Positions 1 through 64,000 of a DNA stretch of 64,000 nt are shown in pieces. Numbering within the stretch: position 1 is the stretch's first letter; the number at the start of each line of letters is the position of its first letter. The stretch lies in NCBI RefSeq assembly GCF_000814675.1, contig NZ_JWIG01000017.1, positions 1 through 64,000 of the forward strand, read 5' to 3'. The notes under the pieces are model-generated. The model was given only the letters and a program-made list of their open reading frames with translations. It did no database searches and was not told where the DNA came from. The DNA comes from Pseudoalteromonas distincta (GTDB lineage: Bacteria > Pseudomonadota > Gammaproteobacteria > Enterobacterales > Alteromonadaceae). The translations under genes were made by a program, and so were the position numbers.

Positions 1-581
<581 letters not shown>

Positions 582-860
582 AAAAAGTTTTATGTCTTTC
601 GACAGCTCAATGAATTCTGAATTTTTTAATATCTTTCGATATTGAATTGACTGTGCCGAATAATTACCGAAATAACTATTCTGTTGGTCACTCAGTTTTC
701 AATTGAGACTCTAATTTGTTTGCCTCACTAGTTACTCATAAAGAGTAAGTAGTTTGGCTGTTAGAACTCAATCTGTACGAGTGCCCACACAGATGATTGC
801 TTTATATTTTTAAAGAACGTTGCGATTATAAAGTTGAACTTTACCTCGCTAGGGCTGCGC

Positions 861-888
861 ATATTACGCTTTCCTATTTTTTTGTCAA
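861..888 (-). promoter_or_regulatory. rRNA operon promoter, proximal (P2-like)
   Basis: On the minus strand there is a consensus -35 TTGACA (883-888), a 16-bp spacer and -10 TAATAT (861-866), followed by a GC-rich discriminator GCGCAGCCC typical of stringently controlled stable-RNA promoters. A boxA-like GTTCTTTAAAAAT lies downstream at about 807-819, consistent with rRNA antitermination. Promoter function is inferred from sequence and position about 280 bp before 16S. Confidence 0.8.
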
Positions 889-994
889 CACTTAAATTTA
901 AACTTTCTAAGAAGATTCAATCTAAGTTTCACTTAACACCCTGAGTTGTTTGTGCCTCGCTATGCGTTGCTGTTTCCCGTCTCAGTGGGGTCGC

Positions 995-1022
995 ATTATA
1001 GGGAGCGGCGGATTTTACGCAA
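995..1022 (-). promoter_or_regulatory. rRNA operon promoter, distal (P1-like)
   Basis: On the minus strand a perfect -10 TATAAT (995-1000) is preceded by a 16-bp spacer and TTGCGT (1017-1022), with a GC-rich discriminator GCGACCCC. It lies 134 bp upstream of the second promoter, giving the tandem arrangement usual for gammaproteobacterial rRNA operons. The rest of 582-1200 holds the rRNA leader and, on the plus strand, the upstream region of the AGCS transporter; I see no gene in it. Confidence 0.7.
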
Positions 1023-1200
1023 GCGTTATTTGCATAAAATAGTAATTAAAATTAAGCCCCAAGCAAGCGCACACGATAAACACAAGTTACCCACAAAACC
1101 CTGTTGATAACTCTGTTTTTGAACTTTAAAACTAAACACTTTTATCCTGATGTGATAAGTTGCGGTCACTTTTTTTAACTCATGTATTTAGGCAGTATCC

Positions 1201-2616
1201 ATGACAGACATAATAAATAGTATAAGTGCCCTTCTATGGGGGCAAGTTCTCGTCTACTTATTAATAGCAGCGGGCCTCTTCTTTACTTTTCGACTAGGCT
1301 TTATTCAATTTGTGCAATTCCCACATATGTTCAAAGTTATGTTTGGTTCTCGTAAATGTGCCGATAACGAAATTTCATCCTTTCAGGCTTTTTGTACTTC
1401 ATTAGCAGCTCGTGTCGGTACTGGTAATATGGCAGGTGTTGCTGTTGCCTTATACCTAGGTGGCCCAGGTGCTATTTTCTGGATGTGGCTTATTGCATTA
1501 ATAGGTATGGCTACAAGTTTTGCCGAGAGTACTTTAGCTCAGGCTTATAAAACAAAAGATGCAGATGGTAATTTTAGAGGTGGCCCTGCTTATTATATGC
1601 AAAACGGTTTAGGCAAACGTTGGATGGGAACTTTATTCTCGTTATGTTTAATTTTAGCCTTTGGTTTAGTATTTAACGCAGTACAGTCAAACTCTATTGC
1701 TGCAGCATTTGAAGTAGCGTTTGATGTACCTAAGTATATAGTAGGCATTTGCTTGGTTATTGGCTCTGGCATCATTATTTTTGGTGGCCTAAAAACAATT
1801 TCTCGCTTTGCTGAAATGGTTGTGCCATTTATGGCATTAGCTTACCTGCTGGTTGCACTTTATGTATGCGCCATTAACTTTACTGCACTACCTGATGTGC
1901 TAGTGCTTATTATAAAAAGTGCTTTTGGTATTGAACAAGCTGGTGCTGGTGCTATTGGATACGGTGTCACACAAGCGATGATCCAAGGCATAAAGCGTGG
2001 TTTATTCTCAAACGAAGCCGGTATGGGTAGTGCAGCTAACGCCGCAGCTACTGCAACGCCTTACCCTCCTCACCCAGCATCACAAGGTTATGTGCAAATG
2101 TTAGGCGTATTTATTGATACTATTGTTATTTGTACAGCGACTGCTTCTCTTATTTTACTATCGCAGCAATTAGTACCTGAATCTGGTGTTATGGGGATTG
2201 AACTTACACAAGCAGCATTACAAGAACATGTCGGTGACTGGGGTACTTACTTTATTGCCATTGCTATATTGTTTTTTGCTTTTACTTCTATTGTGGCTAA
2301 TTACTCTTACGCTGAAACAAATTTAATGTTTTTAGAACACAACTCTAATAAAGGGATGTTTATCTTTAGACTTGTTGTTTTAGGCATGGTGATGTTTGGT
2401 GCTGTTGGTGAGCTTGGTTTAATTTGGACGCTGGCAGATATATCAATGGGTCTAATGGCCATTGTAAACGTTATAGCGCTATTTATGCTTTCAGGTGTTG
2501 TTGTATGGCTCTCTAAAGATTACAACGAACAACGCAAAAAGGGCTTAATACCCACCTTTGACAAAAGTAAGCATCCTAAACTTGCTAAAGAGGTTGACCC
2601 AGCGGCCTGGGAATAG
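1201..2616 (+). CDS. AGCS family sodium:alanine/glycine symporter
   Basis: Inner-membrane Na+-coupled symporter for small neutral amino acids, most likely alanine or glycine. The 471-residue protein is strongly hydrophobic with about ten or eleven membrane segments. It carries AGCS hallmarks: an N-terminal block ending ARVGTGNMAGVA (about residues 70-81), GGPAYYMQNGLG at about 126-137, and RGLFSNEAGMGSAANAAA at about 264-281. Length is normal for the family. It stands alone, with an intrinsic terminator directly downstream and the rRNA promoters diverging upstream. No Shine-Dalgarno is obvious before the ATG. Substrate specificity cannot be read from sequence. Confidence 0.93.
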   Translation: MTDIINSISALLWGQVLVYLLIAAGLFFTFRLGFIQFVQFPHMFKVMFGSRKCADNEISSFQAFCTSLAARVGTGNMAGVAVALYLGGPGAIFWMWLIALIGMATSFAESTLAQAYKTKDADGNFRGGPAYYMQNGLGKRWMGTLFSLCLILAFGLVFNAVQSNSIAAAFEVAFDVPKYIVGICLVIGSGIIIFGGLKTISRFAEMVVPFMALAYLLVALYVCAINFTALPDVLVLIIKSAFGIEQAGAGAIGYGVTQAMIQGIKRGLFSNEAGMGSAANAAATATPYPPHPASQGYVQMLGVFIDTIVICTATASLILLSQQLVPESGVMGIELTQAALQEHVGDWGTYFIAIAILFFAFTSIVANYSYAETNLMFLEHNSNKGMFIFRLVVLGMVMFGAVGELGLIWTLADISMGLMAIVNVIALFMLSGVVVWLSKDYNEQRKKGLIPTFDKSKHPKLAKEVDPAAWE

Positions 2617-2625
2617 AAAATAATC

Positions 2626-2648
2626 AGCGAGCTACGGCTCGCTTTTTT
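2626..2648 (+). terminator. Intrinsic terminator after AGCS symporter
   Basis: Perfect 7-bp stem AGCGAGC/GCTCGCT with a TACG loop followed by a T-run, 10 bp past the stop codon. Confidence 0.88.
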
Positions 2649-2781
2649 AGTTCTAAAAATAACAAATACTACGCTTAATCATCTCATTGCTTATAAATAA
2701 AAAGTTATATTAATTTTAAAACTATTTTATATTTAATTACGTAGGACATATGAATTAAGTTATCTATAAAAAGGAGAGCCG

Positions 2782-4380
2782 ATGGATGACATGACAAAAA
2801 AATACAGTATAGACACTACTGATTACCAAGTTGGGCAAGATAATGTACAAAAGTGGGGATTTGATATCCATAATCCAGTATTTGGTATAAGCGCCTTCTT
2901 AGTTGTTTTATTTGTAATACTTACCCTAGTTTTTGACCCTACCGTTACCCGTGATGCACTAACCTCGACTAAAGACGCAATAATTAATCAATTTGATAGT
3001 TACTTTATGTTACTAGCCAATGCCTTTGTGATATTTTGCGTTATTTTAGCATTTTCTCCTTTAGGTAAAATTCGGTTGGGTGGCGTAAAAGCTCGTCCAG
3101 AACATGGTTACATGTCATGGCTTTCAATGCTCTTTGCAGCTGGAATGGGGATTGGCTTACTGTTTTGGGGAGTTGCTGAGCCAACTGCATATTATACTGG
3201 TTGGTATCATGTGCCTATGGGCGTTGAGCCAAATTCACCGCAAGCACACTCATTAGCTTTGGGTGCAACCATGTACCACTGGGGTTTACATGGATGGGCG
3301 ATCTACGCAGTTGTTGGGTTAAGCTTGGCTTTTTTTGCATTTAATAAAGGCCTTCCTTTATCTATACGTTCGGTTTTTTATCCATTATTTGGTGATCGCG
3401 CCTGGGGATGGCTTGGTCATATCATAGATATACTCGCTGTACTGTCTACTTTATTTGGTTTAGCTACATCGCTAGGCCTTGGCGCTCAACAAGCTACCAG
3501 CGGGATAAATTATCTGTTAGGCACTGATTACGGGACTGCTTTTCAAATATCTGTTATAGGTTTAGTAACGTGTATTGCAATTTTCTCAGTTATTAGAGGT
3601 ATTGAGGGCGGTGTTAAAGTACTGAGCAATGTTAATTTAATTTGTGCATTTATTTTATTATTAGCTGTTATTGCCCTTACTTTCTCAGATGCAATTACTG
3701 CTGTTTGGTTTACCCTTGGGGCGTACGTAGAGCACTTTGTACCTTTGAGCAATCCATTCAATAGACCCGATGAAGATTGGATGCACTCTTGGACTGTGTT
3801 TTATTGGGCATGGTGGATATCATGGTCGCCGTTTGTTGGGATGTTTATTGCTCGAGTTTCAAAGGGACGAACTGTACGCGAGTTTTTACTCGTCGTCATT
3901 GGCCTACCAACGCTTCTTAGTTTGGTTTGGATGGGCGTGTTCGGAAATATGGCAATTACACAAGTTATAGATAAAGTTGGCCCACTTGGACAAAATGGTT
4001 TAACTGATATCTCAGTGACTTTATTTCAAGTATACGAGCAGTTACCTCTTTCTAGTTTTATTTCTATTATTTCTATAGCACTCGTTTTGGTGTTTTTTAT
4101 AACGTCGTCTGATTCAGGATCGCTAGTAATAGATGGTATAACTGCGGGCGGTAAAATAGATGCACCAGTGCCACAACGTATATTTTGGGCTACAGTCGAA
4201 GGCGTGATTGCAGCAGTATTACTCTGGGTTGGTGGCTCGCAAGCATTGCAAGCGCTTCAGTCGGGCGTAGTTACTACAGCTTTACCGTTTTCAATAGTAC
4301 TTATTTTAATGTGTGTTGCGCTTATCCAAGGCTTGTTGAGCGAGTATCCAATTTACAAAGCTCAGAGTAAACTGCAATAA
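2782..4380 (+). CDS. BCCT family transporter (betaine/choline/carnitine type)
   Basis: Secondary transporter for quaternary ammonium compounds such as glycine betaine or choline, probably for osmoprotection or nutrient uptake in a marine cell. The 532-residue protein has about twelve hydrophobic segments. The family signature is present: the tryptophan-rich stretch FYWAWWISWSPFVGMFIAR within about residues 334-368, followed by KGRTVREF. A GMGIG motif at about 122-126 resembles that of Na+-coupled members. AAGGAGAG lies 6 bp before the ATG, supporting this start. It is monocistronic and followed by a hairpin. Exact substrate is not determinable here. Confidence 0.94.
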   Translation: MDDMTKKYSIDTTDYQVGQDNVQKWGFDIHNPVFGISAFLVVLFVILTLVFDPTVTRDALTSTKDAIINQFDSYFMLLANAFVIFCVILAFSPLGKIRLGGVKARPEHGYMSWLSMLFAAGMGIGLLFWGVAEPTAYYTGWYHVPMGVEPNSPQAHSLALGATMYHWGLHGWAIYAVVGLSLAFFAFNKGLPLSIRSVFYPLFGDRAWGWLGHIIDILAVLSTLFGLATSLGLGAQQATSGINYLLGTDYGTAFQISVIGLVTCIAIFSVIRGIEGGVKVLSNVNLICAFILLLAVIALTFSDAITAVWFTLGAYVEHFVPLSNPFNRPDEDWMHSWTVFYWAWWISWSPFVGMFIARVSKGRTVREFLLVVIGLPTLLSLVWMGVFGNMAITQVIDKVGPLGQNGLTDISVTLFQVYEQLPLSSFISIISIALVLVFFITSSDSGSLVIDGITAGGKIDAPVPQRIFWATVEGVIAAVLLWVGGSQALQALQSGVVTTALPFSIVLILMCVALIQGLLSEYPIYKAQSKLQ

Positions 4381-4390
4381 CAATTTATCC

Positions 4391-4424
4391 TTTATAAGCG
4401 ATCCTCAAGGGTCGCTTATAAAAT
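4391..4424. terminator. Hairpin downstream of BCCT gene
   Basis: A 14-bp near-perfect stem (TTTATAAGCGATCC against GGGTCGCTTATAAA, one G-T pair) with a short loop lies 10 bp after the stop. There is no strong T-run, so termination is likely but not certain. Confidence 0.6.
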
Positions 4425-4612
4425 CTTCGCAATTGGTATAACTAAGTGCTTAACGCATTCCCTATACTCCCACCTTAAATTTATTTTAGACACCGCACTT
4501 CTATTACATTCATTAATGCCACCCCTCGTTAAAACTTAGGTACAGGAGTAATTGCCAAGAAAATGAAATAACCAGCGTTCTGATTTTTTGCTTTGTTATA
4601 AACAGGTGCTCT

Positions 4613-4650
4613 TATACCAATTCGCTTAATTAAGTGATCTATTTTGAGGA
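4613..4650 (+). repeat. Partial interspersed repeat (TATACCAATTCGCTTAATTAAG type)
   Basis: The 30 bases from CCAATTCGC onward match, with one mismatch, the inverted copy at 51081-51110. This is one end of an interspersed element. The surrounding stretch 4425-4807 is AT-rich and I see no gene or second element end in it. Confidence 0.6.
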
Positions 4651-4807
4651 TGGTGAAACTCTAAGATATTAAAAAGAAATAGATTTTAAAGGTAAGTAGG
4701 TATTAAAAATAAGATTAGAGTATTTAAGTAAGAATAATTTTTGAATGTTTTAAAATTAGAAGCAATTTAGAATTTAAGTTAATTTTATCTGAGGATTTTA
4801 GTAAAGA

Positions 4808-4894
4808 TGGTGCCCGAGGCCGGACTTGAACCGGCACGACTTGTTAGTCGAGGGATTTTAAATCCCTTGTGTCTACCAATTCCACCACTCGGGC
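4808..4894 (-). tRNA. leuZ: tRNA-Leu(UAA), copy 3 of 3
   Basis: 87-nt class II tRNA with encoded CCA (complement at 4808-4810). Acceptor GCCCGAG pairs with CTCGGGC; anticodon loop TTTAAAA gives UAA. Last gene of the eight-tRNA cluster downstream of pgsA. Confidence 0.95.
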
Positions 4895-4932
4895 ATCGAG
4901 TTTGCTAATTAAAGCGTGTGGAGTAAATTATA

Positions 4933-5006
4933 TGGAGGCGGAACCCGGAGTCGAACCGGGGTAAACGGATTTGCAATCCGGTGCATGGCCACTCTGCCAT
5001 TCCGCC
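4933..5006 (-). tRNA. cysT: tRNA-Cys(GCA), copy 2 of 2
   Basis: 74 nt including CCA. Acceptor GGCGGAA start; anticodon GCA in the loop. T-stem CCCGG/CCGGG is fully Watson-Crick, unlike the other Cys copy at 5541-5614. Confidence 0.95.
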
Positions 5007-5025
5007 TAAATATTTCCAAATAATT

Positions 5026-5101
5026 TGGAGCGGTACACGAGGCTCGAACTCGTGACCTCGACCTTGGCAAGGTCGCGCTCTACCAACTGAGCTAGTACCG
5101 C
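5026..5101 (-). tRNA. glyW: tRNA-Gly(GCC), copy 3 of 3
   Basis: 76 nt including CCA. Acceptor GCGGTAC; anticodon loop TTGCCAA gives GCC. Appears identical to the two other Gly copies in the cluster. Confidence 0.95.
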
Positions 5102-5150
5102 AAAATACTATTTTATCAACTTTAAATTATCTTGGTTAAATAATTTAAAG

Positions 5151-5237
5151 TGGTGCCCGAGGCCGGACTTGAACCGGCACGACTTGTTAGTCGAGGGATT
5201 TTAAATCCCTTGTGTCTACCAATTCCACCACTCGGGC
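5151..5237 (-). tRNA. leuZ: tRNA-Leu(UAA), copy 2 of 3
   Basis: 87 nt, same sequence as the other Leu copies by eye, CCA encoded. It sits between two Gly genes, with no Cys gene in this repeat unit. Confidence 0.95.
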
Positions 5238-5276
5238 ATCGAGTTTGCTATTTAAAGCAAGTGGATAAAACTAATA

Positions 5277-5352
5277 TGGAGCGGTACACGAGGCTCGAAC
5301 TCGTGACCTCGACCTTGGCAAGGTCGCGCTCTACCAACTGAGCTAGTACCGC
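5277..5352 (-). tRNA. glyW: tRNA-Gly(GCC), copy 2 of 3
   Basis: 76 nt including CCA; anticodon GCC. Forms a Gly-Leu unit with the Leu gene at 5151-5237. Confidence 0.95.
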
Positions 5353-5416
5353 ATCATATTAATTCTAAATTAACCATTTTATAAATTACACTTGGTAATG
5401 CAATTAAACCACAAAG

Positions 5417-5503
5417 TGGTGCCCGAGGCCGGACTTGAACCGGCACGACTTGTTAGTCGAGGGATTTTAAATCCCTTGTGTCTACCAATTCCACCACTCG
5501 GGC
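5417..5503 (-). tRNA. leuZ: tRNA-Leu(UAA), copy 1 of 3
   Basis: 87 nt including CCA; anticodon UAA. The spacer after its 5' end toward Cys nearly equals that of the copy at 4808, showing a duplicated Cys-Leu unit. Confidence 0.95.
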
Positions 5504-5540
5504 ATCGAGTTTGCTAATTAAAGCGTGTGGAGTGTTGAAA

Positions 5541-5614
5541 TGGAGGCGGAACCCGGAGTCGAACCGAGGTAGACGGATTTGCAATCCGGTGCATGGCCAC
5601 TCTGCCATTCCGCC
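5541..5614 (-). tRNA. cysT: tRNA-Cys(GCA), copy 1 of 2, variant T-stem
   Basis: 74 nt including CCA; anticodon GCA. It differs from the copy at 4933 at two positions; one turns a C-G pair of the T-stem into a U-G wobble. Still foldable, so probably functional. Confidence 0.93.
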
Positions 5615-5645
5615 CCAGTACGGGGTATTAACCTTAAGATAAACT

Positions 5646-5721
5646 TGGAGCGGTACACGAGGCTCGAACTCGTGACCTCGACCTTGGCAAGGTCGCGCTC
5701 TACCAACTGAGCTAGTACCGC
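5646..5721 (-). tRNA. glyW: tRNA-Gly(GCC), copy 1 of 3
   Basis: 76 nt including CCA; anticodon GCC. First gene of the cluster, about 115 bp downstream of the stable-RNA promoter at 5835-5862. Confidence 0.95.
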
Positions 5722-5834
5722 ATTTTATTTATCAGTTATTTGAATTAGCACATGATGATTTATGTGAACATTCAGGTAACTGATTAATTACCGTTTCGTT
5801 TATCTCGGGGGCTATGCCCTCTCAACACGGACGC

Positions 5835-5862
5835 ATTCTACAGAGATTATTAAACGCGTCAA
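5835..5862 (-). promoter_or_regulatory. Promoter of the Gly-Cys-Leu tRNA cluster
   Basis: On the minus strand TTGACG (5857-5862), a 16-bp spacer and TAGAAT (5835-5840) are followed by a GC-rich discriminator GCGTCCGTG. It lies between pgsA and the first tRNA-Gly, as expected for a separately transcribed stable-RNA operon. Confidence 0.75.
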
Positions 5863-5933
5863 TACAAAAAATGCTAGTTTTGAACTGTTTGCTTGTTTTT
5901 TATCTAAAACGGTGCGTTATTATACATTTAGAG

Positions 5934-6479
5934 TTAATTTTTAGTCAATTCACCCCATGCTGCACGTAAATATTGCATCATAGAACTCAAGGTTAAAAAG
6001 GTCGCAATGTACAGTAGTCCAAAACTTAAATAGTTCATCCATGTATCATATTGCCAAATCAAACCGATAATGGCTAACATTTGTGCAGCCGTCTTAATTT
6101 TACCCATGTTTGATACAGCGACATTACCACGCTTACCCTGCTCTGCCATCCATTCACGAAGTGCAGATATTATAATTTCACGGCTTATTATAATAAGAGC
6201 AGGTATAGTCATGTACATTGACTGGTACTGATCAGATAACGCTACAAGTGCCGCACATACCATTACTTTATCAGCAACAGGATCTAAAAAAGCACCAAAA
6301 GGGGTTGATTGCTCAAGCTTTCTTGCTAAATAACCGTCTAGTATATCGGTGATTGATGCAAGCCAAAAAATAAAGGCGGCAGCAAAAAAAGCCCAGCTAT
6401 AAGGCAAATAAAATATCACCAAAAAAACGGGGATAAGAAAAAGTCTAAATGTTGTGAGTGTGTTTGGAATATTCCACAT
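5934..6479 (-). CDS. pgsA: CDP-diacylglycerol--glycerol-3-phosphate 3-phosphatidyltransferase
   Basis: Makes phosphatidylglycerophosphate from CDP-diacylglycerol and glycerol-3-phosphate, the committed step to phosphatidylglycerol and cardiolipin, at the inner membrane. The 181-residue protein has several membrane segments and the complete CDP-alcohol phosphotransferase motif: D45, D48-G49, A52-R53, G62, D66 and D70. Length is standard. It lies 42 bp downstream of uvrC on the same strand and just upstream of the tRNA cluster, the same order as in E. coli (uvrY-uvrC-pgsA-glyW-cysT-leuZ). Confidence 0.96.
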   Translation of the reverse strand: MWNIPNTLTTFRLFLIPVFLVIFYLPYSWAFFAAAFIFWLASITDILDGYLARKLEQSTPFGAFLDPVADKVMVCAALVALSDQYQSMYMTIPALIIISREIIISALREWMAEQGKRGNVAVSNMGKIKTAAQMLAIIGLIWQYDTWMNYLSFGLLYIATFLTLSSMMQYLRAAWGELTKN

Positions 6480-6521
6480 AACTACTTGGATATGTCTTTT
6501 TTGCTATATTCGCATGTAGGG

Positions 6522-8345
6522 CTAGCCCTTGTCATGCAAATGGTTAAATATCTTCTCAGCCATGTCAGGGCTGATCCCAGGAACTTTCTTTAACTGTTCT
6601 ATATTAGCAGCTTTTACTCCCTGCATGCCCCCTAAATATTTTAATAATGTTTGCCGACGCTTAGAACCGACTCCATTTATTTCTTCTAGTAGTGATTGCG
6701 TACGTTGTTTTTGGCGTTTATTACGATGCCCTGCAATTGCAAAACGATGAGATTCATCACGTATATGCTGTATTAAATGTAGCGCTGGTGCATCTGAATC
6801 CATAGGAATGGTTTTTCGACCACCGTCAATTAATAGTGTTTCAAGGCCAGGCTTACGGCTAGTACCTTTAGCGACACCTACTAATAAAGGCATTTTTGTA
6901 TGTGGCCAGTTAGAAAAGTACTGCTCCGCGCGCCCAAGTTGTCCCTTACCACCATCAATAAAGATAACGTCTGGAATTTTGTCTTCATCTACTAATTTGT
7001 TGTAACGCTTATTAAGTGCAAACTCCATTGCAGCATAATCATCACCACCGGTTATACCCGTTACATTATAGCGCCTATACTCTTTTGTATTTGGGCCTTG
7101 TGAGTCAAATACAACACAACTTGCAACAGTGTTCTCACCCATGGTGTGGCTTATATCAAAACACTCCATTCGGGTAATATCATCAAGTCGCAGTGTTGCT
7201 TTTAATTGTGCATAACGTTTATTAATAGAGTCTTGGGTACTTTGCTTAACTGCAATACTGTTTAATGCATTTTTATTGGCCAGTTGTAAGTATTGAGCAC
7301 GCTCACCACGGGTAACTACTTTGAGTGTTACTTTGCGCTCACTTATTTGTGTGAGTGCTTCACCGAGTGCCCCGCTCTCTTCTATTTCAAAAGGTAATAT
7401 GATTTCTTTTGCAATACGCCCTGTTGCTCCTGGCGCTAAATAGTACTGTCCTAAAAATGAGGTCAATATTTCTTGCTCACTCGAATCTTTAGGTACTTTT
7501 GGAAAATACGTTTTACTACCCAATACTTTGTGATCGCGGATCATTAATAAATGAATACCATTTAAACCATTTAAATGGGCAAAACCAACTACGTCCATTT
7601 CAGCAAAATTACCTGATATAGACTGTTGCTCCTGCATTTTACGAAGTAGCATTATTTGGTCGCGAACTTTTGCGGCCAGTTCAAAATTTAATTGTAGGCT
7701 GGCTGCTTCCATTTTTTTTATTAAATCAGCAATAACTTCGTGAGATTTACCCGTTAAAAACTTACGGACATAGTCAACTTGCTCGCTGTAATCATCATCC
7801 GTAACTTTATTCACACACGGAGCTGAGCAACGCTTAAGCTGATATTGCAGACACGGGCGACTTCTTGCGCGGTAATAAGCATCTTCACATTGACGAACAG
7901 GAAATATTTTTTGCATTAATCGCAAGCTTTCTGAGACAGCTCCAGCACTTGGAAATGGCCCAAAGTACTCACCTTTAATTTTACGGCTGCCACGATGAAA
8001 CGCTAAACGAGGGTGTTTATGGCTAGTTAATAAAATATAGGGATACGACTTATCGTCGCGTAATAATATGTTGTAGCGAGGCTGGTATTTTTTTATTAGA
8101 TTATTTTCAAGCAGCAGCGCTTCTGTTTCAGTATTAGTGAGTGTGACTTCGATGTCACAAATATTACTCACTAAAACGCGTGTTTTGCTATCGGTAATGT
8201 TACTTCTAAAGTAACTGCTCACACGCTTTTTTAAATGCTTAGCTTTACCAACATAAATAACTTGGTTGTCACTATCAAGCATGCGGTATACACCCGGCTC
8301 ACTTGATAGCGTTTTGAGAAAATGTACGTGATCAAATTCAGACAT
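6522..8345 (-). CDS. uvrC: UvrABC system protein C
   Basis: Dual-incision endonuclease of nucleotide excision repair, acting with UvrA and UvrB on bulky lesions. The 607 residues contain an N-terminal GIY-YIG nuclease domain (GVYRM at about 18-22, IYVGKAK about 29-35), a UVR domain for UvrB contact at about 203-238, an RNase H-like C-terminal nuclease domain (FDISHTMGEN at about 395, IDGGKGQ at about 464), and tandem helix-hairpin-helix motifs at the C terminus (EINGVG and KKVPGIS). Full length for the family. It starts 9 bp after the uvrY stop, so the two are co-transcribed. Confidence 0.98.
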   Translation of the reverse strand: MSEFDHVHFLKTLSSEPGVYRMLDSDNQVIYVGKAKHLKKRVSSYFRSNITDSKTRVLVSNICDIEVTLTNTETEALLLENNLIKKYQPRYNILLRDDKSYPYILLTSHKHPRLAFHRGSRKIKGEYFGPFPSAGAVSESLRLMQKIFPVRQCEDAYYRARSRPCLQYQLKRCSAPCVNKVTDDDYSEQVDYVRKFLTGKSHEVIADLIKKMEAASLQLNFELAAKVRDQIMLLRKMQEQQSISGNFAEMDVVGFAHLNGLNGIHLLMIRDHKVLGSKTYFPKVPKDSSEQEILTSFLGQYYLAPGATGRIAKEIILPFEIEESGALGEALTQISERKVTLKVVTRGERAQYLQLANKNALNSIAVKQSTQDSINKRYAQLKATLRLDDITRMECFDISHTMGENTVASCVVFDSQGPNTKEYRRYNVTGITGGDDYAAMEFALNKRYNKLVDEDKIPDVIFIDGGKGQLGRAEQYFSNWPHTKMPLLVGVAKGTSRKPGLETLLIDGGRKTIPMDSDAPALHLIQHIRDESHRFAIAGHRNKRQKQRTQSLLEEINGVGSKRRQTLLKYLGGMQGVKAANIEQLKKVPGISPDMAEKIFNHLHDKG

Positions 8346-8354
8346 AAATTATAG

Positions 8355-9005
8355 TTAGTACGAAACGTCTATATCAATCATTTTATGACGGATTGCTAAA
8401 TGGGTAAGCTCAACATCACCACCTACATTTAGCTTTTCAAACATACGGTAGCGATAGCTATTTACTGTTTTTGAACTTAGGTTTAAACGCTCAGCTATAT
8501 TTTGTGCTTTTTCACCTTTAGTGATCATAAGCATAATTTGCAGTTCGCGTTCAGATAAGCTCTGAAAAGGATTTTCGTCTGTACGACCTGTCACTTGCGC
8601 AAGTGCTATTTGCTGTGCAATTTCAGGGGCAATATAACGCTGACCGGCATGAACACAACGAATGGCACGCACCATTTCGTCAGAACCTGCACCTTTAGTT
8701 AAAAAGCCATGTGCACCAATTTGCATTACTTTACTCGGAAACGGGTCTTCACAGTTAACGGTAAGCACAATAATTTTTACATCAGGGCAGTAACGACAAA
8801 TCTTTTTAGTCGCTTCTAATCCGCCCATGCCTGGCATATTCATATCCATTAATACTATGTTTGGCGCATGCTGACGACAAAACTGTACAGCCTCTTCGCC
8901 AGTTTTAGCTTCACCAATTACTTTAAACCCTCGTACATCATCAAGAATACGCTTTATTCCTGTTCGTACAAGTTCATGGTCATCAACTAAAAGTACATTA
9001 ATCAA
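8355..9005 (-). CDS. uvrY: UvrY/GacA/VarA-family response regulator
   Basis: Response regulator of the BarA-UvrY (GacS-GacA, VarS-VarA) system, which activates transcription of Csr-type small RNAs. The 216-residue protein has a receiver domain with phospho-acceptor D54 and the acidic pair D8-D9, and a LuxR/FixJ-type HTH at about 148-205. The coding sequence begins with TTG, preceded by GAGGA; no in-frame ATG lies close enough to preserve the VDDH motif. It heads the uvrY-uvrC operon. The candidate CsrB RNA at 61481-62061 in this same window would be its main target. The cognate BarA kinase is not in the window. Confidence 0.93.
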   Translation of the reverse strand: MINVLLVDDHELVRTGIKRILDDVRGFKVIGEAKTGEEAVQFCRQHAPNIVLMDMNMPGMGGLEATKKICRYCPDVKIIVLTVNCEDPFPSKVMQIGAHGFLTKGAGSDEMVRAIRCVHAGQRYIAPEIAQQIALAQVTGRTDENPFQSLSERELQIMLMITKGEKAQNIAERLNLSSKTVNSYRYRMFEKLNVGGDVELTHLAIRHKMIDIDVSY

Positions 9006-9113
9006 TGGAACATCCTCACTTACCTAACAACATGCAATTTAATTAAATTAATTTGCCACAGTAACATACATAAAGCGAAACAATAACTAATATTATTGCC
9101 TCGCCCTAATAGT

Positions 9114-10265
9114 TTAAGATGACGATTTTTCGCTAAATCTGTCAACCCATAACGCAATGATACCATCACCCGTTACATTACACGCAGTACCAAAGCTATC
9201 TTGTGCCAAATAAAGTGCAATCATTAATGCAACCGCGCCTTCATTAAACCCAAGCATGCTTGTTAATAGACCAAGCGCCGACATAACTGCGCCACCTGGA
9301 GCACCTGGTGCTGCAATCATTACTACACCTAACATCATAATAAACGGTAGCATACCCATTAATGAAGGGACTTCCATGCTTGGCGATAAAAACATAACAG
9401 CCATTGCACAGGTTACTATAGTGATAGTTGAGCCAGATAAATGGATGGTTGCACACAGTGGTACGGTAAAGTTTGCTACATCTTCTTTAACGTTATTTGC
9501 TTTACTTGATTGAAGCGATACTGGAATCGTTGCTGCACTTGACATAGTACCTAACGCTGTAAAGTAAGCTGGTAGCATATTTTTAACTAATTCGATTGGA
9601 TTACGTTTTAATAGTACACCTGTCGCTATATATAAAACGCTTAACCATAACCAGTGCATAACAAGCGCTGCAATTAGTACTACGCCAAATGTTTGCAGTG
9701 TATCTACCACAGTACCTGCTACCGTCATTTCGGCAAATACACCTGCAATGTAAAATGGTAAAGCAGGGATAATTACTTTTGATAATAATCCGTCAATCAC
9801 ATCACGGCCCTGATCAGACACCTTTTTAAGCGTATCCAGCTCTAATTGGCTCATGCCTATACCAAATACAAAAGCAGTTACTAATGCGGTCATTACCCCC
9901 ATCAGAGGTGGAATTTCTAAATCAATAAAGCTGCCAATTTCTGTAGCAACTTCTGCCTCGAATGTAATACCACCGCTTAAAAAAGGGATAACAGCACTTA
10001 CTAATAAAAATGCAAGCGTACCTGCAATAATTGTAGAGCTATAAGCAAACCCAACTGTTTTACCAAGTAAGTGACCAGACCCTTTTGGTAGGCCTGCAAT
10101 ACCTGATGCAATAAAAAATAATATAATAAGTGGAATGGTAAAGGAGATAATTTGACCAATCAGCTCTTTTACTGTGAATAAAAGTTCAACACCAGTTATA
10201 GGTACATATAGTCCAACTAGGATACCGGCCACAATACCGGCAATTAATTTTAAGATTAATTTCAT
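9114..10265 (-). CDS. Dicarboxylate/amino acid:cation symporter (DAACS/SDF family)
   Basis: Inner-membrane symporter moving dicarboxylates or acidic/neutral amino acids with Na+ or H+. The 383-residue protein is hydrophobic throughout. Near the C terminus it has family features: a helical hairpin with APGAPGGAVMSALG at about 319-332 and the helix DSFGTACNVTGDG at about 357-369, which carries conserved Asp and Asn residues for substrate and cation. It is slightly shorter than GltP/GltT-type members (around 420), mainly at the N terminus. It stands alone upstream of uvrY. No terminator is evident. Substrate unknown. Confidence 0.88.
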   Translation of the reverse strand: MKLILKLIAGIVAGILVGLYVPITGVELLFTVKELIGQIISFTIPLIILFFIASGIAGLPKGSGHLLGKTVGFAYSSTIIAGTLAFLLVSAVIPFLSGGITFEAEVATEIGSFIDLEIPPLMGVMTALVTAFVFGIGMSQLELDTLKKVSDQGRDVIDGLLSKVIIPALPFYIAGVFAEMTVAGTVVDTLQTFGVVLIAALVMHWLWLSVLYIATGVLLKRNPIELVKNMLPAYFTALGTMSSAATIPVSLQSSKANNVKEDVANFTVPLCATIHLSGSTITIVTCAMAVMFLSPSMEVPSLMGMLPFIMMLGVVMIAAPGAPGGAVMSALGLLTSMLGFNEGAVALMIALYLAQDSFGTACNVTGDGIIALWVDRFSEKSSS

Positions 10266-10627
10266 TGTGATTGCTTAATTGAATTTAGATACGTGTTTTT
10301 ATCATGTTTTAGACGCATTGTGTGATAAAACTATTCAAGTTACATTCATATGCACAAATATTGAACAAACACAGCTTAATTCAATACTCTTTTGAACATT
10401 TTTTGACTAAACGAAGTTTTACTCTTTAAATTTTAAATTAAGCCCGCACCTATAATAACTAAAGCACCGCTAATAATTGATTTTTATTTCGACTGGTTAT
10501 AAGCCCAATAGATATATGTTATAGCCAAACTTTACTTTAGTTTTTTTAAACTCACAGTAAAGTGTGTTTATATAGTTAATAGCAAAGGCTATTAACACGT
10601 TGATCAGATTGCATCCAAAGGAACATT

Positions 10628-11596
10628 ATGTCTACTATTTTTGAAGATAACTCACTAAGCATCGGTAATACACCGCTGGTAAAACTTAACCGTGTTACAG
10701 GTGGGAATGTATACGCTAAAGTTGAATCTCGTAATCCAAGCTTTAGTATCAAATGCCGCATTGGTGCATCGATGATTTGGGAAGCTGAAAAGTCAGGTCA
10801 GCTTGTTGAAGGTAAAGAACTTATTGAACCAACATCTGGGAACACCGGTATTGCACTTGCATTTGTTGCAGCAGCACGTGGTTACAAGTTAACGCTTACT
10901 ATGCCAAACACCATGAGCCTAGAACGTCGCAAGCTATTAAAAGCATTAGGTGCAAATCTAGTACTTACCGACGGTGCAAAAGGTATGAATGGCGCAATTG
11001 AAAAAGCAAAAGAAATTCAAGCAACAGCACCTGATAAGTATATTTTATTACAACAATTCGAAAACCCTGCAAACCCAAAAATTCACTTTGAAACAACAGG
11101 CCCTGAAATTTACGATGCGCTTGATGGCAAAGTAGACTTTTTTGTAGCCGGTGTAGGTACTGGTGGTACTATTACAGGTGTTAGCCGTTACCTTAAAACA
11201 GAAAAAGGTCTAAACGTTAAGTCTATTGCTGTTGAGCCAACTAACTCTCCAGTTATTAGCCAAACGCTTGCCGGTGAAGAAATTAAACCAGGTCCTCATA
11301 AAATCCAAGGTATTGGTGCTGGCTTCATTCCTGGCAACTTAGATATGGACTTAATTGATGGCGCAGAGCTTGTATCTAACGAAGACGCAATTGCAATGGC
11401 GCATCAGTTAATGAAAAAAGAAGGTATTTTAGTAGGTATTTCGTCAGGTGCAGCGGTTGTTGCAGCTAAGCGAATTGCTGAAAAACCTGAAAACGCAGAT
11501 AAAAATATTGTTGTTATTCTACCTAGTGCAACTGAGCGTTACTTATCAAGCCCAATGTTTGATGAAGAGTTTAGTGAACAAGAACTAGTACAATAA
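10628..11596 (+). CDS. cysK: Cysteine synthase A (O-acetylserine sulfhydrylase)
   Basis: PLP enzyme forming L-cysteine from O-acetylserine and sulfide in the cytoplasm. The 322-residue protein shows the Schiff-base lysine K42 in NPSFSIKCR, the substrate-binding TSGNTG loop at about 69-74, the PLP phosphate loop GTGGTITG at about 177-184, and SSGAA at about 273-277. Standard length for CysK. It is monocistronic with a terminator 20 bp downstream. The upstream 362-bp gap (10266-10627) is AT-rich and shared with the divergent symporter. A possible -10 TATAGT with a poor -35 would suit an activator-dependent (CysB-like) promoter, but I cannot identify an operator. Confidence 0.96.
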
Positions 11597-11616
11597 GTAA
11601 TTTTAAGATTTTTAGA

Positions 11617-11641
11617 AGGATGCTCTAGGCATCCTTTTTTA
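11617..11641 (+). terminator. Intrinsic terminator after cysK
   Basis: Stem AGGATGC/GCATCCT, four-base loop, then a T-run. Confidence 0.88.
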
Positions 11642-11738
11642 TTATTTATTATCCAATTTTCTATTTATTGCCTGCCATACCTTTACATCTGCATAGATAA
11701 ACCACACACTTTAAAAAAACTAATTAATAATAATTAAT

Positions 11739-12173
11739 ATGAAAAAAATCACGAGTTTATTAAGTTTGGTCATCTGTTTATTTTTATCAGCCTGTGGTGA
11801 CGATACCAAAACACTTGGCGACACTCCTGGCGATACAGCAACCGCTTATTTTGATGCGCTTTATAACCAGCAAGACCTTCAAAAAGCCAGCACCATGGCA
11901 ACCCCCAACCTTACACGTATAATGAAATCCTACGGCACCGCTAAACAGTTTTCCCGTAACTTAGTAAATATGCAATACGATGAAGTCACCATTGAAGTTG
12001 ATATGACCAATATGAGTGTCCGTGAACAATACGGCGATAACGCTAAAATAAACCTTATTTTTACCGGCTATTTAAATGGTGATAAAATTGACGAAATGCG
12101 CAGTGTAAAAATGCTTCGTAAAAAGGGAAAATGGTACATAGATAAAATTGTTGCCGACCCTTACGCTCGTTAA
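11739..12173 (+). CDS. Small lipoprotein of unknown function (DUF4878-like)
   Basis: Predicted envelope lipoprotein of 144 residues. A lysine-starting signal peptide ends in the lipobox LSAC with C19 as the lipidated residue. The rest resembles the small NTF2-like/DUF4878 fold: an N-terminal helical part (AYFDALYNQQD) and C-terminal strands ending in KGKWYIDKIV, a pattern common to this group. D21 sits close to the lipidated Cys, but with so little context I would not predict retention in the inner membrane. No partner gene is obvious; the next gene is on the opposite strand beyond a terminator and a repeat. Function unknown. Confidence 0.75.
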   Translation: MKKITSLLSLVICLFLSACGDDTKTLGDTPGDTATAYFDALYNQQDLQKASTMATPNLTRIMKSYGTAKQFSRNLVNMQYDEVTIEVDMTNMSVREQYGDNAKINLIFTGYLNGDKIDEMRSVKMLRKKGKWYIDKIVADPYAR

Positions 12174-12192
12174 AAATAAATGAATTAAACAT

Positions 12193-12222
12193 AAAAAGGC
12201 CTTACATTCGTAAGGCCTTTTT
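12193..12222. terminator. Bidirectional terminator after the lipoprotein gene
   Basis: Stem AAAAAGGCCTTAC/GTAAGGCCTTTTT with a four-base loop, flanked by A-run and T-run. Confidence 0.88.
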
Positions 12223-12230
12223 AGCTTTAG

Positions 12231-12500
12231 CTAGGGCGTGTTGATCTTTGTGGATTGAAGTTTGTTCAATCTAGGGGCGATTTAATCGCGGCGCGAGGTT
12301 TGTAACCTAGTGGGCTAAGTAAAAACCGAGCAACAAAGAGTTAATCGTCCCTAGAAAGAACCCAAAGGGCAGCGCATGTTTGGCATTTATGCTGCGTTAT
12401 CGCCTATTTATGGGGAATAACCACACTACATAGGCTCTGCCTTGCCTAAAAACCAAACAGCCTGCTGCAAATCCAACCACGAAGGGTCATCACGCCCTAG
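12231..12500. mobile_element. MITE-like element with imperfect terminal inverted repeats
   Basis: A 270-bp non-coding block between the lipoprotein and acyl-CoA dehydrogenase genes. The left end reads CTAGGGCGTGTTGATC-TTTGTGG; the complement of the right end reads CTAGGGCGTGATGACCCTTCGTGG, so about 24 bp of imperfect terminal inverted repeat are visible. CTAG at both ends could be a target duplication of the kind made by IS5-type elements (CTAR targets), but it is palindromic and therefore ambiguous. There is no open frame of note. I infer a non-autonomous element; the parent transposase is not in the window. Confidence 0.7.
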
Positions 12501-12516
12501 TATTTAAAGTACTGCG

Positions 12517-14799
12517 CTACAGCTCACCAGGTTGAAAGTTATCAACTGCAATGGCTTTCTTACGTAGCTTATTAGCATGATGCATTGCATCAGCATCCGT
12601 TTGCTCTAACAACTTATTTTCAAGCGCATAATTTATAGCACCTTCAATATCAAGCGTTGCAGGCACACTGCCCTTACGCTGCCATTGTTTTAAGTCTTTA
12701 AACTGCGCTTGCATATCATGCATAGCTAAAAATGCGCTTTCCATGACCCCTGTACCTGCATTTTCATCTACATAACATAAATGCGTTAAGCGGTTTCTAA
12801 ATACACCAGGTTGAGTCATACGCTCGCAAATACTTTGTGCTATTTCATCACTTGGTCTGTGGTAATGGTTTCCAAGCGGGAACACGATACGTTTAAGGAT
12901 AAAATTAACAACCGGATTTGAAAAGTTTTTAAAGAAGCCATTAAACGCTTGGCCAATTTCAAATAATGAGTTCTCAATTGCATATTTTACAAATGGTAAA
13001 TCAGCTTGTTGGCGCCCTTCATCTTCATAACGTTTTAAAACAGTTGATGCTAAGTACAAATGACTTAATACATCACCCAAACGCGCTGATATCATTTCTT
13101 TACGTTTAAGTTCACCGCCAAGCATTAACATTGCAACGTCTGTACAAATAGCTAAGCCTCGGCTCATTCTACTCAGTTGTTTATAATAAATAGCCGTTTC
13201 ACCACCTACAGGCGCTTTAGCAAAATAACTACGTGTTAAGCCATGCACAAATGCCATACCTGCATTACTTGCTGCAAATATTATATGGTTCATTAATAAA
13301 CCATCAAATTGTTCAAGTGCTGCGTCGTCATCTTCCATTGCAGCGGCTTCCATTTCTTTTAAAACAAATGGATGACAGCGTGTTGCACCTTGGCCAAATA
13401 TCATTAAGTTACGCGTTAAAATATTCGCGCCTTCAACCGTAATTGATACTGGAATCCCCATATAGCCATGCGCCAAATAGTTATTAGGCCCTACTTGAAT
13501 TCCTTTACCTGAATGAATATCCATTGCATCATTCATTACCGTACGACCCATTTCAGTCATATGGTATTTAGCAATCGCTGTTACAACCGACGGGCTTAAT
13601 TTTAAATCAATCGCACCTGCGGTCATTAATCTGCACGACTCAAGTGTGTAAGTTAAACCACCAATACGTGCAAGTGCCTCTTGGACACCTTCAAACTGCC
13701 CTATAGATACACCAAACTGCTGGCGTACCATGGCGTATGCCGATGTCATTTTTGAAGCTAAATGTCCAGTTGCTGCACTTAATGCCGGTAGTGATATACC
13801 ACGCCCTGCACTTAAACACTCAACAAGCATTCTCCAGCCACGCCCTGCACACTCTTGACCGCCAATGATCCAGTCCAGTGGTATAAATACATCTTTACCG
13901 TAAGTGGTACCATTCATAAAGGCCATATTAAGCGGATAGTGACGCTCACCCGTTTCAACACCCGGATGATCGGTTGGTATAAGCGCACACGTTATACCTA
14001 GCTCTTTTTTATCACCTAATAAAGCGTCTGGGTCATACATTTTAAATGCTAAGCCGAGTACAGTAGCCACTGGTGCAAGCGTAATGTAACGTTTTGACCA
14101 ATTTAAACGCAGGCCCATTACTTGCTCGCCATTGTGCTCACCCATACACACAACGCCTGAATCAGGAATGCTGCCAGCATCAGAGCCCGCCTCTGGTCCC
14201 GTTAGTGCAAAACAAGGAACATCTGTACCATTAGCTAAACTTGGCAGCCAACGATCTTGCTGCTCTTTAGTACCATAGTGAAGAAGTAACTCGCCCGGAC
14301 CTAAGCTATTAGGCACCATAACAGTGACTGCGGCTGTTAAGCTTTTAGTCGAAATTTTTGACACTATCGTCGAATTAGCAATTGCTGAGAACTCACGACC
14401 GCCAAATTTTTCAGGAATGATCAGCGCAAAAAAACCTTCTGTTTTTAGGTAATCCCACACTTCTTTTGGTAAGTCTTTGTCTTTTTGTACAATTTGATAA
14501 TCATCAAGCATCGCCAATAAGGTTTCTACTTGGTTAGCCATAAATGCGTTTTCTTTATCGCTAAGCTCTGGTTTTGGAAAGTGGTGCAGTTTTTGCCAGT
14601 CTGGGTTACCACTAAATAACTCACCATCCCACCAAACATCACCTGCTTCCATCGCCTCTCGCTCTGTTTGCGATAATGGCGGAAGCACCTTTTTGAACAT
14701 TTTAAACGTAGGACGACTAATCAAGTTTAGGCGAATATCTTTAACCGCAAAAATAACCACCACCACGACTAGCAATATTATAAATATTAACATGCGCAC
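12517..14799 (-). CDS. FadE-type acyl-CoA dehydrogenase (paralogue 1)
   Basis: FAD-dependent enzyme for the first step of fatty acid beta-oxidation, oxidising acyl-CoA to trans-2-enoyl-CoA. The 760-residue protein has an N-terminal membrane segment (MLIFIILLVVVVVIFAV), the acyl-CoA dehydrogenase core (CFALTGPEAGSDAGS near residues 190-215, GKGIQVGPNNYLA near 430), and the long FadE-specific C-terminal extension. It is clearly paralogous to the gene at 48201-50657 but lacks that protein's longer N-terminal membrane region. It diverges from the M2 peptidase gene across about 160 bp. I saw no FadR-like site there, unlike the second fadE. Confidence 0.93.
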   Translation of the reverse strand: MRMLIFIILLVVVVVIFAVKDIRLNLISRPTFKMFKKVLPPLSQTEREAMEAGDVWWDGELFSGNPDWQKLHHFPKPELSDKENAFMANQVETLLAMLDDYQIVQKDKDLPKEVWDYLKTEGFFALIIPEKFGGREFSAIANSTIVSKISTKSLTAAVTVMVPNSLGPGELLLHYGTKEQQDRWLPSLANGTDVPCFALTGPEAGSDAGSIPDSGVVCMGEHNGEQVMGLRLNWSKRYITLAPVATVLGLAFKMYDPDALLGDKKELGITCALIPTDHPGVETGERHYPLNMAFMNGTTYGKDVFIPLDWIIGGQECAGRGWRMLVECLSAGRGISLPALSAATGHLASKMTSAYAMVRQQFGVSIGQFEGVQEALARIGGLTYTLESCRLMTAGAIDLKLSPSVVTAIAKYHMTEMGRTVMNDAMDIHSGKGIQVGPNNYLAHGYMGIPVSITVEGANILTRNLMIFGQGATRCHPFVLKEMEAAAMEDDDAALEQFDGLLMNHIIFAASNAGMAFVHGLTRSYFAKAPVGGETAIYYKQLSRMSRGLAICTDVAMLMLGGELKRKEMISARLGDVLSHLYLASTVLKRYEDEGRQQADLPFVKYAIENSLFEIGQAFNGFFKNFSNPVVNFILKRIVFPLGNHYHRPSDEIAQSICERMTQPGVFRNRLTHLCYVDENAGTGVMESAFLAMHDMQAQFKDLKQWQRKGSVPATLDIEGAINYALENKLLEQTDADAMHHANKLRKKAIAVDNFQPGEL

Positions 14800-14866
14800 A
14801 TTCCTTACACATTGAATGAAAATAGTAACTTAATTATGACCCATCTTAATTTAAATACAATCATTG

Positions 14867-14880
14867 CACGACGAGTCGTG
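14867..14880. promoter_or_regulatory. Palindrome CACGAC-N2-GTCGTG in divergent promoter
   Basis: Six-bp perfect arms around a two-base centre lie between the divergently transcribed acyl-CoA dehydrogenase and M2 peptidase genes. It could be an operator for either gene. No regulator is assigned. Confidence 0.35.
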
Positions 14881-14960
14881 AGCCTTAACGCATTCATTTT
14901 ATTGTTTTAAACATCACTGCTATTATCAACGTTTTAATAACAATAAATTAAAGGAATAGC

Positions 14961-16808
14961 ATGACCCCCTTTCGATTTAAACTAAGTATGAGCGCCTTAA
15001 TGGTAGCAAGTACTCTTGCTTTAACAGCCTGCGATGCGCAAGTAACGATAGACACTACCAATTCAGCACACACTAAAAAAGCTGTAACAGCTAAAGATGC
15101 AAATACATTTATAACAAACACAGAAAAAGAACTAAGTGCACTTTATTTAGAATCGAGCCGTGCAGAATGGATTTACGCAAACTTTATTACTCATGATACG
15201 TCGGCTCTATCGGCTGAAGTTAACCGTAAAATGACCGAAACAGTCGTGCGTTTAGCAAATGAAGCTGCAAAATACGACGAACTAGAGCTTGATTACGATG
15301 CTCGCCGTAAGCTTGATAAACTAAAACTAGCACTTACACTTCCTGCCCCACAAGACGCTGATAAAACAGCGCAACTTTCACAAATTGTCGCAGAGCTTGG
15401 CGGGCTATATGGTAAAGGTAAATACTGTAAAGAAGATGGCAGCTGTTTGAGCCTTGGCGATATGACCTCAAAAATGGCCACCAGCCGAGATTACAACGAA
15501 CTACTTGATTTATGGCAAGGCTGGCGTGAAATATCAAAACCCATGCGCCCACTTTACGAGCAACAAGTAGCACTTACCAACGAAGGTGCAAAGGAGCTTG
15601 GTTATGCCGATACGGGCGCTATGTGGCGCAGTAAATACGATATACCTGCTGATGACTTTACCACTGAGCTTGACCGTATTTGGGGCCAAGTTAAACCACT
15701 TTATAACTCGCTACATTGCCATGTTCGCGCAAAGTTAGGTGAAAAGTACGGCACCGACAAAGTACCTCAAGATCAGCCAATACCAGCGCACTTACTTGGT
15801 AATATGTGGGCGCAAGCATGGGGTAATATTTACGATGTAGTTGCACCAGAAAACGCCGATCCGGGTTACGACGTAACCGAGTTATTAGCTCAAAATAATT
15901 ACGACGAACTTAAAATGGTAAAAGGGGCTGAAAACTTTTTTACCTCAATGGGTTTTGACGCACTACCAGAGACATTTTACGAGCGTTCACTGTTTGTAAA
16001 ACCAAAAGACAGAGATGTGCAGTGTCATGCATCAGCATGGAATATCGATAGCAAAGACGATTTACGCATTAAAATGTGTATTCAGCGCACAGGCGAAGAG
16101 TTTTCAGTTATTCACCATGAATTAGGTCATAACTTTTATCAACGCGCTTATAATAAACAACCTTTATTTTATCAAGAAAGTGCAAACGATGGTTTTCATG
16201 AAGCCATTGGAGACACCATTGCCTTATCGGTTACACCGGATTACTTAAAAGAAATCGGCTTACTTGAACAAGTACCTGATGAATCTAAAGATATCGGTTT
16301 GTTGATGAAAATGGCACTTGATAAAGTAGCCTTTGTGCCGTTTAGCTTAATGGTTGATCAGTGGCGTTGGCAGGTATTTTCAGGTGAAGTAACCCCAGAA
16401 AATTACAATAAAGCTTGGTGGGAACTACGTGAAAAATACCAAGGAGTGCAAGCGCCTATCGCACGTAGCGAAAACGACTTTGATCCGGGTGCTAAGTACC
16501 ACGTTCCGGGTAACACGCCTTATACACGTTACTTTTTAGCGCATATTTTACAATTTGAGTTTCATCGCAGCTTATGTGAAATTGCCGGTAACGATAAAGC
16601 CATTCATCGCTGCTCTATTTATAATTCAAAAGAAGCAGGGGATAGGCTAAACGCTATGCTTGAAATGGGTTCATCTCGCCCTTGGCAAGAAGCGCTTGAA
16701 ACTGTAACAGGTAAGCCGCAGATGGATGCGACAGCAATGCTCGATTACTTTGCACCATTACAAACATATTTAGATAAACAAAACGAAGGCCGCAACTGCG
16801 GCTGGTAA
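14961..16808 (+). CDS. M2 family peptidyl-dipeptidase (ACE-like) lipoprotein
   Basis: Zinc metallopeptidase related to angiotensin-converting enzyme, expected to remove C-terminal dipeptides from peptides in the periplasm or at the outer membrane. The 615-residue protein has a signal peptide with lipobox LTAC (C24). The gluzincin motif is H386-E387-L-G-H390, with the third zinc ligand E414 in the FHEAIGD block, spaced exactly as in ACE. The C terminus ends DKQNEGRNCGW. A degraded copy of this C terminus survives at 18024-18065. AAAGGAATAGC precedes the ATG. It converges on the porin-like gene across a shared terminator. Confidence 0.94.
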   Translation: MTPFRFKLSMSALMVASTLALTACDAQVTIDTTNSAHTKKAVTAKDANTFITNTEKELSALYLESSRAEWIYANFITHDTSALSAEVNRKMTETVVRLANEAAKYDELELDYDARRKLDKLKLALTLPAPQDADKTAQLSQIVAELGGLYGKGKYCKEDGSCLSLGDMTSKMATSRDYNELLDLWQGWREISKPMRPLYEQQVALTNEGAKELGYADTGAMWRSKYDIPADDFTTELDRIWGQVKPLYNSLHCHVRAKLGEKYGTDKVPQDQPIPAHLLGNMWAQAWGNIYDVVAPENADPGYDVTELLAQNNYDELKMVKGAENFFTSMGFDALPETFYERSLFVKPKDRDVQCHASAWNIDSKDDLRIKMCIQRTGEEFSVIHHELGHNFYQRAYNKQPLFYQESANDGFHEAIGDTIALSVTPDYLKEIGLLEQVPDESKDIGLLMKMALDKVAFVPFSLMVDQWRWQVFSGEVTPENYNKAWWELREKYQGVQAPIARSENDFDPGAKYHVPGNTPYTRYFLAHILQFEFHRSLCEIAGNDKAIHRCSIYNSKEAGDRLNAMLEMGSSRPWQEALETVTGKPQMDATAMLDYFAPLQTYLDKQNEGRNCGW

Positions 16809-16820
16809 ATAGCGCTGAAT

Positions 16821-16850
16821 AAAAAGCCCGCTCAAATGAGCGGGCTTTTT
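16821..16850. terminator. Bidirectional terminator between M2 peptidase and porin
   Basis: AAAAAGCCCGCT/AGCGGGCTTTTT stem with a six-base loop. It serves both converging genes. A related terminator with the same AGCCCGCT stem occurs at 18101-18126. Confidence 0.9.
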
Positions 16851-16874
16851 ATTCATATTCTAATTTTAGTTAAA

Positions 16875-17678
16875 TTAGAACTGTAAGCTTAAATTTGCAA
16901 AGTAAGCATCATAATCAGAATCATCCCAGTTATTGCCGTAACCTGCTTCTAAACCAACATTGTTGTTGAAAAAGTGTTGAGCACCAAGAGTGTAATCATC
17001 ATTTTTATTAACTGTAACAAAAACCGATGTTGCTTTGCTGAAATAGTAGTTAGATGCTAATTCCCAGTTACTTGAACCGCCATCAACATCTTCAAATTTA
17101 CCTTCAACAGTCAAATAGTTACCTTGCTGTAAATCAACAAAGTACTTAGCTGCTACTGCACGGTAGTCAAACTCATCATCTGCTGTTACTGTAAAGCCGA
17201 TATAATCAGTGCTGTTTAGTTCGTGGTTATATGCTAGGTCAAACACAAACTGATTGTCAGCATCTTCAACATCTACAAACGTAGCTTTTAATACAAGGTT
17301 TGGGTTAAAGAAGTAACCAGCTGAAAGTTCAATTACATCCGTGCTTGAGCCAAAATCACTATCGAAATTATTGTACTGTGCACCTAATACAAAATCTTCT
17401 ACAAAATACTCACCGCCAATGCTAGTAACATCTCCAAAATCATTATCACTGTATGCACCATAAACATTTGTTTGCTTATTGATGTATTCAAATTGATCGT
17501 AAGGACCTAAAGTCGCTTTTGGAGAAAAATAATAAGTTGAGTCAACAGTTACTGTGTCATCACCATCTACATCCACGTATCCTACATGGCTGATTGATTG
17601 GTAAGTATCTGCAGCTATTGCAGTGGTTGCAGCGCTTGATAATAAAATGCTCGAAATGATAACGGCTAATTTTTTCAT
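16875..17678 (-). CDS. Porin-like outer membrane beta-barrel protein (copy A)
   Basis: Predicted outer-membrane barrel of 267 residues. It has a Sec signal peptide (MKKLAVIISSILLSS...AIAA) and alternating amphipathic strands rich in Tyr, Asp and Asn. The C-terminal strand ends in Phe (FANLSLQF), the usual BAM recognition signature. It resembles the 'putative porin' families of marine gammaproteobacteria; pore function and solute are inferred only. It is a tandem paralogue of 18164-18958, sharing the first 15 residues and the block TLGPYDQFEYINKQTNVYG. The many Asp residues in predicted loops may indicate cation selectivity or Ca2+ binding. Confidence 0.8.
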   Translation of the reverse strand: MKKLAVIISSILLSSAATTAIAADTYQSISHVGYVDVDGDDTVTVDSTYYFSPKATLGPYDQFEYINKQTNVYGAYSDNDFGDVTSIGGEYFVEDFVLGAQYNNFDSDFGSSTDVIELSAGYFFNPNLVLKATFVDVEDADNQFVFDLAYNHELNSTDYIGFTVTADDEFDYRAVAAKYFVDLQQGNYLTVEGKFEDVDGGSSNWELASNYYFSKATSVFVTVNKNDDYTLGAQHFFNNNVGLEAGYGNNWDDSDYDAYFANLSLQF

Positions 17679-18023
17679 TTTAAATTCCCTATAAATATTA
17701 CTTTTTATGCCTCAGCTGTCTAGCCAAAGTCGGGGCGCATCCTAACAGCAAAAAATGAACAAAAACTGAACTGAAGGCCAAACTAAAAGCAAAAATAATC
17801 ACTTAAATTGTTAATTACTACGCTCAAATGTAAACATTAAGAAAGCTTTAAATATACAGAATAATAATATGTCATTATATAAACTTAAAAAGTAACAAAT
17901 AAGGTACAAACTGTCGTTAAATTGGTACAACTAAACTATTCGATAAACCTCACCAATGTGGTTTCCTTCAATTATATTTTTCTCATTTTTCAAAAATTTT
18001 TTACTTTTTAATTTTAAGAAAGC

Positions 18024-18065
18024 TACTTAGATGAGCAGAACAAAGACCGTAATCGCGGCTGGTAA
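18024..18065 (+). pseudogene. Fossil of an M2 peptidase 3' end
   Basis: In frame it reads YLDEQNKDRNRGW-stop, against YLDKQNEGRNCGW-stop at the end of the intact M2 peptidase gene: 9 of 13 residues match, with several synonymous third-base changes between the copies. Homology fades upstream into AT-rich sequence. As in the intact locus, it is followed by a terminator with an AGCCCGCT stem and then the stop codon of a convergent porin gene. This is best explained as a relic of a duplicated peptidase-porin unit. Confidence 0.8.
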
Positions 18066-18100
18066 AACTTTTACCACGGTTAATTTAAGTTAAAAACAAC

Positions 18101-18126
18101 AAAGCCCGCTAAATTTAGCGGGCTTT
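18101..18126 (-). terminator. Terminator downstream of porin copy B
   Basis: Stem AAAGCCCGCTAA/TTAGCGGGCTTT; on the minus strand it is followed by TGTTGTTTTT. Same stem core as 16821-16850. The rest of 17679-18163 holds the leader of porin copy A, AT-rich sequence and the M2 fossil. Confidence 0.8.
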
Positions 18127-18163
18127 TGATATTACTTTTGTATTAACTAAGTACGGGACTTAA

Positions 18164-18958
18164 TTAAAACTGAAAACGCATGTTAGCAAAGTACGCATCG
18201 TTGTCAGAATCATCAGCGTTGTTTTCGTAACCCACCTTTACACCAATATTTTTATTGATAAAGTGTTGAGCACCAAAGCTGTAAGTGTCTTGCTTGTTGT
18301 AGTTAGCAAATACAGATGTTGCTTTTGAGAAGTAGTAGTTAGTTTCTGCTACCCATTGGTTTTCTGCGTCATCAATGCTTTCGTATTTACCTTCAAAAGT
18401 TAGGTAGTTACCTTGCTGTAAATCAATAAAGTATTTAGCAGCAACTGCACGGTAATCAAAATCGTCGTCTGATGTAAGTGTAACACCTACGTAATCTGTG
18501 CTGTTTAGCATGTAGTTGTAAGCTAAATCAAATAATGCGTAATCGTCGCCGTCTTTGTTTTCAACTAGTGTTACTTTTGCAAGTAAATCAGGGTTGAAAA
18601 AGTAACCACCCGTCAGTTTATAAAGCTCACTGTTAGAACCTGAATCTGGGTCTAGGTTTTCGTAAGATGCGCCAACAACAAATTCATTAATGAAGTATTC
18701 ACCACCAACCGATGTTAAATCGCCAAAGTCGTCATCAGCGTAGCCACCATATACGTTAGTTTGTTTATTGATGTATTCAAACTGATCGTACGGACCTAAA
18801 GTTTTTTTAGGAGATAAGTAGTAAATAGAATCTACAGCAACGGTGTCGTTGTTATCGCTATTTTTGTAGCTTAGGTTACTAATTGAATTATAGCTGTCTG
18901 CAGCAGCCGCAGTGCTAGATAATAAAATGCTCGAAATAATAACTGCTAATTTTTTCAT
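18164..18958 (-). CDS. Porin-like outer membrane beta-barrel protein (copy B)
   Basis: A 264-residue paralogue of the neighbouring gene, with the same signal peptide start (MKKLAVIISSILLSS), the same TLGPYDQFEYINKQTNVYG block, shared FDYRAVAAKYF.DLQQGNYLT, and a C-terminal aromatic ending (ANMRFQF). The region upstream of its start also resembles that of copy A (TTCCCTAT followed by CTTTTTATGC), so the duplication included the leader and probably the promoter. Between the copies lies a relic of the peptidase that flanks copy A. Function as a porin is inferred; sequence divergence suggests the two have separated in loop regions while conserving the barrel. Confidence 0.8.
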   Translation of the reverse strand: MKKLAVIISSILLSSTAAAADSYNSISNLSYKNSDNNDTVAVDSIYYLSPKKTLGPYDQFEYINKQTNVYGGYADDDFGDLTSVGGEYFINEFVVGASYENLDPDSGSNSELYKLTGGYFFNPDLLAKVTLVENKDGDDYALFDLAYNYMLNSTDYVGVTLTSDDDFDYRAVAAKYFIDLQQGNYLTFEGKYESIDDAENQWVAETNYYFSKATSVFANYNKQDTYSFGAQHFINKNIGVKVGYENNADDSDNDAYFANMRFQF

Positions 18959-19157
18959 TGTAAGACTTCCCTATGTACATTGCTTTTTATGCTCTAGCTG
19001 TATTGCTAAAGTCGAGGCACATGCTAACGTTAGGAAACTGAATGAAAACTTAACTAACCAGTTGTATTTATTAAGTTAATTGTAAGGAAGTGTTGTAAAC
19101 TGTAAAATTAAAGTAGTTGCAACATCTAGTCAACAACTACTTAAAACATGTACCGTA

Positions 19158-19532
19158 TTAAAGTGCGTGTTGGCTAATAATTCGGTAAACATCGTTAATA
19201 TTATCGCCAGACTTAAACTCTTTACTAATTGGTGTTGGATCTGAGCCAACCCATATTTTTAGCTCGGCATCTAAGTCAAAGTGGCCTGCACTTTCTTTAC
19301 TAAACTTGGTAATTTTAGAGTAAGCAATACTCACCATTTCCATTTTAGAACCGGTCATACCTTGCTTATCAATTAAGATTAAGCGCTTATTAGTAAAAAT
19401 AAACATATCACGTACTACTTTATATGCTTTTTCTACTTGCTCGCCGTCAATTAATGTATTGGCAAGGATTTTTTCTAAATCAGAATCGTCAACTTCGCTT
19501 GCATTACCCATAAGTCCGCTAAGTAAACCCAT
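19158..19532 (-). CDS. Bacterial PH-domain protein (YvbH/DUF1696-like)
   Basis: A 124-residue soluble protein with the bacterial pleckstrin-homology pattern: FIFTNKRLILIDKQGMTGSKMEMVSIAYSKITKFS in the centre, strands LDAELKIWVG, and a C-terminal helix (NINDVYRIISQHAL). Such proteins are usually cytoplasmic or membrane-associated, with no enzyme activity known to me. Its start codon overlaps the stop codon of the ABC ATPase gene, so it is the last gene of a three-gene operon. A structural or scaffolding link to that transporter is plausible but unproven. Confidence 0.82.
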   Translation of the reverse strand: MGLLSGLMGNASEVDDSDLEKILANTLIDGEQVEKAYKVVRDMFIFTNKRLILIDKQGMTGSKMEMVSIAYSKITKFSKESAGHFDLDAELKIWVGSDPTPISKEFKSGDNINDVYRIISQHAL

Positions 19533-20440
19533 TATACTTTCTCCTGTTTAAATATTTGGTTCTCTAATGTATGACCATTAACTAACTGCCGGTACTGCCA
19601 GTGTTGTTGATGACAAAAGCTCAGTAGTGCAATATCAAGTGGATCGCTCGTTGGCTGATACTCAACTACATATTCTTTATGTTGGCTCATATACACACGA
19701 CTCACACCTGCAATTGCTTGAAGCTGTTGCTCAACATTTTGATAAGCCTCGCTTAGCATTAATGTATAAAAGTGTTTATCGGTATTATTAGTTTTTGTTT
19801 GATGCTCGCTTAGTACGCCTTTATCTAAATGAAGTACCTGTGAGCATAGTCGCTCAAGCTCAGTTAAGTCGTGAGAGCTTAAAATAAATGTAGCCTGTTC
19901 ACTTAATTCTGATACCAGCTCACGTACTTCTCTGGCATGAATCGGATCAAGGCCTGCGGTTGCCTCATCAAGCATTACAATTTGTGGTGCGCCAATAAGT
20001 GCTTGCGCTATCGTAACGCGCTTGCGCATACCGTGCGATAAGTCCCCTGCACGCTGCTTTGCAATTTCTTTTAAGCCAACTAAATCAAGTACACGTAGCG
20101 CCTCAGTTTGGCTTTGCTTTGCCCCCATACCTTGTAGCTTTGCATAAAAGGCGAGTTGCTTATCTATATTAAAACGGGGGTCAAGTTGTGCATCTTGCGG
20201 TAATGCACTTACTTTATTAAATAAAGCAGCGCTACCAGGTTTGTGCCCTAATATTTCAAGGCTGCCTTTACTTGGCGCAATATAGCCGCACAACAAACTA
20301 AATAAGGTAGTTTTACCCGCACCATTTGGCCCAACAAGTGCCACTGGCGCGCCTTTGTTAATTTCAAAGTCCACATTATTAAGCGCAAGTTTTGCACCAT
20401 ACGATTTACTCAAACCGCTAGCTGTAATTAATGGTCTCAT
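19532..20440 (-). CDS. ABC transporter ATP-binding protein
   Basis: Cytoplasmic ATPase subunit of an ABC-2 type exporter. The 302 residues contain Walker A GPNGAGKTT (37-45), signature LSHGMRKRVTIAQAL at about 138, Walker B IVMLDEATAGLDP at about 157-169, and the switch His in SSHDL. The C-terminal 80 residues form an extra domain of the type seen in NosF/CcmA-like ATPases. It overlaps the permease gene upstream (ATG within the permease's last codons) and the PH-domain gene downstream, so all three are translationally coupled. Substrate unknown. Confidence 0.92.
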   Translation of the reverse strand: MRPLITASGLSKSYGAKLALNNVDFEINKGAPVALVGPNGAGKTTLFSLLCGYIAPSKGSLEILGHKPGSAALFNKVSALPQDAQLDPRFNIDKQLAFYAKLQGMGAKQSQTEALRVLDLVGLKEIAKQRAGDLSHGMRKRVTIAQALIGAPQIVMLDEATAGLDPIHAREVRELVSELSEQATFILSSHDLTELERLCSQVLHLDKGVLSEHQTKTNNTDKHFYTLMLSEAYQNVEQQLQAIAGVSRVYMSQHKEYVVEYQPTSDPLDIALLSFCHQQHWQYRQLVNGHTLENQIFKQEKV

Positions 20441-21264
20441 AGTGAGCTCCTTGCAAAAATACGTTGAGCAACGCTTAGTAATACCGCAGTTTGCACAAGG
20501 GGAATAGCCACAGCGCTCAATAATGGTAAATTTTGCCCCGCTAATAGCTCTATTTGCACACCCGGAAATAAATAATCAAGCAAGCCTAATGCAGGTATTT
20601 GCCATTGCAATATACCAACTACAATACCGCCTGCTGCAAAATATAAAATTGCCAATACAATAGATAAACGCGATGAGCGAGCAAAGGTATTAATTAACGT
20701 CATTAGTGCTACAAATGGGCTCAGAGTAATCACTAATATTAAAAATATAGAAAGCGCACGGGCAAAACCACCAGCCAGTAAACTTGGCTCTCTAAAACCC
20801 AATACAGCGAGTGTAGCCACAAGCGTTATACCCACTAAGCAGGCTAATACTCCTAGCTGCCCTAAAAAACGGCCAAACAGTATTTCAAAGCGAGTGGAGC
20901 GCAGTGATAAAAACCTTAGTGTGCCGCGCTCTCTGTCGCCTACCGTTTGGTCGCTACAAATAAATAAACCAAAAACGGGAAAGCTATAAAGGGCTATTAA
21001 CCAGTACATAGCAAATTCGGCCTCAGGCCAATCCAATAATTTACTTAAACCAATAGAACCTGATATATCACGGGCTATTTGCTCAAAATCGGGGGCACTT
21101 ACAATGCCTACTGCCTGCCCTATTGGGTAGCGCAGTATTATTAGCCACACCAATGCAAAGGCAGCTAATGCAATAAGTCCACGTTTAGTTAAAAACATAC
21201 GTACAAGCTCAAATCCCGCTATTTGCGTTAATCGCCCTACGTTTATCGGTAATGATGTTGCCAT
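20437..21264 (-). CDS. ABC-2 type transporter permease
   Basis: The 275-residue membrane subunit has about six hydrophobic segments and the characteristic cytoplasmic loop DQTVGDRERGTLRFLSLRSTRFEILFGRFLGQ (about 104-136), which is the NosY-like permease signature. AAGGA precedes the ATG by 6 bp. It is the first gene of the permease-ATPase-PH operon. No periplasmic or nitrous-oxide-related gene is adjacent, so a Nos function is not supported; a small multidrug or envelope exporter is as likely. Confidence 0.87.
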   Translation of the reverse strand: MATSLPINVGRLTQIAGFELVRMFLTKRGLIALAAFALVWLIILRYPIGQAVGIVSAPDFEQIARDISGSIGLSKLLDWPEAEFAMYWLIALYSFPVFGLFICSDQTVGDRERGTLRFLSLRSTRFEILFGRFLGQLGVLACLVGITLVATLAVLGFREPSLLAGGFARALSIFLILVITLSPFVALMTLINTFARSSRLSIVLAILYFAAGGIVVGILQWQIPALGLLDYLFPGVQIELLAGQNLPLLSAVAIPLVQTAVLLSVAQRIFARSSL

Positions 21265-21336
21265 TGACTATCCTTAATGACTTTTTATTTTCTGTGTATT
21301 TATCCACACTAAGTGTAAACACCTTGAATTACCAGC

Positions 21337-21364
21337 AAAAAAAAGCTCACCTGTGGTGAGCTTT
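21337..21364 (-). terminator. Intrinsic terminator after metC
   Basis: On the minus strand AGCTCACC/GGTGAGCT with a three-base loop is followed by eight T. It lies about 45 bp past the metC stop. Confidence 0.85.
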
Positions 21365-21407
21365 GTAACAATACATTTAAATGTAACAGCATAAATTGCG
21401 ATATAAA

Positions 21408-22589
21408 TTATAAATGCCGCTTATAAACCTCAAGTGCTTGGCTTAAATCGCTAATTAAATCTTCTACATCTTCAAGACCTATGTGCAAGCGAATAACCGG
21501 CCCTAAATCCCAACCTGTATTTGAGCGCAACCCTTTCATGGTTAAATTAGCCGTTACCAAACTTTCAAAACCGCCCCACGAAAAGCCCATTTTAATATGC
21601 TCAAGGCTATCTAAGAATGCATCAATCGCTTTTTGATTGCCGGTTTTCATAACAAATGAAAACAACCCATTACTGCCATCAAAATCACGTTTAAAAAACT
21701 CATGCCCTGGGCAGCTTTCAAATGCAGGGTGTCGAATATGATCAACAAGCTCATGTTGTTCAAGCCATTTAGCTACTTCTATTGCTGCTTTTTCATGTTG
21801 ATTTAAACGCACACCCATTGTACGCAGGCCTCTAAGTGCTAAATACGCATCATCGGCACTGGTACATTGCCCTAGTAAGTATGAGTTTTCGCGCAAGGTT
21901 GGCCAATACTTTTTATTAGCAACAGCCACCCCCATCATCACGTCTGAATGGCCAACAATATACTTTGTTGCAGCTTGAATACTAATATCAACACCGTGCT
22001 CTAACGGGCGATAATGCAGACCGTTACCGTAGGTATTATCAAGCATGGTCATTACGTTGTGCTCATTGGCTACTTTTACCATAGCGGGCACATCTTGCAC
22101 TTCCATCGTAATAGAACCTGGAGATTCTAAAAACAACACTTTAGTATTTGGCTGAATGTAATCTTTAATACCTGCGCCAATGGTTGGCGGGTAATAGGTT
22201 GTTGTAATGCCCAGCCCCACTAGAATTTTATCGCAAAAATCGCGAGTTGGTTCGTACACGTTATCAACCATTAAAATATGATCACCGGTTTTTAAAAACG
22301 ATAAAAATACTTGGCTGATCGCCGCAGCGCCACAAGGGTACAATGCACACCCTTCGCCGCCTTCAAGTTCTGTAATCGCTTCTTGTAGCGCAAAGTGTGT
22401 TGTTGTTCCTCGGCGCCCATAAAATAACGTTTTATCGCCACGGGTTTTAGCTGCTTCTTTTAAATCGGCTACAGTATCAAATACAATGGTAGATGCACGC
22501 TGTACAACGGGATTTACTACGCCATGTGTATAGGCTTTTTTTCGCCCTGATGATACCAGCTGAGTGTTTTTATTACTTTTACTCGACAT
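21408..22589 (-). CDS. metC: Cystathionine beta-lyase
   Basis: PLP enzyme cleaving cystathionine to homocysteine, pyruvate and ammonia in methionine synthesis. The 393 residues show the Cys/Met metabolism fold: FYGRRGTTTHFALQ (57-69), the substrate-aromatic region YEPT (112-115), the PLP aspartate in MLDNTYG (182-188) and the Schiff-base lysine K209 in QAATKYIVGHSDVMMG. The sequence around 'YGRRG' and the length fit MetC rather than MetB. It follows nudC after 9 bp and ends at an intrinsic terminator, so nudC-metC is a probable operon. Confidence 0.92.
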   Translation of the reverse strand: MSSKSNKNTQLVSSGRKKAYTHGVVNPVVQRASTIVFDTVADLKEAAKTRGDKTLFYGRRGTTTHFALQEAITELEGGEGCALYPCGAAAISQVFLSFLKTGDHILMVDNVYEPTRDFCDKILVGLGITTTYYPPTIGAGIKDYIQPNTKVLFLESPGSITMEVQDVPAMVKVANEHNVMTMLDNTYGNGLHYRPLEHGVDISIQAATKYIVGHSDVMMGVAVANKKYWPTLRENSYLLGQCTSADDAYLALRGLRTMGVRLNQHEKAAIEVAKWLEQHELVDHIRHPAFESCPGHEFFKRDFDGSNGLFSFVMKTGNQKAIDAFLDSLEHIKMGFSWGGFESLVTANLTMKGLRSNTGWDLGPVIRLHIGLEDVEDLISDLSQALEVYKRHL

Positions 22590-22598
22590 TGTTAATCC

Positions 22599-23519
22599 TT
22601 AAGGGTTTGTGCGCCAATGCTCAATTAAATAACGAGAGATAGAATCGGTTCTAGGCAGCTTTAAATGCTCGCCTTCTTCGTGCCAATTACCAAATTGCTC
22701 TAAGTCTTCACGACTAAACCATTTTGCATCGTCTAGCTCTTCTTTATCTACGTTAATTTGCTCAGATGTCGCCTGTGCAAAAAAGCCAAGCATAATTGAC
22801 GATGGGAACGGCCATGGCTGAGATGCAACATAACGTACGTTATCAACTTCTATGCCTGCCTCTTCTTTAACTTCACGCGCAACAGCTTGTTCTAGTGTCT
22901 CCCCTGGGTCTACAAATCCAGCAAGCGATGAATACATACCAGTGGGCCACGCAGCTTGGCGACCTAATAAACAGCGTTCTACTCCGTCAGCAAAGACTTT
23001 AGTAACGACCATAATTACCGCAGGATCGGTGCGCGGGAATGTAGGATGCTTACAGTTTTCGTTTTCACATACACGAGAATGCCCGGCTTCCACTGAACGG
23101 TTTTTACTACCGCAGCGCCCACAAAAACGGTGCGTGGCATGCCAATAACATAGCCCTCTCGCAAGGGCGGCTATTGAGGCATATTTAATGGTTACTTGAG
23201 GCCCATATTGGCGAATATCAAAAAACTGAGCGCCCTCTATTAAAGGCGAAAGTACGCTTTCATCCAGATCAGAAACATCCAATGCAAACACACCATGTTT
23301 AGCATTGTTTAAACCAACAAAAATAGCACTCGTTAAATCTAAATGTGCCACTTGTTGATACGTTAAATAGCTTACTTTAGGGGTATCTTTAATAAATAGG
23401 GTTTGATTATTTTTAACTAAAACCCATTTACTTTGCGCCGACATTTGCGCTTTAAGCCACGATGGGTCTTTACGAAAATTTGAGCCTCTATCTAGTGGCA
23501 TGTTGCTGTAATGAAGCAT
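22599..23519 (-). CDS. nudC: NAD(+)/NADH pyrophosphatase (Nudix)
   Basis: Hydrolyses NADH or NAD(+) to NMN(H) and AMP and may decap NAD-capped RNA. It shows a four-Cys zinc ribbon (FCGRCGSK and CENENCKHPTFPR), the Nudix box GFVDPGETLEQAVAREVKEE with EEAGIEV following, and the NudC-specific SQPWPFPSS. The longest frame would start at 23564, but the ATG at 23517-23519 has AAGGAC 5 bp upstream and gives an N terminus (MLHYSNMPLDRG) aligned with family members, so I choose it (306 residues). Confidence 0.93.
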   Translation of the reverse strand: MLHYSNMPLDRGSNFRKDPSWLKAQMSAQSKWVLVKNNQTLFIKDTPKVSYLTYQQVAHLDLTSAIFVGLNNAKHGVFALDVSDLDESVLSPLIEGAQFFDIRQYGPQVTIKYASIAALARGLCYWHATHRFCGRCGSKNRSVEAGHSRVCENENCKHPTFPRTDPAVIMVVTKVFADGVERCLLGRQAAWPTGMYSSLAGFVDPGETLEQAVAREVKEEAGIEVDNVRYVASQPWPFPSSIMLGFFAQATSEQINVDKEELDDAKWFSREDLEQFGNWHEEGEHLKLPRTDSISRYLIEHWRTNP

Positions 23520-23591
23520 GTAAGTCCTTGGTAACTCGTTATGCTTTAAAATTACCATAATCATTTAGCAAACCCAATTGATTACAGTAAT

Positions 23592-23613
23592 AAAAAAAGC
23601 CTATATAAGGCTT
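23592..23613 (-). terminator. Intrinsic terminator after the NYN gene
   Basis: Stem AAGCCT/AGGCTT followed, on the minus strand, by seven T, between the NYN gene and nudC. Confidence 0.75.
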
Positions 23614-23693
23614 AATTCATCTATTACGGCTTTGTATTAAAATCTCTCATGTTGCAGGCACTTAGCTTGCACTTTTTTAACTATTTTTTACTG

Positions 23694-24197
23694 TTAAAGT
23701 AGCAAAGTATTATCAATTAAATGAAATTGCTCTGCGCTTTGTTTTAATACCTCAGCAGTTAACCTGTCAGCACCGTATACATCGCACGGTACATTATATT
23801 GATTTTTTAAATGCCCAAGTAACAAAGCAAAGTCACCATCGCCAGAAAGCAAAATAACTTTATCAAGATTTTTACCCTGCTCTAACATGTCTATTGTTAT
23901 GCCTACATCCCAATCGCCTTTAGCACTTCCATCACGGCGTTGAATAAATGGCTTTAGCTTTACCTCAAAACCAATCGCACGCAAAATATTTTGAAACTGA
24001 TTTTGCTTTTCATCTCCTCGATAAATAGCATACGCAAAAGCACATTCAATATTGTATTGCGCCTGCATTACCCGCCAAAACGCATTGTAGTCAAAGTTTT
24101 TTCCGTAACTCTCGCGGCACGTGTAATAAATATTTTGCACATCAACAAAAATACCTACGCGTGGTTTCGTGCTTTGCTGCTCGTTTTGTAAAGTCAT
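23694..24197 (-). CDS. NYN/LabA-like PIN-fold domain protein
   Basis: A 167-residue single-domain protein of the NYN (LabA/DUF88) family, predicted metal-dependent RNases of the PIN superfamily. Conserved acidic positions are visible: D19 in IFVDVQNIY, D in GDWDVGITIDML, and D-G-D in LLSGDGDFALLLGHLK. The C-terminal GADRLTAEVLKQSAEQFHLID is also typical. It is transcribed away from the satD-like gene; the 150-bp region between them contains the GTAAC-N8-GTTAC operators. Biological target unknown. Confidence 0.88.
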   Translation of the reverse strand: MTLQNEQQSTKPRVGIFVDVQNIYYTCRESYGKNFDYNAFWRVMQAQYNIECAFAYAIYRGDEKQNQFQNILRAIGFEVKLKPFIQRRDGSAKGDWDVGITIDMLEQGKNLDKVILLSGDGDFALLLGHLKNQYNVPCDVYGADRLTAEVLKQSAEQFHLIDNTLLL

Positions 24198-24271
24198 TTA
24201 GTGTCCTAGTGAGGATTAATAGCAATAAAAGTAACGTTATAAAATAAGTGTACCTTGCAATTTATATTTAA

Positions 24272-24332
24272 GTAACCTAAATTAGTTACATACCCTTATG
24301 TAACCAATATTGGTTACATATTAAAAAGTAAC
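24272..24332. promoter_or_regulatory. Operator array GTAAC-N8-GTTAC upstream of the SatD-like gene
   Basis: Two 18-bp dyads with identical arms and spacing lie at 24272-24289 and 24300-24317, their centres 28 bp apart. The second is the core of a perfect 24-bp palindrome (24297-24320). A further GTAAC half-site is at 24328-24332, 16 bp before the start codon. This spacing suggests a dimeric repressor bound cooperatively. The divergent gene pair (NYN protein and SatD-like protein) flanks it. The cognate regulator is unknown; autoregulation by the adjacent SatD-like protein is one possibility. Confidence 0.75.
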
Positions 24333-24347
24333 CATTTTGAGATTTTT

Positions 24348-24971
24348 ATGATTGGTGTGATCAGCGGCGATATTATTAAATCGCAAACAATCCCTAAGCA
24401 GCAATACGATGCCATGCTTTATCAACTAGAGCAAAGTTTGCGAAACATTTCGGGGGAGCAAACACTTTGGAATATATACCGAGGCGATGCCTTTCAGTTA
24501 CAAGTTAATAATCCTCAGCTCCTTTTTAAAAATGCCTTACTTGTATATTTACACCTTAAATCGTCAGGTTATGAACTACGACAAAGCTTGGCACTTGGGC
24601 AAATAGATAACCCACGCAGCGATATAAAAACAGCAACCGGTTCTGCTTTTACTCTTTCGGGGCAAGGCCTTGATAAAATAGGCAATCAACGCTTTGTTTT
24701 TAATATTAACGAGCAGCAGCTCGATGAAAGCTTAAATCTTAATTTAGCCTTTGCCGACGTATTGCTCACTAAAATCACACAAAAACAAGCAAATGCCCTG
24801 TATGTCTATTTAACATCACCAGACAACAGCCACGCGGCACTGGCTAAAGAGCTTAAAACAAGTCGCGAAAACGTAACCAAACTACTAAATTTAGCGCACT
24901 ACCAACTTATAGAGCGCTTTATTAAGCACACACAACACGTTATAAAAAATATAATTAAAGGAGGTGAATAA
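24348..24971 (+). CDS. SatD family protein (possible regulator)
   Basis: A 207-residue protein with the SatD-like opening MIGVISGDIIKSQ and a conserved core WNIYRGDAFQLQV, followed by GSAFTLSGQGLDKIG. The C-terminal 60 residues look like a helix-turn-helix (AALAKELKTSRENVTKLLNLAHYQLIERF), so DNA binding is plausible. Its stop overlaps the ATG of the DUF3307 gene (TAATG), and the two families often occur together. The operator array just upstream fits autoregulation. Molecular function is not established. The Shine-Dalgarno is weak. Confidence 0.8.
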   Translation: MIGVISGDIIKSQTIPKQQYDAMLYQLEQSLRNISGEQTLWNIYRGDAFQLQVNNPQLLFKNALLVYLHLKSSGYELRQSLALGQIDNPRSDIKTATGSAFTLSGQGLDKIGNQRFVFNINEQQLDESLNLNLAFADVLLTKITQKQANALYVYLTSPDNSHAALAKELKTSRENVTKLLNLAHYQLIERFIKHTQHVIKNIIKGGE

Positions 24972-25714
24972 TGGCGTTTTCACTTTTACTGGTCGCGCTT
25001 ATTATTGGCCACTTACTCGCTGATTTTTACTGGCAACCTATGAGTTGGGTAAACGACAGAAATACCCGTCACTTTAAAGCCAGTAAGCTTTATTTTCATG
25101 TACTAGTGCATGGTGTAACAAGTGCACTCATTATTACCGTGTGGGAATACACATTCGGGTGGCAGCAACTAAGCAGTGTTTTAATTGCCACGGCGAGCAT
25201 TATGCTGAGCCATTACTTTATTGATATAGCTAAATCGTATTCTAATAAAGGCGTGGTGCCTTTTTTACTAGATCAAATAGCGCACATACTCGTTATTATT
25301 GCGCTCAGTATTTGGCTAACTGATAACAATAGCTTTATGGCTGCAATTAATAATATGCTCACTGATCCCAACATACTGTGGGTGGTATGCGGTTATTTAA
25401 TTATTTTAAGTCCTAGCGCCGTATTTATAAGAATGATGTTAGAGCGTTTAACAAGTAACTTTTCAAGTACTGGTAGCTTACCGCTTGCAGGGCAAAGCAT
25501 TGGTATGCTTGAGCGCGTACTTATGCTGAGCTTTATATTGCTTGACCAATTTGCAGGGCTTGGTTTTTTACTTGCGGCAAAGTCAGTATTTAGGTTTGGC
25601 GATTTAAGTGCAAGCAAAGATAAAAAACTTACCGAGTACGTCATGCTCGGCACACTACTTAGCGTAAGTGTGACTTTATTTGTCGGCTTGGGTATTAACT
25701 ATTTAATCAGCTAA
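24971..25714 (+). CDS. DUF3307 family membrane protein
   Basis: A 247-residue polytopic inner-membrane protein with about seven hydrophobic segments. The N terminus has the DUF3307 pattern HLLADFYWQP followed by HVLVHG and HYFIDIAKS, with conserved His and Asp in membrane-proximal positions. The start codon shares bases with the satD-like stop and is preceded by GGAGGT, so expression is coupled. A strong bidirectional terminator follows. Function unknown; the pair appears to form a two-gene unit of regulator-like and membrane proteins. Confidence 0.85.
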   Translation: MAFSLLLVALIIGHLLADFYWQPMSWVNDRNTRHFKASKLYFHVLVHGVTSALIITVWEYTFGWQQLSSVLIATASIMLSHYFIDIAKSYSNKGVVPFLLDQIAHILVIIALSIWLTDNNSFMAAINNMLTDPNILWVVCGYLIILSPSAVFIRMMLERLTSNFSSTGSLPLAGQSIGMLERVLMLSFILLDQFAGLGFLLAAKSVFRFGDLSASKDKKLTEYVMLGTLLSVSVTLFVGLGINYLIS

Positions 25715-25732
25715 TGACAAATTACAGGCAAT

Positions 25733-25779
25733 AAAAAACGCGCTACTTCTATTTATTCAAAAGAAGTAGCGCGTTTTTT
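25733..25779. terminator. Bidirectional terminator between DUF3307 and rhlE
   Basis: An 18-bp stem (AAAAAACGCGCTACTTCT and its complement) with an 11-base loop and flanking A- and T-runs serves both converging genes. Confidence 0.9.
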
Positions 25780-25838
25780 GTATCAGCATTTAACTAAATT
25801 CTAAATTAATTAAACGCTAGTGCAATCACTAATAATGA

Positions 25839-27233
25839 TTAATCGTTATTTGTGCGACGACGGCGTTGGCCATTACCGCCAACAGATTCACGCTTTGCCC
25901 ATGGGTTTTGCGCGCTGTCATCTGTTTTAGCTGCTGGCTTTTTAGAACCACCACGACGAGGGCCGGTACCATTACCACCATTGTTCGGCTTTTTGCTGTT
26001 AGGCTTGCTGCTATCAGATTTAGGCTTATTAAAAGGCTGCTTTTTCTTAGGCTTTTTTGCCGGCAGTGGGCGAGCATCTAATGCGCGTTCAGCTACTGGG
26101 TTAATAGGCTCAAAACCGTCTTCCTCAGCACGCGGAATAAGCTCACCAATAAAGCGTTCAATACCGTATAAATCAACAGCATCATCAACCGTTACAAACG
26201 AAATCGCATGACCCGACGCACCAGCACGGCCTGTACGGCCAATACGATGAACATAATCTTCATATACGTTTGGTAAGTCGTAGTTAACAACATGCGGTAA
26301 TTCAACAATGTCTAAACCACGTGCAACAATGTCTGTTGCTACTAATACGCGTACTTCACCACTTTTAAAACCATCAAGTGCTTTAACACGTGCGCCTTGT
26401 GATTTATTACCATGGATAGCCGCGCCTACAATGTCATCGCGTTCAAGTTGTTTAACTAAGCGGTTAGCACCGTGCTTTGTACGGCTAAACACTAATACTT
26501 GTTGCCAATCGTTAGTGCGAATCAAGTGGCTTAGCAATGCTGTTTTACGTGTTTTATCTACCGCATAAACACACTGAGTAACACTTTTTGCAGTAGTATT
26601 TTTTGCAGCAACTGAAATTTCAACAGGGTCATTAATTAACCCTTTTGCTAATGCACGAATTTCGTCAGAAAATGTAGCCGAAAACATCAAGTTTTGACGT
26701 TTAGCAGGCATTTTAGCAATTAAGCGTTTAATGTCATGAATAAAGCCCATGTCTAACATGCGGTCAGCTTCATCGAGTACAAGCACTTCAACGCTATCAA
26801 ATTTAACTGCATTTTGATTATGTAAGTCGATTAAACGACCCGGCGTTGCTACTAAAATATCAACACCTTTACGAAGACGCTGCATTTGTGGGTTAATTTT
26901 AACGCCACCGTAAACTACAAATGAGCTCACATCAGAATGCTTAGCGTACTCTTCAACGTTTTCGCTTACTTGCAAAGCAAGTTCACGTGTAGGCGTTAAA
27001 ATAAGCGCACGTACGTGATTGCTTTTAGCTTTAGGACCCGACGACAAGCGCTCAATAAGTGGTAATGTAAAACCCGCTGTTTTACCTGTACCTGTTTGCG
27101 CTGCTGCCATAACGTCACGGCGTTCAATAATTGCAGGAATTGCTTGAGCCTGAATCGGCGTTGGCGTTTCATAGCCCTTTTCTAAAACCGCATTAACCAA
27201 AGACTGTGATAAACCTAAACCTTCAAAACTCAT
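25839..27233 (-). CDS. rhlE: DEAD-box ATP-dependent RNA helicase, RhlE type
   Basis: ATP-dependent RNA helicase, in this subfamily linked to ribosome assembly and RNA decay. The 464 residues contain the Q motif ([14 protein letters not shown]), Walker [10 protein letters not shown] (43-51), PTRELA, DEAD as [13 protein letters not shown] at about 151-163, SAT in MFSATF, and the C-terminal domain motifs ARGLD and [10 protein letters not shown]. The last 85 residues are a low-complexity basic tail rich in Lys, Pro, Asn and Gly, typical of RhlE-type proteins and important for RNA binding. Monocistronic. Confidence 0.92.
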
Positions 27234-27378
27234 ATAAACTCTCTTTTAAATAAGGCTACATTAGCCAGTTGCGCGCATTATACCTGTAGTAGCTAAGAAT
27301 GCATGCCATTATTTACGTTGCAGGCAATTGAGCATAGTTTATTAAAATTAAACCTGTGATCAAGTTGCTTAAAAATGC

Positions 27379-27403
27379 AAAAAACGGCCATAGGCCGTTT
27401 TTT
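27379..27403 (-). terminator. Terminator after the 2OG-Fe(II) oxygenase gene
   Basis: ACGGCC/GGCCGT stem with flanking A- and T-runs, 31 bp past the stop codon. Confidence 0.85.
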
Positions 27404-27433
27404 GTTTATACTTAATTACTCTAAGTATTAGAG

Positions 27434-28273
27434 TTACTTAACACCTAACTCACGCAAACGTTCTTGCAAGTAGCTATCTGCCGTGTAGCGCTCTGAAAGC
27501 ACAACATCTGGATGCGGGTGTAAAAATAACGGTAATGAAATACGCGATTTAGTAGATGCTTTACCCGTTGGGTTAATTACACGGTGAATTGTCGATGGGA
27601 AATACCCGCCCGACGCTTCTTGTAGCATGTCGCCGATATTAATAATTAAGCTGCCAAAATCACATGGCACGTCTAACCAACCACCATCTGTTTTTTGAAC
27701 TTGTAAACCAGGCTCATTAGAAGCTGGTAATACAGTCAATAAATTAATATCGCCATGGGCTGCTGCGCGAATAGCACCAGGCTCTTCATCACCCGTCATT
27801 GGTGGATAATGTAGGATACGTAACAATGTTTGCTCAGAATCGACAATCATGTCTTTTAAATCAATTGAAAACTTAGCACGTACATCAGCTGGTGCTTCAG
27901 CCTGAACCCAGCTTAACAATGTGCCAGCAAATTCACTTGCTAAACGGTAGTATTCACGTACATCAGCTTCAAGCTGGGCAGGAACGCGACCTTTAGGGTA
28001 CACATGAAAGTACTCTTTAATGTCTTTTATTGTAAAGCCTTTAGCTACTTCTGATACTGAAGGCGGAAAGTAACCGTCTTGAGTTTCTTTAGAGAATAAA
28101 AAGTCGTGCTTTTGCTCTGAGTTAAAAAAGTCTTGCCAATTTTTGTAAATAGACTCAACTAAAGACTGTGGGATTGGGTGGTTTTTTAAAACGCCAAATC
28201 CAGTATTTCTTAACGATTCAACAAATTGTGCAGCCGCATCGGGAGCTTTATAATCAACAGTAGGTAATTGCAT
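27434..28273 (-). CDS. 2-oxoglutarate/Fe(II)-dependent oxygenase (isopenicillin N synthase-like)
   Basis: Non-haem iron oxygenase of the IPNS/2OG-FeII family, 279 residues. The iron ligands H173, D175 and H230 and the 2-oxoglutarate-binding pair R244 and S246 are all in the expected order, and an N-terminal DIOX_N-like region is present (FVESLRNTGFGVLKNHPIP). Substrate cannot be predicted. It stands alone. The 267-bp upstream region contains a perfect 14-bp palindrome that may be an operator. Confidence 0.9.
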   Translation of the reverse strand: MQLPTVDYKAPDAAAQFVESLRNTGFGVLKNHPIPQSLVESIYKNWQDFFNSEQKHDFLFSKETQDGYFPPSVSEVAKGFTIKDIKEYFHVYPKGRVPAQLEADVREYYRLASEFAGTLLSWVQAEAPADVRAKFSIDLKDMIVDSEQTLLRILHYPPMTGDEEPGAIRAAAHGDINLLTVLPASNEPGLQVQKTDGGWLDVPCDFGSLIINIGDMLQEASGGYFPSTIHRVINPTGKASTKSRISLPLFLHPHPDVVLSERYTADSYLQERLRELGVK

Positions 28274-28398
28274 TGTACGTTCCAGTGAATAGGTTGTGTG
28301 AAGTGAGTTGCTTTTAATAGTGCTAAATTACTTATATAAAGTAGCAAAGCCTTCATTATAGCGCTGTGTGAGGATAGACAAATGACCTCAAAAACATA

Positions 28399-28412
28399 AG
28401 GACATATGTCCT
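28399..28412. promoter_or_regulatory. Perfect palindrome AGGACATATGTCCT in divergent promoter
   Basis: A 14-bp perfect dyad lies 126 bp upstream of the oxygenase start and 129 bp upstream of the hydrolase-OsmC fusion gene, flanked by direct variants TGACCTCA and TGTCCTCA. Candidate operator; regulator unknown. Confidence 0.45.
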
Positions 28413-28540
28413 CAAGACATGGTCACCGTCACTTTGCTTGATCAAGATCAACTTATAAAAAAACGTTGAATTTGCAAGGTTTAGTAACTATCTCTGGTCT
28501 ACTATTAGAATATATTTTATTTGTGTAAATAAGGCTCCCC

Positions 28541-29743
28541 ATGCGACAAAAAGTATCTTTTAAAAGCGGCGATTTAGAACTTGCCGGCCAACTTGAACTT
28601 CCCTCTGGTGACGTTAAGTTTTACGCGCTATTTGCACACTGCTTTACATGCGGTAAAGACATTGCAGCAGCTACACGGATTAGCCGTGCACTCACACAAC
28701 AAGGTATCGCCGTACTGCGTTTCGACTTTACCGGTTTAGGTAATAGTGATGGTGATTTTGCTAACAGTAACTTTTCATCAAACATTCAAGATTTAGTCTC
28801 TGCGGCAAATCATTTACGTGAACATTTTGCTCCGCCGCAACTACTCATTGGCCACAGTTTAGGCGGGGCAGCCGTTCTTGCTGCTGCTGAGCATATTCCT
28901 GAAGTATCGGCTATTACAACCATTGGCGCACCGTCAGATGCGCAGCACGTAGCGCATAACTTTGAAGCACACCTTGATGAAATTAACGCAGCAGGGGAAG
29001 CTAAAGTTAACTTAGCTGGTCGTGAATTTACCATTAAAAAGCAATTTATTGACGATATAGCCAAGTACGATAAAAGCCACATAAGTAAACTTAAGCGCGC
29101 ATTATTAGTAATGCACTCCCCTATTGATGCGACTGTAAATATTAGTGAAGCTGAAAAAATTTATGCATCAGCTAAGCATCCTAAAAGCTTTATTAGCCTA
29201 GATAACGCCGATCACCTTTTAACAAATAAAAACGATGCCGACTACGCAGCACAAATAATTGCAACCTGGGCAAACCGTTATGTTAAGTACGACAAAACTA
29301 AATACACGGCAAGTTTAACGGGTGGCAATGTACTTGTTGAAGAAAAAGACCATGTATTTACTCAGCACGTAAGTACAAAAGATCATACTTGGCTTGCAGA
29401 TGAGCCAATAAAAGTAGGCGGTAAAAACTTAGGCCCAGATCCGTATCATCATTTATTAGCGGGGCTTGGTGCCTGTACGGCAATGACACTACGCATGTAC
29501 GCTACACGTAAAAACTTACCACTGGAGCATGTTAAAGTAGAGCTTGATCACACTCGCGATTACAACAAAGATTGCGACGATTGTGAGCAAACCGGTAACC
29601 TTGAAGCCATTACTCGTAAAATCACTTTACGTGGCGACTTAACTGAGCCAGAGCGTCAGCGTTTACTCGAAATAGCCGACAAATGCCCAGTGCATAAAAC
29701 ACTACATAATAACCCGGTTATTGTAAGTGAACTGGTAGAATAA
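28541..29743 (+). CDS. Alpha/beta hydrolase-OsmC fusion protein
   Basis: A two-domain protein of 400 residues. Residues 1-245 form an alpha/beta hydrolase with nucleophile S106 in GHSLGG and the oxyanion region [10 protein letters not shown]. Residues about 260-400 form an OsmC/Ohr-like peroxidase domain with its two cysteines C312 (LGACTAM) and C382 (KCPVHK). The OsmC part suggests thiol-dependent reduction of organic hydroperoxides; the hydrolase part could release or process an esterified substrate. This fusion is known in proteobacteria, but its substrate is not established. Oxidative-stress control would be expected; no OxyR or OhrR site was identified. Confidence 0.9.
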
Positions 29744-29801
29744 CTGCCGTGAAATTAATATAGCGCAGGTAACACTGCGCTGTGATTTAACTTTTATAAA
29801 C

Positions 29802-30569
29802 CTAATTTTTACTATCTAAAAATCCCTCTACTTCTTTACTCATTCTATCCACCAGCCATTTTGGCCCGCCATCGTACATATCGTTATGATGCGATTTTTC
29901 TATCATTATTTGCGTAACAGGAAACTTATTCAGCTCTGAATCGTTTAACAGCACATTCGCATCAGCTGGGTAATCACTACCGCGTAGAGTAAGTACGCGA
30001 ATGTTTTTATTGCGCGGGATCAACATACGACGATGATCGAGCGTAATAATAGTGCTAACTTCGTTTGGGTAAATAGAACCGTATAATACCGAAATATCAC
30101 CGCCATTAGAATGTCCAAATAGGGTTAGTTTTGTAAAGTCGTACGCTAGGTATTTACTCGATAGCTCATTAACTAAAAACTTAAGCGTTACTACGCCACG
30201 ATGCCAGTTTTCCATGCGAGTTGTTAAGTAAGGCTGCTCACGATTAAGGTCAGGGTCACTTTTTAGCTCATGTGCAACGGCTATTGTTAAATATCCACGC
30301 TGATTAAACGCATTACTGGCAAACGTATACCCGTTATGGCTAATCCCGTAACCTGCGTTAATAAACGCTACAGAGCATTTTGCTTGCGCTGTACACTTAG
30401 CATTGTTACTTGGCAATGTAATATTAATAGCAATAGTGCGATTGCGGCTTTCATCAGTTATAACGCCATCGTTTGCATAGCTTGTCGCGCTTATTGCTGA
30501 TGTGCTTATAACTGATGCACTTAGAGCTAGTGCGCTTAACATAAAAAGCTTTTTAGGTGTTTTTTGCAT
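29802..30569 (-). CDS. Secreted alpha/beta hydrolase
   Basis: A 255-residue exported protein: the N-terminal signal peptide (KKLFMLSALALSASVISTSAISA) is followed by a compact alpha/beta hydrolase domain. The nucleophile elbow FGHSNGGDIS puts the catalytic serine at 154. A His near the C terminus (EKSHHNDMYDG) could complete the triad, with D181 or a later Asp. It converges on the hydrolase-OsmC gene across a hairpin (29762-29781, stem AGCGCAG) lacking a clear T-run. Substrate unknown. Confidence 0.82.
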   Translation of the reverse strand: MQKTPKKLFMLSALALSASVISTSAISATSYANDGVITDESRNRTIAINITLPSNNAKCTAQAKCSVAFINAGYGISHNGYTFASNAFNQRGYLTIAVAHELKSDPDLNREQPYLTTRMENWHRGVVTLKFLVNELSSKYLAYDFTKLTLFGHSNGGDISVLYGSIYPNEVSTIITLDHRRMLIPRNKNIRVLTLRGSDYPADANVLLNDSELNKFPVTQIMIEKSHHNDMYDGGPKWLVDRMSKEVEGFLDSKN

Positions 30570-30698
30570 ATTTAAACTTATATAAATTATTGTTTTTAAT
30601 TAAAAATAATTTTTACTTTATAGGTTTGCATTCTCTATTGTCAAACTATGCGATAATGGCCGCCATTGTTTAAATATATTTAGTAAAAGATCCAATAA

Positions 30699-31022
30699 AT
30701 GAAATCATACAATAGCATTCAAGAACGTATAGAAATTTTAGAAGACAAACTAACGGCAATACATGACGAAATCGAAACACTAAAAACCCCTGCTAAAAAC
30801 AACAATGAACGTATTATTTTTAAGTTTATTGAAACAGGCAGCACAGGTAAAACGAAGGATTTTGTTCGTGAGTTAGGTATTAAATCACCACGTGACGGTT
30901 TGTTTTCGTCAGGTGACGTTACAAAACTAATTAAAGATGGCGCTGAAGATATTTCACCTGCGTTATTAGAAATCGCAAGACAGCTTGCCAGTGCACGTAA
31001 TAAAAATGGCCCTAGCCGTTAA
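30699..31022 (+). CDS. Hypothetical protein with N-terminal coiled coil
   Basis: A 107-residue protein I do not recognise. Residues 5-32 are a strong heptad pattern (IQERIEILEDKLTAIHDEIETL) indicating a coiled coil or dimerisation helix. The rest is mixed and basic at the end (ARQLASARNKNGPSR). No signal peptide or membrane segment is visible, so it is probably cytoplasmic. The sequence FVRELGIKSPRDGLFSSGDVTKLI may be a small helical, possibly nucleic-acid-binding domain, but this is a guess. Monocistronic, followed by a palindrome. Confidence 0.7.
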   Translation: MKSYNSIQERIEILEDKLTAIHDEIETLKTPAKNNNERIIFKFIETGSTGKTKDFVRELGIKSPRDGLFSSGDVTKLIKDGAEDISPALLEIARQLASARNKNGPSR

Positions 31023-31080
31023 TTACATAGTCACGCAGTATCTAGAAGCCCAGCCAAGCTGCCGCTTCTAGATATGTAAT
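31022..31080. terminator. Large palindromic hairpin between converging genes
   Basis: Perfect inner arms TCTAGAAGC/GCTTCTAGA (31041-31049, 31064-31072) and outer arms ATTACAT/ATGTAAT. No T-run follows, so the terminator role is tentative. Confidence 0.5.
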
Positions 31081-31094
31081 CATATTAAACTAAA

Positions 31095-31691
31095 TTAATC
31101 ACATAGTTCTATATTAAGGCTGGTAAGCAAGTTTAGTGCTTCGAAGCGATCAAACTTAGCATTCGCTAAAATATTATTATTCAAATCTATATTAAATGCT
31201 GTCGCACCTACAAAATCACATTTTGTTAAGTTAGTTTGAAAAAACTCACTATCGCGAAAATCTGTTCCTGTAAATTCACTACCGCTTAAATCAGCGTGTC
31301 TAAAATCAACATTTTTGGCAAAACAGTGTGTTAATTTGAGGGCTTTGAGGGTTAATTCAAAAAAAGAACTATTACTAAGCTCGCAATAATTAAAACTCAC
31401 CGGTGCGTTAATACTAAGCGCTGGCCAATCCACGTCAGTCCATTGCAGACTATTTAATTTACAGTGGCTAAAAGTTACATTTTCAAGTGAACTGTAGTTC
31501 CATTTAAGTGACGATAAATTACAGTTTTTAAAACTGCATTCTATAAACCGGCAATTTTTAAACTGCCCGCCTGAAAAATCGCAATCGGTAAATGTGCACT
31601 CTTCAAACTCAGAATTTTCAGTTAGTTGCTCTTCGTGCTGCAAAGCATTAAATTGCTCGTCGAAGTAGTGATTATTATTTGAAATTGACAC
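31095..31691 (-). CDS. Pentapeptide repeat protein
   Basis: A 198-residue protein made of degenerate five-residue repeats of the A(N/D)LXX type, for example FEECTFTDCDFSGGQFKNCRF at about 28-48 and ADLSGSEFTGTDFRDSEFFQ at about 137-156, with an interruption in the middle (WPALSINAPVSF). This predicts a right-handed quadrilateral beta-helix. The layout resembles Qnr/McbG-type DNA-mimic proteins that protect gyrase, but family membership does not show that function. Its start is 14 bp after the stop of the small membrane protein, so the two are probably co-transcribed. Confidence 0.87.
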   Translation of the reverse strand: MSISNNNHYFDEQFNALQHEEQLTENSEFEECTFTDCDFSGGQFKNCRFIECSFKNCNLSSLKWNYSSLENVTFSHCKLNSLQWTDVDWPALSINAPVSFNYCELSNSSFFELTLKALKLTHCFAKNVDFRHADLSGSEFTGTDFRDSEFFQTNLTKCDFVGATAFNIDLNNNILANAKFDRFEALNLLTSLNIELCD

Positions 31692-31705
31692 TATTAACCT
31701 AGTTT

Positions 31706-31936
31706 TTAATGGGCATAGACGCTATTTTTAGGTAAATCTTTTTTAAGCGCAAGCACTGCAATAAAAATCAAAGCAAATAGTGGAAATAGCGCTAAACAGC
31801 CACCCACAAAAGCTAAAACCCCCGGCATAGTACTTTTACGCTTACCTATTTTGTAGCTAATTACAGCAAAAATAGGAATACTCAGCACAATAAAAAAAAC
31901 TAAGAACTCACCAAATAAGGTTGCATTGATCGACAT
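31706..31936 (-). CDS. Small two-helix membrane protein
   Basis: A short inner-membrane protein of 76 residues with two hydrophobic helices (FLVFFIVLSIPIFAVISY and VLAFVGGCLALFPLFALIFIAVLAL) joined by a basic loop, YKIGKRKST. A longer frame begins at 31972, but the ATG at 31934-31936 has AAAGGAAT 4 bp upstream, which decides the start. No family recognised. It precedes the pentapeptide gene on the same strand. Confidence 0.65.
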   Translation of the reverse strand: MSINATLFGEFLVFFIVLSIPIFAVISYKIGKRKSTMPGVLAFVGGCLALFPLFALIFIAVLALKKDLPKNSVYAH

Positions 31937-31992
31937 AATAATTCCTTTTTCGTCTGTTCGGTTAAAATACACTCTGCTGTAAATTTAACCAC

Positions 31993-32027
31993 AAAAAAAC
32001 CCTTAAGCATATAACTTAAGGGTTTTT
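31993..32027. terminator. Terminator after aspS
   Basis: Stem AAAACCCTTAAG/CTTAAGGGTTTT with a seven-base loop and flanking A- and T-runs; works in both directions. Confidence 0.88.
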
Positions 32028-32055
32028 AAATTTAGCTCAATAAGCTAAATAAAAA

Positions 32056-33834
32056 TTACTCTTCGCTAGGTATCGCTTTTTCAACAACACTAATTGCAAG
32101 CTCAGCTAACGAATCCATATTAGGCTTACTAGGCGCGTTAGTTAATAAACACGACGCTTGTGTTGTTTTAGGGAAAGCAATAACGTCACGAATGTTATCG
32201 GTACCACATAAAAGCATTGCTAAACGGTCAAGACCAAATGCTAAACCAGCATGTGGTGGTGTACCGTATTTAAGTGCGTCAAGTAAAAAGCCAAACTTGT
32301 CTTGTTGCTCTTGCTCGTTAATACCTAAAATTCTAAATGCAGTTTCTTGCATATCTGCATTATGAATACGTACCGAACCGCCACCCACTTCGTAGCCGTT
32401 TAATACCATATCGTAGGCATCTGAAATAGCCGCAGCAGGGTTTGCTTCAAGCTCACTTGCAGTAATATCTTTTGGTGCAGTGAATGGATGATGCACAGCA
32501 TGTAATGTGCCCTCGTCATCTTCTTCAAACATTGGGAAGTCTACAACCCAAAGTGGTGCCCAGCTATCAAGGTTAGTGATTTCTAAGTCAACACCAATCT
32601 TAACGCGCAGTGCGCCCATTGCTTCATTTACTGTGTTGCGCTTATCGGCACCAAATAAAATGATATCGCCAGACTGAGCATTAGTACGCTCAAGTAATTT
32701 AGTAATTACGTCTTCGCTTAAAAACTTAGCCACTGGTGATTGAACGCCTTCAGCGCCTGCAGTGTGGTCGTTTACTTTCATCCACGCCATGCCTTTAGCG
32801 CCGTAAATACCAATAAACTTAGTGTAATCGTCAAGCTGTTTACGAGAAAGCTTAGCGCCACCCGGTACAGTTAATACAGCAACACGACCTTTTTCGTCGT
32901 TAGCTGGACCTGAGAAAACATTAAACTCTACGTCTTTAACTAAATCTGCAACATCAACTAATTTCATTGGGTTACGTAAATCTGGCTTATCAGAACCGTA
33001 AAGACTCATTGCCTCGCTGTAAGGCATGATTGGAAAGTCGCCTAAATCAACGTTTAACAAAGTTTGCCACATCTCGCGGATCATTTTTTCAGTCATACCA
33101 CGTACTTGATCAGAGCTCATGAACGAGGTTTCTATATCTATTTGGGTAAATTCTGGTTGACGATCGGCACGTAAATCTTCATCACGGAAACATTTAACAA
33201 TTTGGTAGTAACGGTCAAAACCCGACATCATCAACAATTGCTTAAATAACTGTGGAGACTGTGGTAAAGCGTAAAAACTACCTTTATGAACGCGGCTTGG
33301 CACTAAGTAATCGCGTGCGCCTTCTGGCGTTGCTTTAGTAAGTACAGGTGTTTCGATGTCTAAAAAGCCGTTTTCATCTAAAAAGCGACGAACAAAGCTG
33401 CTTGCTTTAGCACGTAATTTAATACGGTCACTCATTTCTAGACGACGTAGGTCTAAGTAGCGGTATTTTAAACGACGCTCTTCTGAGTTTACTTGGTTAA
33501 AATCAAGTGGAAGCGGTTCAGAGCGGTTAATAATTGTAAGCTCAGTACCTAAAACTTCAATTTCACCTGTTGCCATATCTTTATTTACTTGGCTATCAGG
33601 GCGTGCACGTACAGTACCTTTTAGCTGAACACAAAATTCTTGGCGAAGTGTGTTAGCTGAACTCATTAACTCTTCAATGTCAGAGTCGAATACAACTTGT
33701 ACTAAACCTTCTCTATCGCGTAAATCGACAAAGATAAGTCCACCAAGGTCACGTCGTTTGTTGATCCAGCCACATAGTTCAACTTCTTGATCTACGTGAG
33801 TTTTATTTAGCTGTCCGCAATATATAGAGCGCAT
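32056..33834 (-). CDS. aspS: Aspartate--tRNA ligase
   Basis: Charges tRNA-Asp. At 592 residues it is the bacterial-type (non-discriminating or discriminating cannot be told) enzyme with an N-terminal OB-fold anticodon-binding domain ([26 protein letters not shown], about 18-43), class II motif 2 ([21 protein letters not shown] at about 216-236), the GAD insertion domain in the middle and motif 3 ([15 protein letters not shown] near 532-546). Seven tandem tRNA-Asp genes lie about 18 kb away in the same window. Monocistronic. Confidence 0.98.
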
Positions 33835-34081
33835 AGTTTTCCTGTCAGATAAAAGGCTTAAACGGTTATATTTATTTGTTTTAAGGCGTGTGATTTAAAA
33901 AACAGGTCACCACAATACAAATAAAGCCGCTAGCAATCTAAAAATAATCAAATTAAGCCCTGCATTATACCCAAGTAGTATCAAGATGCTAGGGCGTGTG
34001 CCGCTTTTGCCCCTGAATTTACAGCAGCTCGTTTTGTTATTTGCTACACTATCGCCACTTTATAATAAGGCGCTAGTTTGT

Positions 34082-34930
34082 ATGTTATATATTGGATGCC
34101 CGCAGTGGTCGAGTAATGCATGGAAAGGCAATTTATTTTCAAGCCAATGTAAAAACGCCGATATGCTTAGCCAATACGCACAACACTTTAATTCTGTTGA
34201 AGGCAATACCAGCTTTTACGCTGATCCTTCGCCAAGCACCGTATTGCGCTGGGCAAACAGCGTACCCGACGATTTTAAATTTACGTTTAAGTTTAATCGT
34301 CGCTTTAGCCACGAGCTGCATCTAACTAATGTTCAAACCGAGCTTACTGATTGGCTTAACTTGTTCTCCCCTATTTTAGAAAAAACTGGGCAAATCATGC
34401 TGCAATTACCTAAAGCATTTGGTCCTGGTGACTTACCCAAACTCGCACAATTTATTAGCCTATTACCAAAAGAGGTTAATTACGGTGTAGAGGTACGTCA
34501 TACTGCGTTTTTTCAAAAGGGCGAAGCCGAAATAGCGCTTAATCAGTTATTAATGGCAAATAACATAAATCGCATATCGATGGATACTCGCGCCCTATTT
34601 GCGGTAAAACCAACAACCGAAGCACTAATAGATGCACAGCAAAAAAAGCCCCATTTACCGGTACATGCAATAGCTACTGGTTCAGAGCCCATGGCGCGCT
34701 TTGTTATCGCCGATTTACAAAACGACTATAAACCCTTTTATAAACCGTGGCTGAGTAAAGTAAAACAATGGCTTGATGAAGGAAAAACGCCCTATGTGTT
34801 TTTTCATACGGCAGATAACCGAGAAGCGCCATTATTAGCAAGGCAGTTTTGTAAAGACCTTGGTTATGATCACAAAGCATTAAACCCATTTACTGGCGAA
34901 AAAGAAGCCCACCAGCCAGCACTTTTTTAA
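34082..34930 (+). CDS. yecE: DUF72 family protein YecE
   Basis: A 282-residue TIM-barrel-like DUF72 protein of unknown activity. It opens with the conserved MLYIGCPQWSSNAWKG, followed by YAQHFNSVEGNTSFYADPS and RFSHELHLT, all family landmarks. The longest frame starts at 33986 but its first 32 codons have no similarity to the family, so I place the start at the ATG at 34082. It diverges from aspS, an association also seen in enterics, and is followed 24 bp later by the YgjP-like gene. Confidence 0.9.
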   Translation: MLYIGCPQWSSNAWKGNLFSSQCKNADMLSQYAQHFNSVEGNTSFYADPSPSTVLRWANSVPDDFKFTFKFNRRFSHELHLTNVQTELTDWLNLFSPILEKTGQIMLQLPKAFGPGDLPKLAQFISLLPKEVNYGVEVRHTAFFQKGEAEIALNQLLMANNINRISMDTRALFAVKPTTEALIDAQQKKPHLPVHAIATGSEPMARFVIADLQNDYKPFYKPWLSKVKQWLDEGKTPYVFFHTADNREAPLLARQFCKDLGYDHKALNPFTGEKEAHQPALF

Positions 34931-34954
34931 AAGTAAAACGACAGAGAAGCAATA

Positions 34955-35455
34955 ATGAGTGAATACGCACGTTACTTTACCGGCTACCCAGCTAACATTG
35001 TTGAGCAAGTATTAAGCCTTATAAATAACAAAAAGGTATGTGACTACTTACTTAAAAAGTATCCGCAAGCACACACTATTACCAGCGATAAACTACTTTA
35101 TAGCTATGCAACCGAGCTTAAAAAACAATATTTAAAAAATGCGCCACCATTTGGTCGTGCGGCGTTTAAAAAGCAAGGCGATATGGTCACCAATGCACTC
35201 GGTACACATACGTATCGAATGCAAGGTAAAACCCGTAAACACGATTTAGCGATAAACAGCGACTTGCTCCGCGCTCCCGAGCCGTTATTAAAAGCGTTAG
35301 TGGTACATGAGCTCGCCCACTTTAAAGAAAAAGACCACAACAAAGGTTTTTATCAACTTTGCTGCCATATGGAGCCGAGTTACCACCAGCTAGAGTTAGA
35401 TTTAAGAATTTTTTGTGTGGTAGTCGCAATGGGAGAAAATCCTTATTTAAAATAA
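34955..35455 (+). CDS. YgjP-like zinc metallopeptidase domain protein
   Basis: A 166-residue cytoplasmic protein of the YgjP/WSS1-like (DUF45, M48-related) class. The zinc-binding motif H118-E119-L-A-H122 is followed by H128 in KEKDHNKGF, the expected third ligand. No signal peptide. It lies 24 bp behind yecE and is probably co-transcribed. A degraded copy of its 3' half is present at about 40688-40912, so this gene marks one boundary of the accessory segment that follows. Confidence 0.88.
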   Translation: MSEYARYFTGYPANIVEQVLSLINNKKVCDYLLKKYPQAHTITSDKLLYSYATELKKQYLKNAPPFGRAAFKKQGDMVTNALGTHTYRMQGKTRKHDLAINSDLLRAPEPLLKALVVHELAHFKEKDHNKGFYQLCCHMEPSYHQLELDLRIFCVVVAMGENPYLK

Positions 35456-35670
35456 GGATTTTAGCGTTATTTAAATGAGTGAAAATAACGCCATACTTAA
35501 GTTAATATTTCCTTTCATAACCAAGCCCCCATATCCAATCTCTTCTCTTATCCAAGTAAGCAGTTCACAACTTAACGCCAGCCCTTAATAAAAAAAGTTT
35601 AATACTACATAATTGCCCTACATTTGAGAACTACACTCTTAAAAGTTAATTTAATCTTTGGAGTTTTTAA

Positions 35671-37854
35671 ATGATGAAAAATACCCATGCCATTTTACTC
35701 AGTGCACTGTGCTGCTTAACCTTGAGTGCCTGCAACGAGCAAAACAGCCAATCACTTGAACAATCAAACCTCAATGATTTTACTCTAACCAGCTCAAAAG
35801 TAAGTGATGGCGGTAATTTGCCTATTACTTATACATGCGATGGGCAAAGCATTAGCCCGCCACTTAACTGGAGTGGAGCACCTAAGGCAACCAAATATTA
35901 TGCATTAATTATGGATCATAAAGCGCCAGAGGGAATGCATTGGTATTGGACCATGTACAATATTGCCGCCGATAAAACACAAATTAAAGCGGGCGAAACT
36001 CTCGGTGAAGTAGGCTCTAATAGCGTAAACGATTTAAACCAATATGCGCCGCCTTGCTCTAAAGGTCCAGGTGAAAAAAGCTATACTTATACTGTGTACG
36101 CGTTATCTGCACCGATTACCTTTAATAGCGATACAAAGGTAGATCGCTCAGCATTACTCGCTGCTGTAAAAGATATTACACTCGATACTGCAAGTATGAC
36201 GGTTAAATACTCGCGAAGCGCCAGTAGCGCCGAGCACCAACCTAATACAAGACCAAAACCAAATGAGCAACCAAAGCCTGATAAATCATATTTAACCGCT
36301 AACGTAAAATCACCTCGTTGCGATGCTATTACACAATCAGTGAGTAATGCAGGGTTTGATAAAAGCGTATCTGTTACGTGCGATGAACAATATGCTTATA
36401 TTGCCTCATCTACTTACCCTGATCATGACGTAATGACTGGTATTACAGGTACTAACGAGCAAATACCCGTTCCAGCTAAAGACTACGTAGCACCTATAAA
36501 GCTAAACCCGAAAAAAGCAAAAACAATAACAACAATTGATGCAGCCGTAGGTGTTGCCGTTAATGGCGTACCAATATACGACTATTCTTCGCAAGGTGAA
36601 CTGGACGTAAATAGCTACGATGAAAAACACGACACGTTAGCACTTGGACAGTTAGATATATGTGGCGGACACGCAGGACGAGGTGATGACTACCATTATC
36701 ATGTATCGCCAACGTGTATGATTGACACAATGAAAAACCAATCAAGCGATGCCATTATTGGTTGGGCTTACGATGGTTACCCGCTGTATGGCAGTAAAAA
36801 CCCAGACGGCAGTGCAATTGCCAAAGGTGACCTTGATATATGTAACGGACAAACCGACGACACATTTGGCTATCGCTACCAAACATCAGCTACACCGCCG
36901 TATATTATTCAGTGCTTAGTAGGTGAAGTAGATACCGCAAAATTACCAAGAGTGTCACCACTGAGTGGCGATACTCAAGGTATAAGAGCCGACTTGCGCC
37001 CGCCACAAGGAGGCGTTGAAAACTTAACGCACACAATCTCTGAAAACGGCAGCCGTACAATGAGCTACTCATACAAAGGTGAAAACTACTTTACTACCTA
37101 CAGCCCTGCATCACAGGGAAAAGACTGCTATAGCTTTAAACAAAAAACCATCAGTAATGGTGGCAAAGTTCAAACAGGTACATTTTGTAGAGGTCCGCAA
37201 CCAAATCACCTTACTCCAACAGTCACTAAGCAAAATACAAATCCTGCCATTACGGGCAAGCATAACTTAAAGCTAGAAGCATGGGCTGATAACTGGTTTA
37301 CAGCCTACATAGGCGAGCAGTTACTTGTTGAAGATTCTGTGCCTATAACCACAGAGCGTTCATTTAATGCCGAAAGTATTACGTTTTCTGCAAACTACCC
37401 TATTGAGCTTAATTTAATAATTAAAGACTTTAAGCAAAACGACACTGGGCTTGAATACATCGGCGCTAAAAATCAGCAAATGGGTGATGGCGGTTTTATT
37501 ATGCAGCTTACCGACACCGATATAAATAAAGTAGTTGCCGTAAGCGATAAAAGCTTTAAATGCGAAATACTTCACAAAGCGCCGCTCAACAAATTATGCG
37601 AAAGCGAATCAAACCCAGTTGCGGGCGAAGGCGTTTGTACGTTTATGTCAAAAGAAGCACCAACTAACTGGCTGCAAAGTAACTTTGACGATACTAATTG
37701 GGCTAATGCAGTAGAGCACAACTTTGCCGATGTAGGACCAAAAGACGGTTACGACGACATTAACTGGGATGAAAACGCAAAATTCATATGGGGCGAAGAC
37801 TTAGAAACCGACAACACCCTTATTTGTAAAGCAATTATTGAGCAACCTCAATAA
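35671..37854 (+). CDS. Lipoprotein with PEBP-like and YHYH domains
   Basis: A large predicted lipoprotein (727 residues; lipobox LSAC with C21) with three parts. Residues about 35-180 form a PEBP/YbhB-like domain (TSSKVSDGGNLPITYTCDG, APEGMHWYW, PPCSKGPG). After a Pro/Lys linker, residues about 205-470 are a YHYH domain with Y341-H-Y-H344 in GDDYHYHVSPTC and GWAYDGYPLYG, probably a metal-binding fold with paired Cys. Residues about 520-727 form an unrecognised Trp- and Asp-rich module (AWADNWFTAYIGEQ, NFDDTNWANA) that recalls carbohydrate-binding or PA14-like domains. GGAG precedes the start. It is followed 12 bp later by a small secreted protein gene. Confidence 0.82.
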   Translation: MMKNTHAILLSALCCLTLSACNEQNSQSLEQSNLNDFTLTSSKVSDGGNLPITYTCDGQSISPPLNWSGAPKATKYYALIMDHKAPEGMHWYWTMYNIAADKTQIKAGETLGEVGSNSVNDLNQYAPPCSKGPGEKSYTYTVYALSAPITFNSDTKVDRSALLAAVKDITLDTASMTVKYSRSASSAEHQPNTRPKPNEQPKPDKSYLTANVKSPRCDAITQSVSNAGFDKSVSVTCDEQYAYIASSTYPDHDVMTGITGTNEQIPVPAKDYVAPIKLNPKKAKTITTIDAAVGVAVNGVPIYDYSSQGELDVNSYDEKHDTLALGQLDICGGHAGRGDDYHYHVSPTCMIDTMKNQSSDAIIGWAYDGYPLYGSKNPDGSAIAKGDLDICNGQTDDTFGYRYQTSATPPYIIQCLVGEVDTAKLPRVSPLSGDTQGIRADLRPPQGGVENLTHTISENGSRTMSYSYKGENYFTTYSPASQGKDCYSFKQKTISNGGKVQTGTFCRGPQPNHLTPTVTKQNTNPAITGKHNLKLEAWADNWFTAYIGEQLLVEDSVPITTERSFNAESITFSANYPIELNLIIKDFKQNDTGLEYIGAKNQQMGDGGFIMQLTDTDINKVVAVSDKSFKCEILHKAPLNKLCESESNPVAGEGVCTFMSKEAPTNWLQSNFDDTNWANAVEHNFADVGPKDGYDDINWDENAKFIWGEDLETDNTLICKAIIEQPQ

Positions 37855-37866
37855 TAGGTAGTAATT

Positions 37867-38376
37867 ATGTATTTTTTAAAAAAATTAAAATGGCTAATGC
37901 TCGCGTGTATTTTAACAAGTATGAGCGCTCAAGTGAGCGCCCATGTATTAAAAAACACAACAGCCCAAGTGATTTTAAGAGACGGGCAAGTTGAGGTTAA
38001 AGTATTAACTAATGCTGAGCATTTAATTTCAGCGCTGCAAAGCGAGCAAGCATGGCTTATGGGCGATATTGATAAGCTTATGCCTACAAACTTAAGTGCA
38101 GAGCAACAGGAAGAGTTTGCAAAAAATGCACTTAAACAAAAAACGAGCTTACGTGTAAATCAGCAAGTTATCGTGTTTGAACGCGTCGCTTTTACCACCA
38201 GCAACAACAACGAAGCGCACGACCTAGAAATTGTTTTTCAAGCGAAGCACACATTTACAACAGTAGATGAGCTTGCCATATCGTTCCCTAAAAGTTTAGG
38301 TGCAGTACACGCAAGCTTTGTAAAACCACAATATAAGTTACTGGGTGCTGGCGATACCGCAAAAATAAAGTTCTAG
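37867..38376 (+). CDS. Small secreted protein of unknown function
   Basis: A 169-residue exported protein with a signal peptide ending near SAQVSAHV. The mature part is predicted to be mostly beta (TTAQVILRDGQVEVKVLTN, TSLRVNQQVIVFERVAF, HDLEIVFQAKHTF), without cysteines, and looks like a small beta-sandwich. An AGGTAG Shine-Dalgarno sits 6 bp upstream of the ATG, and only 12 bp separate it from the YHYH lipoprotein, so they are co-expressed and may act together in the envelope. The mature protein seems to start with His, which might bind metal. Family unknown. Confidence 0.7.
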   Translation: MYFLKKLKWLMLACILTSMSAQVSAHVLKNTTAQVILRDGQVEVKVLTNAEHLISALQSEQAWLMGDIDKLMPTNLSAEQQEEFAKNALKQKTSLRVNQQVIVFERVAFTTSNNNEAHDLEIVFQAKHTFTTVDELAISFPKSLGAVHASFVKPQYKLLGAGDTAKIKF

Positions 38377-38492
38377 CCCAAATATCAACATACCTAAAAA
38401 GCTTACTTAAAAAGGATTTTAGTAAGCAACTCCCTAAATACGCTAATTGTAGGCACATAATCAATATGCAATACTGCTTGGTACGTTAACAT

Positions 38493-39956
38493 ATGATTTT
38501 TACTATTTGCCAATCAGTGAAATTAATACATAAATTCTTTTTAGCTTTTTTTATCACTAATATCGCCCTTGTTGGACTTATGTTTGTGTTTATATACATG
38601 ACCTTTTCGTCAGGGTTTAACGACTTTGTTGAACAAGAAGAAACAAAGCATGTCGCAATGGTTAAGCAGCAACTTATTGAGCTTTATAGCGAATTAGGCA
38701 GTTGGCAACCCATTACGCAAAACACGCAATTATGGCGCTCTATTGTAGAGCCACAAAAAAAACCAGGCGAACCTAAAACTAATAAACACACAAGCACCCC
38801 ACCCAAACCAAATAGCAGTAAAGCAACGCCCTCTTTATTGTGGGTACACTTACCTGCAGGTTCCCTTAAAACAGGGCAACGTATAAGTTTATATGATCAA
38901 AATAAAAAAGTTGTTGTTGGTAGAGCGAATTTAAACGACAACCCACATATAGAGCCTATTTTATTAAACAATAACGTTATAGGTTGGATAGGTTTAGTAC
39001 CTTCAAAACTTGTACAAAGTAGCCCAGCTAAAGCGTTTTTAGCAGCGCAATTTCATAACTATTTTATGATCACGTTACTCGTTATTGCGCTCGCATTTAT
39101 TATGGCTATTGTGTTATCTCGCCATTTAATAAAACCAATAAAGCAAATAGTGACTGGCACAGATGAGTTAACAAAAGGAAACTTTGCCAGCAGAATAACC
39201 TCCTCTAGTAAAGATGAGCTAGGTACCCTATCCAACAACTTTAATGCCTTAGCCCACACGCTTGAGCAAAACCAACAAATGCGGTTTCAATGGGTGTCAG
39301 ACACATCCCACGAATTAAGAACCCCACTTACCGTACTACGATCGCACTTGTTAGCTGTGCAAGATGGTGTATTTACAGCCGACACAAAGCGCATTAATTT
39401 ACTCATAAACCAAGTAGATAACTTAAGTCACATTGTTGACGACCTAGCCCAACTAGCACAAACAGATAGTGTTAATTTAACCTATAACAATGCGCGCACT
39501 GATTTAATAAGCATTTTTGAGCAATCAATTGAAAACTACACCGCTCGCTTTAAAGAGCATGAATTAAATGTAGACAGCAAAAGCTTAGCCAAAGCCGGTA
39601 AATGTATAATAAATGGCGATAAAGAACGCCTTGTGCAACTATTTTCAAACCTGTTAGAAAATACCTGCAGATACACGCATAAAGGTGGGCAAGTAATAAT
39701 ACTTGCCAACAAAAGACCCAATAACATTGAGCTTATTTTACAAGACTCAGCCCCAAGTGTTTTACCAAACGACTTACAAAAATTGTTTGAGCGTTTTTAT
39801 CGCGTTGAAAAATCTCGAAGCCGAGAGCACGGCGGCTCGGGCTTAGGACTTGCACTTTGCAAACAAATAGTAGAGGCACATGGCGGTCAAATATCGTTGC
39901 ACAACTCACCACTCGGTGGGCTAGAGGTAAAAATAACGCTGACACTTTTAGGTTAA
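38493..39956 (+). CDS. Sensor histidine kinase (BaeS-like)
   Basis: A two-transmembrane sensor kinase of 487 residues. N-terminal membrane helix (about 15-40), a periplasmic sensor region with a Pro/Lys-rich stretch (about 88-110), second helix (about 190-210), HAMP domain (SRHLIKPIKQIVTGTDEL), the phospho-acceptor H273 in SDTSHELRTPL, and an ATPase domain with an N-box (LLENTCRYT) and G-box (GGSGLGLALCKQIVEAHGGQI). It is followed after 4 bp by its response regulator. Given the operon-like order, envelope signals such as metals handled by the upstream YHYH protein are a possible stimulus; this is inference. Confidence 0.92.
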   Translation: MIFTICQSVKLIHKFFLAFFITNIALVGLMFVFIYMTFSSGFNDFVEQEETKHVAMVKQQLIELYSELGSWQPITQNTQLWRSIVEPQKKPGEPKTNKHTSTPPKPNSSKATPSLLWVHLPAGSLKTGQRISLYDQNKKVVVGRANLNDNPHIEPILLNNNVIGWIGLVPSKLVQSSPAKAFLAAQFHNYFMITLLVIALAFIMAIVLSRHLIKPIKQIVTGTDELTKGNFASRITSSSKDELGTLSNNFNALAHTLEQNQQMRFQWVSDTSHELRTPLTVLRSHLLAVQDGVFTADTKRINLLINQVDNLSHIVDDLAQLAQTDSVNLTYNNARTDLISIFEQSIENYTARFKEHELNVDSKSLAKAGKCIINGDKERLVQLFSNLLENTCRYTHKGGQVIILANKRPNNIELILQDSAPSVLPNDLQKLFERFYRVEKSRSREHGGSGLGLALCKQIVEAHGGQISLHNSPLGGLEVKITLTLLG

Positions 39957-39960
39957 AATA

Positions 39961-40638
39961 ATGGCATCACAAAAAATACTTATCGTTGAAGACGAAGAAA
40001 ACATTGCCGAGGTACTTATTGCCTACGCTAAGCAACAAAATTACGAAACTGAGCACTTTAATAGTGGCAAAGGTGTAGTTAGTTTTGTAAAACAAAACGC
40101 AGTAGATTTAATACTTCTTGATTTAATGCTGCCAGATGTTGATGGCATAGAGCTATGTAAGCAAATAAGAGCCTTTTCAAGTCTGCCTATTATTATGCTT
40201 ACCGCAAAAAGTGAAGAAATAGACCGCTTGCAGGGTTTAGAGATCGGCGCCGATGACTACATATGCAAACCCTTCAGCCCCAAAGAAGTTATAGCACGCA
40301 TAAAAGCCGTACTAAGAAGGACCAGCCAGCCTAAAACCAACATCATCAATCATAATAATTTTCAATTACATAAAGACGATTACGAAGCACGCCTAAACGG
40401 CAAAAGCATTGGCTTTACCGCCGTCGAGTTTAAAATATTTTTATTATTTATAAGCCACGTAGGGCGTGTTTTTACCCGCGAAGATATTATTAATAACGTA
40501 TACAGCGATACAACCGACATATCCGATCGCAACATAGATACACATATTAAAAATATACGAAAAAAGATTAACGACATTCAAGCAGGGCTAAACCCAATAG
40601 CAGCGGTTTATAGTGTGGGCTATAAGTTTAAAGAGTAG
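39961..40638 (+). CDS. OmpR-family response regulator (BaeR-like)
   Basis: A 225-residue response regulator paired with the kinase just upstream. The receiver domain carries D54 as the phospho-acceptor, the acidic pair D11-E12 and the Lys in YICKPF. The C-terminal winged helix is of OmpR/PhoB type (FTAVEFKIFLLFISHVGRVFTREDI...DRNIDTHIKNIRKKI). Sequence features are close to BaeR. It ends the operon-like set of four genes. The pseudogene fragment of the YgjP-like gene begins about 50 bp downstream. Confidence 0.93.
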   Translation: MASQKILIVEDEENIAEVLIAYAKQQNYETEHFNSGKGVVSFVKQNAVDLILLDLMLPDVDGIELCKQIRAFSSLPIIMLTAKSEEIDRLQGLEIGADDYICKPFSPKEVIARIKAVLRRTSQPKTNIINHNNFQLHKDDYEARLNGKSIGFTAVEFKIFLLFISHVGRVFTREDIINNVYSDTTDISDRNIDTHIKNIRKKINDIQAGLNPIAAVYSVGYKFKE

Positions 40639-40687
40639 GTTTAGCAACTTAAAAAACAGCATTAGAAAAGAGGAAAGTATGGTTCCC

Positions 40688-40912
40688 AACGCATTAATTT
40701 GTCGAGAAAAAATGATTTGTTTCGGCGCACCTGAGCTATAACTAAAAACGTTAGTAGTACATGAGCTCGCCCACTTTAAAGAAAAAGACCACAACAAAGG
40801 CTTTTATAAACGTTGCTGCCATAAGGGACCGCAGTATCACCAATTGGAATTTGATTTAAGGATATTTTGTGTGGTAGTGGCGATGGCAGAGAATCCTTAT
40901 TTAGCTTATTAA
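40688..40912 (+). pseudogene. Decayed 3' fragment of a YgjP-like metallopeptidase gene
   Basis: This matches the 3' half of the gene at 34955-35455. VVHELAHFKEKDHNKGF is intact in both; the copy then reads YKRCCHKGPQYHQLEFDLRIFCVVVAMAENPYLAY. By eye about 80-85% of bases match over the last 160 bp. An in-frame stop (TAA) lies just upstream of the conserved part (GAPEL-stop-LKTLVV) and no start or N-terminal half is present. So it is a non-functional remnant. Confidence 0.88.
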
Positions 40913-41022
40913 ATAAACTTGAAATTATCGATAAAAGTTTAAGTAACTAATTAAATTATGAAAAACATTAATCATGTTATGTTCACTCCATGCAATACAA
41001 TTATTATAATTAAAAGATTCAT

Positions 41023-41766
41023 ATGAATATGCCTAACAAAATAACTATTGAAAATATTCAAGCTGCTTATGAATTAGCGAAGCTGGTTTATAATAAAAAA
41101 TTGAAACTTGATTATGCTGTGACGATCTTAGTCACTGAGGAGGGTTTCAATGATAATTCAGCAAAAGATTATATAAATGACTATAAGTGTATAATTGAAG
41201 GCAATGTATTTAAACGAGCTTTGAGTGCTACAGGTATTGATTACTATCTATCAAGTATAAAAAAAGATGGAACTAAAATTGACTTCGATAATGCAATAAA
41301 ATCAGTTAGAAAACATATAACTTATTACGAAGCTATTCGTAATACCAATGTAATCAAACTAAGACAGGTAGTTTCTAAGCATAATACCATCGAGCAATAT
41401 GAGAACCTGATCGATTACTCTCTCCATACTATAGCCTTTGAGGAACAAGTAAAAAAGTCAGCACTATTGTCTGAGCAATGTAGAAATGAAATATTAGCTT
41501 CATCTGTTAAAGTAGAAAAAAAGATCGCCATAATTGAAATTTTTAACCGCAATCCTCATGTAGTTGCGGCTGTATTACTTAGAGCAAAGGGACATTGCGA
41601 ATACTGCGGTAAAGCAGCTCCGTTTCGACGTAAAAAAGATATGACTCCCTACCTTGAGGTGCACCATATAATACAACTTGCGGATGGTGGTGAAGATACG
41701 GTTAAAAATGCCCAGGCTCTCTGTCCGAATTGCCATAGAGAAAAGCACTTTGGGCTAAATAAGTAA
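41023..41766 (+). CDS. HNH endonuclease domain protein
   Basis: A 247-residue protein with a C-terminal HNH nuclease: CEYCG (C193, C196), then LEVHHI with the catalytic His pair at about 214-215, N in VKNAQ, and CPNCHREKH (C234, C237). The N-terminal 180 residues are helical, with the pattern of the N domain that precedes HNH modules in McrA-like or defence-associated proteins. The gene is visibly AT-richer than its neighbours and lies at the edge of an accessory segment, suggesting horizontal acquisition. No methyltransferase or partner is adjacent. It may be a stand-alone restriction or anti-phage nuclease. Confidence 0.85.
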   Translation: MNMPNKITIENIQAAYELAKLVYNKKLKLDYAVTILVTEEGFNDNSAKDYINDYKCIIEGNVFKRALSATGIDYYLSSIKKDGTKIDFDNAIKSVRKHITYYEAIRNTNVIKLRQVVSKHNTIEQYENLIDYSLHTIAFEEQVKKSALLSEQCRNEILASSVKVEKKIAIIEIFNRNPHVVAAVLLRAKGHCEYCGKAAPFRRKKDMTPYLEVHHIIQLADGGEDTVKNAQALCPNCHREKHFGLNK

Positions 41767-41778
41767 AAATGAAAGGAT

Positions 41779-41807
41779 AATAAACGCGATATCAAATCAC
41801 GTTTATT
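41779..41807 (+). terminator. Weak terminator-like hairpin after the HNH gene
   Basis: Perfect arms AATAAACG/CGTTTATT with a 13-base loop; AT-rich tail without a clean T-run. Confidence 0.4.
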
Positions 41808-41865
41808 ATTTAAGTTACTTGTTGTCTACAGACCGTTGGTAGATAAAAATTGATAACTAAGCAGT

Positions 41866-41899
41866 CGTTGGGTTTCGTTTCACTCAGCCCAACCTACGT
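41866..41899. repeat. REP-like palindrome (GTTGGG...CCCAAC)
   Basis: CGTTGGGTTTCGTTTCACTC then AGCCCAACCTACG: the outer arms CGTTGGG/CCCAAC surround a short spacer. This family of GTTGGGTTTCG...CCCAACCTACG repeats is widespread in proteobacterial genomes. Only one copy was seen in the window. Confidence 0.55.
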
Positions 41900-41907
41900 A
41901 AATAGAC

Positions 41908-42594
41908 TTAAAGCCCTAGGCCTGCCATAAAATCATCATCGCCATCATCTTGTTCTACTGCTTTAGATGATTTTTCTTTGTCCGCTTTTTTTCGTGCTTC
42001 GTTTTCAATTATGTCATCTGGGTCTAGTGCTTCTGCAATATCAAAGTCGTGTAATTTAATAAACTCTGTTTTATCCATCGCTAATTCCAAGTAAAAAATA
42101 TTTTGCTTACTTGTGGTGAATGTTACGCGTCGGGCTTGCGGGCGATCCATTGTGGTATCTACCGATATTTGCACTTGCTTATTTATTGCCATCATTTTTG
42201 GCTGGTTTTGCGTAATAGACGTATGTAATTGCTCACGCACTTTAGACGTAAAGTCGCCAACAATTTGATTCATCAACTCGCCTAGTACGTTTGATACGTC
42301 GTCTGATAAATGGCTATGCGCTATTTCATCTTCTGGCATCCCCATGTTGCGCATGTAATCGCCATAAATTTCCATCGCCGCTTGCGAAGTAAAGTTGGTA
42401 ATTACAAGCCCTGTAAAACCGCCGTCAAATAAAACAAAGCAGCCAATATCTGGTCGCATACATGTACGTGTTATTTTTTGCACCATGGCTGAGTAGCTAA
42501 TACCATTGCCGCTGGCTGATGTGAGTACACCTGTCACTGAATGACAAAGGGTTGCTAATATATCGTCTGTGCTGATGACCTTACTTTTGCTCAT
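41908..42594 (-). CDS. DUF3334 family protein
   Basis: A 228-residue cytoplasmic protein matching the DUF3334 family of Vibrio/Shewanella-type bacteria. The core (GCFVLFDGGFTGLVITNF, DDVSNVLGELMNQIVGDFTSKVREQL) resembles CheX/CheC-like phosphatase folds with a conserved E..N pair (E in LGELMNQ), so a link to chemotaxis or c-di-GMP signalling is conceivable but untested. The C-terminal 30 residues are highly charged (KKADKEKSSKAVEQDDGDDDF) and end MAGLGL. Divergent from cmoA. Confidence 0.8.
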   Translation of the reverse strand: MSKSKVISTDDILATLCHSVTGVLTSASGNGISYSAMVQKITRTCMRPDIGCFVLFDGGFTGLVITNFTSQAAMEIYGDYMRNMGMPEDEIAHSHLSDDVSNVLGELMNQIVGDFTSKVREQLHTSITQNQPKMMAINKQVQISVDTTMDRPQARRVTFTTSKQNIFYLELAMDKTEFIKLHDFDIAEALDPDDIIENEARKKADKEKSSKAVEQDDGDDDFMAGLGL

Positions 42595-42710
42595 TTAATC
42601 TTCTCTTTTGTACTTATTATTCATAATTCTAGTCAAGCTACTGAATTTATCACTGACTATCCAGTATAAAATGTTAAAATAGCGCCATTATTTACAAAGA
42701 GACTGCCTTC

Positions 42711-43436
42711 GTGACCATAAAAGACAGTATTTATGCCTCTGAGCAACAAGTAAAAGATTTTAGCTTTGACCAAAATGTAGTCGAAGTTTTTCCAGATATG
42801 ATCCAGCGCTCTGTGCCTGGGTATGCCACCATTGTAAGCACTATGGGTAAACTTGCGGGTGAATACGCACAAAGTAACTCAAATCTTTATGATTTAGGCT
42901 GCTCTCTTGGCGCAGTCACGCTTAGCATGCGCCGTAATATTCGCACCGATAACTGCCATATAATAGCGGTAGATAACTCTCAAGCTATGGTTGAGCGTTG
43001 TAAGGTACATTTACAAGGTTTTAAATCAGATGTGCCGGTTACTGTTACTTTGGGCGATATTAACGAGCTTGAGATTCAAAACGCCTCAGTAGTAGCAATG
43101 AACTTTACACTGCAATTTATTCCACACGCACAGCGCCAAGCCGTACTTGAGAAAATATACGCTAATTTAAAACCTGGTGGTGTATTGCTGCTAAGCGAAA
43201 AAATTAAAGCCGAAAACGAGCAATGCGACAATTTATTGATTGATTTGCACCACGACTTTAAACGTCACAATGGCTACTCTGAGCTTGAAATAAGCCAAAA
43301 ACGTACCGCCATCGAAAACGTTATGCGCCCAGATACACTAAGCGCTCACTTTACTCGCTTACAGGATATTGGTTTTAGCCAAACTCAAGTGTGGTATCAA
43401 TGTTTTAATTTTTGCTCAATGGTAGCAATTAAATAA
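42711..43436 (+). CDS. cmoA: Carboxy-S-adenosyl-L-methionine synthase
   Basis: Converts SAM and prephenate to carboxy-SAM, the donor used by CmoB to modify uridine-34 of tRNA. The 241-residue class I methyltransferase-like protein has motif I as LYDLGCSLGAVTLSM, followed by IIAVDNSQAMVERC, and a C-terminal signature HNGYSELEISQKRTAIENVM. It begins with GTG. cmoB follows 12 bp downstream, the usual cmoAB order. Confidence 0.95.
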   Translation: MTIKDSIYASEQQVKDFSFDQNVVEVFPDMIQRSVPGYATIVSTMGKLAGEYAQSNSNLYDLGCSLGAVTLSMRRNIRTDNCHIIAVDNSQAMVERCKVHLQGFKSDVPVTVTLGDINELEIQNASVVAMNFTLQFIPHAQRQAVLEKIYANLKPGGVLLLSEKIKAENEQCDNLLIDLHHDFKRHNGYSELEISQKRTAIENVMRPDTLSAHFTRLQDIGFSQTQVWYQCFNFCSMVAIK

Positions 43437-43448
43437 AGAGAGTCATCC

Positions 43449-44417
43449 ATGTCTCAATGGTTTAACCAATTTTACGCAGCTATCGCACAAAGCCCACTTA
43501 GTCACTGGCTAGAAACCCTCCCTGCTCAATTAAAACATTGGCAAAACGAGGCTAGCCATGGTGATTTGCCTAAATGGCAAAAAGTACTTAAAAACTTGCC
43601 TGAGGTGGCAACTTCCCATGTTGATATTTCTACAAAGGTAGAAATTGGCGCGCCAGGAGAGATGAGTGATGGCGAGCAAAAGCAAGCCATGCATTTATTA
43701 AAACGCATGATGCCATGGCGCAAAGGCCCATTTAGTGTGCACGGTATTGAAATAGATACAGAGTGGCGCAGTGATTGGAAGTGGGACCGCCTGCTTCCTC
43801 ATATTGAGCCATTAAAAGGTCGCACTGTTTTAGATATTGGTTGCGGCTCAGGGTATCATTTATGGCGTATGCGCGGTGAAGGCGCAGAGTTTGTCGTGGG
43901 TATTGATCCATCTGATTTATTTTTATGTCAGTTTCAGGCAATTAAACACTACAACCCAGACGAAAACGTACATTTACTGCCACTAGGCGTAGAAGCATTA
44001 CCCGAGCTTAAAGCGTTTGATACTGTTTTTTCGATGGGTGTACTTTATCATCGTCGCTCACCTATCGACTTTTTAGCGCAGTTAAAAGCGCAGCTTCGCC
44101 CAGGCGGCGAACTCGTACTTGAAACCCTAGTAATTGAAGGCGACGAAAACACGGTATTAGTTCCTACCGACCGCTACGCTAAAATGCGCAACGTTTGGTT
44201 TATTCCAAGTACTGCAGCATTAAAACTATGGATGGAACGCGTTGGCTTTAAAGATGTGCAAATAAAAGATTGCGCTATTACCACGCTTGAAGAGCAACGC
44301 AAAACCGACTGGATGGAAAACGAATCGTTAATCGACTTTTTAGATCCAAACGATACAAGTAAAACAATTGAAGGCTACCCCGCTCCACTTCGAGCCATAT
44401 TAACCGCAAAAGCATAG
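43449..44417 (+). CDS. cmoB: tRNA U34 carboxymethyltransferase
   Basis: Transfers the carboxymethyl group of carboxy-SAM to 5-hydroxyuridine at wobble position 34, giving cmo5U in tRNAs for Ala, Val, Pro, Ser, Thr and Leu. The 322-residue protein shows the CmoB-specific block [17 protein letters not shown] ahead of motif I ([15 protein letters not shown] at about 127-141), then [17 protein letters not shown]. Immediately downstream of cmoA; followed by an intrinsic terminator. Confidence 0.96.
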
Positions 44418-44443
44418 CTGTTAATTTAACGCCTTTAATACTA

Positions 44444-44469
44444 AAAAAGCGCCTACGGGCGTTTTTTTG
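44444..44469 (+). terminator. Intrinsic terminator after cmoB
   Basis: Stem AAAAAAGCGCC/GGCGTTTTTTT (one G-T pair) with a TACG loop. Confidence 0.85.
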
Positions 44470-44607
44470 TTTATTTAAACAACAAACAGCGGACAAGTGT
44501 CCTTGTTAATTATTTCAAAATTACATTTACGCTAGCCGCGACCTTGCAATTGTTGTAAAATACGCGCGTTTCTAAGCAACCCAAAACAACTATTTTGAGG
44601 AAAACCT

Positions 44608-45660
44608 GTGAGCGAACAAAAACAGTCTCTAAGCTATAAAGACGCGGGCGTAGATATCGACGCTGGTAATGCACTTGTTGAGCGTATTAAAGGCGTAGTT
44701 AAAAAAACTCGTCGTCCTGAAGTAATGGGCGGAATTGGTGGTTTTGGCGCACTTTGCGAAATTCCTGAAGGCTACAAGCAACCAGTATTAGTTGCAGGCA
44801 CAGATGGCGTTGGTACTAAACTACGTTTAGCAATCGACTTAAAAAAACACGATACGGTTGGTATTGATTTAGTTGCAATGTGTGTAAACGACTTAATTGT
44901 TCAAGGTGCTGAACCCCTGTTTTTTCTAGATTACTATGCAACTGGTAAACTAGATGTAGACACAGCAGCTGACGTAGTTACAGGTATTGGCAAAGGTTGT
45001 GAAATTTCAGGTTGTGCCCTAATTGGTGGCGAAACAGCTGAAATGCCAGGTATGTATGATGGTGAAGACTACGACATGGCAGGCTTTTGTACAGGCGTTG
45101 TAGAAAAATCAAAAATTATTGATGGCACAAAAGTAGCAGCAGGCGATCAGCTTATTGCACTTGCATCAAGCGGCCCTCATTCAAATGGCTTCTCTTTAAT
45201 TCGTAAAGTACTTGAAGTGTCAAAAGCTGATACCAGCGCTGACTTTGAAGGTAAAACTTTAGGCGAAACTTTACTTGAGCCTACTCGTATTTACGTAAAA
45301 CCTTTACTTGAGTTATTCAAAAACGTTGACGTACATGCGCTTTCGCATATTACTGGCGGCGGTTTTTGGGAAAACATTCCACGTGTATTACCCGCTTCAG
45401 CAAAAGCTGTAGTTAAAGGTGATAGCTGGCAGTGGCCACCAATTTTTAATTGGTTACAAGAAAACGGCAATATTACTACACACGAAATGTACCGTACATT
45501 TAACTGTGGTGTAGGCATGGTTTTAGTAGTCCCTGCAGACAAACTTGAGCAAAGCTTAACAATGCTAAAAGACTTGGGCGAAAATGCATGGCACCTTGGT
45601 GAAATTCAAGATGCAGCAGCTGGCGAAGAGCAAGTTGAAATTGTAGGTGGTGCTAAGTAA
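44608..45660 (+). CDS. purM: Phosphoribosylformylglycinamidine cyclo-ligase (AIR synthetase)
   Basis: Fifth step of de novo purine synthesis, closing the imidazole ring of AIR using ATP. The 350 residues start [20 protein letters not shown] and contain [22 protein letters not shown], and [16 protein letters not shown], all PurM landmarks. It begins with GTG, with GAGGA 9 bp upstream. The stop codon overlaps the purN start (TAATG), so the two are translationally coupled, as in enterics. No convincing PurR operator was seen in the 190-bp upstream region. Confidence 0.97.
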
Positions 45661-46307
45661 TGGCACCGACTCGTCTGGTAGTTTTAATCTCAGGTAGTGG
45701 CTCTAATTTACAAGCCATCATAGATGCCTGCGAACGTGGCGAGATAAACGGGCATATAGCGGCTGTTATTAGTAATAAAGCAGACGCTTATGGCCTAGAG
45801 CGTGCAAAACAAGCAGGTATTGCTACAAAAGTGCTCAGTCATAAAGATTTTGACTCGCGCGAAGCGTACGATGCGCAATTAATGAACGTTATCGACTCTT
45901 TTATGCCAAATCTAGTTGTATTAGCTGGGTTTATGCGTATTCTTACTCCTGGCTTAGTGCAAAAATATGTTGGAAAAATGTTGAACATTCATCCATCTTT
46001 GTTGCCTAAGTATCAGGGGCTGAATACCCACCAAAGAGCAATTGATGCAAAAGACGATGTTCATGGCGTAAGTGTTCACTTTGTTACTGAAGAGTTAGAC
46101 GGCGGTCCCGTTATTCTTCAAGCGCAAATACCTGTACTCAAGGATGATACAGCAGAAACATTAGCAAAACGCGTGCATGAGCAAGAGCATATAATTTATC
46201 CTTTGGTGGTCAAGTGGTTCAGTGAACACAGACTTACTATGGAAGCAGATTATGCAGTTCTTGACAAAAAACAACTTCCTGCACACGGCGCGCACTACCC
46301 ACAATAA
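45660..46307 (+). CDS. purN: Phosphoribosylglycinamide formyltransferase
   Basis: Formylates GAR using 10-formyl-tetrahydrofolate in purine synthesis. The 215-residue protein has SGSGSNLQAII (11-21) and the catalytic residues N109, H111 and D147 in NIHPSLLPKYQG and EELDGG. Coupled to purM by a TAATG overlap. Its 3' end overlaps the N-terminal region of the downstream DUF3108 gene by about 56 bp. Confidence 0.97.
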   Translation: MAPTRLVVLISGSGSNLQAIIDACERGEINGHIAAVISNKADAYGLERAKQAGIATKVLSHKDFDSREAYDAQLMNVIDSFMPNLVVLAGFMRILTPGLVQKYVGKMLNIHPSLLPKYQGLNTHQRAIDAKDDVHGVSVHFVTEELDGGPVILQAQIPVLKDDTAETLAKRVHEQEHIIYPLVVKWFSEHRLTMEADYAVLDKKQLPAHGAHYPQ

Positions 46308-47058
46308 AAAAATAAGTGCCCTGTTGTTATGTGCGGGCGCTTTACTTCCAACTAGCCTAATTGCAGGCGAATTGACCCAGTATCAAGCTAATTACGATAT
46401 TTTACGCAAAGGTAAAAATCATGGTGAGGCTGTTCGTGAGCTCAAAAAAACGGGCGACGATACTTATGAACTTACATACCACAGCAATATTGAGTGGATG
46501 ATTTTCTCTGACTCTCGTGAAGAAACATCAAAGTTTACCTTTAAAGATGGCAAGGTTACCCCGCATCATTACAACATGATTCGTACAGGGACAGGCCCAG
46601 ATAAAGATTACAAAATTGATTTTGATACAACAAACAAAGTAGTGACTAGCAGCGCTAGTGAATACCCACTTAAATGCGAATGGACTGATGAATTTCAGGA
46701 TGCTATTTCGTACCAAGTGCAAGTGCGCGAAGGATTGAAAAAAGGCGAAACAAGCTTTTCATTCCCGCTCATAGACAAAAAAGGTAACCGCCGCGACTAC
46801 AACTTTGAAGTTGTTGAAAAAGAGATGATCTCCCTACCTATCGGTAATGTAGAAGCCATTAAAGTGAAGCGTTTATACGATAACGATAAACGCCAAGCAA
46901 TTGCATGGTTTGCGCCAGAAATGGATTACATGCTAGTACGTATGTGGAAAGGTGAAAAAGGTATGGAGCAGTTTGAAGTTCAAATGAATTCATTTACTGT
47001 TACTGCACCTACAGCTGTTGCGCCTGCAACAGCAGAGCAACCTCAAGAAGCTAACTAA
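46252..47058 (+). CDS. DUF3108 family exported protein
   Basis: Periplasmic or envelope protein of the DUF3108 family, 268 residues from this start. A signal peptide is visible (NKKISALLLCAGALLPTSLIAG). The mature part is mostly beta: YQANYDILRKGKNHGEAVREL, WMIFSDSREETSKF, RLYDNDKRQAIAWFAPEMDYMLVRM. A longer frame begins at 46222 but the ATG at 46252 has GGAAG 9 bp upstream and gives a more normal signal peptide. It overlaps purN in another frame. DUF3108 next to purN is common in this bacterial group; function unknown. Confidence 0.83.
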   Translation: MQFLTKNNFLHTARTTHNKKISALLLCAGALLPTSLIAGELTQYQANYDILRKGKNHGEAVRELKKTGDDTYELTYHSNIEWMIFSDSREETSKFTFKDGKVTPHHYNMIRTGTGPDKDYKIDFDTTNKVVTSSASEYPLKCEWTDEFQDAISYQVQVREGLKKGETSFSFPLIDKKGNRRDYNFEVVEKEMISLPIGNVEAIKVKRLYDNDKRQAIAWFAPEMDYMLVRMWKGEKGMEQFEVQMNSFTVTAPTAVAPATAEQPQEAN

Positions 47059-47111
47059 ATTTAATTAAACCAAAGTTAAGTTAAGTTAAACTAATATTTA
47101 AAATAGGTGGG

Positions 47112-47876
47112 CTAAATTAGCTCACCCATTTTAAACAATGCAAATTCCCCAGGCTCCATTTTTTGCCAGCGCTCATCATTCGTCAAAGGCCTTGTAGCTA
47201 TAACTGTTACTACATCGTTTGGTGTGGTCTCTTGTTGAAAATCAACCACCATGTCGGCATCAATCAACGTTGCTTTACCAAAAGGCGCACGGCGCGTTAT
47301 GTAGTGTAAGTTATTAGTGCAATACGCTAAAACAAACACCCCATCGGTCAATAACATATTAAACACCCCTTTTTCACGCAGAGTTTGCGAAAGCTTAGCC
47401 GCGTATCTAAAAACCGACGCCATATTAGTTGGACGCTTTGGGTATTTTTCGCGAATTTTATCAAGCAACCAACAAAAAGCGAGTTCGCTATCGGTGTTAC
47501 CCACTGGGCGATAGTACTGCGGTTTTAAATCATGATAATTAGATAGCTGCCCGTTATGAGCGTAAGTAATTTCACGCCCCCATAACTCTCGCGTAAAAGG
47601 ATGAGTATTTTCAAGGCATACTCGCCCGCGATTACCTTGGCGAATATGGCTAATAACCGAGACACTTTTAATGGGGTATGCTTTAACGAGCTTTGCAATT
47701 TCAGATTGATAACTCGGCTCAGGATCTTTAAAGGTTCTACAGCCTTTACCTTCGTAAAATGTAATACCCCAACCATCTTTATGAGGACCTGTATTACCAC
47801 CACGCTCTAAAAGGCCTGAAAAACTAAAACAAATATCGGTAGGCACATTGGCTGACATGCCAAGTAATTCACACAT
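47112..47876 (-). CDS. yafJ: Class II glutamine amidotransferase (YafJ-like)
   Basis: A 254-residue Ntn-type glutamine amidotransferase domain protein. The catalytic Cys is residue 2 (MCELLGMSAN), exposed after Met removal. HIRQGNRG and THPF with AHNGQLSNY match the glutamine-binding core. It has no fused synthetase domain, so its acceptor is unknown. In enterics yafJ lies near fadE, as here. Confidence 0.9.
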   Translation of the reverse strand: MCELLGMSANVPTDICFSFSGLLERGGNTGPHKDGWGITFYEGKGCRTFKDPEPSYQSEIAKLVKAYPIKSVSVISHIRQGNRGRVCLENTHPFTRELWGREITYAHNGQLSNYHDLKPQYYRPVGNTDSELAFCWLLDKIREKYPKRPTNMASVFRYAAKLSQTLREKGVFNMLLTDGVFVLAYCTNNLHYITRRAPFGKATLIDADMVVDFQQETTPNDVVTVIATRPLTNDERWQKMEPGEFALFKMGELI

Positions 47877-48136
47877 TAATAAAATAACCCTTAAAAACCA
47901 TACATTAAAATAAATAGCGTTATATTTGTGTATTAAGCGTACACTAATTTGCAGCCCGCTATAACGGCTATACTTACTTAAAAATTGTCATTTTGCTATT
48001 AGATTTATTTATTTTTACGTTAACACTACTTACGGTTAATGCTTTGACTATACGATAGTTATTGAGTGTTCCTCTGTCGGGTAATCAAATATCGTATTTA
48101 AGTTACTTTCTACTACAATTTAACATCGTTATGTAC

Positions 48137-48165
48137 TTGAAAATTACTGTTACTAGCGCTACTCT
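48137..48165 (+). promoter_or_regulatory. Candidate fadE promoter
   Basis: TTGAAA (48137-48142), 17-bp spacer and TACTCT (48160-48165). Its predicted start site falls inside the FadR-like site, as expected for a repressed promoter. The rest of 47877-48136 shows no gene. Confidence 0.45.
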
Positions 48166-48170
48166 AAGTG

Positions 48171-48187
48171 AGGTGGTCTGACCTCTA
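48171..48187 (+). promoter_or_regulatory. FadR-like operator upstream of fadE
   Basis: AGGTGGTCTGACCTCTA contains the perfect FadR core TGGTC-N-GACC (48174-48183) in the 17-bp frame of the E. coli consensus. It is 14 bp from the start codon and downstream of a plausible promoter, so binding would block transcription. FadR is expected to release it on binding long-chain acyl-CoA. Confidence 0.75.
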
Positions 48188-48200
48188 TTAAGGAATAAAA

Positions 48201-50657
48201 ATGACACTCATATTTACACTGGTTCTAATCGCGTTGCTTTGCACTGCGGTTTACCACAGAGCAAGTTGGAACACAGCACTTGGTGTTTCGGCTATAACTT
48301 TATTAATTGGTACCTTTGCGGGTGCATTTGGTTTAATTAGCTGGTTGATCTTTTTGATCATCGCGGTTCCTCTTTCTGTTACTGGCCTTCGTCAGCAATA
48401 TATCATCAAGCCTATTTTTGCTACGTTTAAAAAAGTAACGCCAAGCATGTCTGATACTGAAAAATCAGCTATTGATGCCGGTACGACGTGGTGGGAAGCT
48501 GACTTATTTTGCGGTAACCCAGATTGGAAAAAACTTCACCAATACCCAGTTCCTAAACTTACTATTGAAGAGCAAGCCTTTGTTGATGGCCCTGTTGAAG
48601 TAGTATGTAGCATGTTGGACGATTGGGAAGCAACGCACGAACTAACCGACCTTCCTCAAGATGTATGGCAATATCTAAAAGATAATAAATTCTTTGCCAT
48701 GATCATCAAAAAAGAATACGGCGGTTTAGAGTTTTCTGCATTTGCACAGTCTTGTGTACTTCAAAAACTAACAAGTAAATCAACATTACTTTCGTCAATT
48801 GTTGGTGTACCAAACTCTTTAGGCCCAGGTGAATTATTACAACACTATGGTACAAAAGAGCAAAAAGATCATTACTTACCGCGCCTAGCGAGCGGTCAAG
48901 AAATTCCATGTTTTGCATTAACTTCGCCAGAAGCGGGTTCTGATGCAAGCTCAATTCCAGACTACGGTGTGGTATGTAAAGGGCAATGGAATGGTGAGGA
49001 AGTTGTGGGTGTTAGTTTAACGTGGAATAAGCGTTACATTACACTTGCCCCAGTGGCTACAGTACTTGGTCTTGCGTTTAAGTTACAAGATCCAGATGGC
49101 CTAATTGGCGACAATAAAGAGCCAGGCATCACCTGTGCACTTATTCCAACGGACACTCCTGGAGTTGAAATTGGTCGTCGACATTTCCCGCTAAACGTAC
49201 CATTTCAAAATGGTCCTACTCGCGGTAAAGATATTTTCGTACCACTTGATTATATTATTGGTGGTCCAGATATGGCTGGTCAAGGCTGGCGCATGCTGGT
49301 TGAGTGTTTATCGGTTGGTCGTGCAATTACATTGCCGTCAAATTCTGCCGGTGGCATTAAAATGATCGCCGTTGCAACGGGTGCGTATAGCCGTATTCGT
49401 CGTCAGTTCCGTTTACCTATTGGTAAAATGGAAGGTGTTGAAGAGTCACTAGCAAAACTTGCTGGTTACGCTTACAGCTCTGATGCTGCGGTTAGTATGT
49501 CTACGGGTGCGGTTGATTTAGGCGAAAAGCCATCGGTAGTTTCTGCCATTATTAAATACCACCTTACAGAGCAAATGCGTGATGCAACTATTCATGCAAT
49601 GGATGTACTTGGCGGTAAGGGCATCATGCTTGGGCCAAATAACTATTTAGGTCGTGGCTATCAAGGTGCACCTATTGCCATTACCGTTGAAGGTGCAAAC
49701 ATCTTGACCCGTAATATGATTATTTATGGTCAAGGTGCAATTCGCTGTCATCCATTTGTACTTACCGAGCTAGGTGCGTGCGAAATTGAAGACCGCGAAG
49801 AAGCGCTTAACGTATTTGATAAAGCGCTAATGGGTCACATTGGTTTTACTATGTCGAACCTTGTACGTACTAAATGGCTTGCACTTACCGGCGCTCGTTT
49901 TACAAGTGTGCCGTACAACGACGAAACTGCTGAATTTTACCGTATAGCGTCACGCTTTAGTGCATCACTTGCTCTTATGTCTGACATTAGCATGGCAGTA
50001 TTTGGTGGTTCACTAAAACGTAAAGAACGTATTTCAGCACGTTTAGGTGACTTACTTAGTTACTTATATTTAGTGTCTGCAACGCTTAAGCGTTACAACG
50101 ACGAAGGCCGTAAAAAAGAAGATTTTGCTCTAGTAAAATGGAGTTGCCAAGATCACCTTTACCATTGCCAACGTGCACTTGCTGATTTAATTAATAACAT
50201 GCCTTCGGCTCCACTACGTGCCGTGTTAAAAGTATTGTTATTCCCGTTTGGTCGCCCTGTTCGTAAACCAACTGACCAACTTGAGCATAAACTTGCGCAA
50301 CTACTACAAGTACCTAGTGAAACGCGTAACCGTTTAGCAAGCTACGTATACTTAAAAAATGAGCCGCTTAACCTTGTAGGTCGTCAAGAGCAAACGCTTA
50401 AAGACATCCTAGACGTTGAGCCATTATTTGAAAGAGTATGTAAAGAGAAAGGCCTTAAACTGCCATTCTTCCAGCTTGATAAGGTAGCGCAAATGGGGCT
50501 TGAAGCAGGCATATTAAGCCAAGCAGAGGCTGATAAACTAGCTGCTGTTGAGCAATCTCGTTTAGATGTTATTAACGTTGATGACTTCGACCCTGCTGAC
50601 TTACTTGCAGGCAAAGCCGCACGTAATAGCGTTAAAAAAGAAGCTGATGCTGCTTAA
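48201..50657 (+). CDS. fadE: Acyl-CoA dehydrogenase FadE (paralogue 2)
   Basis: First step of fatty acid beta-oxidation. At 818 residues it matches the length of E. coli FadE (814) and has two or three N-terminal membrane helices (to about residue 65), the dehydrogenase core ([18 protein letters not shown] near 237, [14 protein letters not shown] near 471, [16 protein letters not shown] near 495) and the FadE C-terminal region. AAGGAAT lies 5 bp before the ATG. It is next to yafJ as in enterics and has a FadR-like operator. The paralogue at 12517-14799 is shorter at the N terminus. Followed by an intrinsic terminator. Confidence 0.95.
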
Positions 50658-50679
50658 CTAAGCTAAGCATTTACAGACC

Positions 50680-50710
50680 AAAAGCCAGCATATAACGTGC
50701 TGGCTTTTTT
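50680..50710 (+). terminator. Intrinsic terminator after fadE
   Basis: Stem AAAAGCCAGCA/TGCTGGCTTTT with a short loop and a T-run. Confidence 0.9.
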
Positions 50711-50923
50711 GTGCACAATAAAAAGTTTTAACAACGTGATGGAGTAGTTTAATTCGTTAGATTGTTTAAATAATTATACAGCTTGGTATAACAGGCGGCT
50801 CTGACATCTAACCAACCCTAAAAGCTCTGTATTGATTAAATACCCTTAATTCATCACTATACTCCTGTAAAAACTTAAACCCTCTCAAGAGCTCTACAAG
50901 TACAACACTATAAAGTTAATGAC

Positions 50924-51110
50924 TATACCAATTAGCAATAATACTTAGAGCCTGCCTAGCAGTGTTAAAAGTCTCTGATATACGACTGCATGAATGCAGG
51001 AGATAGAGCAATGCAGGATCATTTGCCGAAAACAACTAAATAACGAATTATTCCTTATTATCGACATGCTTTTCTTACATCAAAATAGATTACTTAATTA
51101 AGCGAATTGG
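50924..51110. repeat. Interspersed repeat with CCAATT...AATTGG ends
   Basis: Left end TATACCAATTAGC and right end (complement) CCAATTCGCTTAATTAAG form imperfect terminal inverted repeats about 187 bp apart. The right 30 bp match 4618-4647 in inverted orientation with one mismatch. No coding capacity. Confidence 0.55.
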
Positions 51111-51266
51111 GGTTAAACCTGGCGTTAAGTTAACTGCGGTAAAAGTTTCAAAGTTACGAAAGAAGGGATACAGCGCAATGCACAAGCACTTAACCAGAGC
51201 ATCGGTAGATTGATATAGGTATTGATACAATAAGGAATATAAGCAGGTTCGTGCAAGGAATGTATT

Positions 51267-51329
51267 TGATAGCTGATAGCTGATAGCTGATAGCTGATAG
51301 CTGATAGCTGATAGCTGATAGCTGATAGC
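51267..51329. repeat. Heptamer tandem repeat (TGATAGC)9
   Basis: Nine perfect, uninterrupted copies of TGATAGC (63 bp). Each unit contains partial dyads (GCTATC/GATAGC), so slippage and local cruciforms are possible. The 51111-51395 gap otherwise shows no gene. An open frame through the repeat on the minus strand is an artefact of the 7-bp period. Confidence 0.95.
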
Positions 51330-51395
51330 CAAAGAATGTTTTACTAAATTATTTAATCAATGATTTTATAAGCTTGTTATTGAGGAAATAACAAG

Positions 51396-51472
51396 TGGCG
51401 GAGTGGACGGGACTCGAACCCGCGACCCCCGGCGTGACAGGCCGGTATTCTAACCAACTGAACTACCACTCC
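51396..51472 (-). tRNA. aspV: tRNA-Asp(GUC), copy 7 of 7
   Basis: 77 nt including CCA. Acceptor GGAGTGG; anticodon loop CTGTCAC gives GUC. Last of the seven tandem copies in the transcription direction. Confidence 0.96.
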
Positions 51473-51526
51473 GCAGTGGTATGTGCATGGGGTAATGCAC
51501 TTACTAATTTTAATCATGATATCAAA

Positions 51527-51603
51527 TGGCGGAGTGGACGGGACTCGAACCCGCGACCCCCGGCGTGACAGGCCGGTATTCTAACCAACTGAACTACCAC
51601 TCC
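51527..51603 (-). tRNA. aspV: tRNA-Asp(GUC), copy 6 of 7
   Basis: 77 nt including CCA; anticodon GUC; same sequence as the other copies by eye. Confidence 0.96.
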
Positions 51604-51640
51604 GCAGAGATATCATTATACTTGTTATTACTTAATTTGT

Positions 51641-51717
51641 TGGCGGAGTGGACGGGACTCGAACCCGCGACCCCCGGCGTGACAGGCCGGTATTCTAACC
51701 AACTGAACTACCACTCC
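51641..51717 (-). tRNA. aspV: tRNA-Asp(GUC), copy 5 of 7
   Basis: 77 nt including CCA; anticodon GUC. Confidence 0.96.
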
Positions 51718-51755
51718 AGCATACAAATTTTGTAATATAACGTTGTTTAAATAGT

Positions 51756-51832
51756 TGGCGGAGTGGACGGGACTCGAACCCGCGACCCCCGGCGTGACAG
51801 GCCGGTATTCTAACCAACTGAACTACCACTCC
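51756..51832 (-). tRNA. aspV: tRNA-Asp(GUC), copy 4 of 7
   Basis: 77 nt including CCA; anticodon GUC. Confidence 0.96.
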
Positions 51833-51863
51833 AGCGCATATTTAAACTGTTATTTTTTCTTAT

Positions 51864-51940
51864 TGGCGGAGTGGACGGGACTCGAACCCGCGACCCCCGG
51901 CGTGACAGGCCGGTATTCTAACCAACTGAACTACCACTCC
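51864..51940 (-). tRNA. aspV: tRNA-Asp(GUC), copy 3 of 7
   Basis: 77 nt including CCA; anticodon GUC. Confidence 0.96.
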
Positions 51941-51981
51941 ATAATAAGAATATGTTTTACAACCATACGTTGTGTAAGTGT

Positions 51982-52058
51982 TGGCGGAGTGGACGGGACT
52001 CGAACCCGCGACCCCCGGCGTGACAGGCCGGTATTCTAACCAACTGAACTACCACTCC
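51982..52058 (-). tRNA. aspV: tRNA-Asp(GUC), copy 2 of 7
   Basis: 77 nt including CCA; anticodon GUC. Confidence 0.96.
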
Positions 52059-52085
52059 AGCTTTTACTTACAAGTTTTATGAAAA

Positions 52086-52162
52086 TGGCGGAGTGGACGG
52101 GACTCGAACCCGCGACCCCCGGCGTGACAGGCCGGTATTCTAACCAACTGAACTACCACTCC
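52086..52162 (-). tRNA. aspV: tRNA-Asp(GUC), copy 1 of 7
   Basis: 77 nt including CCA; anticodon GUC. First gene after the promoter at 52204-52232. Confidence 0.96.
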
Positions 52163-52203
52163 ATATTTTCGTTGCTGTTTAGGTCTCCCTGACAGCGGCG
52201 TGA

Positions 52204-52232
52204 ATAATACGAACCAACCCCTATTTCGTCAA
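52204..52232 (-). promoter_or_regulatory. Promoter of the tRNA-Asp array
   Basis: On the minus strand TTGACG (52227-52232), 17-bp spacer and TATTAT (52204-52209), with discriminator TCACGCCGC. It lies 41 bp from the first tRNA-Asp and immediately after the TIGR03503-like gene. Confidence 0.75.
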
Positions 52233-52259
52233 GGGCTTTTTTGTTTTTTTATAGGTTTT

Positions 52260-53630
52260 TTAGTCATCTGTCATCGAAAGGTTTAAAATTTCACCTGATC
52301 TGTCATTTTTTGAGCCATTTTTACCGACTTGATTTTTTTCAGTGTCGGCAACACCACCTTCACTTGTTTTCTTTTTCTTTAAAAAAGGCAGCTTAACTTT
52401 AAATTTAATCGGTTTTTTCTGAACAAATATACGAATTAACAACCATCCGAGTAATAAAATGAGCGTATTGCAGCCTACAATTAAACTAATAATTGTTGAT
52501 GTGGCCATTTTTTCTTCAGCAGGTTCACTCTCAATCATTTTATCTGGTGTAATAATCGTTGCCGGATCAATTTCGGGCACCGCTTCTATGGGTCGTTCTA
52601 TCTCAAATTTATACGTTGGCAGCGTTGCCATGAATTCACGACCATTAATATTAGTGCCAAAAACAGACAGTTCAACACTATATCTACCCCAATCATAATT
52701 TTTAACACTAAGCTGACGTGAGTCTTTAGCAGCGGCATCTATGGTAAACATTTGCTCTTCGTTATTGGGATAGTAGATTTTTCCCTGGATGATGACTGTT
52801 TCTGGCTTAACGATACTTGGGTCTATATTTATAGTTAACAGATGCTCGTCTGTGTCTTGCTCTGCTAACGCGACTTCGGTTACAAAAGGTGGCTCGTGCA
52901 CTTCTATTGTATTTTGCACAATGCGACGCTGCAGCAGAGGTGTTGCCACGTAAAGCTCTGGTGTCCATTCACCCGCAGGAAAATCTAAAGTAAACTCGCC
53001 GGTAAACACACCATCTTTAGGGCGCTCATCAAATCCACGTCCATCGTCTTTAAATTCCGCTACTTCTTGAATGCCTGCACCAAAGTTAGCAAAGTTTTCA
53101 TTGTTGGTACTTACAAAGTCAACATTAAGGCTCACAACATCCCTAAATAGGTTTGTGTTAATTGGCTCACCGTCGTTTAGTATTTTCCCGGTGATTTTTA
53201 TTGTCTCCCCCCTAAACAACATTGAAGGAAGAGGCTCTGCCTCAAGAGATATTTCGCCTAATACAACTATTCTGCTATCGGGCAAAACACTGCCTATTAC
53301 TTGCCAAGGACCCGCCATAGGTTTTTTTATGGTAACTAAATCGTAGCTGAGTTCGTCAAACCAATCTAAGTTAGGGTTTTTAACTGAGTCAGTAGCAAAG
53401 TACTTACTTCCATCGGGCCGCACTAAAATAACAGCAGGTGCACCTGATTTTCTAAAAAACAGCAGTGTTATTTCATCTATTTTGCTATCTATGCGAAAAC
53501 GATTATCAAGTAAAGGGATCTCATTTTGATGCCCATCGCGCTTGAGCACTTCTACTTGTTTTACGCCATATGCATTGCCAGTAAATAAACTAGCGGCACA
53601 TAACGCTGTTACAAAATACATCGTTTTCAT
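52260..53630 (-). CDS. TIGR03503-like exported membrane-anchored protein
   Basis: A 456-residue envelope protein with a cleavable-looking signal peptide (MYFVTALCAASLFTGNAYG), a long beta-rich periplasmic region of Ig-like character (for example VIGSVLPDSRIVVLGEISLEAEPLPSMLFRGETIKITGKI), one C-terminal membrane helix at about 384-406 and a basic cytoplasmic tail with KKPIKFKVKLPFLKKKK. Its size, layout and position beside dnaQ match what I remember of the gammaproteobacterial TIGR03503 family. It starts 9 bp after the dnaQ stop, so co-transcription is likely. Function unknown. Confidence 0.75.
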   Translation of the reverse strand: MKTMYFVTALCAASLFTGNAYGVKQVEVLKRDGHQNEIPLLDNRFRIDSKIDEITLLFFRKSGAPAVILVRPDGSKYFATDSVKNPNLDWFDELSYDLVTIKKPMAGPWQVIGSVLPDSRIVVLGEISLEAEPLPSMLFRGETIKITGKILNDGEPINTNLFRDVVSLNVDFVSTNNENFANFGAGIQEVAEFKDDGRGFDERPKDGVFTGEFTLDFPAGEWTPELYVATPLLQRRIVQNTIEVHEPPFVTEVALAEQDTDEHLLTINIDPSIVKPETVIIQGKIYYPNNEEQMFTIDAAAKDSRQLSVKNYDWGRYSVELSVFGTNINGREFMATLPTYKFEIERPIEAVPEIDPATIITPDKMIESEPAEEKMATSTIISLIVGCNTLILLLGWLLIRIFVQKKPIKFKVKLPFLKKKKTSEGGVADTEKNQVGKNGSKNDRSGEILNLSMTDD

Positions 53631-53639
53631 TAAATCGCC

Positions 53640-54353
53640 TTATTCAGCGCGCCATATACATTGGCCGCCTTCTTTATTTACAAGATCTAATCGTGCTTCG
53701 TGTGCGCTTTGCTCAGCGTCGCTTGCTCGCAATACAACTAATGGGGCTCTATCGCTATTTAAACGCTTTATACCGCCTTTCTGTTGCTCGCTGCCGTCAT
53801 CTTTGTTTTGATTCAAATTCAGCTTTGTTTGACCACCCGTCATGGCAAGGTAAACATCGGCTAAAATTTCAGAATCCAGTAGCGCACCGTGAAGTGTTCG
53901 CTTTGCGTTATCTACATCGTAACGACGACATAATGCATCAAGATTGTTCTTTTGACCTGGATGCAAGTCACGCGCCATTTTAAGCGTGTCGAGAACTTGA
54001 CAAAAAGTCTCTGTTTTAGGATAGCCCTGATTAAGTAGTGCAAATTCATTATCCATATGACCAACATCGAACGGTGCGTTATGAATAACTAACTCTGCCC
54101 CTTCAATATAGTCGAAAAACTCTTGGGCAATTTGATGAAATAACGGTTTATCACGTAAAAATTCGTTAGTGATACCGTGAACGTCGATTGCTTCTTCTTC
54201 ACTTGGCCGTTGTGGGTTTATATAAACGTGAAAATTATTGCCTGTTAAACGGCGATTTACTAACTCCACACACCCAATTTCTATAATACGGTGCCCTTGT
54301 TTAGGGTCGATGCCGGTGGTTTCTGTATCTAAAACTATTTGTCTACGTGCCAT
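53640..54353 (-). CDS. dnaQ: DNA polymerase III epsilon subunit (3'-5' exonuclease)
   Basis: Proofreading subunit of DNA polymerase III. The DEDDh exonuclease motifs are present: D9-x-E11 in VLDTETTG, NAPFDVGHMD, and HGALLDSEILADVYLAMTGG. The frame extends to 54458, but family members start with MARRQIVLDTETTG, so I place the start at 54353 (237 residues). This also removes the overlap with divergent rnhA. The C-terminal tail after the exonuclease domain would bind the alpha subunit. Confidence 0.95.
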   Translation of the reverse strand: MARRQIVLDTETTGIDPKQGHRIIEIGCVELVNRRLTGNNFHVYINPQRPSEEEAIDVHGITNEFLRDKPLFHQIAQEFFDYIEGAELVIHNAPFDVGHMDNEFALLNQGYPKTETFCQVLDTLKMARDLHPGQKNNLDALCRRYDVDNAKRTLHGALLDSEILADVYLAMTGGQTKLNLNQNKDDGSEQQKGGIKRLNSDRAPLVVLRASDAEQSAHEARLDLVNKEGGQCIWRAE

Positions 54354-54421
54354 ATCGAATTTAGCCTGATTCTGGTATCTTTCTATAATCACTTTATTGT
54401 ACATAAGATCAAGGTAAAACA

Positions 54422-54886
54422 GTGCAAAAAACCGTAGAGATTTACACCGATGGCTCATGTTTAGGTAATCCAGGCCCCGGCGGTTATGGTATTTTTATGA
54501 TTTATAACGGCCACGAAAAAGAAATGAGCCAAGGTTATAAACTCACAACAAATAACCGAATGGAAATGCTCGCGGCTATTGTAGCCCTAGAATCACTCAC
54601 TCGAGAATGCGAAGTAAACCTAACAACCGATAGCCAATATGTTAAGCAAGGCATTGAATCGTGGATCACTAACTGGAAAAAACGTGGCTGGTTAACATCA
54701 GCTAAAAAGCCAGTTAAAAACGTCGATTTATGGAAACGCCTAGATAAAGCCTGTAGCGAGCACAATGTAACTTGGAAGTGGGTTAAAGGGCATAGCGGCA
54801 ATAAATACAACGAAATAGTTGACGATTTAGCCCGCGATGCCGCTGGCAGTAAAGATTTACTAGAAGATGTAGGCTACCAGCCTTAA
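54422..54886 (+). CDS. rnhA: Ribonuclease HI
   Basis: Degrades RNA in RNA-DNA hybrids. The 154 residues have the catalytic set D10, E48, D70, H124 and D134 at the same positions as in E. coli RNase HI, and the basic handle region ([18 protein letters not shown]). It starts with GTG. Divergent from dnaQ as in enterics. A repeat element begins about 20 bp after its stop. Confidence 0.97.
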
Positions 54887-54907
54887 ATTTATTCTAAGCT
54901 AGTTATT

Positions 54908-55069
54908 ATACCAATTTTATTAAAAACATGTTCATTCTATCGCATTAAATAACTCACTAACTGCGTTAAAAATTATTCATATAGAACAACTATATGTCAC
55001 AATTTTCGCCTTGTTAATGTGCTATTTTCTTAGCGCTATAATAGCTCACTTATTTAATGCAATTGGTAT
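54908..55069. repeat. MITE-like repeat with ATACCAATT terminal inverted repeats
   Basis: Ends ATACCAATTTTATTAAA and (complement) ATACCAATTGCATTAAA are inverted repeats 162 bp apart. Inside is a smaller dyad ATATAG/CTATAT. No coding capacity. It lies between rnhA and the methyltransferase gene and supplies the latter's last codons and stop. Confidence 0.72.
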
Positions 55070-55835
55070 TATTTTTTTGCTCGCACGATTTAAAGTGTTG
55101 CTTTGATGTTTGTCTAAGCCCTGCCCCTTTTACTGGTGCAAATTGCGGCCTAGCATGCCACTTAGGTTTTATTGGCGTAAGTGGCGCAACTCTTTTTCGT
55201 GCCACCAGCATATAAACACTGCCCATTGGTTTTAAATACTGTTTTGCAAAAGTCCGCCAAAACTCAAATCTTGATAACCTGTTACCTCTTGCCAGTGATG
55301 AATAAATAAAACGTTCGTCACTTACAATTTCAAAACCCAATAAATTTAGCCAATCTTTAACCCTCGCAGGGGTAAAAAAGCGCCCCGTCCATGGTAATTT
55401 CTGACCACTAAAAGGCAGCATTTGTGCAAGCCCACACAAACTAAACGGGTTAAAACCAGTCACTAGTATATAACCGCCCGGAATAAGCGTGCGATGTGCT
55501 TCTCGTAAAATGTGATGTGGGTCTGAATGATACTCTAAGCAGTGGCTTAGTATACAAGCATCAATACTGTGCTCGTAAAATGGCAATTCATCTATGTCAG
55601 CGACTACCCCGGTGTAAGGCCCAGGCTCTGCAACACACACCTGGTGTTTAATCGTACTTATACTTGTGTTTAATTCGCCACTTAAATTACCCAACTTAAG
55701 CATATGATAGCCAAACATACGCGGAAGCCATTGCTCCATTTTACGTTCAATATCTGTGCGTAAATAATCCCCATGAGGAAACTGCTGCCACGACAGTGGT
55801 TTGGGTCCTTCTTGAAAACTAAGGGCTGGTTTCAT
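55050..55835 (-). CDS. SAM-dependent methyltransferase (YafS-like)
   Basis: A 261-residue class I methyltransferase of the type found next to gloB and rnhA (yafS) in enterics. Core elements: VVADIDELPFYEHSIDACILSHCLEYHSDPHHILREAHRTLIPGGYILVTGFNPFS (motifs II to IV region, about 77-132), preceded by the LGNLSGEL glycine-loop region. Substrate unknown. The last six residues (NTNCIK) and the TAA stop come from the terminal repeat of the element at 54908-55069, so the native C terminus has been replaced. Divergent from gloB. Confidence 0.85.
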   Translation of the reverse strand: MKPALSFQEGPKPLSWQQFPHGDYLRTDIERKMEQWLPRMFGYHMLKLGNLSGELNTSISTIKHQVCVAEPGPYTGVVADIDELPFYEHSIDACILSHCLEYHSDPHHILREAHRTLIPGGYILVTGFNPFSLCGLAQMLPFSGQKLPWTGRFFTPARVKDWLNLLGFEIVSDERFIYSSLARGNRLSRFEFWRTFAKQYLKPMGSVYMLVARKRVAPLTPIKPKWHARPQFAPVKGAGLRQTSKQHFKSCEQKNNTNCIK

Positions 55836-55888
55836 TTTTTGAGCTCGTTATACTATGCGATAAGTGTCACTTTATAGAGCAATTTACC

Positions 55889-56662
55889 ATGGTGCAAGTC
55901 AAAGCAATTAAAGCCTTTTCTGATAATTACATTTGGTGTTTAACTACCGATAACAGTAACCAAGCATGGGTAGTCGATCCAGGTCAAGCACATCCCGTAC
56001 TAACGTACTTAGCTGAGCACAAACTAACGCTTGGTGGCATTTTAATTACGCATCATCACTACGACCACACTGATGGCGTAGCTGAATTAGTTGACGCCTA
56101 TCCAGATATATCGGTTTATGGCCCTGCAAATAGTCCATTTAAAGGCGTCACTCACGCACTCACTGATGGACAAAGCATCAGTGTGCTTAATATTAACTTT
56201 ACTATTTTTGCAACCCCTGGGCACACGCTTGATCATATTTGTTACACAAATGATGAACTTGCTTTTACAGGCGATACATTATTTAGCGGCGGATGTGGGC
56301 GCTTATTTGAAGGCACGCCAGAGCAAATGTGGAAATCTTTTAATAAACTAAGAGAGCTGCCTGCAAGCTGTGTTGTGTATTGCACACACGAATACACGCA
56401 AGCTAATCTTGCCTTTGCCAAAGCAGTTGAACCACGCAATCCAGAACTCCTTGCGTACAGTAAAAAAGTAGATGAATTACGCAGTAATGATCAAATTTCT
56501 CTACCTACCTCTATTGGACAGGAGCTAAAAATAAATCCATTTATGCGTAGCGATTTGCCAACCATTATAGAGTTAGTGCCCGAGAAATTTATCTCGGTTA
56601 CAAAAAACAATGAACCTTGGGGAAACTTTGCGAGTCTGAGACAGTTCAAAGACAATTTTTAA
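55889..56662 (+). CDS. gloB: Hydroxyacylglutathione hydrolase (glyoxalase II)
   Basis: Hydrolyses S-D-lactoylglutathione to D-lactate and glutathione, the second step of methylglyoxal detoxification. The 257-residue metallo-beta-lactamase-fold protein has the metal motif H55-x-H57-x-D59-H60 (THHHYDH), a further metal-binding TPGHTLDH and GDTLFSGGCGRLFEG, and CTHEYTQANLAFA for the glutathione-binding part. Standard length. Confidence 0.97.
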   Translation: MVQVKAIKAFSDNYIWCLTTDNSNQAWVVDPGQAHPVLTYLAEHKLTLGGILITHHHYDHTDGVAELVDAYPDISVYGPANSPFKGVTHALTDGQSISVLNINFTIFATPGHTLDHICYTNDELAFTGDTLFSGGCGRLFEGTPEQMWKSFNKLRELPASCVVYCTHEYTQANLAFAKAVEPRNPELLAYSKKVDELRSNDQISLPTSIGQELKINPFMRSDLPTIIELVPEKFISVTKNNEPWGNFASLRQFKDNF

Positions 56663-56817
56663 TGCACAAACTAATACTTTAATATTTATTTTATTAGAAT
56701 CATTAACTTAAGATATAGTGATGATTCTATTTCTGCGTTTTAAAATGTCATTAAGTGGCAATGTTAACTCATAACAGGTAGTATTCGCCGAGTTTTTTAC
56801 CCGATGTATTGGTATTT

Positions 56818-58398
56818 ATGAATAAATCTCCCCTATTAGTAGCCTTGGCGTTAGCGCTAAGTGGTTGTCAAACACTGACAACTCTAGACTCAGACTCTCA
56901 AGTCGCCACGCAAGCAAACCAACAACTCGAAGGCGCAAGTCCTAACGACATTAACAATGCATTGATGGTAAACGCACAATATCAGCAAGTTGACTCTGAT
57001 GAGCAAGAAGCGCCCGTGTTTGATGATGTGTGGGAGCGAATTCGCTACCAACTTTCTATCGAAATACCGCAAAATCGCCCTGTTGTTACTGAGCGTAATT
57101 ATTACGCTCGCCACCAAGCCTATTTAGATCGTATTTCTAAACGTGCAGAACCTTACTTACACTTTATTGTTGAAGAAGTAGAAAAGCGCGAAATGCCAAT
57201 CGAAATTGCACTACTGCCTATTGTAGAAAGCGCATTTGACCCGTTTGGTTATTCTAATCGCAGCGCATCGGGCATTTGGCAGTTTATGCCTGCAACAGGT
57301 GAGCGATTCGATTTGAAACAAAACTGGTGGTACGACGGTCGTCGCGACATAGTGCAGTCGACTCGCGCAGCACTTGACTACTTATCGTATTTACATAAAA
57401 CACTTGAAGGCGATTGGCTTAACGCGATTGCTGCTTATAATTCAGGTGAAGGGCGCTTGATGCGCGCGATTAAAAAGAATCGTAAAAAGCATTTACCTAC
57501 CGATTTTTGGTCTCTTGATTTACCAAGCGAAACAACAGCCTACGTACCAAAGTTATTAGCACTTGCCGATTTATTAAAACGCTCAGATGATTTTAACGTT
57601 ACATGGCAACCAGTAATTAATGCACAAGTGGTTGAAGTGGTTGATGTTGGCTCGCAAATAGATTTAGCACTTGCTGCTGATATGGCCGATATGACGCTTA
57701 CTGAGCTATACAGATTAAACCCTGGTTTTAACCGCTGGGCAACTGATCCTAATGGCCCTCATTCTTTATTATTGCCTGTTGATAAAGCAGAGGAATTTAG
57801 CCAAAAACTAGCAAACACTGATGTTAAAAACAGATTACGCTGGCAGCGTTATATTGTGGCTCGAGGCGACAGCTTATCGGTAATTGCCAAAAAGTTTACA
57901 ACAAGCTCAAGTGCAATCCGATCGCTTAATAAACTCAAATCAAATACGATTAAAGTAGGCCAAGAGTTATTAGTCCCGCTTACTGATGGCGCTATAAATA
58001 GCGAGCATTTACCAAAGCAGATGCGTTTAGCTGCTAATAAAGCAACTCGCACAAAGCTTTCGCACACAGTTAAAAGTGGCGACACGTTATGGGATATTAG
58101 CCGCGAATATGACGTAACTATGGATGAGTTGGCTAAATGGAATAAACTAAAGAAAAACTCTGTATTGCGCCTAAATCAAAAACTAACTGTGTATAAGTCA
58201 GCTAATAAACCACAAGCAACGGCAAGCACCAACCGTACTATTACATACAAAGTACGCCGTGGTGACTCACTTGCACGTATTGCGTCTAAGTTTAATCTAA
58301 GCGTTAACGAAATTATTAAGTGGAATAATTTAGCCGGTCAAAAATACTTACAACCTGGCCAAAAGCTAAAACTTAAAGTAGATGTCAGAAGTAGTTAA
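56818..58398 (+). CDS. mltD: Membrane-bound lytic murein transglycosylase D
   Basis: Outer-membrane lipoprotein that cleaves the beta-1,4 bond of peptidoglycan to 1,6-anhydromuramyl products. From this ATG it is 526 residues. Lipobox LSGC, then an SLT domain with the catalytic Glu in LPIVESAFDPFGYSNRSASGIWQFMP at about 130-155 and AYNSGEGRL. Three C-terminal LysM repeats (at about 340-385, 413-459 and 474-520) bind glycan. A TTG at 56809 would add three residues; the ATG is preferred. Followed by an intrinsic terminator. Confidence 0.95.
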   Translation: MNKSPLLVALALALSGCQTLTTLDSDSQVATQANQQLEGASPNDINNALMVNAQYQQVDSDEQEAPVFDDVWERIRYQLSIEIPQNRPVVTERNYYARHQAYLDRISKRAEPYLHFIVEEVEKREMPIEIALLPIVESAFDPFGYSNRSASGIWQFMPATGERFDLKQNWWYDGRRDIVQSTRAALDYLSYLHKTLEGDWLNAIAAYNSGEGRLMRAIKKNRKKHLPTDFWSLDLPSETTAYVPKLLALADLLKRSDDFNVTWQPVINAQVVEVVDVGSQIDLALAADMADMTLTELYRLNPGFNRWATDPNGPHSLLLPVDKAEEFSQKLANTDVKNRLRWQRYIVARGDSLSVIAKKFTTSSSAIRSLNKLKSNTIKVGQELLVPLTDGAINSEHLPKQMRLAANKATRTKLSHTVKSGDTLWDISREYDVTMDELAKWNKLKKNSVLRLNQKLTVYKSANKPQATASTNRTITYKVRRGDSLARIASKFNLSVNEIIKWNNLAGQKYLQPGQKLKLKVDVRSS

Positions 58399-58420
58399 TT
58401 TATAAAACTATATTAAAAGC

Positions 58421-58447
58421 AAAAAGGAGCGCATGCGCTCCTTTTTT
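58421..58447. terminator. Terminator after mltD
   Basis: Self-complementary GGAGCGCATGCGCTCC flanked by A- and T-runs; can serve mltD and the converging yqcA gene. Confidence 0.88.
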
Positions 58448-58466
58448 AATACCTTAAAGTTAAGGA

Positions 58467-58916
58467 TTAAGCAGGTAGTTTTTCTAGCCATACTTTTAAC
58501 CAAGGCTCGGTTACTGGCCATGGTTCAAAATCTTCACATGCATCTATTTCTAGGCGGTTGCCCACAGGCTTTGCTTGTAAATCGCGTAGTAGCTCGTCAA
58601 AGCTTCGCCCTGCGCCACAAAATGTATCGCCGTAACATCTGTCACCCATTGCAATTACACCAAACGGTTTATCGGTAAGCATTGGGAAAGTGCTATTCAT
58701 TGCAAAGTACAATCCTGCCAAATTACTCGGTACATCACCTTGGCCTGTTGTGGAGGTAACAATTAAAATATGCGATGCATTTTTTATATCATCAAGTGAT
58801 GCTTCAGTAATTACTGTAGCAGTATGACCCGCTTGCTCTATTGTGGCTGCAACTTCATCGCTTAAACGCTCTGCACCGCCATTAACGCTGCCTACAAAAA
58901 TACTAATATGTGCCAT
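58467..58916 (-). CDS. yqcA: Flavodoxin-like protein (YqcA)
   Basis: A 149-residue FMN-binding flavodoxin: the short-chain motif VTSTTGQGDVPSN, the DRCYGDTFCGAGRSFDEL region and an FMN-binding opening ISIFVGSVNGGAERL. A longer frame to 58943 exists, but the ATG at 58914-58916 overlaps the truC stop (TAATG) and has AAAGGA upstream, so I choose it. Order yqcC-truC-yqcA is the same as in E. coli. Electron donor role unknown. Confidence 0.88.
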   Translation of the reverse strand: MAHISIFVGSVNGGAERLSDEVAATIEQAGHTATVITEASLDDIKNASHILIVTSTTGQGDVPSNLAGLYFAMNSTFPMLTDKPFGVIAMGDRCYGDTFCGAGRSFDELLRDLQAKPVGNRLEIDACEDFEPWPVTEPWLKVWLEKLPA

Positions 58917-59680
58917 TAATAATCCTTTTCTTGCTCTGGCCAACCTAGCTGCTTACATATTTCAAGCATGTCTTCACCTAGTGGCGCTTTAATTGTTATT
59001 GATTCATTACTATAAGGGTGCACAAAACTAAGCTCTGTTGCAAATAACATTAAGCGTCTTAGCTCAAAATGATCCCTAAAAAATTGATTATGCTGGTTAT
59101 CACCGTGATTTACATCACCAATGATAGGCAGTGATAAATGTTTTAAGTGTCTGCGAATTTGATGCTTGCGCCCGGTTTTTGGAAAACACTCAACTAACGA
59201 GTAACGCACTGTTGGATACTTACCAATAGGAATAGGCAATGCAGCTTGGTGCAAGCAATTAAACTGGGTTTGCGCTTCTTGCGGTGCTTTATCTTGATCT
59301 GCAAACTTATCGGCTATTTTATCAAGTTCTTCTTTAAGCGGTTTATCTAAAAATACTGACTCTGGTGCAAAACCGCGCACTAAGGCTAAATAGCGCTTAG
59401 CAATGGTACCTTCAATAAATAGCTGGTTCATATCGCGAGCAGCTTCCGAGCTCAATGCAAACAGTAATACGCCCGACGTAGGTCTATCGAGCCTATGTAC
59501 TGGAAATACATGTTGCCCTAGCTGGTCGCGCAACATTTGCATAGCAAACTGGGTTTCGTGTTTATCTAAAAACGAGCGATGCACTAATAAACCTGAAGGC
59601 TTATTTATAGCCACATAGTTTTCATCTTGATACAAAATAGTCAGCTCGCCATATTCAATAGGCGCTGGACGCTCACTCAT
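58916..59680 (-). CDS. truC: tRNA pseudouridine synthase C
   Basis: Makes pseudouridine-65 in the T-arm region of certain tRNAs. The 254-residue RluA-type synthase has the catalytic Asp D65 in VHRLDRPTSGVLLFA, an early INKPSGLLVHRS and the C-terminal KTGRKHQIRRHLKHL. It overlaps yqcC by 8 bp upstream and yqcA downstream, forming a three-gene operon. Confidence 0.95.
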   Translation of the reverse strand: MSERPAPIEYGELTILYQDENYVAINKPSGLLVHRSFLDKHETQFAMQMLRDQLGQHVFPVHRLDRPTSGVLLFALSSEAARDMNQLFIEGTIAKRYLALVRGFAPESVFLDKPLKEELDKIADKFADQDKAPQEAQTQFNCLHQAALPIPIGKYPTVRYSLVECFPKTGRKHQIRRHLKHLSLPIIGDVNHGDNQHNQFFRDHFELRRLMLFATELSFVHPYSNESITIKAPLGEDMLEICKQLGWPEQEKDY

Positions 59681-59993
59681 TTGGTTCTCCTAAAAAGGTA
59701 TCAAGGGCTGTTAGTAATTCAATTATTTCATCGCTTCCGGCTTTATTCACAAGTGTCATTTGCGCCATAGGGGCAATAGCAAAGTTACGCGGCAGTGGTT
59801 GCCTATGTGTTATTAATTGCTGTATTTTTTCAATAAATACAAACTGTAACCACTGCTCAAACGCCATTGTATCGTGACAAAAAGGAGTATTTGAAAGCAG
59901 TGCCTCAGCGTCTATTGGCTCACTTTGCCAAAGCGCGTGTTTTTGTAAAAGTGCCGTTAGCTGCACTAAATAAGTTTGGGTTTGCTGGTACAT
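59673..59993 (-). CDS. yqcC: YqcC family protein
   Basis: A small, mainly helical protein of about 106 residues of unknown function (YqcC/DUF446). FEQWLQFVFIEKIQQLI and LPRNFAIAPMAQ are typical of the family. An ATG at 59991-59993 with GAGGG upstream is preferred over the GTG two codons earlier. First gene of yqcC-truC-yqcA. In E. coli, as I recall, this gene is the neighbour of csrB, which supports the RNA call at 61481-62061. Confidence 0.9.
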   Translation of the reverse strand: MYQQTQTYLVQLTALLQKHALWQSEPIDAEALLSNTPFCHDTMAFEQWLQFVFIEKIQQLITHRQPLPRNFAIAPMAQMTLVNKAGSDEIIELLTALDTFLGEPNE

Positions 59994-60097
59994 AACCACC
60001 CTCTTTTATATATGTAATGCAATTATACCCTGTTCCCTCATAGGCGGCTATGACGTATAATTAATGTAATTTTGCAGTAAAAACAGTTGAGAAAACA

Positions 60098-61126
60098 ATG
60101 AGTGATCAAATAGCTACATTAGGTCAGCTTTTAGATGGTGCGGGTACTCAGTGGCGTGCTTTTGATATTGGCAGGCACATTACTAAGCTTGATAAAAAAC
60201 AATTTTTAGCTATTGAACAAGCTCAAGTGCCTTACCCTTATCCACTTGCTGGTCATGCATGGCTCGCTATTCAATTTTGGGATACTAAAGCCAGTAAAGA
60301 ACCGTATGTATGGTTTTTAAAATTTCCACTTGATGAGCAAAGTATGCTGGTAAGTGCTAGTCGCGATCACTTTGCTGATATGGTTATTCAAGCGCTAGGC
60401 ACTGAAATTACAGGTGAGCAAGCCGATGGAAAACTTGATAATAACCCTTATGTTTTTACACCAAACGCAAATAAATTAGCGGCATTTAACGCCCAAGTAA
60501 AAGTACTATTAAAACAGCCTGCATCGCAGTATTACGAGCATGCACAACTGTACTTTAGCGGTAAAATTGGTTTTGATAATTGGCAAAGTGTTGCACTACA
60601 GGGTATTGCCGATTTTGCACTACGCTTAGACAGCGATACAAACTTAAGTAATCTGCAAAAAGCATGGGCGCATTTACCTATTGAAGTACTACAACCACTC
60701 AGTGCCATGCTTGAACACGTTGAAATACCAACATCAATGAGTGAGTTACTTGTTGATTACACGCAGGGTGCAATTAGTAACAACGACACAGTGGCTATAA
60801 CCGCAGCACTAAGATCAATTTCAAAAGGTCAAGCTCAAGGGTTATGCGCTCAATTAGTTGATACTGTACTAAGCTCACCAGTGAGGCACGACTCTGACGT
60901 GTTACTAACAATAGCTGGGCGGTGTTTTAAGCAATTAGAAAACCCTGAACGCTTACATGTATTTATGGATAATTGCGCGCATCATCAAAAAATTGAAGAA
61001 TTGTTTCCAAGTATTTTTGCTGACTTAGTTGCAATACCGACTATTCGCCCGCATTTATTAGGCTTATTACGTAAAGAAAATCGTAGCGAAACCCTCGCGC
61101 GTGCAATTGGAAGGTTATTCTCTTAA
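60098..61126 (+). CDS. DUF3549 family protein
   Basis: A 342-residue cytoplasmic protein of the DUF3549 family, found in this gene neighbourhood in Vibrio and Shewanella relatives. The N-terminal part is mixed alpha/beta (LGQLLDGAGTQWRAFDIGRHITKL, AWLAIQFWDTK, VWFLKFPLDEQ); the rest is helical with repeat-like segments (about 195-342), perhaps a HEAT-type array. No catalytic motif recognised. Its stop is immediately followed by the ATG of the next gene. Confidence 0.82.
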   Translation: MSDQIATLGQLLDGAGTQWRAFDIGRHITKLDKKQFLAIEQAQVPYPYPLAGHAWLAIQFWDTKASKEPYVWFLKFPLDEQSMLVSASRDHFADMVIQALGTEITGEQADGKLDNNPYVFTPNANKLAAFNAQVKVLLKQPASQYYEHAQLYFSGKIGFDNWQSVALQGIADFALRLDSDTNLSNLQKAWAHLPIEVLQPLSAMLEHVEIPTSMSELLVDYTQGAISNNDTVAITAALRSISKGQAQGLCAQLVDTVLSSPVRHDSDVLLTIAGRCFKQLENPERLHVFMDNCAHHQKIEELFPSIFADLVAIPTIRPHLLGLLRKENRSETLARAIGRLFS

Positions 61127-61426
61127 ATGGCAAGTTTATGGACGTTCATACTTATTGGTAGTGTAATTTACTTATTTTGGCTTAACCGAAAGGTTGCTGA
61201 AGCGGCGAACGTTCATGCTAAACGTCAAAGTGAGCAACTGCAGGTGCAGTTGATGAGTGTTGCATGCACAAAACGCCGCTTTGGTTTTTTAAAGAACGGC
61301 AAGCCAGGCATTAAAAGTGAATTTATATTTGAATTTTCAAGCGACGGTGAAAATGCTTATCAAGGTGTGTTAATTATGGAAAATGAGTTTTTGAAAAGTG
61401 TGGTTGTTCCACCCCATAAAATATAA
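61127..61426 (+). CDS. DUF3301 family membrane-anchored protein
   Basis: A 99-residue protein with one N-terminal membrane helix (LWTFILIGSVIYLFWL), a positively charged linker and a C-terminal beta-rich cytoplasmic part (GIKSEFIFEFSSDGENAYQGVLIMEN). Matches DUF3301. Its ATG follows the DUF3549 stop with no gap, so they are an operon. Function unknown. It converges with the CsrB-like RNA. Confidence 0.85.
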   Translation: MASLWTFILIGSVIYLFWLNRKVAEAANVHAKRQSEQLQVQLMSVACTKRRFGFLKNGKPGIKSEFIFEFSSDGENAYQGVLIMENEFLKSVVVPPHKI

Positions 61427-61480
61427 AACTTAATATACTTTAAGAGTATGTGTCTTAAATTAATAAATTTAATTCAACAC

Positions 61481-61510
61481 AAAAAACTAAGGCGTAACTA
61501 AAGTTACGCC
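61481..61510 (-). terminator. Intrinsic terminator of the CsrB-like RNA
   Basis: On the minus strand GGCGTAAC-TTTA-GTTACGCC (61491-61510) is followed by TTAGTTTTTT. Perfect 8-bp stem. Confidence 0.9.
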
Positions 61511-61600
61511 CCAATTGGACTGCATCCTGCTAGATATCCATTATCTTAAATCCGTATTATCATCCCCTGAACGAGTAAACAACCTTGTTTACCCTCACAT

Positions 61601-61925
61601 TGCATCCTGCAATATCCATAGCCACCTTGGCAAACCCACGAAATCTATCGTTTGGCTACATCCGTAGCATCATCCTTGGTAATCCTTTTAAGTAGCTCCT
61701 GCCACTTTTGCATCCTGCAATATCCATAGCCATCTTGGCAAACCCACGAAATCTATCGTTTGGCTACGTCCCGTAGCATCATCCCTGGTAATTCTTTAAA
61801 GTAGCTCCTGCCACTTTTGCATCCTGCAATGTCCACTTGCCATCTTGGCTGTCCTGCGTAAACTAACGCTCCTGCTACTTCCTGTAGCGTCATCCGTGAT
61901 TATCCTAAAGTAACTCCTAGCTACT
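61601..61925 (-). repeat. Tandem 108-109 bp modules within the CsrB-like RNA
   Basis: Copy 1 (61601-61708) and copy 2 (61709-61817) are almost identical, differing at about ten positions, and copy 3 (61818-61925) is a diverged version sharing the start (TGCATCCTGCAAT) and the later GTAGC-GTCATCC and AGTA-CTCCT landmarks. Each module carries about six to eight GGA motifs on the minus strand. Confidence 0.88.
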
Positions 61926-62068
61926 AAGTGCTTCATGCACTTCCTTATTCTTCCTTGTATCCGTTTTAGCTTGTCCTTTATGCTTCCTGCTAGCGTCTGC
62001 TATGTTGCCTATTCCGTATCCTTGGCAGTAACTCAATCATTGAGCTATGTCGTCTTGACAATGAGAAG

Positions 62069-62100
62069 TTTAAAGCAATCAGGGGGGAGAAATAGGACTT
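62069..62100 (-). promoter_or_regulatory. Candidate promoter of the CsrB-like RNA
   Basis: On the minus strand an extended -10-like TGC-TTTAAA (62069-62077) with no good -35 would give a start near 62061. A weak -35 fits an activator-dependent promoter. The assignment is tentative. Confidence 0.35.
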
Positions 62101-62217
62101 AACATTAAATAAATAAACGTCACAAAAATGAAAAAACAAAATAAACACTGCAGAACAATAACTTAGAACAAAAAAGGCTACTTATTAGTAACCTTTAAGT
62201 GACAATGCTTACGATGG

Positions 62218-62235
62218 TGTGAGATATATCTCACG
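62218..62235. promoter_or_regulatory. UvrY/GacA/VarA box
   Basis: TGTGAG-N6-CTCACG, an 18-bp inverted repeat with a perfect 16-bp palindromic core (GTGAGATA/TATCTCAC). It fits the established TGT(A/G)AG-N6-CT(T/C)ACA consensus. It lies about 165 bp upstream of the inferred sRNA start, comparable to the far-upstream location of the UvrY site at enteric csrB. Confidence 0.78.
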
Positions 62236-62275
62236 GTCTTATGTCCGTTTGGGCGCATTGGCTTACATTATAATT

Positions 62276-62929
62276 TTAAATAGCTGGCTCGATTATTGAT
62301 TTAAACAGTAACTCGCCCTCTACTTGGTTAAAAGTAAGGTGTTTAAATGCTTCAAATTTTTCAGTTTTAAAAAATTCAATGTGCTCCTTACGTGTTACAA
62401 ATACAGCCATCCCTGTTGACTCAGCGTTACATTTAACTAAGTCGTCAAGCCCGCGTAGTAAGTAACGACCAAAGCCTTGTCCATGAAAATGTGGGTCTAC
62501 GGCAATAAAAGCTAAAAAATAGTAATTGCCTTTTTGTTTAAGGGCGTCTCTAATTGTTTGTTCTTTATCTATTAATTGATTTGTTTGTAAGTAGCCCGCA
62601 CTCAGCATTAATTTTAAACGCCAGTGCCAATAACGCTGCGCTTGTAATTGGCTATTAGATTCAAATACACACGCTACTGCTTTTAATTTATCGTTGCGGT
62701 ATAAACCAATTAATGGCTGTTTTTCTTGCCAAAAACTACTGAGCTCTTCGCGAATTAATGATCGTAATTTTTTTTCGTAAACTGATTTATTTTCGTCATT
62801 GTAGCTAAGCATGTTTAGTAATACAGGATCGTCATGATAAGCCTGATAAATTAGGCTTGCTGCAGTACTAATATCTTCTGCAGCTAAATACTGTACGCTG
62901 AACGTATCAACTGGTGTGGTTACACTCAT
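62276..62929 (-). CDS. GNAT family N-acetyltransferase
   Basis: A 217-residue acetyltransferase with the acetyl-CoA-binding motif A as FLAFIAVDPHFHGQGFGRYLLRGLDDL (about 140-165; Q/R-x-x-G-x-G/A pattern) and a C-terminal FVTRKEHIEFFKTEKFEAF. Substrate unknown. It lies upstream of the CsrB-like RNA on the same strand with its stop 40 bp before the UvrY box; no terminator was seen between them, so low-level read-through into the RNA is possible. Confidence 0.87.
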   Translation of the reverse strand: MSVTTPVDTFSVQYLAAEDISTAASLIYQAYHDDPVLLNMLSYNDENKSVYEKKLRSLIREELSSFWQEKQPLIGLYRNDKLKAVACVFESNSQLQAQRYWHWRLKLMLSAGYLQTNQLIDKEQTIRDALKQKGNYYFLAFIAVDPHFHGQGFGRYLLRGLDDLVKCNAESTGMAVFVTRKEHIEFFKTEKFEAFKHLTFNQVEGELLFKSIIEPAI

Positions 62930-63082
62930 TGTATTTCCTTTATTATTTTAGCTATAGGCTGTTTAACTTTAAACCTAACTATATACCTAAAATTATTAAC
63001 CGTAAATTCAGCGAGAGTTTAACTAGCAGGAGGTACAGTTAGGTACTAGTATGAATTTTCATTCATTTAAAGGAGCAATATC

Positions 63083-63319
63083 ATGGATACGACAAAACAC
63101 GACATTAACACACTTTTTGCACAGCTTGGATTACCAAATAGTGATGAGCAAATAGATGCATTTATTGCCTCACATGAATTAGAAGACACAACATTACTCC
63201 AAGAAGCTTCTTTTTGGGATGAGGCACAACAGCACTTTTTAGCTGAATCCCTTGCACAAGACGGAGATTGGAGTGAAGTAATTGACGAGTTAGATGTACG
63301 CATTCGTCAAAGTAAGTAA
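63083..63319 (+). CDS. DUF2789 family protein
   Basis: A 78-residue acidic helical protein matching DUF2789 (LFAQLGLPNSDEQIDAFIASHEL, then FWDEAQQHFLAESLAQDGDWSEVIDELD). AAAGGAGC lies 7 bp before the ATG. No signal peptide or membrane segment. Function unknown. Confidence 0.85.
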   Translation: MDTTKHDINTLFAQLGLPNSDEQIDAFIASHELEDTTLLQEASFWDEAQQHFLAESLAQDGDWSEVIDELDVRIRQSK

Positions 63320-63415
63320 TTTTATTTAATGTACCCTCCCTTATTTATTGCTAACATAGCATCTGCGCAGCATTTATATGCTGCGTATTTATTTTATTAA
63401 AGAGTTATATATCTA

Positions 63416-63682
63416 ATGAATTCAGTTGTATTTGATGCAATCAAAGCCCTTCTCGATGAAGGCAAAACCCCTACTGTAGCACTAACTAAAAGCCGTTTGG
63501 CGCAACCGGTTCCAATGCCGATGATTATTGCAGCAGTAAGCCAATATAAAAACAATCCTGATTCAATTAATAACTTCATGAGAAACCCACAGCAGTCAGA
63601 TAATACTGAGCTTAAAACAAGTCAATTAGATAGAATTGAGCAAAAACTCGATAAACTTCTTGCGCTGCTAGAACAAAAATAA
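63416..63682 (+). CDS. Conserved small protein with C-terminal coiled coil
   Basis: An 88-residue protein. Residues 1-50 look like a small winged or helical DNA-binding-type domain (VFDAIKALLDEGKTPTVALTKSRLAQPVPMPMIIAAVSQYK). The C-terminal 25 residues form a strong leucine heptad (LDRIEQKLDKLLALLEQK), suggesting oligomerisation. I do not recognise a named family. It is followed 13 bp later by the DUF2310 gene, so they are probably co-transcribed. Confidence 0.72.
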   Translation: MNSVVFDAIKALLDEGKTPTVALTKSRLAQPVPMPMIIAAVSQYKNNPDSINNFMRNPQQSDNTELKTSQLDRIEQKLDKLLALLEQK

Positions 63683-63695
63683 TTTGAGACTATAA

Positions 63696-64000
63696 ATGTT
63701 CGTTGTTGATTTAACTTTTGATTGCTACCAAGACACCACCCTAGAACAAGCCGAACAAGCAATAAATCGCTTAGTAAATGCACTGCGTTTTAATGGTCAA
63801 ATAATGGGGGAAGAGTTTCCAACCGTTTTAAAAGATGGATTTTTTATTACCCGCGTAATGTGCCCTACTGAAGATGCAATGCACCCGCTAAATAACAGCC
63901 CGTTTGTTAAGCACAGTATCGAAAAGTTACATAGTGCTGGGCTACTTGCGCCAAAAGTAAAAGTGATTGGACAAGATATTCACTCCAACGGTGCTGATTG
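63696..64000 (+). CDS. DUF2310 (Zn-ribbon-containing) protein, 5' part
   Basis: The first 101 codons of a gene that runs off the window. MFVVDLTFDCYQDTTLEQAEQAINRLVNALRFNGQIMGEEF and FITRVMCPTEDAMHP match the start of the DUF2310 family of Zn-ribbon-containing proteins seen in this neighbourhood in related genera. The Zn ribbon would be in the missing part. Possible nucleic-acid binding; unproven. Confidence 0.75.
   Translation, partial: MFVVDLTFDCYQDTTLEQAEQAINRLVNALRFNGQIMGEEFPTVLKDGFFITRVMCPTEDAMHPLNNSPFVKHSIEKLHSAGLLAPKVKVIGQDIHSNGAD

Follow-up and report, generated by a model that had tools for sequence, protein, structure and literature searches.

Between its DUF3301 gene and a GNAT-type gene, Pseudoalteromonas distincta carries what we are highly confident is a gene for a CsrB-type sponge RNA, one that is both the Pf1 RNA of this genus and the positional orthologue of csrB, and whose presumed capacity has been evolving by modules. 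CsrB-type RNAs are textbook CsrA sponges. We refer to the whole 64,000-nt stretch of P. distincta DNA that was analysed as the window, in which the gene and its signals lie as follows.

61481 to 62061, minus strand: CsrB-type sRNA gene (Pf1/csrB orthologue), 581 nt with 30 GGA, its 3' end taken from the terminator and its 5' end putative
61485 to 61516, minus strand: intrinsic terminator, a 14-pair stem and T run; in the genus alignment it is helix 13, with 99.3% of its cells paired
62067 to 62072, minus strand: TAAACT, a genus-conserved putative -10 element that did not come up in a consensus promoter scan
62218 to 62235, minus strand: GacA/UvrY box CGTGAGATATATCTCACA, a palindrome with its centre some 167 nt before the putative start

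An earlier note on this DNA had described a gap without a plausible ORF, closed by a clean intrinsic terminator and holding about 30 GGA motifs in about 580 nt of its minus strand. We found that neither strand of 61427-62275 has an ORF reaching 60 aa, the terminator is present, and the minus strand of 61481-62061 contains exactly 30 GGA in 581 nt, the plus strand one. Dinucleotide shuffles of the same interval contain 15.3 +/- 2.7 (maximum 25, n=2000), and the second-densest 581-nt stretch in the window holds 17. The placement of GGAs in loops of perfect small stems was also borne out: eight lie in loops of perfect stems of at least four pairs, including TTGCA-GGA-TGCAA (three copies) and GCTACG-GGA-CGTAGC, whereas GGA-preserving shuffles give 2.0 +/- 1.4 and at most 7 (n=1000). 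When the minus strand is folded, the GGAs are mostly unpaired rather than base-paired, with 27 of the 30 having an unpaired probability above 0.5 in the predicted ensemble. A G has an unpaired probability of 0.77 inside GGA and 0.27 elsewhere, and the fold as a whole is more stable than those of shuffles (z -4.1). Judging from their positions, the GGAs are spaced 17 nt apart on average, which is near the 18 nt reported as the optimal site spacing for a CsrA dimer (PMC3856055). The comparison with the Rfam CsrB model (RF00018) that the earlier note had proposed gave a mixed answer, since a match exists in the window (27.4 bits, E 1.8e-5) but falls under the 71 bits that Rfam sets as its curated cut-off. 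At curated thresholds the RNA goes undetected, and Infernal by itself is therefore not decisive. The window RNA is assigned to csrB by position, its RF00018 score lying below that cut-off.

The secondary structure of the RNA is conserved and under selection. Across 20 species and the 70 pairs of the predicted fold, 98.1% of cells are paired, and sliding the alignment by 1-3 columns reduces this to 30-43%, a lenient control because the structure was derived from the same sequences. Double compensatory changes occur in 17 of the 70 pairs, against 10.0 in shuffles, and the best covariation evidence comes from helices 7 and 8, all of whose pairs have them. GGA columns are invariant in 75% of cases, compared with 33% of the other interior columns (p 4e-7). 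GGA density, fold, covariation, terminator and box agree with the CsrB-type RNA that had been proposed, and a CsrA-titrating RNA of this type is the best and a supported reading of the stretch, with CsrA binding predicted for the window copy. That the stretch is instead repetitive coding sequence, or an element acting at the DNA level, with no RNA gene would fit the regularity of its repeats, but we give this a negligible chance given the absence of an ORF of 60 aa, repeat periods (79, 109 and 124 nt) that are not multiples of three, the strand-specific motif, the covariation and the terminator.

The 5' end of the window RNA was placed from the conserved block TAAACT-N7-GTCAAGA. Downstream of the box, this block (TAAACT-N7-GTCAAGANGACA) is taken as a probable -10 element and start, and a promoter consensus scan found no -35 element for the window RNA. 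The GacA/UvrY box at 62218-62235, like the tandem 109-nt repeat that is the source of the RNA's length, was absent from the earlier note. The box is kept in most relatives of the window locus, and the same type is present in several loci at the csrB place in other genera. In E. coli, the UvrY-bound site of csrB is TGTGAGAGATCTCTTACA, centred at -183/-182 (PMC4682653). The expected activator is encoded elsewhere in the window.

8367 to 9005, minus strand: UvrY/GacA-type response regulator, scoring 392.8 bits against NF007018 and passing its curated cut-off

This RNA family has already been published. P. fuliginea BSW20308 has three Csr RNAs, Pf1, Pf2 and Pf3, with 25, 21 and 9 GGA, and Pf1 has the box CGTGAGACATCTCTTACA, demonstrated promoter activity, and the ability to antagonise CsrA in E. 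coli (PMC9927453, PMC11882849), where it raised glycogen synthesis as csrB does (PMC9927453). In the genome of another strain, P. fuliginea KMM 216, the box CGTGAGACATCTCTTACA occurs once, between the GNAT and DUF3301 genes, and the RNA downstream of it measures 472 nt and has 25 GGA, equal to the published Pf1 count; the window locus is 85% identical in DNA to this one. The shared place, the exact box and the 25-GGA relative in KMM 216 make the window RNA the orthologue of Pf1, the compared strain being KMM 216 and not BSW20308. The window RNA thus shares with Pf1 of BSW20308 an orthologous locus, the GacA box type and the architecture (PMC9927453, PMC11882849), while the KMM 216 copy has one module fewer than the window RNA with its 581 nt and 30 GGA.

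Pf1 has been said to lack homologues outside Pseudoalteromonas, and a de novo origin has been suggested for it (PMC11882849). The genes around the window RNA bear on this question.

58467 to 58943, minus strand: yqcA (flavodoxin), from gene-order comparison with E. coli
58916 to 59680, minus strand: truC, from gene-order comparison with E. coli
59673 to 59999, minus strand: yqcC, matching the annotated E. coli yqcC beside csrB
60098 to 61126, plus strand: gene adjoining DUF3301, from the ORF list and neighbourhood comparison, provisionally labelled DUF3549
61127 to 61426, plus strand: DUF3301 gene, a convergent neighbour retained throughout the genus and also outside it
62276 to 62929, minus strand: GNAT-type gene (the earlier note's label), upstream of the sRNA

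In E. coli the order is syd-csrB-yqcC-truC-yqcA, all in one direction, with csrB directly upstream of yqcC. In the window the sRNA is followed by two convergent genes and then by yqcC-truC-yqcA in the sRNA's own direction, so that it lies upstream of these genes in the orientation of E. coli csrB with two convergent genes intervening, and the argument for orthology from yqcC synteny is upheld. In 10 other genera from 5 families, the stretch past DUF3301 has, on the strand corresponding to that of the window RNA, 17-29 GGA per 350 nt, and in five genomes of one non-Pseudoalteromonas family Rfam recognises a CsrB above cut-off at the equivalent spot. Because the order and orientation match those of E. 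coli and Rfam-recognised CsrBs occupy this place in another family, the window locus is orthologous by position to E. coli csrB, which goes beyond the literature searched. The link to csrB rests on position, box, orientation and architecture; we found no BLAST-level similarity of the window RNA to E. coli csrB. Many further genera have DUF3301 without a GGA-rich neighbour, which suggests that csrB was lost or moved there too. At the csrB place of some other genera, two to three successive GGA-dense peaks resemble tandem csrB genes (L117, L104, L091, L093, L094, L118, L125).

A Pf1 that arose de novo in Pseudoalteromonas and merely converged on csrB would account for the lack of detected similarity to Pf1 outside the genus (PMC11882849), and our own profiles of the 5' and 3' ends likewise recovered nothing comparable or convincing there. 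We nonetheless consider such an origin quite improbable. Ten other genera in 5 families, and E. coli, share the placement and direction of the locus with respect to yqcC-truC-yqcA and DUF3301, one of those families has an Rfam-recognised CsrB at the equivalent spot, and a matching UvrY box lies at a similar distance. Sequence similarity is also lost within the genus, where the homology of the ends is provable. Pf1 as a gene at the csrB locus, and probably no de novo gene, is thus a correction to the published picture.

Loss of similarity within the genus is apparent from BLAST, which recovers the RNA from 59 of 108 genomes, whereas DUF3301 is found in all 108. When the syntenic place was fetched in 40 of the 49 BLAST-negative genomes, 37 of the 40 had a GGA-rich gene there, and a profile of the 3' end of the window's clade recovers all 37 (E 9e-4 to 4e-17). 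Together these results indicate that the gene is the same one, masked by a fast-changing middle. A second correction follows, as Pf1 is present in nearly all sampled species and not in the 37.5% of genomes obtained by sequence search. Four Pseudoalteromonas genomes (L124, L150, L165, L171) have DUF3301 without an adjoining GGA-rich gene, and csrB/Pf1 has presumably been lost or moved there.

What varies in the middle of the gene is the number of tandem modules. In the window RNA, a tandem 109-nt repeat at 61600-61849 accounts for the length, and the RNA contains two 108-nt modules and one diverged copy, which is intermediate for the genus.

61601 to 61707, minus strand: second copy of the tandem module, sharing 95% identity with copy 1
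61709 to 61816, minus strand: tandem module copy 1, a 108-nt unit with 5-6 GGA
61818 to 61919, minus strand: older diverged module copy, about 78% identical

Across 73 Pseudoalteromonas loci measured from first GGA to terminator, the gene ranges from 308 to 1104 nt and from 18 to 75 GGA, with count following length at 12 nt per GGA (r = 0.985). On that measure the window RNA has 553 nt and 30 GGA, and 19 of the 73 are longer. The window RNA is therefore larger than E. coli CsrB (581 nt and 30 GGA against 369 nt and 22 GGA), as had been expected, yet of ordinary size for its genus. Species whose locus is 93-95% identical to it lack one of its modules (473 nt), and others measure 336-405 nt. One clade contains giants of 41-75 GGA (L133, L138, L139, L140, L142-L145, L147, L154, L155, L158, L166, which is cut by a contig end, and L170), in which four to nine modules of 79-88 nt follow one another without a break for up to 1.1 kb. 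Each giant has one terminator and, where found, one box, and its GGAs are mostly unpaired in the predicted fold. For several giants the assembly has just two or three contigs, making assembly error unlikely. The module types of 108, 124 and 79/87 nt have at most weak similarity to each other and fall in different branches of the neighbour-gene tree, which argues that growth occurred at least three times, and all carry 5-7 GGAs. Copies in the same array mostly resemble each other more than copies from different species do, pointing to homogenisation. The gene is thus an accordion, with fixed ends around tandem modules that are gained and lost whole. We did not find such a modular size series, or sponges of up to 75 sites, described within the literature searched. 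Between the sRNA and DUF3301, in the final part of the intergenic stretch, L051-L058 carry a perfect microsatellite with a 7-nt unit, whose copy number (5 to 22) varies among close strains.

Slippage and recombination make tandem repeats vary in copy number, and these arrays are homogenised within species, so the modules could be inert repeats, or could be bound by a protein other than CsrA, with extra copies leaving CsrA binding unchanged. We regard this as unlikely because module sequences that are unlike each other all have 5-7 GGAs, because GGA count follows length with r = 0.985, and because the GGAs of giants are mostly unpaired. We favour the reading in which the modules are CsrA-binding units, and the giants would then be transcribed, CsrA-binding RNAs with a capacity proportional to their length.

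Expansion appears confined to the csrB/Pf1 locus. All 108 genomes, including that of the window, have a single csrA. A second Csr-type RNA, probably Pf2, lies outside the window in the same genome.

L001:1287-1745, minus strand: second Csr-type RNA, beside an iron-type ABC binding-protein gene, with a box at L001:1883

The corresponding locus of KMM 216 has 23 GGA, compared with the 21 reported for Pf2. BLAST finds this second RNA in 48 of 108 genomes. Twenty BLAST-negative genomes, of which 14 carry giants, were inspected at the syntenic place, and all 20 proved GGA-rich there, with L199 the weakest at 13 GGA. Across the 14 with giants, the second RNA has 22-27 GGA. We had considered that giants compensate for a lost second Csr RNA, and rejected this given the GGA-rich stretch at its place in 20 of 20; a match of array size to csrA copy number was likewise set aside, csrA being single in all 108 genomes.

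The mechanism we propose begins with phosphorylated UvrY/GacA, which would bind the box at 62218-62235 and activate a promoter ending near 62060, the dependence on UvrY being presumed. Transcription of the window copy would yield a 581-nt RNA, predicted to fold into short hairpins with linkers, in which about 30 GGA are exposed. These may bind many CsrA dimers and so free CsrA-repressed mRNAs. This capacity would change whenever an entire internal module (about 108 nt) is gained or lost between the conserved ends, with more modules presumably holding more CsrA. On balance, we lean towards viewing Pseudoalteromonas csrB as a tunable CsrA buffer. One promoter and one terminator would flank a homogenised array, and its copy number (1-9 modules, 18-75 sites) would set the CsrA held per transcript. 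Such arrays would have arisen on at least three occasions from unlike modules, with no change in the second Csr RNA or in the number of csrA genes, which is one. On this view the giants would be the largest known Csr sponges. As a natural series of 18-75 sites in one conserved frame, with a single csrA throughout, these loci make the question of dose directly testable.

Growth by internal modules differs from what has been described for other Csr RNAs. E. coli CsrB (RF00018) resembles the window RNA as a GGA-loop sponge in its order and orientation toward yqcC-truC-yqcA and in having a UvrY box far upstream; unlike the window RNA it has 369 nt and 22 GGA, DUF3301 and its neighbour gene are not inserted, and sequence similarity is undetectable. 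CsrB1 and CsrB2 of Shewanella oneidensis are also Csr RNAs with upstream UvrY boxes, and are UvrY-dependent, but they are two adjacent whole genes of about 420 bp, so that the gene and not an internal module was duplicated (PMC3171408). The csrB duplications of Vibrio similarly represent copy-number evolution of Csr RNA genes, but by whole-gene duplication and relocation, with no internal-module growth of one RNA (PMC6262261). Elsewhere in the window, at 51399-52162 and 4811-5721, are two arrays of near-identical tRNA genes, with seven in one cluster and eight in the other.
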